Part shown: one piece after another, positions 1 through 23,104 of the stretch | Layout of the letters: each line of letters starts with the position of its first letter | How positions within the stretch are numbered: the first letter of the stretch is position 1 | Source: a virus | Reading direction: 5' to 3' (one strand) | Length of the DNA stretch: 23,104 nucleotides | Virus record (IMG/VR): IMGVR_UViG_3300021963_000681 | Location: 1 to 23,104 of that record | Notes under the pieces: generated by a model | Databases searched by the model: none | Seen by the model: only the letters and a program-made list of their open reading frames with translations | Told to the model about the DNA's origin: nothing | Program-made: the position numbers and the translations under genes

Positions 1-1
1 T

Positions 2-718
2 CTTATCATCAAACAAAAATACGGATATGATGCAGATATACTTTTAGTTGCAGGTGGTGGTAGTGGAGGCAGTAGCTCTGGTGGTTATTCTGGCGCAGGT
101 GGTGGTGCAGGTGGTATGATATATACGACTGGAAATCAATTTAATGTTATATCTGGAGAAACATATACAGTAACTGTTGGTGGCGCTGGTAGCAATTCAA
201 CTTTAGTAAACGCTAATTACACATTAACTGCATATGCTGGAGGAGCTGGTGGTACTGGTGGTAATTATGGTGGAGCTGGTGGCTGCGGTGGTGGTGCTGG
301 TGGCGGCACCGCAGGTTATGCACCTAGCGGTGGAGCTTCTAATCAAGTATCTAATGTTGGATATGGGCAAGGAAACTCTGGTGGGGGAAACAACGGGGGT
401 TATTCTGGCGCAGGTGGTGGTGCAGGAGGACCAGGAGCTCCTGGAGGCACAGGCAATCCTGCATCGGCTGGTGGACCAGGTGTAGCATGGTTAAATGGAA
501 CTACATACTGCCAAGGTGGACATCATGACGGTGGAAGTGCAGCTCCAGCAAATAGTGGTAATGGTGGAAGACATGCTAGTGGCAATGCTTACGCAGGTGG
601 ATCTGGAGTATTCATTATAAGATACGCTGGTCCACAACGTGGTTCTGGTGGTACAATAACGTCAGTTGACGGATATACTTACCACACGTTTACCTCATCT
701 GGCGTATTTACTGGATAA
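2..718 (+). CDS. Glycine-rich tail fibre/adhesin protein, 3' part (5' end outside window)
   Basis: The reading frame is open from base 2 and gives 238 residues of the C-terminal part, so the true start lies upstream. The N-proximal visible part reads DADILLVAGGGSGG, then runs of Gly broken by Ser, Ala, Asn and Tyr, and it ends GVFIIRYAGPQRGSGG followed by a short tail with YTYHTFTSSG. This layout (a VAGGG entry, Gly-rich body, an IIRY exit and a Thr/Ser-rich end) is that of the glycine-rich domain of phage tail fibres and adhesins; in gp38-type adhesins such Gly runs are known to form stacked polyglycine-II helices that present receptor-binding loops. The likely role is host recognition at the tail-fibre tip. 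The in-frame ATG at 116 is internal, not a start, since the Gly-rich frame continues upstream. It is followed by the neck gene cluster. Family confident, exact fibre position unknown. Confidence 0.75.
   Translation, partial: LIIKQKYGYDADILLVAGGGSGGSSSGGYSGAGGGAGGMIYTTGNQFNVISGETYTVTVGGAGSNSTLVNANYTLTAYAGGAGGTGGNYGGAGGCGGGAGGGTAGYAPSGGASNQVSNVGYGQGNSGGGNNGGYSGAGGGAGGPGAPGGTGNPASAGGPGVAWLNGTTYCQGGHHDGGSAAPANSGNGGRHASGNAYAGGSGVFIIRYAGPQRGSGGTITSVDGYTYHTFTSSGVFTG
83..111 (+). repeat. In-frame 29-bp direct repeat, copy 1
   Basis: The 29 bases at 83-111 recur exactly at 398-426. Both copies encode GYSGAGGGAG in the glycine-rich fibre gene and are 315 bases (105 codons) apart, so recombination between them would keep the frame. 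Confidence 0.85.
398..426 (+). repeat. In-frame 29-bp direct repeat, copy 2
   Basis: Exact second copy of the bases at 83-111, in the same reading frame of the glycine-rich fibre gene. Confidence 0.85.
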
Positions 719-724
719 TAAATA
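716..724 (+). promoter_or_regulatory. Putative T4-type late promoter for gp13
   Basis: The sequence TAATAAATA contains the ATAAATA core of T4-like late promoters and overlaps the stop codon of the fibre gene. It is 19 bases before the gp13 start, with an AAAGGA ribosome site between. The same nonamer occurs before gp18, gp19 and gp22 in this window. Confidence 0.65.
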
Positions 725-743
725 AAGAAAAAGGATTCATTCC

Positions 744-1709
744 ATGCCAGTAACAACAAGAGAACAACTAAAACAATACTGTCTTAGAGAACTAGGTAAA
801 CCTGTTCTTGAGATCAACGTAGATGATACTCAGTTAGAAGATCGTATCGACGAATCTTTAGAGTATTGGAGGCTGTATCATCCAGATGGTATTGAGAAAG
901 TTTACATGAAGCATTTGATTAGTGCTTCTGAACTTAAACTTACAACAAACAACGCACAAAATTTTGTAGTTCCTGAAATAGTAACAGGGTTAACTTCTGG
1001 TGCTACTGCTACATGTGTAAAAGAAACTAGCCGTACTTCTTCTGGCAACACACTTCTGGTTAAAAACGTAACTGGAACATTCGCTGTCGGCGAAACAATT
1101 CGTGGTGCAAACAGTAACGTAACTGCAACTCTTGGAACACCAGCAGTTACACTAGGCGCATACGATAAAAGATACATTGATATTCCAGATGCAGTTTATG
1201 GAGTAGTTCGTATTCTTCCATTCAGCCAAGCATCATCCTCAAAGAATCTATTTGATCTGCAATATCAGTTGCGCTTAAACGATCTTTACGATCTGACATC
1301 TACATCGATCATTTACTACAAAACAGTTATGTCGCATTTGGCTCTACTAGACCTAGAGTTAAATGGACACCCACAGTTTAGATTCAATCGTCGTCAGAAT
1401 AAATTATTCCTAGATGTTAACTGGGAGTCTGATGTTGCGCTTGGTGACTTTATTGTTGTTGAGTGCTATCGTGCATTAGATCCAGCAGAGTATTCCAAAG
1501 TATGGGATGAACTCTGGCTTAAACATTATGTAACTGCAAAGTTTAAAAAGCAGTGGGGAACTAATCTTAAAAAGTTCTCAGGCATTCAATTACCAGGTGG
1601 CGTAACACTTGATGGTGATAAATTATACGACGAAGCAACTACAGAAATTAAAGAACTTGAAGATGAGTTAATGACCAAGTCTGCTCCACTTGAGTTCTTT
1701 TTAGGTTAA
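744..1709 (+). CDS. 13: Neck protein gp13 (head completion)
   Basis: 321 residues; T4 gp13 has 309. It is expected to form part of the neck that seals the filled head and joins it to the tail, together with gp14. The N-terminus (TREQLKQYCLRELGKPVLEI, then NVDD and ESLEYWRLYH) and the later segments YIDIPDAVYGVVRILPF, LQYQLRLNDLYDL and LDLELNGHPQFRF match the gp13 family as I know it. The C-terminus EFFLG is also typical. Residues about 75-138 are a Gly/Thr/Ala-rich stretch with two GATAT-like turns and GTFAVGETIRG, which looks like a separate beta domain placed between the conserved N- and C-terminal parts. A ribosome site AAAGGA precedes the ATG at 744. gp14 starts two bases after the stop, so the pair is probably co-translated. 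Confidence 0.88.
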   Translation: MPVTTREQLKQYCLRELGKPVLEINVDDTQLEDRIDESLEYWRLYHPDGIEKVYMKHLISASELKLTTNNAQNFVVPEIVTGLTSGATATCVKETSRTSSGNTLLVKNVTGTFAVGETIRGANSNVTATLGTPAVTLGAYDKRYIDIPDAVYGVVRILPFSQASSSKNLFDLQYQLRLNDLYDLTSTSIIYYKTVMSHLALLDLELNGHPQFRFNRRQNKLFLDVNWESDVALGDFIVVECYRALDPAEYSKVWDELWLKHYVTAKFKKQWGTNLKKFSGIQLPGGVTLDGDKLYDEATTEIKELEDELMTKSAPLEFFLG

Positions 1710-1711
1710 AT

Positions 1712-2443
1712 ATGCCAACCAATTCTTACTTTACTCAGGGAACATCTTCTGAGCAGAATCTTGTTGAAGATCTAATCATTGAATCTTTAAAGATTTATGG
1801 TAAGGATTTATTTTATATTCCCAGACAGTTGGTAGCAAAAGATGAGATCCTTGGCGAAGATCGTCTAAGTAGATTTCAAAACAGCTACCCAATTGAAATG
1901 TATTTTGACAACATTGATTCTTTTGCAGGTCAAGGTGCGTTTATACAGAAGTTTGGATTAATGTTAGAGCAATCTGCAACTCTTACTGTTGCAAGAAAAC
2001 GCTGGGAGCAGTTGATTGGAGTTCATGGAACTACGATCCTACCCAATCGTCCATGCGAGGGAGATCTTCTCTACTTCCCATTGACCAAAGGTTTGTTCGA
2101 GATTAAGTTTGTAACACACCAGGATCCATTCTATCAGCTTGGTAAATTGTATGTTTACAAATTGCAGGTTGAACTCTTCCAGTATTCTTCTGAGAGACTA
2201 GATACTAATATACCTGAGGTTGATGTATTTGAAGAACTGAAAACTTTTGACATCACTAAGAATGTGGAAGTCGAAACTTCTGATTCGTTTGGCGATAACA
2301 ATCAATTTAAGCGCGAAGCAGTTGATGTTCTGTTTAACGCGGACAACCCATTTGGTGAAGTTGTAACATCATATAATTTTGGCAGAGCAGATTCAACCAG
2401 AACTACTGCTGACGAAGATCAAGTAACTACGGATACAAACTAA
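1712..2443 (+). CDS. 14: Neck protein gp14
   Basis: 243 residues; T4 gp14 has 256. It is the partner of gp13 in the neck assembled on the packaged head. The N-terminus (NSYFTQG, then EQNLVEDLIIESLKIYGKD, FYIPRQLV and DEILGED) is diagnostic for the gp14 family, as is the following YPIEMYFDNIDSF segment. The C-terminal third is richer in polar and acidic residues (NFGRADSTRTTADEDQ), probably flexible. The start at 1712 follows the gp13 stop by two bases and has a weak AGG ribosome site inside the end of gp13, suggesting translational coupling. The next gene begins one base after its stop. Confidence 0.9.
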   Translation: MPTNSYFTQGTSSEQNLVEDLIIESLKIYGKDLFYIPRQLVAKDEILGEDRLSRFQNSYPIEMYFDNIDSFAGQGAFIQKFGLMLEQSATLTVARKRWEQLIGVHGTTILPNRPCEGDLLYFPLTKGLFEIKFVTHQDPFYQLGKLYVYKLQVELFQYSSERLDTNIPEVDVFEELKTFDITKNVEVETSDSFGDNNQFKREAVDVLFNADNPFGEVVTSYNFGRADSTRTTADEDQVTTDTN

Positions 2444-2444
2444 A

Positions 2445-3137
2445 ATGGCTAAACAAACTATCAATATTGGAACTGCAGCGAACGACGGAACAGGTGATCC
2501 TCTTCGTACTGCATTTACCAAAACAAATGCAAACTTTACTGAGATATACAATGCTGGGCTAATTCCTTCTCAGACTGGAAATAACGCAAGATATCTGTCT
2601 ACTGATGGAGCTATTCTGTCATGGGCAGTGCCATTTAGTGGTTCTTACGCAGATCTAACAAATAAACCAACACTGTTTTCTGGTTCTTATAATGATCTGA
2701 CCAACAAGCCAACTATCCCAGAAACTAATACTAATACACACGGTGGTTCTGCTGCGATAGTTGTCGGACAACAAAATGCTACCAGAGACAATTTAACTGT
2801 ACGAATTGTAAACAACACTATAAGTCATGCAAATAATTCATTAGATGTAGAGTTTAAATATAGTGATTCATCTAACAACGTATCAATTGCTGCTAGTATG
2901 TTATCTTCAACCTACGGTTCTGGTCAAGGAAACATTTTATCTGGAGTTGTAGTTGTTAATGCAAATAATACGACTTATCAACTAGTGGGTAATTTACCTG
3001 CAGCTGGCGATACACTATCCTTTCTTGTCTCTGATTTAAGTTTTCATAAAATTTACAGAGTAATAGTTATTGCAAGAAATACGCCAGCAGTCGGAATAGC
3101 AGGCGATGCTTACTGCGTTATTGAAGAACTCAAATAA
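2445..3137 (+). CDS. Small tail-fibre-like structural protein between gp14 and gp15
   Basis: 230 residues. The N-terminus reads INIGTAANDGTGDPLRTAF then NFTEIYNA, a segment shared by many structural and fibre proteins of aquatic T4-like phages and probably used to attach to the virion. Residues 64-77 and 78-91 are a tandem repeat, FSGSYADLTNKPTL and FSGSYNDLTNKPTI; DLTNKPT repeats are widespread in phage tail fibres. The C-terminal half is Ser/Asn/Val-rich and likely beta-structured, ending CVIEELK. No chaperone or enzyme motif is visible. Its place inside the neck/tail-terminator cluster suggests a neck whisker or head fibre rather than a long tail fibre, but this is inference. Its stop overlaps the gp15 start (TAATG). 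Confidence 0.7.
   Translation: MAKQTINIGTAANDGTGDPLRTAFTKTNANFTEIYNAGLIPSQTGNNARYLSTDGAILSWAVPFSGSYADLTNKPTLFSGSYNDLTNKPTIPETNTNTHGGSAAIVVGQQNATRDNLTVRIVNNTISHANNSLDVEFKYSDSSNNVSIAASMLSSTYGSGQGNILSGVVVVNANNTTYQLVGNLPAAGDTLSFLVSDLSFHKIYRVIVIARNTPAVGIAGDAYCVIEELK
2634..2717 (+). repeat. Tandem 14-residue fibre repeat (two copies)
   Basis: Two adjacent 42-base units (2634-2675 and 2676-2717) encode FSGSY-A/N-DLTNKPT-L/I. The proteins are nearly identical while third codon positions differ, so the repeat is kept at the protein level. Confidence 0.85.
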
Positions 3138-3886
3138 TGTTAGACGGAAAAGTATTCTATCACGGAATTATTAGAAGCACTATCGTTGCTTTCGGTAGTC
3201 TTTTTAGTAACATTTACATCGATAGAAAAAAAGATGATTCTGTAAGTGGACAAACGATACAGCGTTTGCAAGTTCCACTAGCATATGCACCAAAAGAAAA
3301 GTGGATAGTTAGAATAGATTCAGATCCAAATCTACAGAATAATACGTATACAACATTACCAAGATTGTCGTTTGAAATTACTGGTTATAATTATGATGCT
3401 GCGCGCAAAGCGAACAGAATGAATAAGGTTCGCTGCGTTGATGCAAGCCAAGATACTATGAAGAGTTTGTTTACACCAGTTCCTTATAATATCGATATTG
3501 CTCTTTATGTATTGACAAAAACACAGGAAGATGGTTTGCAAATTATTGAGCAAATCCTTCCAACATTTACACCAGACTATACGCTAATGATTAACTCTGT
3601 TCCATCTATGAACATAATACAGGATGTTCCTGTTATTTTAAATAGCGTAGCAGTTCAAGATGATTATGATGGTGATTTTCAAACTCGCAGATTTGTAACG
3701 CATACATTGAACTTTACATTAAAATTAAATCTATACGGTGGTCTTTCCAATACTGGAGTTATTGATACCGTTATTTCTAATGTTGGCGAGGATCGTCAAT
3801 TCCAACAAGGTTTAAGAATATTTACTGCAGAAGGTGATCCAGGAACTGTAACAGTGACAAGTGAGAGCTGGGCAAACGATCTTTAA
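3137..3886 (+). CDS. 15: Tail sheath terminator/stabiliser gp15
   Basis: 249 residues; T4 gp15 has 272. In T4 a gp15 hexamer caps the finished tail and forms the surface that binds the head/neck. The N-terminus HGIIRSTIVAFGSLFSNIYI followed by DRKK corresponds to the T4 gp15 opening (an RR/IR-xx-LxGDLFSNIxI pattern). The middle segment IQRLQVPLAYAPKEKW and the RFVTHTLNFTLKLNLYG stretch near residues 187-203 also fit the family. Its ATG overlaps the stop of the preceding fibre-like gene. Only 14 bases separate it from the terminase gene, so no small terminase gene fits where T4 has gp16. Confidence 0.87.
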   Translation: MLDGKVFYHGIIRSTIVAFGSLFSNIYIDRKKDDSVSGQTIQRLQVPLAYAPKEKWIVRIDSDPNLQNNTYTTLPRLSFEITGYNYDAARKANRMNKVRCVDASQDTMKSLFTPVPYNIDIALYVLTKTQEDGLQIIEQILPTFTPDYTLMINSVPSMNIIQDVPVILNSVAVQDDYDGDFQTRRFVTHTLNFTLKLNLYGGLSNTGVIDTVISNVGEDRQFQQGLRIFTAEGDPGTVTVTSESWANDL

Positions 3887-3900
3887 TTTAATGAGGTGCT

Positions 3901-5481
3901 ATGGCACAAATTTATAATTCGAATGCGAATCTAAAAGCAGCTGGCGTCAGCGTACAGTTTACGCCAGAGCAAATTCAAGAATACGTTAAATGTTCGTCTG
4001 ACCCTATTTACTTTGTAGAAAACTATTGCTATATTGTAACTCTCGATCACGGTCTTCAGCTATTCAAACTATACGACTGCCAAAAAGAAAAACTTACAGT
4101 TATCCATGAGAACCGCAGAGTTATTCTTATGGAAGGTCGCCAGCAAGGTAAAACTACTACTTCTGCTGCCTATATTCTTTGGTACACTTTATTTCAGCCA
4201 AACAAAAACGTAGCGATCCTTGCCAATAAAAAGGATGCTGCTCGAGAAGTTTTAGATCGTTATCAGATAATGTATGAGGGATTGCCTGACTGGATGCAGC
4301 AGGGTGTTCTAACTTGGAACAAAGGTGATATTGAATTAGAAAACGGATCAAAGGTATTTACAGCTGCGACTGGTCGTTCTGGTATTCGAGGTAAATCCGT
4401 AAATTTACTGTATGTTGACGAGGCTGCGATTATTCCAAACACGGTAGCTGAGGAATTCTTTACGTCGGTTTATCCTACGATTTCTGCTGGTCAAACAACA
4501 AAGATTCTTTTAAGTAGTACTCCCTACGGATATAATCATTTTTGGAAATTTTGGAATGATGCCGAGCGAGGAAGGAATGGTTTCGTTACTCTGTTTATTC
4601 CTTACTGGAAAATACCAGGTCGCGATGAGAAGTGGGCAGCTGAGCAAAAGGCGACTCTCGGTGAGGTTAAGTTTAACCAAGAGGTTCTCTGTAACTTCCT
4701 TGGATCTAGTTTAACCTTAATCAGTGCTGATACTATTGCTCAAATGTCGTTTAATAGCCCAGTACTTTCCAAAGAAGGTTTGGATGTATACGAAGCACCA
4801 GAGCCAAAACATACCTACGTTCTGGTGGCTGACACTGCTGAGGGTGTAGGGCAAGACTACTCGGCATTTACTGTTATAGATATAACTGCGGCACCATATA
4901 AATTGGTAGCAAAATATAGAAATAACGATATAAGTGTTCTGTTATATCCAAACGTAATACATAAAGTCGCAAAAGAATACAACGAAGCCTATGTCCTTGT
5001 AGAACTAAACTACAGCGACCAGGTTCCAATGATTTTACACTCTGAATTAGAATATGAGAATATCCTTTTTGTAAACAGATCTGCAACAGGGCAGGTTGTT
5101 TCTGGAGGATTTGGTGGTGGAAAAACGCAGCTGGGAGTGGTAACCGATAAGAAGGTCAAAAGGACTGGCTGTCACAACTTTAAGTCTTTGGTCGAGGAGA
5201 AAAAGCTCCTTATATTTGATGCTGATGTAATATCTGAGATTTCCACATTTATCGAGAGTAAAGGTAGCTACGCTGCAGACGATGGCTACAATGACGATCT
5301 AGTTATGACTTTAGTGCTGTTTTCGTGGCTGACTGCAAGCCCATACTTTAAAGATTTGAATAATATAAACCTACGCGAGCTAATGTATAAACAGAGGATT
5401 CAAGCCATTGAAGATGAGCTGACTCCGTTTGGTTTCCAGAATGATGGTCGGGATGACGATGGAAACCCATTGAATTTTTGA
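3901..5481 (+). CDS. 17: Terminase large subunit gp17 (DNA packaging ATPase and nuclease)
   Basis: 526 residues; T4 gp17 has 610. It docks on the portal, pumps DNA into the prohead by ATP hydrolysis and cuts the concatemer. The ATPase half shows Walker A GRQQGKTT (79-86), Walker B LLYVDEA (169-175) and the coupling motif SST (205-207). The nuclease half shows the RNase H-like acidic triad: D311 in VADTAEG, E368 in VELN, and D465/D466 in YNDDLVM. The region WNKGDIELENGS and HFWKFWNDA also align with T4. The protein is shorter mainly at its ends, with an acidic tail GRDDDGNPLNF. A GAGGTG ribosome site precedes the ATG at 3901. It lies directly after gp15 with no gp16 between. Confidence 0.96.
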   Translation: MAQIYNSNANLKAAGVSVQFTPEQIQEYVKCSSDPIYFVENYCYIVTLDHGLQLFKLYDCQKEKLTVIHENRRVILMEGRQQGKTTTSAAYILWYTLFQPNKNVAILANKKDAAREVLDRYQIMYEGLPDWMQQGVLTWNKGDIELENGSKVFTAATGRSGIRGKSVNLLYVDEAAIIPNTVAEEFFTSVYPTISAGQTTKILLSSTPYGYNHFWKFWNDAERGRNGFVTLFIPYWKIPGRDEKWAAEQKATLGEVKFNQEVLCNFLGSSLTLISADTIAQMSFNSPVLSKEGLDVYEAPEPKHTYVLVADTAEGVGQDYSAFTVIDITAAPYKLVAKYRNNDISVLLYPNVIHKVAKEYNEAYVLVELNYSDQVPMILHSELEYENILFVNRSATGQVVSGGFGGGKTQLGVVTDKKVKRTGCHNFKSLVEEKKLLIFDADVISEISTFIESKGSYAADDGYNDDLVMTLVLFSWLTASPYFKDLNNINLRELMYKQRIQAIEDELTPFGFQNDGRDDDGNPLNF

Positions 5482-5492
5482 AATTTCAATTG

Positions 5493-5501
5493 TAATAAAT
5501 A
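5493..5501 (+). promoter_or_regulatory. Putative late promoter for gp18
   Basis: TAATAAATA, with the ATAAATA core at 5495-5501, lies in the 75-base gap after gp17 and 55 bases before the sheath start. It leaves a longer leader than the other late promoters here. Confidence 0.72.
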
Positions 5502-5510
5502 TACAGGTAG

Positions 5511-5525
5511 TTGCTCAAGTAGCAA
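5511..5525 (+). other. Small hairpin in the gp18 leader
   Basis: TTGCT (5511-5515) and AGCAA (5521-5525) form a 5-bp stem with a 5-base loop in the leader between the late promoter and the AAGGAGAATT ribosome site of gp18. It is too weak and lacks a T tract for a terminator; it could protect the 5' end of the abundant sheath mRNA. Confidence 0.35.
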
Positions 5526-5556
5526 ACATATAACAATGTAATTAAGGAGAATTACA

Positions 5557-7233
5557 ATGCCTTTCCAACTTAGTCCAGGTGTTGCGGTCGTAGAGAAAGA
5601 TTTTACATCTATCGTTCCTGCTGTTTCTAGTTCTACTGGTGCCTTTGCTGGCGTATTCCAGTGGGGACCTGTCTTAGAACCAATCACAATCACGTCTGAA
5701 AACGAACTCGTAAGTGTATTCGGTAAACCAACCGATTCCAATTTCTACTCATTTTTTACTGCCGCAAACTTCCTGAGTTATACAAATAACCTGTTAGTTT
5801 GCCGTGCCGATACCGCTGCCACAAACGCAGTATCTTCTGGCGCTTCAGTTAAAATCAAAAATAACGCAGAATATCTAACATCATATGCTAACGGACAGGG
5901 TTCCGTTGGTGAGTGGGCAGCTCGTTGCCCAGGATCTCTTGGAAATTCTCTTAAGGTTTCGATGGCTGACGCAGGTTCTTTTACAAACTGGACTTATGCA
6001 GATCAGTTTGAGAACGATCCAGGAACTTCTTCGCAAGCTGCCTCTGTAGGTGGCGCGAACGATGAACTCCATGTAATTATCGTTGATGAAGATGGTCTTT
6101 GGACTGGAACTGCTGGAACAATCCTCGAGAAGTTTTCTTTCCTCTCAAAGGCATCTAATTCTACAACTTTTGATGGATCTAATAACTATTATAAAGATGC
6201 TATTAATACTCGTTCAAAATACATTTACTGGATGGACCATACAACTATCGTTGGTGGTACAAACTGGGGTAGCACTTTAACAACCACATTTAACAATCTG
6301 ACATCAGCAGTTACACGTTCTTTGACAGGTGGTGCTGACGATCTAACAGCTACTGACGGAGAAATGCAAACAGCTTGGGTTGTTTTTGCTGATGACAGCC
6401 AGTACGATATTAGCCTTCTGCCACTTGGCGCTGCTAATTCTACAGTAGCAACTTACGTAATTAATAACGTAGCTGAGATTCGTAAAGACTGCGTTGTGTT
6501 TGCTTCTATTGCTGATGCCGAAGGAGCTGTTATCCTTTCTTCTGACACTTCAGCAGTAACAAAAGCCATAACATATCGCGATGCTCTTCCAAGCACTTCT
6601 TATGCTGTTCTTGATTCTGGCTACAAATATCAATACGATCGCTACAACGACAAATATCGCTATGTTCCATTAAACGGTGATACAGCTGGAACATGTGCTC
6701 GTACAGACTACACCAATGATCCTTGGTTCTCACCAGCTGGACTAAACCGTGGACAGATTAAGAACGTAGTTAAACTTGCATTTAATCCAAATAAAACACA
6801 GCGCGATAATCTCTACAAGTCTGGTATTAATCCAGTAGTTTCTTTCCCAGGACAGGGAACTGTTCTGTTTGGAGATAAAACTCTTCTGGCTAAACCAAGC
6901 GCATTTGACCGCATCAACGTGCGTCGTTTGTTTATCGTTTTGGAAAAAGCGATTGCAACTGCATCTAAATTCCAGTTGTTTGAGTTTAACGATGAGTTTA
7001 CTCGCGCACAGTTTAAGAACTTAGTTGAGCCATTCCTGCGTGATGTTCAAGGTCGTCGTGGTATTACTGACTTCTTAGTTAAGTGCGACGCAACTAACAA
7101 CACTGGTGAAGTTATTGATCGCAACGAATTTATTGGCGACATCTTCATTAAGCCAGCACGCTCAATAAACTTTATTACTCTAAACTTTATCGCTGCTCGT
7201 ACCTCTGTTAATTTCAATGAAATTGGCGGCTAA
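5557..7233 (+). CDS. 18: Tail sheath protein gp18
   Basis: 558 residues; T4 gp18 has 659. It is the contractile sheath subunit that drives the tube through the host envelope. The N-terminus QLSPGVAVVEKDFTSIVP, followed by STGAFAGVFQWGP, is typical of T4-like sheaths. The C-terminal core, which holds the most conserved sheath fold, is clear: NLYKSGINPVVSFPGQGTV, RINVRRLFIVLEKAI, FEFNDEFTRAQFKNLVEPFL and a final FIAARTSVNFNEIGG. The shorter length suggests a smaller surface-exposed insertion domain than in T4. A strong AAGGAGAATT ribosome site precedes the ATG, nearly identical to the one before gp19, which fits high and matched expression of sheath and tube. Confidence 0.95.
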   Translation: MPFQLSPGVAVVEKDFTSIVPAVSSSTGAFAGVFQWGPVLEPITITSENELVSVFGKPTDSNFYSFFTAANFLSYTNNLLVCRADTAATNAVSSGASVKIKNNAEYLTSYANGQGSVGEWAARCPGSLGNSLKVSMADAGSFTNWTYADQFENDPGTSSQAASVGGANDELHVIIVDEDGLWTGTAGTILEKFSFLSKASNSTTFDGSNNYYKDAINTRSKYIYWMDHTTIVGGTNWGSTLTTTFNNLTSAVTRSLTGGADDLTATDGEMQTAWVVFADDSQYDISLLPLGAANSTVATYVINNVAEIRKDCVVFASIADAEGAVILSSDTSAVTKAITYRDALPSTSYAVLDSGYKYQYDRYNDKYRYVPLNGDTAGTCARTDYTNDPWFSPAGLNRGQIKNVVKLAFNPNKTQRDNLYKSGINPVVSFPGQGTVLFGDKTLLAKPSAFDRINVRRLFIVLEKAIATASKFQLFEFNDEFTRAQFKNLVEPFLRDVQGRRGITDFLVKCDATNNTGEVIDRNEFIGDIFIKPARSINFITLNFIAARTSVNFNEIGG

Positions 7234-7241
7234 TAATAGCG

Positions 7242-7250
7242 TAATAAATA
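7242..7250 (+). promoter_or_regulatory. Putative late promoter for gp19
   Basis: TAATAAATA with the ATAAATA core at 7244-7250, in the 39-base gap between gp18 and gp19 and 22 bases before the gp19 start. The AAGGAGAATT ribosome site lies between. Confidence 0.72.
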
Positions 7251-7272
7251 GTTAAGAACTAAGGAGAATTAA

Positions 7273-7869
7273 ATGGCAAATATTGCTGATTTTAAATCGC
7301 AAATGATTGGTGGCGGTGCTCGCCCTAATCAATTTCGCGTTGAGTTAACATTCCCAACCTACGTACCACTGGGAGTTGTTGCTGGACAAAGAGCACAGTT
7401 TCTATGCAGATCGGCACAGCTACCAGCATCTACGATCGAGCCAATTACGGTTCTGTATCGTGGACGCCCAGTAAACTTTGCAGGCGAGCGTTCGTTCCAG
7501 CCATGGACTGTTTCGATTTACAACGACACAACTTTCAACATTAGAAATGCTCTTGAGATTTGGCAAACTGGTATTCAAAATTATAGTACCACTGATGGTC
7601 GTACAAGTCCAACTTCTTATCAAGTTGATCTAAATGTACACCAGCTAGATAGAGGTGGCGCTATTATTAAATCGTATAAGTTTGTTGATGCAATGCCAGT
7701 TAATATTGGTCCGATTGCTTTGGACTTTGACCAGCAGAATCAAATAGAGTCGTTTGATGTAGAATTCGTCTACAACTACTTTACGTCTAATACTGGCGCA
7801 GGTGGTTCTAGTTTTGGAGTTAGCGTGGGAGTCAACACACCAATCGGCAGCTTCCCGCTTCCAATTTAA
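7273..7869 (+). CDS. 19: Tail tube protein gp19
   Basis: 198 residues; T4 gp19 has 163. It stacks as hexamers to form the inner tube through which DNA passes. Landmarks are ADFKSQMIGGGARPNQFRVE (residues 5-24), a SAQLPASTIEPITVLYRGR segment near 47-65 and FNIRNALEIWQTGI near 88-101; the AQ-x-P-x-S/T-x-I pattern is shared with tube-fold proteins. The extra length is a Gly/Ser-rich C-terminal tail after residue 175 (NTGAGGSSFGVSVGVN), probably exposed. It directly follows the sheath gene and precedes the portal gene, the standard T4 order. Confidence 0.94.
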   Translation: MANIADFKSQMIGGGARPNQFRVELTFPTYVPLGVVAGQRAQFLCRSAQLPASTIEPITVLYRGRPVNFAGERSFQPWTVSIYNDTTFNIRNALEIWQTGIQNYSTTDGRTSPTSYQVDLNVHQLDRGGAIIKSYKFVDAMPVNIGPIALDFDQQNQIESFDVEFVYNYFTSNTGAGGSSFGVSVGVNTPIGSFPLPI

Positions 7870-7891
7870 TTAACTTTTTAATTTTTAAATT

Positions 7892-9481
7892 ATGCAAATT
7901 TTTGGGTTTGAAATAAAACGTAAAGATTCATCAGAAAAGATGGCAAGTGTTGTTACGCCATCTTCTGATGATGGATCGACAGTTGTTAATTCAGCAGCTG
8001 CATATTATGGTATGGTTATGGATGTTGAGGGTGTCGTTAAAAACGAAAATGACCTCATCAGAAGATACCGCGAAATTGCTCAGTATGCAGATACAGATTC
8101 AGCGATTGATGACATTGTCAATGAAACATTAGTTTCTGAAGAAGACTGTGTTGAATTAGATTTAGAAAAAGTAAAACTTTCTGCCAGTATTAAAGATAAA
8201 ATACAGGAAGAATTTAAAGAAGTTTTACGACTGTTAAAGTTTAGTGAAAGAGGACATGATATATTCCGCTCTTGGTATATTGATGGTCGTGTTTATTATC
8301 ACATTTTACTTGACGAAAATAATATTAAGCAGGGGATTGTTGAGTTAAGATACGTTGATCCTCGCAAGATTCGTCGTATAAAGAATATCAAAAAAGAGCG
8401 CACTCCAAAAGGTGTTGATGTAATTAAAGAAATTGATGAATATTATCTTTATAATGATAAAGGAATTACAGAACAAACAACACAAGGTGTAAAACTCTCT
8501 ATTGATTCAATTGTTTATGCTCCATCTGGTATGCTAGATGCAAATACTGGTATGATGCTTTCGCATTTACACAAAGCAATCAAACCAGTTAACCAGTTGA
8601 AGATGATTGAAGATGCTTCTGTAATCTATAGAATCTCTAGAGCACCAGAGCGTAGAGTGTTTTATGTTGACGTTGGTAATCTGCCAAAACTTAAAGCAGA
8701 AGAATACGTTAACCAGATTATGAACAAGTTTAGAAATAAAGTTGTTTACGATGCAACCACTGGCGAAGTCCGTGATGACCGTAAGCATCTTTCTATGATG
8801 GAAGATTTTTGGATGCCACGTCGTGAAGGTGGCAAGGGCACTGAGATCACTACATTACAAGGTGGTCAAAATCTTGGCGAAATCCAAGACATTCAGTACT
8901 TCCAACAAAAGTTGTTTCAAGCATTGAACGTACCACTCTCTCGTTTGCAACCATCTACGGGATTTAGTCTGGGTCGTTCTACTGAGATAACTAGAGACGA
9001 GATTAAGTTTTCTAAATTCGTAAAGAGACTTCGTAATAGATTTTCTATTTTATTTTTAGAAGCATTACGTGTTCAGTTGATTGTTAAAGGAATTATCCGT
9101 GCTGATGAGTGGGATAATATGCGCGAAGGTTTTAGATTCGTGTATGATAATGACAATCACTTTAGCGAATTAAAAGATAATGAAATATTGTTACAGCGTA
9201 TAACTATGTTGCAGCAATTAGATCCTTATGTTGGAAGATATTACTCGTCAGATTGGGTACGTAAAAATGTGCTTCAACAGTCTGAAGAAGATATTAAGAA
9301 TATGGATAAACAAATGCAAAACGATTTGGTTAATCAAATGCATAAAGCAGATTTTGATGGTACGGTTTCTGGTATCACCCAAACAGCTCAGCAAACTTAT
9401 CTGAAACAGTTTGCTCCGCAAGATACAGAAGAAGCTGCTCCACCACAGTCGCCTCAGAAAACTCAAAAGGAGAACAAATAA
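7892..9481 (+). CDS. 20: Portal vertex protein gp20
   Basis: 529 residues; T4 gp20 has 524. A dodecamer at one capsid vertex starts prohead assembly and is the DNA channel and terminase docking site. Recognisable parts are AAYYGMVMDVEGVVKNENDL (36-55), RYREIAQYADTDSAIDDIVN (58-77), ELRYVDPRKIRRIKN (151-165), and PLSRLQPSTGFSLGRSTEIT (348-367), the last being a region often used as a marker for T4-like phages. The C-terminus is Gln/Lys-rich and low in complexity. The ATG at 7892 follows a T/A-only gap with no clear ribosome site, unusual here and possibly limiting portal dose. The stop overlaps the next start. Confidence 0.95.
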   Translation: MQIFGFEIKRKDSSEKMASVVTPSSDDGSTVVNSAAAYYGMVMDVEGVVKNENDLIRRYREIAQYADTDSAIDDIVNETLVSEEDCVELDLEKVKLSASIKDKIQEEFKEVLRLLKFSERGHDIFRSWYIDGRVYYHILLDENNIKQGIVELRYVDPRKIRRIKNIKKERTPKGVDVIKEIDEYYLYNDKGITEQTTQGVKLSIDSIVYAPSGMLDANTGMMLSHLHKAIKPVNQLKMIEDASVIYRISRAPERRVFYVDVGNLPKLKAEEYVNQIMNKFRNKVVYDATTGEVRDDRKHLSMMEDFWMPRREGGKGTEITTLQGGQNLGEIQDIQYFQQKLFQALNVPLSRLQPSTGFSLGRSTEITRDEIKFSKFVKRLRNRFSILFLEALRVQLIVKGIIRADEWDNMREGFRFVYDNDNHFSELKDNEILLQRITMLQQLDPYVGRYYSSDWVRKNVLQQSEEDIKNMDKQMQNDLVNQMHKADFDGTVSGITQTAQQTYLKQFAPQDTEEAAPPQSPQKTQKENK

Positions 9482-9933
9482 TGACAACCAAAGATTTAAT
9501 TGATGCCTTGGCAGCTGGTGACGCTAGTGGTATTGAATCATCATTTAATGCTGCAATGGCAGAAAGAATTTCTGCAAGAATAGATGATATGCGTACACAA
9601 GTTGCACAAAGTATGTTCGCAGCTCCACAGGAAGAAGCTGAGCAAGCTGAAGGAGTAGAAATAACTGAAGAATATACACATAAAATGTCTGGAACTGTTA
9701 AAGGGGCGAATGGTAAAAGTCATGATTGGCACCTTCCTTATAACGATAAACATGAAACCCCAGATAATTTATCCCACAAAGAAATAACAAAACGAGTTCA
9801 TAATTTTAGTCATGGTATTCCTGACACACATGCTAAAGCTGTTGCAGATCATTTCCACAAGTCTGGTGAAGACCATAGTGTTCAAAATGGACATAATGTT
9901 CATATGCACGATGAAGTTAGGAAGATGGATTAA
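9481..9933 (+). CDS. 67: Prohead core protein gp67-like with histidine-rich C-terminal extension
   Basis: 150 residues. Residues 1-47 (KDLIDALAAGDASGIESSFN, then MAERISARIDDMRTQVAQSM) match the N-terminus and gene position of the T4 prohead core protein gp67, a small scaffold component digested by gp21 during maturation. Residues 50-65 are acidic, as expected. From residue 66 a different domain follows with 14 histidines in 78 residues, including SHDWH (80-84), DHFH (123-126) and HNVHMHD (138-144). I do not recognise this part; clustered His and Asp suggest metal binding, but that is inference. IxE/LxE-type gp21 sites in the acidic linker (ITE at 61-63) could release it. The start shares one base with the gp20 stop, and AAAAGGAG lies upstream. 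Confidence 0.72.
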   Translation: MTTKDLIDALAAGDASGIESSFNAAMAERISARIDDMRTQVAQSMFAAPQEEAEQAEGVEITEEYTHKMSGTVKGANGKSHDWHLPYNDKHETPDNLSHKEITKRVHNFSHGIPDTHAKAVADHFHKSGEDHSVQNGHNVHMHDEVRKMD

Positions 9934-10472
9934 TGTTTTTTAATCAATTCTCTAAGTCACTAAAACCTAATGTTCAAGAAAGCGTTAGGTCTTTTGGTCA
10001 TTTAATTGAAGTAACTGAAGATGGTATTTCAATTGATGGAGAACTGACACAGTTTGAGAGTTTGGAAGAAGCAAAAAAATATATTAAAACACAATCATAT
10101 TCTGCAAAACTAAACGATAAGATATCGGAAGAGACATACGAAGAACTTTCCGATATCAAGGTAGCGAATATTATCAAAGAATATCAAGACGTTAAAGTAA
10201 CAGATACACTAATAGAATCATATATTGAACTTGCTTCTTCCAACATCTTTACAGTAGATCCAGTTGTCTATGAAATTAGAAAACTAAACAAACTGGATGT
10301 TGTAATTGAAGGTAAAATCCATTATGAACTAAATGATGGCTCTGTAGTTGCAATTAGTGAGGCTACACAAGAGAACCTAAATAATCTATTACAAAACCAA
10401 AAAGAAATAATCGACTACATGAGAGAAAGTAAAGAAAACTTTATTCATGTGGTGGAAAAATTAGAGGAATAA
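9933..10472 (+). CDS. 68: Prohead core protein, gp68-like
   Basis: 179 residues; T4 gp68 has 141. Identification rests mainly on position (portal, 67, 68, then protease 21) plus general character: no signal peptide or enzyme motif, a mixed charged alpha/beta composition (ESLEEAKKYIKTQS; EENLNNLL-like C-terminal helix) and length. In T4 gp68 is a minor prohead core protein that affects head shape. Several LxE/IxE tripeptides, possible gp21 sites, are present (for example FESLEEAK around residues 41-48). The ATG overlaps the gp67 stop (TAATG), so translation is probably coupled. Similarity to T4 gp68 is weak by eye, and it may be a lineage-specific core protein. Confidence 0.55.
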   Translation: MFFNQFSKSLKPNVQESVRSFGHLIEVTEDGISIDGELTQFESLEEAKKYIKTQSYSAKLNDKISEETYEELSDIKVANIIKEYQDVKVTDTLIESYIELASSNIFTVDPVVYEIRKLNKLDVVIEGKIHYELNDGSVVAISEATQENLNNLLQNQKEIIDYMRESKENFIHVVEKLEE

Positions 10473-10473
10473 A

Positions 10474-10902
10474 ATGCCAGTTACTAAAACAATTCTAAAG
10501 AATACTAACAACGAAACGATTGTTAAAGTCGCAGGAACTGCAGCTGCAGCTACGATTGATCTACAAACTGACTGCTTAGCAACTACCCAAGCATTAAGTG
10601 GCGCTACACAAACAGTTAATATTGTTCAACTACATTTTACTGGGTTGCCTTCTTCAACGATTACTGTTTCTAGAAATTCAATTAATATTTTCACAATTGG
10701 TGCTGAAGGCGAAGGAACTGTTGATCTTGGAACAGGCAATGGTCTAGTCGAAACAATTGAAAACACTCAAGATATTGTTGTTACAATTGGTGGAGCAGAA
10801 GCGCAGTGTTATTTAGTACTTCGCAAAGCTGGCGGATATGCAACCAAAGTAGAAACTGCGGTATTTGGTGCGTATGACGACGAAACTGCAGTAGGGAGTT
10901 AA
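10474..10902 (+). CDS. Conserved beta-rich virion structural protein between core genes and protease
   Basis: 142 residues, absent from this place in T4. The opening TKTILKNTNNETIVKVAGTA, a central STITVSRNSINIFTIGAEG and the end AGGYATKVETAVFGAYDDE resemble a conserved virion protein I associate with marine T4-like phages at the same locus; this is from memory of the family, not a search. It is Thr/Val/Ala-rich with alternating hydrophobic residues, suggesting a beta-sandwich, and has no catalytic motif. Placed between prohead core genes and the prohead protease, it could be a capsid decoration protein. Starts one base after the upstream stop; the gap to gp21 is four bases. Confidence 0.68.
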   Translation: MPVTKTILKNTNNETIVKVAGTAAAATIDLQTDCLATTQALSGATQTVNIVQLHFTGLPSSTITVSRNSINIFTIGAEGEGTVDLGTGNGLVETIENTQDIVVTIGGAEAQCYLVLRKAGGYATKVETAVFGAYDDETAVGS

Positions 10903-10906
10903 TTAA

Positions 10907-11557
10907 ATGAAATTTATTAAAGAAGTCCAAGAGACTACAAATCTAATTGTTGAGAATAAATTAGGTAAGAAAAGTTATTTCATTGAAGGCATCTTCCTTC
11001 AGTCAGAATTAAAAAATCGTAATGGTCGCATGTATCCAGAGTCTATTATGGATAAAGAAGTCGGTCGTTACCTAAAAGAATACGTTGAAAAGAATCGCGC
11101 TTATGGTGAGTTGGGACATCCAGACACACCAAGTATCAATTTAGATCGCGTATCACACCTTATCGTAGACCTTCGTAAAGAAGGAACAAACTATGTAGGT
11201 AAAGCAAAGATTTTAGAAACACCAATGGGTAATATTGCTCGCGGTCTTCTTGACGGTGGCGCAAACCTTGGAGTTTCTAGCCGAGCACTTGGTTCGTTAA
11301 AGTCGAACAATGAGGGTGTTCAAATCGTGCAGGATGATTTTATGCTTTCCACAGCTGCTGACATCGTTGCCGATCCTTCCGCTCCAGATGCTTTCGTTCA
11401 GGGTATTATGGAAAGCAAAGAGTGGGTTTTCGTTGATGGAAAGTTCGTGGAGAAACATATTGAGGAAGCCAAAAGAAATATCAAGAAATCTTCCTCTTGC
11501 AATTTAGAGGAAGCGAAGGCTCGTGCTTTCCAAAATTTCTTGAGTAAAATTAAATAA
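10907..11557 (+). CDS. 21: Prohead maturation protease gp21
   Basis: 216 residues; T4 gp21 has 212. It is a serine protease of the herpesvirus-like assemblin fold that cuts core, scaffold and capsid proteins at (L/I)xE sites before DNA packaging. Visible motifs are the start GIFLQSELKNRNGRMYP (28-44), the catalytic-histidine loop GELGHP (H71) and the serine loop GVSSRALGS (S124 or S125). The C-terminal segment after residue 180 is Lys/Glu-rich with LEEAK, probably removed by self-cleavage. GGAG lies before the ATG inside the end of the preceding gene. Its stop codon falls within the first of two tandem late promoter motifs used by gp22. Confidence 0.93.
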   Translation: MKFIKEVQETTNLIVENKLGKKSYFIEGIFLQSELKNRNGRMYPESIMDKEVGRYLKEYVEKNRAYGELGHPDTPSINLDRVSHLIVDLRKEGTNYVGKAKILETPMGNIARGLLDGGANLGVSSRALGSLKSNNEGVQIVQDDFMLSTAADIVADPSAPDAFVQGIMESKEWVFVDGKFVEKHIEEAKRNIKKSSSCNLEEAKARAFQNFLSKIK

Positions 11558-11567
11558 ATAATAAATA
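11553..11567 (+). promoter_or_regulatory. Tandem putative late promoters for gp22-gp23
   Basis: Two ATAAATA cores lie end to end at 11554-11560 and 11561-11567. The second is in the TAATAAATA context seen elsewhere. The scaffold start is 31 bases downstream. No such motif precedes gp23, so this pair may drive both scaffold and major capsid genes. Confidence 0.72.
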
Positions 11568-11598
11568 ACAATAGGACTTATCCAGTTAGGAGAAACAG

Positions 11599-12741
11599 AT
11601 GTCTATCGAAAATAAAATTAACCAAATTCTTGCTGAATCACGTCAGAAAGAACTTCAAGAAGGACCAGGCGAAGTAGCCCAAAAGGCAGTCAACGTCGTC
11701 AAGAAAGTTGCTGGCGTAGCGACTGGAACCGTCGGTGCTGCTACAGGAGCAATGCAGGGAGCAGTTACTGGTGCTCGTAAAAACTATGCTGCTATCAACG
11801 ACGATGTCGAAGTTGAGGGCGAGCTGGTTGAAGAGGAAGCATTGGAAGAGGCTAGCGAAGCTGGTCAAAGCATCACTACTGATACAGTTACAAAAGTTGC
11901 TGGCGATAACCCAGACAATGCACGTAACGCAGTAGTTGATCAGAAGGCAGCTGAAGGCGGCACTTCTAAGAAAGAAAACGAAGCTACCAAAGGTGCTGCA
12001 GCTGCAGAAGGTCGTGGTAGCATGAAAGAAGATATTGATGCTCTCGTTAATGGCGAAGATCTCTCTGAGGAATTCAAAGAGAAAGCAGCTACAATTTTCG
12101 AGGCAGCAGTAATGACTCGTGTTAAATCTGAAATTGCACGAATCGAAGAAGAGTATAATACCAAGTTGCAAGAAGCAACTGAACAAGTTAAAGAGGGTCT
12201 AGTTGAACAGGTTGATGGATATCTCGACTACGTAGTCGAGCAGTGGATTGCACAGAATGAAATTGCCCTTGAGCATGGTATTAAAACTGAGATTGTTGAA
12301 AGTTTCATTGGCGGAATGAAGACTTTATTCGAAGAGCATTATATCGATGTTCCAGAAGAGAAGTATGACTTGGTCGCTGAAATGGAGCAATCACTTGCAA
12401 ATCTCGAAGCGAAACTTGATGAACAAGTCGCAGCAAATGTTGAGATGAAGAAATCTATCAGCGAAATGCAGCGTGTTGAAATCATCGGTCAAGCAAGTGA
12501 AGGTCTTACCGACACTGAAGTAGAGAAATTTGCAGGACTTGCAGAAGAACTATCTTTCGAAGATACTGAGTCTTTCACTAAGAAAGTTCAAACAATCCGC
12601 GAAAACTATTTTAATACTAAAGCACAAAGCGCAGATGTTAAGTCTGTTGTGACTGACACTCCAGTAGATTCCTTAAACGAAACTACTACGACTGTTGATC
12701 CATCGATGAAAGCATATCTGAGCGTTCTCAACCGTAAGTAA
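11599..12741 (+). CDS. 22: Prohead scaffold/core protein gp22
   Basis: 380 residues, against 269 in T4. It is the main internal scaffold around which gp23 assembles and is then degraded by gp21. Evidence is position between gp21 and gp23, very high Glu/Ala/Lys content, predicted long helices (residues about 165-300, coiled-coil-like) and many (L/I)xE sites. An unusual Ala/Gly/Val-rich segment at about 29-60 (VAGVATGTVGAATGAMQGAV) is bounded by possible gp21 sites LAE (11-13), LQE (19-21) and LVE (76-78). By analogy with T4 internal peptides it could survive as a packaged peptide, an inference. The C-terminus ends in AYLSVLNRK. A strong AGGAGA ribosome site precedes the ATG. Confidence 0.9.
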   Translation: MSIENKINQILAESRQKELQEGPGEVAQKAVNVVKKVAGVATGTVGAATGAMQGAVTGARKNYAAINDDVEVEGELVEEEALEEASEAGQSITTDTVTKVAGDNPDNARNAVVDQKAAEGGTSKKENEATKGAAAAEGRGSMKEDIDALVNGEDLSEEFKEKAATIFEAAVMTRVKSEIARIEEEYNTKLQEATEQVKEGLVEQVDGYLDYVVEQWIAQNEIALEHGIKTEIVESFIGGMKTLFEEHYIDVPEEKYDLVAEMEQSLANLEAKLDEQVAANVEMKKSISEMQRVEIIGQASEGLTDTEVEKFAGLAEELSFEDTESFTKKVQTIRENYFNTKAQSADVKSVVTDTPVDSLNETTTTVDPSMKAYLSVLNRK

Positions 12742-12765
12742 TTTTTTAAAACAAAAGGAAACAAA

Positions 12766-14055
12766 ATGACTACTCGTCAACAATTAATCGAAAAGTGGGC
12801 ACCAGTTCTTGATCACGAAGGTAGTGATCCAATCAAGAACAACTACATCAAAGAAGTAACAGCAGTTCTGCTCGAGAACCAAGAGCGTGAAATGCGTCAA
12901 TATTCGGCAGCTCTTGGTGAGTTGAACGAAGCTGCTCCAGCTAACTCAGTTGGTGCATACCCAGACACAAACGGTATGGCTAAGTTTGATCCAGTTTTGA
13001 TCTCTCTGGTTCGCCGTGCAATGCCAAAGCTGATCGCTTATGATGTTTGCGGTGTTCAGCCAATGACACAGCCAACAGGTCTGATTTTCGCAATGAAGTC
13101 ACGTTACAGCACAATGGGCGGTACTGAGGCTTTGTTTAACGAAGCAGATACAGATTTCTCTGGTACAGGAACACACAGCGGTGTTTATGATTTCGGTGGT
13201 TCTGAGACTACTGGTACAGGTCTAGCAACTGCTGACGCAGAGCGTCTTGGTCAAGGTGGTCAGGGTGATGGTTCTTTCGGTGCAATGGCTTTCTCAATCG
13301 AGAAGACCAGCGTTACTGCAAAGACACGTGCTCTGAAAGCTGAGTACTCGATCGAACTCGCACAAGACATGAAGTCTGTTCATGGTCTCGACGCAGAAGG
13401 CGAATTGAGCAACATTCTGTCAACAGAAATCCTGACAGAAATCAATCGCGAAATCATCCGTACAATTTACAAAACTGCTAAGGCAGGTGCTTCGGTTGGA
13501 ACATCAGTAGCAGGTACTTTTGACCTGGACGTTGATTCCAATGGTCGTTGGTCCGTTGAGAAGTTCAAGGGTCTGATGTTCCAAGTCGAGCGCGAAGCAA
13601 ATGCAATCGGTCAGCAAACTCGTCGTGGTCGTGGTAATTTCCTGATCACTTCTGCTGATGTTGCTTCTGCACTGGCAATGGCAGGTGTTCTGGATTATGC
13701 TCCAGCACTGAACAACAATCTGACTGTTGACGACACAAGCACAACATTTGCTGGTGTTCTGAATGGTAAGTATCGTGTGTATGTTGATCCATATACTGCA
13801 AACGTATCCGCAACCCAGTTTATGGTTGTTGGTTACAAGGGTGCTTCGGCATTCGACGCAGGTATGTTCTACTGCCCATACGTTCCTCTCCAGCTGGTTC
13901 GTGCTGTTGATCCTAACAGCTTCCAGCCAAAGATTGGCTTCAAGACACGTTATGGTCTGGTCTCCAATCCATTCGTTCAATTGGACGGAACTGGCAACCT
14001 CAACGCTAACGAGAACTATTACTATCGTCGCGTTAAGATTACTAACCTTATGTAA
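12766..14055 (+). CDS. 23: Major capsid protein gp23
   Basis: 429 residues; T4 gp23 has 521. It forms the hexamers of the head, HK97 fold. Family segments are clear: VRRAMPKLIAYDVCGVQPM near residue 83, RALKAEYSIELAQDMKSVHG, TEILTEINREIIRTI, VLNGKYRVYVDPY and FQPKIGFKTRYG near the end. The N-terminal region should be removed by gp21; a matching site LNE (53-55) before AAPANS lies where T4 cleaves after LTE at residue 65. The shorter length compared with T4 reflects a reduced insertion region after the SRYSTMGG segment. Codons look optimised compared with neighbours, fitting high expression. An AAAGGA ribosome site precedes the ATG. No separate vertex protein gene (gp24) follows. Confidence 0.97.
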   Translation: MTTRQQLIEKWAPVLDHEGSDPIKNNYIKEVTAVLLENQEREMRQYSAALGELNEAAPANSVGAYPDTNGMAKFDPVLISLVRRAMPKLIAYDVCGVQPMTQPTGLIFAMKSRYSTMGGTEALFNEADTDFSGTGTHSGVYDFGGSETTGTGLATADAERLGQGGQGDGSFGAMAFSIEKTSVTAKTRALKAEYSIELAQDMKSVHGLDAEGELSNILSTEILTEINREIIRTIYKTAKAGASVGTSVAGTFDLDVDSNGRWSVEKFKGLMFQVEREANAIGQQTRRGRGNFLITSADVASALAMAGVLDYAPALNNNLTVDDTSTTFAGVLNGKYRVYVDPYTANVSATQFMVVGYKGASAFDAGMFYCPYVPLQLVRAVDPNSFQPKIGFKTRYGLVSNPFVQLDGTGNLNANENYYYRRVKITNLM

Positions 14056-14081
14056 TCTAAGCAACCGTAGAGTTGTACTTG

Positions 14082-14108
14082 AAAGGGGAGTTTCGGCTCC
14101 CCTTTTTT
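14082..14108 (+). terminator. Strong rho-independent terminator after gp23
   Basis: A 9-bp perfect stem pairs 14082-14090 (AAAGGGGAG) with 14097-14105 (CTCCCCTTT), and the T run continues to 14108. The 6-base loop TTTCGG can form a U-G closed UUCG-type tetraloop. It should end the highly expressed scaffold-capsid transcript. Confidence 0.92.
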
Positions 14109-14113
14109 ATTTT

Positions 14114-14121
14114 GATAAATA
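14114..14121 (+). promoter_or_regulatory. Putative late promoter for the gp19-like gene
   Basis: GATAAATA, with the ATAAATA core at 14115-14121, lies just after the gp23 terminator and 25 bases before the ATG at 14147. It would restart late transcription downstream of the terminator. Confidence 0.65.
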
Positions 14122-14146
14122 GTAATTATTGACAAACAAAACTATT

Positions 14147-14680
14147 ATGATAACTACTCTTACTTGCCCTATCCCATCTAATATTAACCCACTGTCGCCC
14201 AATGGGTTTCAATTTAGTATTGCTAAGTTGCCAGATCTGACTTACTTTGCTCAGCAGGTAACTATTCCTGGCATTTCTTTGCCAGCGTTTGAAGCCAACA
14301 ATCCTTTAACGCCATTCCCAATTGCTGGCGACATCATTACTTACGAACCGCTAAACGTGCAATTTCTCGTAGATGAGAGCATGGCTAATTACAAAGCAGT
14401 ATACAACTGGCTAAAGGGACTTGGGTTCCCAGAGAACCATAGTCAGTATGAGATGTTCGTAGATAATGCAGAAGGTGGTCCATCGAATGAGTTGCAAAAG
14501 AATTATTCTGATGGAACTTTACAAATATTAGGTGCAAATAATAAAGGTGTGCAAACAATTCAGTTTATCGATCTGATTCCTGTTTCTTTGGAATCTCTAA
14601 CCTTCCAATCAACCAATCAAGATGTGCAATACTTGGTAGGCAGCGCTACATTCAGATACAACTTTTACAAGTTTACTTGA
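14147..14680 (+). CDS. Second tail-tube-fold protein (gp19-like; possibly tail completion gp3 or a baseplate/tube protein)
   Basis: 177 residues from the ATG at 14147; an in-frame TTG at 14129 would add six residues but lies only eight bases from the late promoter core. The region FQFSIAKLPDLTYFAQQVTI followed by PGISLPAF, then PIAGDIITYEPLNVQFLVDE and NYKAVYNWLKGLGFP, follows the tube-fold pattern seen in gp19 and the related T4 gp48/gp54: a beta-rich body, a PGI-x-LP loop and an amphipathic WL helix. It is thus a paralogue of the tail tube in the same phage. In several aquatic T4-like phages a tail completion protein (gp3) is placed between gp23 and uvsY, so that role is possible. No clear ribosome site is seen. 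Confidence 0.68.
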   Translation: MITTLTCPIPSNINPLSPNGFQFSIAKLPDLTYFAQQVTIPGISLPAFEANNPLTPFPIAGDIITYEPLNVQFLVDESMANYKAVYNWLKGLGFPENHSQYEMFVDNAEGGPSNELQKNYSDGTLQILGANNKGVQTIQFIDLIPVSLESLTFQSTNQDVQYLVGSATFRYNFYKFT

Positions 14681-14705
14681 CTTTTTTATAGTTTCGTAGT
14701 ATAAT
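14677..14705 (+). promoter_or_regulatory. Sigma70-type early promoter for uvsY
   Basis: TTGACT (14677-14682) and a perfect TATAAT (14700-14705) are 17 bases apart. The -35 box overlaps the TGA stop of the gp19-like gene. This strong host-type promoter marks the change from late virion genes to early DNA metabolism genes. Confidence 0.85.
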
Positions 14706-14726
14706 TACTATGAAAGTGAGGATATT

Positions 14727-15164
14727 ATGAACATTGAACAATTGCAAGATAGCTGGGATAAAGACTGTGAGATTGACGATAATTATCTCGGTGAACATGC
14801 AACTAAAACTCCAAAACTACACGCCAAGTATATAAAGATACTCGTCGGCGTCAAACTCAAATACACAAAACTACAATCAGAATATAACTTGCTACGCAAA
14901 TCTAAGTTCCGTTACTATCGTGGTGAGTTGTCACGCGATGAATTAACTGAATACGGATGGGAGCAGTGGCAAGGAGTCAAGCCAATGAAGAATGAGATGG
15001 ATGAGTTCTTAACTGGCGACAGCGATTTAAATACATTAGAAGTCAAAATAAAATATCTCGAAACGATGATATATCTTTTAGAATCTATTCTTGGACAAAT
15101 TAAAGCCAGAGACTGGCAACTTAAAACTGCCGTAGAATGGAAAAAATTTCTAGCAGGAATGTAA
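14727..15164 (+). CDS. uvsY: Recombination mediator UvsY
   Basis: 145 residues; T4 UvsY has 137. It loads the UvsX recombinase onto gp32-covered single-stranded DNA during recombination-dependent replication. The N-terminus MNIEQLQDSWDKDCEID matches the T4 pattern MRLEDLQEELKKDVFID. The middle KFRYYRGELSRDEL corresponds to T4 ALKARLDYYSG, and QIKARDWQLKTAVEWKKFLAG to AIKSRGFAIKHIQDMRAFEAG. It is highly charged, helical and lacks motifs for catalysis. The gene has its own sigma70-like promoter and a GTGAGGA ribosome site before the ATG at 14727. uvsW starts immediately after its stop. Confidence 0.93.
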   Translation: MNIEQLQDSWDKDCEIDDNYLGEHATKTPKLHAKYIKILVGVKLKYTKLQSEYNLLRKSKFRYYRGELSRDELTEYGWEQWQGVKPMKNEMDEFLTGDSDLNTLEVKIKYLETMIYLLESILGQIKARDWQLKTAVEWKKFLAGM

Positions 15165-16652
15165 TTGACTACAGTAACTATTGAAAAACTCGATGAGGTT
15201 CATGTCCGCGTTTTTTCAGATGCGAGTATAGAACAGGAACTCTGCGACTTTTTCACTTACGAATATCCAGGTGCTAGGTTTACACCGCAGTATAGAGCAA
15301 GATTGTGGGATGGTAAAGTTCGCCTGTACGATCAGGTAAGAAAAACATTATACGTTGGACTAATCAATTACGTAGAGCAATTTTGCGAGAATAATAATTA
15401 CACAGTTACATGGAAAACCGATATGAAGTTTTCTCATGGCTACACGTTAGAAAAAATTGAGCAGTACGTTCGATCTTTAGATCTACCAACTAAGATAGAA
15501 ATTAGAGATTACCAAATAGAAGCAATTAAAACTGCTTTAGACAAAGACAGAGTTGTATTGCTGTCACCAACTGCATCTGGCAAATCATTTATTATTTACA
15601 GCGTTATGCGTTGGCACTTAGAGCAGGGACATAAATGCATTCTTATTGTTCCAACAACTTCTCTGGTCGAGCAAATGTACTTTGACTTCGAGGATTATTC
15701 CTCAGTCAACAAGTGGTCAGTTAAATCGCATTGTCAAAAACTGTATAGTGGATTCCCCAAAGAGTTTAGTAAAGACGTATTGATTACTACATGGCAATCA
15801 ATCTATCTCCAGCCACGTGCTTGGTTTAAACAATTTAATGTTATGTTTGGAGATGAAGCGCACAACTTTAAAGCGAAATCCCTAACTGGTGTTATGGAAA
15901 AGATGGACAACATATCCTACAGAATAGGAACAACTGGAACTCTTGATAACAAAAAGGTGCATCGTTTAGTTCTTGAAGGTATATTTGGACCTGTTCATAA
16001 AGTTATTACAACCAAACAACTTATGGAAACAGATAGAGTTGCTAAGTTAAACATAACTTGTTTGATTCTAAAGTATTCTGAAGAAATTCGACAGGCTAAT
16101 AAAAATAATAAATACCAGGAAGAGATGGATTGGATTGTTTCTCATGAACCGAGGAATAAATTTATTAGGAATTTAGCACTTAGATCAACTGGCAATACTT
16201 TAGTATTATTCCAGTATGTTGAGAAGCATGGTAAAGTTCTCTATGAAATGATAAAACAACAAGCGCATAAAGATCGTAAAGTATTTTTTGTATATGGTGG
16301 AACTGATACCAGCGACAGGGAAGCAATACGACACATAACTGAAGGTGAGGATGATGCTATTATTATTGCGTCTTTCGGAACCTTTTCAACTGGCATTAAC
16401 ATCCCCTCGATTGAGAATGTTATATTTGCTTCTCCATCTAAAAGTAAGATTCGCAATTTACAAAGTATTGGTCGTGGATTGAGATTAAAGAAAGGTAAGA
16501 CTCATTGTAATCTTTACGATATGGCAGATGACTTGCATTGGAAGTCTTGGAAGAATCATACTTTAAATCATGCAGCAGAAAGGTATAAGACGTATGCTGA
16601 AGAACAGTTTGAAACTAAGTTGGTAGAGGTAAATCTATGTCCAACTACGTAG
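15165..16652 (+). CDS. uvsW: DNA/RNA helicase UvsW
   Basis: 495 residues; T4 UvsW has about 500. It is a superfamily 2 helicase that unwinds R-loops and branched DNA, reverses stalled forks and shifts the phage from origin-based to recombination-based replication. An N-terminal substrate-recognition domain (FFTYEYPGARFTPQYRARLW) precedes the helicase core: Walker A SPTASGKS (134-141), DEAH (230-233), TTGTL (256-260), STGINIPS (408-415) and QSIGRGLR (433-440). The start is a TTG at 15165, placed directly after the uvsY stop with CAGGA upstream; no ATG occurs in frame before the conserved N-terminal domain ends, so the TTG is well supported. It overlaps the next gene by 16 bases. Confidence 0.95.
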   Translation: MTTVTIEKLDEVHVRVFSDASIEQELCDFFTYEYPGARFTPQYRARLWDGKVRLYDQVRKTLYVGLINYVEQFCENNNYTVTWKTDMKFSHGYTLEKIEQYVRSLDLPTKIEIRDYQIEAIKTALDKDRVVLLSPTASGKSFIIYSVMRWHLEQGHKCILIVPTTSLVEQMYFDFEDYSSVNKWSVKSHCQKLYSGFPKEFSKDVLITTWQSIYLQPRAWFKQFNVMFGDEAHNFKAKSLTGVMEKMDNISYRIGTTGTLDNKKVHRLVLEGIFGPVHKVITTKQLMETDRVAKLNITCLILKYSEEIRQANKNNKYQEEMDWIVSHEPRNKFIRNLALRSTGNTLVLFQYVEKHGKVLYEMIKQQAHKDRKVFFVYGGTDTSDREAIRHITEGEDDAIIIASFGTFSTGINIPSIENVIFASPSKSKIRNLQSIGRGLRLKKGKTHCNLYDMADDLHWKSWKNHTLNHAAERYKTYAEEQFETKLVEVNLCPTT

Positions 16653-17104
16653 TTGTAAAATTAGTTTCTGGAGAGCAGTTGATGGCAGATTTGTCATCTG
16701 AGAGTGAGTCCACTCTAAATCTATTGAACCCGATGCTAATTAAAACAAGAGAACTAGAAGATGGTGAATCTATAACAGCAATTCCTTATTGCCAATTCTC
16801 GTCAGACAAGATGTTCAATATCCTAAAGACACATATAATGTATACCAAACAAATGCATGAAGTATTCATTCCTCATTATGTTAGGATTGTAAAAGAACAC
16901 GAGGAACATATAGAGTTGAGAACCAACAAAAAAGAACAAGAGCAGCAAACTCTTGATTGGGAAGATACAGAAAGTCTAACTACAGAGGAAATTCAAAAGC
17001 GTATAGATGTTTTAGAATCTTTGTTTGGTAATCAGGAAGAATCTCCTGTCGAAGAGAAAGAAGAAACGAGAGTTGTTTCGAAAGGAAATAAAACATTTCA
17101 CTAA
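16637..17104 (+). CDS. Small conserved protein downstream of UvsW; Sm-like domain candidate
   Basis: 155 residues of unknown function. The first 45 residues, VVVKLVSGEQLMADLSSESE then LNLLNPMLIKTREL, have the spacing of an Sm/Lsm-like strand pair (V-x-L-x-SG-x-x-x-x-x-x-L, then LxLxNP), and ITAIPYCQFSSDKMFNI plus HIMYTKQM could supply later strands. From about residue 95 the protein is a charged Glu/Gln/Lys-rich tail with EEIQKRIDVLESLFGNQEE, likely a helix followed by a disordered end. It is a gene type I associate with uvsW neighbours in aquatic T4-like phages. The ATG lies inside the uvsW end with GAGGT before it. RNA or ssDNA binding would suit the location but is only inferred. Confidence 0.6.
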   Translation: MSNYVVVKLVSGEQLMADLSSESESTLNLLNPMLIKTRELEDGESITAIPYCQFSSDKMFNILKTHIMYTKQMHEVFIPHYVRIVKEHEEHIELRTNKKEQEQQTLDWEDTESLTTEEIQKRIDVLESLFGNQEESPVEEKEETRVVSKGNKTFH

Positions 17105-17123
17105 TCTCATCATCAACCCCGAC

Positions 17124-17144
17124 ACCGTAATTATGGTCTTTTTT
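17124..17144 (+). terminator. Weak rho-independent terminator after the uvsYW operon
   Basis: ACCGT (17124-17128) pairs with ATGGT (17133-17137), with one G-U pair and an AATT loop, followed by CTTTTTT. The stem is short, so it may be only partly effective, but it closes the uvsY-uvsW unit before the gp55 promoter. Confidence 0.5.
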
Positions 17145-17150
17145 CAAATT

Positions 17151-17192
17151 AATGTAAAATTTATTTCTTTGTAAAAAATTAAGTTTTACATT
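17151..17192 (+). repeat. Inverted repeat over the gp55 promoter -35 region
   Basis: AATGTAAAA (17151-17159) and its perfect reverse complement TTTTACATT (17184-17192) are separated by 24 bases. Four further pairs (one G-T) extend the dyad inward. The right arm contains the -35 hexamer TTTACA of the gp55 promoter, so protein binding to the two arms would block or modulate it. No other copy was noticed in the window. Confidence 0.6.
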
Positions 17193-17213
17193 ATATCAAC
17201 AATACAGTATACT
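17185..17213 (+). promoter_or_regulatory. Sigma70-type promoter for gp55
   Basis: TTTACA (17185-17190) and TATACT (17208-17213) are 17 bases apart, upstream of the gp55 ribosome site at 17235-17238. It fits early or middle expression of the late sigma factor by host polymerase. Confidence 0.72.
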
Positions 17214-17245
17214 TGTGAATGCTGGATCAAAACCAGGAACTTAAT

Positions 17246-17794
17246 ATGGCACACTATGTAAACAATGCTGATTTTTTAGCTGCGATAAAAGAATACAAAC
17301 AAAAGGTAAAAGAGGCTGAGGAGAGCGGATCACCTAAGCCACAGGTTAGTAATTATCTTGGTGAGTGTATTCTGAAGATCGCAACTCATCTATCTTACAA
17401 ACCTAATTTTATTAACTACTCATACAAGGATGACATGATCCTTGATGGTATTGAGAACTGCATTCAATACATTGATAACTTTGACCCAGCTAAGTCCAGT
17501 AATCCATTCGCGTATTTTACGCAGATCATTTATTATGCTTTCTTGCGAAGAATATCCAAAGAAAAAAAGCAGGCATATATTAAGACTAAACTTATAATGG
17601 ATATGCCAATCGATACATTTGATCTACAAGAGCAAGACGAAGGCGAACAGTTTCAAAATGCATACTTGGATTTTCTACAACACAATATGCAAGACTTTTC
17701 TGCGTTTGAGGAAAAACATATATCAAAAAAGAAAAAGAAGAAAGATACCCTTGAAGATTTTATAGGTGATAATAATGGCGAAGTCAATACGTAA
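17246..17794 (+). CDS. 55: Late-transcription sigma factor gp55
   Basis: 182 residues; T4 gp55 has 185. It is a minimal sigma that directs host RNA polymerase to late promoters (TATAAATA in T4), working with the sliding clamp gp45 and gp33. YVNNADFLAAIKEYK at the start matches T4 YVNNKELLQAIIDWK. The sigma-2-like core is visible as DDMILDGIENCIQYIDNFDP followed by NPFAYFTQIIYYAFLRRI (T4: EMIADGIEASIKGLHNFDE, NPHAYITQACFNAFVQRI). The C-terminus LEDFIGDNN resembles the T4 clamp-binding end, LDFLYEAND. The start is taken at 17246, not the in-frame ATG at 17219, because AGGA sits seven bases before 17246 and the T4 alignment begins there. A poly-Lys run KKKKKK near residue 160 is unusual. Confidence 0.93.
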   Translation: MAHYVNNADFLAAIKEYKQKVKEAEESGSPKPQVSNYLGECILKIATHLSYKPNFINYSYKDDMILDGIENCIQYIDNFDPAKSSNPFAYFTQIIYYAFLRRISKEKKQAYIKTKLIMDMPIDTFDLQEQDEGEQFQNAYLDFLQHNMQDFSAFEEKHISKKKKKKDTLEDFIGDNNGEVNT

Positions 17795-18965
17795 ATTATT
17801 GGAACAGCTTAACGTCAGCAATTATAGAGAAATTATTCAAGAAGTAAGACATAAAAGAAGAAAAGCAAGAGCGCGACGAGTAAACAGTAGATTTCTTAAA
17901 GGTTATACTTGGGATGCGTATGACGGTAATATAAATTGGAAAGAGATTATGAGTAACAATAATGAAAAGATTTTTTTGGGTGTATCAGATTTTGAAGATC
18001 TGGTTACATCTGAGGTTATGCGGAGCCGTGTTGACGCTAGCCTAACAACAGTACAAAGAGAAACAACAGTTCTCTGTAATCGTGATACCTGGAAAAGATG
18101 GGCAGAGAATCAATTCGAAGATTTTCTCTTTATGCAATCTAATTCTTCATCGGGTTTCATTGTTGAGCAGGCTACTAAAAATCTTATTAAGTTCAGCGTG
18201 AATAGTAATTCAACAGAAGTGCGCGCATATGGTGATGAAGATTTTTGCGATGGGATAATCGAACTTGTCGAATCTAATTTCTCTGTTGTAACTTCTTACA
18301 TTGAATGGATTTATGGCAGTGATGGTAATTCTGTTAACGTACCATTGAATCGCGATCGTCTTCCTATTGAGGAAATGTATCCGTTTCTAAAAGGTGAATC
18401 TCTTGGCGACTACTACGATCGCTATATGGAATCTTCCGCAAATATTCTTCTTTTGATCGGTCCACCTGGTACTGGTAAAACTACATTCATTCGTGGTTTG
18501 CTTGCGCATCGTTCTTGTTCTGCTATTGTTACATATGACGCAGGTATCCTTGAGAAAGATGGTTTCTTTGCTCGCTTCATCGAAGATGATGCAGAGGTTA
18601 TGGTTCTCGAGGACAGTGATGCTTTCTTAAAATCACGTAGCGATGGTAACACAATGATGCATCGTTTTCTTAATGTCGGTGATGGTCTCGTGACAACCAA
18701 AGGTAAGAAGATGATCTTCTCTACCAATCTTCCAAGCATCCGTGATATCGACGCTGCTCTTATTCGTCCAGGTCGTTGCTTTGATATTGTTGAATTCAAG
18801 CCATTGTCTATTGACGATGCAAATAAGTTGGCGAACAAACTCAACACTACTATTCCTGAGAAGAAGTCAGGTGAGGTCGTTGAGTATTCTATTGCTGAGA
18901 TCTTCAATCAGCAAACTGAAAGAAAACATACATCTAAAGCCAATAGGAAGGTTGGCTTCGTATGA
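17775..18965 (+). CDS. AAA+ ATPase (BCS1/remodelling type), coupled to gp55
   Basis: 396 residues from the ATG at 17775, which has AGGTG upstream; an in-frame GTG at 17766 would add three residues. The C-terminal half is a canonical AAA+ module: Walker A GPPGTGKT (229-236), Walker B VMVLEDSD (275-282), sensor 1 FSTN (315-318) and an RPGR motif (331-334) as in Bcs1/proteasome-type ATPases. The N-terminal part has a very basic stretch RHKRRKARARR (25-35) and no family I recognise. It would remodel or unfold a protein or nucleoprotein target; the target is unknown. The gene starts 20 bases inside gp55 and its stop overlaps the next start (ATGA), so it is in one translational unit with gp55 and gp47/46. 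This is not a T4 core gene. Confidence 0.85.
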   Translation: MAKSIRKLLEQLNVSNYREIIQEVRHKRRKARARRVNSRFLKGYTWDAYDGNINWKEIMSNNNEKIFLGVSDFEDLVTSEVMRSRVDASLTTVQRETTVLCNRDTWKRWAENQFEDFLFMQSNSSSGFIVEQATKNLIKFSVNSNSTEVRAYGDEDFCDGIIELVESNFSVVTSYIEWIYGSDGNSVNVPLNRDRLPIEEMYPFLKGESLGDYYDRYMESSANILLLIGPPGTGKTTFIRGLLAHRSCSAIVTYDAGILEKDGFFARFIEDDAEVMVLEDSDAFLKSRSDGNTMMHRFLNVGDGLVTTKGKKMIFSTNLPSIRDIDAALIRPGRCFDIVEFKPLSIDDANKLANKLNTTIPEKKSGEVVEYSIAEIFNQQTERKHTSKANRKVGFV

Positions 18966-19135
18966 TCCGTGTAAAGTTAGAATATACTAGCGGAACTACA
19001 GAAGAGAAGCAGTTCTCCAATAATCTTGAGATGTTTGATTACATCAAAACAAACGGATATAGCATCCAAACTATGGAGGTTGATGATGAAGGTAGCAATA
19101 ATAACAGACCAGCATTTTGGTGCGAGAAACGATAG
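18962..19135 (+). CDS. Small 57-residue protein between the AAA+ ATPase and gp47
   Basis: The ATG at 18962 overlaps the TGA of the ATPase gene (ATGA) and the frame runs 57 codons to a TAG at 19133, overlapping the gp47 start by 50 bases. The product begins MIRVKLEYTSGTTEEKQFSN and ends PAFWCEKR. It fills a gap that would otherwise be about 120 bases between two tightly packed genes and carries the gp47 ribosome site GGAGG (19075-19079) within it. A possible ribosome site AGGAAGG lies 10 bases before its ATG. No family is recognised; the start looks like two beta strands followed by a short helix. Confidence 0.6.
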   Translation: MIRVKLEYTSGTTEEKQFSNNLEMFDYIKTNGYSIQTMEVDDEGSNNNRPAFWCEKR

Positions 19136-20138
19136 CATTGCGTTTCTAGATTTTTTTGAGAAATTTTATGATAACACATTCTTCCCAACAATTATTAAAG
19201 CCAACATTAATACTGTTCTTATTCTTGGTGATACTTTTGACAGGCGCAAATATGTAAACTTCTATGCACTTGATCGTGCTAAGAAAATGTTCTTCGATAA
19301 GTTAGAACAGATGAACATTCAAGTTTATATGTTGGCTGGTAATCACGACACATATTTTAAAAACACAAATGAAATAAACTCGCCAGAGTTACTACTACAA
19401 CAATATAGTAATATAAATGTTATTTCAAAACCAACTACGATATCAGTTTATGACACTAATATCTGTATGGTTCCATGGATCTGCCCAGAAAATTATCAAG
19501 CATCTCTAGATGAGATGGTGACAACTAAGGCAGAAATTTGTATGGGGCATTTTGAGATTGCAGGGTTTGCAATGTATAGGGGGATGCAATCTAATGAAGG
19601 ACTATCTAAAGAAACATTTAACAAGTTTGATATGGTTTTCTCTGGTCATTATCATCATAGGTCAGATGATGGTCATATCTATTATCTGGGCAATCCCTAT
19701 GAACTTACTTGGCAGGATTACAAAGACCCTCGAGGATTCCACTTGTTTGATCTCGACAGCAGAGGACTCGAATTCATACCAAATCCATATGTTATGTTCG
19801 AAAGGGTCGAATACGACGACAAAGAAGGAGAGCCCACCGATCTCGATACCTTTGATCTAAAGGACTGTTATGTCAAACTTGTAGTTGTAAATAAAACTGA
19901 CTATTATAAATTTGACAAGTTTATTCAAAAACTGTATACTAAAGGGTGCGCAGATATTAAGATCATTGAAGATCTTTCAGAGTTTGAAGATGGTGAAGTT
20001 GGCGAGGAAATAAATCTTGAGGATACTCTCTCTGTTCTCTCCAACTATATTGACTCTGTTGAAACTGATGTTGACAAAGAACAGGTGAAAACATTTATGA
20101 GAACTCTTTATACAGAAGCAGTTAATGTGGAGGTTTAA
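19086..20138 (+). CDS. 47: Recombination endonuclease subunit gp47 (Mre11/SbcD-like)
   Basis: 350 residues; T4 gp47 has 339. With gp46 it forms the nuclease that resects double-strand ends for recombination-dependent replication and helps degrade host DNA. The metallophosphoesterase motifs are complete: DQH (8-10), GDTFD (48-52), GNHD (85-88), GHF (154-156) and SGHYHH (186-191). NPYELTWQDYKDPRGFHLFD is the family's capping-region link. The start at 19086 is chosen because GGAGG lies six bases upstream and MKVAIITD aligns with T4 MKILNLGD; an ATG three bases earlier is the alternative, and an upstream in-frame ATG at 19026 adds unrelated residues. The stop overlaps the gp46 start (TAATG). Confidence 0.95.
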   Translation: MKVAIITDQHFGARNDSIAFLDFFEKFYDNTFFPTIIKANINTVLILGDTFDRRKYVNFYALDRAKKMFFDKLEQMNIQVYMLAGNHDTYFKNTNEINSPELLLQQYSNINVISKPTTISVYDTNICMVPWICPENYQASLDEMVTTKAEICMGHFEIAGFAMYRGMQSNEGLSKETFNKFDMVFSGHYHHRSDDGHIYYLGNPYELTWQDYKDPRGFHLFDLDSRGLEFIPNPYVMFERVEYDDKEGEPTDLDTFDLKDCYVKLVVVNKTDYYKFDKFIQKLYTKGCADIKIIEDLSEFEDGEVGEEINLEDTLSVLSNYIDSVETDVDKEQVKTFMRTLYTEAVNVEV

Positions 20139-21853
20139 TGATTACATTTAAATCTATATCTTGGAAAAACTTTCTATCAACAGGTAATTCATTAAACAAA
20201 GTATTACTCAATAAATCTAGTACTACTCTTATCATTGGTAAGAATGGTGAGGGAAAGAGTACCATTCTAGATGCACTATGCTTTGCTTTATTCGGCAAAC
20301 CATTCCGCAACATCAACAAGGGGCAGCTGGTAAACTCTATCAATGGTAAGAATTCATTGGTTGAGATTGAGTTTAGCGTTGGTAAGAAAGACTATCGCGT
20401 AGTCAGAGGAATCAAACCAAACATCTTTGAGATCTATCAGAATGATGAGATGATCAATCAAGATGCTGCCGCGAGAGACTATCAAAAGATTCTTGAGCAG
20501 CAGATCCTAAAATTAAATTACAAAACTTTTACACAAGTAGTCATTTTAGGATCTGCTTCTTTCGTTCCATTTATGCAGTTGTCTCCCGCAATGAGACGAG
20601 AGGTTATCGAGGACATCCTTGATATAAGAATCTTCTCAACAATGAATCAATTGCTTAAAGAACGAGCGCAGGAAACTAAAGATGAAATCACTAGGATTGA
20701 AAACGAGATTAGCTCTGCGCGGGAAAAAGTTGAGTCACAGCAAGTTCTCATACAGACCATCAGTAACGCGAAGGCAGAAAGTATTAAGGCTATTCAAACA
20801 AAGATCGATGCTAACAATTCTCAAATTTCTATTGAGCAAGCAGAAATCGGTATTATCTTGCAGGAGATTACTAATCTCAGAACAAGTATCGAAGGTAAAG
20901 ATGCTCTGCATGAAGATATTGAAAAAGCCAAACAACTAAAAACCAAGCTGAACGAAAAAGTAGAAACCTGCGAACACAATGCAGAATTTTTTACAGAACA
21001 CGAGGTATGTCCTTCCTGCTCTCAAGACATAACAGAAGAATATAAACAAAAGATTATTCATGATCTTCAAAATAAAATGCAGGATAACAACAGAAAGATA
21101 ACTGAACTAGAATCTGCTCTGGAAAATCTAACTAAAAAGTTACAGGAGATCAACAAGATCAACGATCAGATAACAGATAAGAATATATTGTTGTCGACTA
21201 AGAATTCTACAGTCACTTTACTATCCAAACAAATCAATGAAATGCGGGAAGAACTTTCCTCGCAGAAACAAGATACAACCAACATAGATGAAGAGAAGAA
21301 TAAGTTAAAGGTACTCGCTAGTGAAGCACTTGAAAAGATCCAACAGAAAACTAAATTGCAGGAGCAAAGAAATTTAGAGGAAGTTGCAAATATACTATTG
21401 AAGGATACTGGCATCAAGACTGCCATCATTCGCGAGTACCTACCTGTTATGAATAAACTCATTAACAAATATCTGACTGCTATGGATGCGTACATTCACT
21501 TTGAGTTGGACGAGGCATTCAACGAAGTAGTGAAGTCTAGATTCAGAGATGAGTTTACATATGCAAGTTTTTCTGAAGGTGAGAAGATGCGTATTGACTT
21601 ATCAATTCTATTCACATGGCGACAGATTGCAAAGATGAAGAACTCGGTGAACACTAACTTGTTATTGCTCGATGAGATCTTTGATTCATCTTTAGACACA
21701 GCAGGAACAGATTACTTCCTTTCACTGATGAACAGCTTCGGGGAAAATACTAATATCTTCGTTATCAGCCACAAAGGTGATCAGCTGTTCGACAAGTTTA
21801 GATCAGTAATTAAGTTTGAGAAACGTAATGACTTTTCAGTGATTGCTACATAG
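20138..21853 (+). CDS. 46: Recombination endonuclease subunit gp46 (Rad50/SbcC-like)
   Basis: 571 residues; T4 gp46 has 560. It is the ATPase partner of gp47. The N-terminal lobe has Walker A GKNGEGKS (34-41) and the Q-loop region KTFTQVVILGSASFVPFMQL. Two coiled-coil arms (about 170-285 and 300-420) flank a zinc hook CPSC (291-294). The C-terminal lobe has the ABC signature FSEGEK (478-483), Walker B LLLLDEIFDSSLD (508-520) and the switch histidine H545 in VISH. The arms are short, as in other phage forms. It is translationally coupled to gp47 through a one-base stop/start overlap, which favours equal amounts of both subunits. Confidence 0.96.
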   Translation: MITFKSISWKNFLSTGNSLNKVLLNKSSTTLIIGKNGEGKSTILDALCFALFGKPFRNINKGQLVNSINGKNSLVEIEFSVGKKDYRVVRGIKPNIFEIYQNDEMINQDAAARDYQKILEQQILKLNYKTFTQVVILGSASFVPFMQLSPAMRREVIEDILDIRIFSTMNQLLKERAQETKDEITRIENEISSAREKVESQQVLIQTISNAKAESIKAIQTKIDANNSQISIEQAEIGIILQEITNLRTSIEGKDALHEDIEKAKQLKTKLNEKVETCEHNAEFFTEHEVCPSCSQDITEEYKQKIIHDLQNKMQDNNRKITELESALENLTKKLQEINKINDQITDKNILLSTKNSTVTLLSKQINEMREELSSQKQDTTNIDEEKNKLKVLASEALEKIQQKTKLQEQRNLEEVANILLKDTGIKTAIIREYLPVMNKLINKYLTAMDAYIHFELDEAFNEVVKSRFRDEFTYASFSEGEKMRIDLSILFTWRQIAKMKNSVNTNLLLLDEIFDSSLDTAGTDYFLSLMNSFGENTNIFVISHKGDQLFDKFRSVIKFEKRNDFSVIAT

Positions 21854-21861
21854 GAGATATT

Positions 21862-22434
21862 ATGGCTTGGTTTTTACAAAACAATGTACATGAGCGCTGG
21901 GCTTGGACTGATTTATTCACACCAGATGAGTGTTCTCAAATTATCAAAATGGGGTTGGAAGATAAGGTTGTCACTGCATATGTTGGTGAAGATAGGGAAG
22001 CAAAGAACTCTATAAGAAAGGGGAGTGTTTCCTGGTTGGATGAGAAAGAAGAAAAGTATTCTTGGATTTATAGGAAATGCACTGATGCAGTTAATCACTT
22101 AAACCATAAATACTTCGGATACGATCTGACTTTTCTTGAAACATTACAGTTTACAATTTATGATAAAGAAAAAGATTTTTACGGCAAACATGTAGACAAT
22201 ATGTACAGAGGACATGGATGTAGAAAACTATCATTTAGTGTTCAATTATCTGACGAAAAAACATATGAAGGTGGGGAACTACATTTGCATTATGAGAATC
22301 AGCCAGTTATTGTAAACAAAAAGATAGGTACACTAAATATATTTTCTTCTATGATTTTGCATGAGGTAACGCCAATGACATCGGGCACTAGATATTCCCT
22401 AGTTGGCTGGGTGCACGGTCCGAACTTCAAATAA
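21862..22434 (+). CDS. 2-oxoglutarate/Fe(II)-dependent dioxygenase (prolyl-hydroxylase-like)
   Basis: 190 residues. The iron ligands are visible as HVD (H110, D112) and H167 in MILHEVTP; R177 in SGTRYSLVGWVHGP is the expected 2-oxoglutarate-binding arginine, ten residues after H167. YEGGELHLHYEN (135-146) and GTLNIFSS are also typical of the PKHD/2OG-FeII family. This fold hydroxylates protein, nucleic acid or small-molecule substrates using oxygen and 2-oxoglutarate; the phage substrate is not known. Such genes are frequent accessory genes of aquatic T4-like phages. TAGGAGATATT precedes the ATG, only eight bases after gp46, so it is probably expressed with the 47/46 operon. No signal peptide is seen, so it should act in the cytoplasm. 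Confidence 0.88.
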   Translation: MAWFLQNNVHERWAWTDLFTPDECSQIIKMGLEDKVVTAYVGEDREAKNSIRKGSVSWLDEKEEKYSWIYRKCTDAVNHLNHKYFGYDLTFLETLQFTIYDKEKDFYGKHVDNMYRGHGCRKLSFSVQLSDEKTYEGGELHLHYENQPVIVNKKIGTLNIFSSMILHEVTPMTSGTRYSLVGWVHGPNFK

Positions 22435-22437
22435 TAA

Positions 22438-22454
22438 CCCTACATTCCGTAGGG
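22438..22454 (+). other. Hairpin 1 after the oxygenase gene
   Basis: CCCTAC (22438-22443) and GTAGGG (22449-22454) form a 6-bp GC-rich stem with the loop ATTCC. There is no following T run, so it is not a classical terminator; it could be a processing or mRNA 3'-end stabilising structure. Confidence 0.5.
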
Positions 22455-22464
22455 GATTCCTAAG

Positions 22465-22485
22465 ACCCTTATCTGGAGAGGGTTT
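22465..22485 (+). other. Hairpin 2 after the oxygenase gene, weak terminator-like
   Basis: ACCCT (22465-22469) and AGGGT (22479-22483) form a 5-bp stem with a 9-base loop, followed only by TT. With hairpin 1 it makes a structured 45-base region ahead of the next promoter. Confidence 0.4.
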
Positions 22486-22492
22486 GCAAGAC

Positions 22493-22521
22493 TTTACTTT
22501 AATTCAAGAATCAGGCATAAT
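22493..22521 (+). promoter_or_regulatory. Sigma70-type promoter for the metallopeptidase gene
   Basis: TTTACT (22493-22498) and CATAAT (22516-22521) with a 17-base spacer lie 26 bases before the ATG at 22548, with GGAG at 22536-22539 as ribosome site. The quality is moderate; it resembles the other host-type promoters in this window. Confidence 0.6.
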
Positions 22522-22547
22522 TACTCTTATGTTATGGAGAAACAATT

Positions 22548-23104
22548 ATGGAAATTAAAGCATCAGATATTTCTGCACGTTTACTAGCCACTGAGAATCT
22601 TTCAGTCGTGCGGGCAAATGCTAAGACAGCATCTTTTGACATCGTTTCTCGTGTCTTAACTATCCCTTTGTGGAAGAATATGACACCTGAGATTGAAGAC
22701 ATGCTCATCGCGCATGAAGTCGGTCATGCTTTGTACACAGGTATGGAGTACATGGCACCAATCAAAGAATTCCCCAAACTAAAATCATATATGAATGTTC
22801 TCGAGGATGTTCGCATCGAGAAACTCATTAAACGTACATATCCTGGTTTGCGGAAACGTATGAGCGATGGTTACAAACAACTCATTGACCGCGACTTCTT
22901 TGGCATCAACCAGATCCAAAATATGGATGAACTGCTTTTGGTTGACAAAATTAATCTCTACTTCAAAGTTGGTTTGACCAGTGGGGTCAAATTTATCCCA
23001 GAAGAAAAAGTATTTGTTGATCGCGCAGAAAGAACTGAAACGATTGATGAGGTCGTTCAACTAGCCAAAGACATATATGAGTATTCCTTAAAGAAACACA
23101 AGGA
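22548..23104 (+). CDS. HEXXH zinc metallopeptidase-like protein, 5' part (CobT/VWA-type), runs off window
   Basis: The frame is open for 185 codons from the ATG at 22548 to the window end. HEVGHALYTG (56-65) is a zincin active-site motif HExxH, and NVLEDVRIEKLIKRTYPGL (83-101) follows at the distance and in the form (ED-x-R-I-E) of a third-ligand helix. The arrangement N-terminal HExxH plus LEDVRIE is one I associate with phage and bacterial CobT-like proteins that carry a von Willebrand A domain further on and work with a MoxR/CobS AAA+ ATPase; the VWA part would lie beyond the window. It may be a true protease or a zinc-bound chelatase-type scaffold. GGAG precedes the start and the gene has its own sigma70-like promoter. 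Confidence 0.78.
   Translation, partial: MEIKASDISARLLATENLSVVRANAKTASFDIVSRVLTIPLWKNMTPEIEDMLIAHEVGHALYTGMEYMAPIKEFPKLKSYMNVLEDVRIEKLIKRTYPGLRKRMSDGYKQLIDRDFFGINQIQNMDELLLVDKINLYFKVGLTSGVKFIPEEKVFVDRAERTETIDEVVQLAKDIYEYSLKKHK

Follow-up and report, generated by a model that had tools for sequence, protein, structure and literature searches.

A histidine-rich domain at the C-terminus of a gp67-type prohead core protein as a candidate exchangeable head cargo of T4-like phages

The gp67-type prohead core protein of a T4-like phage is fused to a histidine-rich domain, which stands in the place of the usual acidic tail, is lacking in sister phages with nearly the same core, and is joined to that core at a motif of the kind cut by the prohead protease gp21. 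We consider it rather probable that gp67 carries this domain into the prohead core, that gp21 frees it and that the 10 kDa piece is retained in the head and, probably, ejected. The fusion lies in the window, i.e. the whole stretch of 23,104 nucleotides analysed here (virus record IMGVR_UViG_3300021963_000681, positions 1 to 23,104), whose relevant features are reported in Table 1 together with the C-terminal tails of related proteins.

Table 1. Features of the gp67 locus in the window, and tail types found at the gp67 C-terminus in related contigs (↓, proposed cut site)
Feature	Position	Strand	Remarks
gp20 portal protein (context)	7892..9481	+	phrog_213, E 1e-198
gp67 core, residues 1-46	9481..9618	+	phrog_1064 match; helices predicted; proposed targeting leader
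Acidic linker, residues 47-63	9619..9669	+	predicted disordered, pLDDT <50 at 48-62
Candidate gp21 cleavage motif I61-T62-E63, cut after E63	9661..9669	+	sole [LI]xE in the protein
Histidine-rich putative cargo domain, residues 65-150	9673..9930	+	14 His; dN/dS 0.073; predicted beta-beta-alpha-alpha-beta; not in sister contigs
179-aa ORF adjoining gp67 (context)	9933..10472	+	kept in nearly all gp67-gp21 islands
142-aa ORF (context)	10474..10902	+	kept in nearly all gp67-gp21 islands
gp21 prohead protease, proposed cutter	10907..11557	+	phrog_207, E 6e-75
gp23 major capsid protein	12766..14055	+	phrog_138, E 4e-159; L-N-E↓AAP site ending at residue 55
Tail: 19-His domain			L173, L156, L188, L190
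Tail: 18-His protein			L025
Tail: KNWIAGAIK			L157, L117, L179
Tail: SDFVHSDDP			L063, L092, L083
Tails of other types			L011, L091, L023, L174

The protein is encoded by a plus-strand ORF of 150 aa (9481-9933). Like its counterparts in T4 and AR1, this ORF lies between gp20 and gp21; the order here is gp20, gp67-type ORF, 179-aa ORF, 142-aa ORF, gp21, gp22, gp23. The gp23 of this phage is nearest to those of Methylophilales phage Melnitz, Pelagibacter phage HTVC008M and cyanophages (60-64%); a 2010 review described cyanophages as lacking gp67 (PMC2984593). The original prediction of a gp67-type start is borne out by this gene position and by the match of residues 4-57 to the phrog_1064 'prohead' family (E 7e-7), to which T4 gp67 itself also belongs (E 1.7e-30). 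The Pfam GP67 model (PF17634) did not match the window protein up to E 10; this model is narrow, since it gave 1.8e-48 for T4 gp67 and 0.067, below the cut-off, for the relative L011. The acidic C-terminal tail of the gp67 type is missing in the window protein, where the tail is His-rich instead; since the acidic end is a feature of the tail, the window core still counts as gp67. The 179-aa and 142-aa ORFs, which recur in almost all of the 158 gp67-gp21 loci, gave no convincing family match, and the former may be a gp68 analogue. A second tail-tube-like gene lies just after gp23 (14129-14680; phrog_45, E 2.6e-33), besides gp19 at 7273-7869.

The 14 histidines of the C-terminal domain, with their clusters SHDWH, DHFH and HNVHMHD, were all found as described before. 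In 86 residues this number corresponds to a binomial P of 2.5e-11, given 1.4% His in the other ORFs of the window, among which the next most His-rich stretch of 86 aa contains 6 His. The domain is not basic (pI 6.7, charge about -1 at pH 7), and with this charge the contact with DNA that had been suggested is unlikely. AlphaFold2, run on an alignment of 10 rows, only two of which covered the domain, predicted a helical core, a disordered linker (residues 48-62) and then an ordered domain, made up of strands 67-74 and 80-87, helices 99-109 and 115-126 and a strand at 139-148; the block pLDDT was 84-89 for residues 71-120 and fell towards the C-terminal end.

Relatives of the domain were found in four other viral contigs and nowhere else in viral contigs or in 84,980 genomes. 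Searches of phages (best E 9), plasmids and PDB sequences gave none, and Pfam, NCBIfam and PADLOC yielded no matching family. Structural searches with the model of the whole 150-aa protein stayed at noise level (Foldseek against PDB, best E 0.9; VIA, best Z 2.8 for the domain part), and the domain by itself may still have a known fold. One BFVD match, A0A6J5KYB1 of an uncultured phage (222 aa, E 3e-4, 36% identity), may be alike in the core only. A likeness of HAKAVADHFHKSG to HAKAADAAAAHFHKATG was weighed and then dropped.

The domain is known from two distinct sequences, the window type and that of contig L004, between which we counted 19.3 synonymous and 8.7 non-synonymous changes; the resulting dN/dS of 0.073 (0.112 for the core) indicates that the domain is under purifying selection. 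This count and the predicted ordered fold both speak against a functionless origin of the fusion, by neutral read-through or as a scar of recombination. Such an origin would agree with the rarity of the domain, its absence from sister phages and the mosaic character of the locus, but we regard it as very improbable.

The distribution of the domain among close relatives shows that it is a swapped-in piece and not the usual, or a ubiquitous, gp67 C-terminus. Besides the window, it is carried by three contigs with an identical protein and by L004 (92% identity in the domain). In the sister contigs L005-L010, gp67 is 69 aa long and ends in an acidic tail, in line with the earlier statement that core proteins normally end so, and has no His-rich domain; the DNA of their core is 90-100% identical to the window (96-100% leaving out L010). 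In L004, the end of gp20 is 97.9% identical to the window, whereas the gp67 core (98.6%) and the next ORF (98.5%) are closest to L010, which has no domain. A recombination breakpoint thus lies near gp67 in L004, between a window-like gp20 end and an L010-like core and 179-aa ORF. From this mosaic it follows that the domain either was exchanged or has a history of more than one gain or loss.

The linker ends, at the junction with the domain, in I61-T-E63↓E, which in L004 reads I-A-E↓E. L/I-X-E is the motif of the gp21 maturation protease (PMC9026906), and the gp23 of the same phage bears a site of the same kind. As the motif lies exactly at the junction, the release by gp21 and the retention in the head proposed originally are the best reading; they are favoured, on computational grounds, by the anatomy of the protein and by the comparison with relatives. 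In T4, gp67 reads NFLIE↓GEEPEDED, and the residues following the motif (47-80) have a computed mass of 3,993 Da. The mature T4 head contains a gp67 fragment of 3.9 kDa in 139 copies (PMC9026906, Table 1), and residues 47-80 fit this fragment, an identification of our own based on mass. With such a fragment in the mature head, the retention of a piece of gp67 has a precedent.

To see how often gp67 bears other tails, scans with gp21 and gp67 were combined with an iterated profile, which gave 163 gp67 hits, 102 of them distinct and with a full core. Tails of at most 32 aa were found in 79 of the 102, and just one of these 79 contained [LI]xE. Long tails contained the motif in 16 of 23 cases, compared to 12.6 expected (P 0.06), a weak enrichment. 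The tails that we call cargo-type, a class drawn after the data had been seen and defined as long, basic or His-rich (n = 10), all had [LI]xE within 60 aa of the core, while shuffles expect 3.9 and none of 5000 reached 10; the ten rows are not independent and represent about seven cargo families. In the remaining gp67s, the motif occurred anywhere in 7 of 92. Altogether, about seven or more unrelated tails occupy the gp67 C-terminus, and two of them, besides the window type, are His-rich. No homology was detected between the His-rich cargos when the window domain was compared with the product of L191 ORF 2000 (BLASTP E 1.3) and with the L189 family (hhalign probability 0.1%). For the fused KNWIAGAIK cargo, [LI]xE lay within 2 residues of the cargo start in 21 of 24 contexts, against 4.1% at control positions.

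Some of these cargos also stand off gp67. Two His-rich ones are also encoded by neighbouring genes of their own, each behind a short leader whose last residues are L-N/D-E. L191 has the L173-type cargo in an ORF of the island (2320) distinct from gp67, with the leader MKTLIEQSIFELNKLNE↓. In L193, a short gp67 is followed by a separate ORF for the cargo of L025, the leader of which closes with QNLDE↓; in L025 itself, the same cargo start is preceded by I-N-E↓. Beside ORF 2320, between gp67 and gp21, L191 has a further separate ORF (2000-2317) of 106 aa, with 14 His and the leader MSLVNKAVEELNKLKE↓, for which no relative was found among the loci compared. The KNWIAGAIK cargo stands free, as MAKNWIAGAIK, in other phage contigs. 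A short leader followed by a cut motif and a cargo is the layout of the T4 internal proteins with capsid targeting sequences (PMC9026906, PMC3012670).

Further ORFs with similar features were observed in other phages. In Stenotrophomonas phage DLP6 (L181), two ORFs with leader-like starts lie between a short gp67 and gp21: one, at 3156-3413, is annotated as a holin and starts with MSQKTYNDLINE↓VAPAV, the other, at 3416-4201, encodes 261 aa with 17 His and starts with MKTWNQFKSQLPIHE↓AV; to judge from their sequences, both look like internal head proteins. The T4-like contigs L198-L212 and L219 contain long ORFs (164-749 aa) with KNWIAGAIK cargos after [LI]xE motifs, which look like cargo polyproteins; that of L211 begins with the leader-like MEKSVRNTINSIMEVA. 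The KNWIAGAIK domain (phrog_20603) was also found in the Thermus phages P23-45 and P74-26 and in Rhizobium phages such as RHph_N46, there outside T4-like head islands as annotated.

These comparisons bear on the possibility that the domain works within the scaffold, staying on gp67 for core packing or head size, perhaps in response to metal or pH, and being discarded after maturation. In T4, gp67 and gp68 do influence head shape (PMC2984593), and most core fragments, as well as most of those of gp67, leave the head (PMC9958956). On the other hand, sister phages have nearly identical cores without the domain, unrelated cargos are found at the same spot, and such cargos also occur off gp67 behind leaders of their own; we therefore consider a scaffold role unlikely.

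The number of histidines, clusters such as HNVHMHD and the His-richness of other, unrelated cargos of the slot call to mind a module that binds metal (Zn, Cu or Ni) and travels in the head to store it or to act as a metalloenzyme; metal binding had been proposed from the start. This proposal did not hold up well: no metal-binding family of Pfam or NCBIfam and no solved fold matches the domain, and its histidines, compared between the two distinct sequences from which it is known, are not conserved above background. These two sequences, with an overall identity of 92%, share 14 of 14 His, and in the second His-rich family 14 of 20 His columns are invariant, compared to 80 of 120 columns. Moreover, the two His-rich cargos modelled differ in predicted fold, beta-beta-alpha-alpha-beta in the window and all-helical in the L189 type. 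Since the conservation of the histidines does not exceed the background and the two modelled cargos look unrelated, a specific metal site is not supported, and we judge the metal reading improbable. It is possible that a common physical need lies behind the histidines: the surrounding packed DNA may call for a near-neutral charge, or protonation may matter during entry into the cell.

We thus return to gp67 as a carrier whose cargo is cut free. A folded cargo domain would have taken the place of the acidic tail of gp67, and the gp67 core would act as a targeting leader bringing the protein into the prohead scaffold. During maturation, gp21 would cut after I-T-E63 and the scaffold part would be removed, while the His-rich piece of 87 residues (64-150; 10 kDa) would remain in the head among the DNA. 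We infer that the freed piece is present in the virion and probably enters the host by ejection. There its role would resemble that of a T4 internal protein, the most plausible points of action being a host defence or the incoming genome. Against this scheme stand the statement for T4 that most gp67 fragments leave the head (PMC9958956), the near-neutral character of the domain, in which it differs from the T4 internal proteins, the weak enrichment of [LI]xE over all 23 long tails and the restriction of the domain to two distinct sequences.

The nearest known systems share parts of this scheme. T4 gp67 (PIP) has the phrog_1064 core, the position between gp20 and gp21 and a piece after L-I-E fitting the head-retained fragment; however, that piece is an acidic peptide of 34 aa, whereas the one of the window is 87 aa long, predicted to be folded, near-neutral, His-rich and exchangeable between phages. 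The T4 proteins IPI, IPII, IPIII and Alt have a core leader, an L/I-X-E cut and a variable cargo, and the cargo genes of L191, L193 and DLP6 resemble them in their short leaders ending in L-x-E; in the window, by contrast, the leader is a whole gp67 (63 residues) instead of a propeptide of 10-19 residues, and the cargo is not basic as the T4 internal proteins are. In function, the window domain may be comparable to an internal protein even if it is not akin to IPI-III.

In the giant phages SPN3US and phiKZ, head proteins have long N-terminal propeptides, which the prohead protease takes off ahead of ejection (PMC5694885), similar to the removal proposed here; there, however, the propeptides are part of ejection proteins, while the leader of the window is a conserved scaffold protein, found also on its own. 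A further comparison is with the polyvalent proteins of phages and conjugative elements, which comprise several domains and for which packaging and injection are predicted (PMC5512222). The long relatives in L203, L209-L212 and L219 resemble them in looking like chains of cargos, but those tested had no enzymatic or polyvalent domain, and [LI]xE adjoins the cargo start. The window protein consists of one core and one domain without family, and polyvalent proteins have at least two effector or enzyme domains. What our sequence comparisons suggest as new is a scaffold protein serving as an exchangeable cargo carrier; no description of it was found in the literature searched, which is weak evidence, many subscription papers being outside reach.

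T4 internal proteins include anti-restriction and host-takeover factors. Outside the T-even phages, such proteins are hard to find because the cargos share no sequence. We put forward tentatively, as a real possibility, that the gp67 C-terminus could be a general loading site for unrelated, often His-rich effectors in a large group of uncultivated T4-like phages. Each effector would be cut free by gp21, retained in the head and then injected, in which case the island between gp20 and gp21 would be an arsenal of first-strike proteins. The repeated His-richness among unrelated cargos is a testable point, and a fixed location, at the gp67 C-terminus and in the genes directly behind it, together with the cut motif, would allow candidate injected proteins to be listed in many uncultivated T4-like phages.
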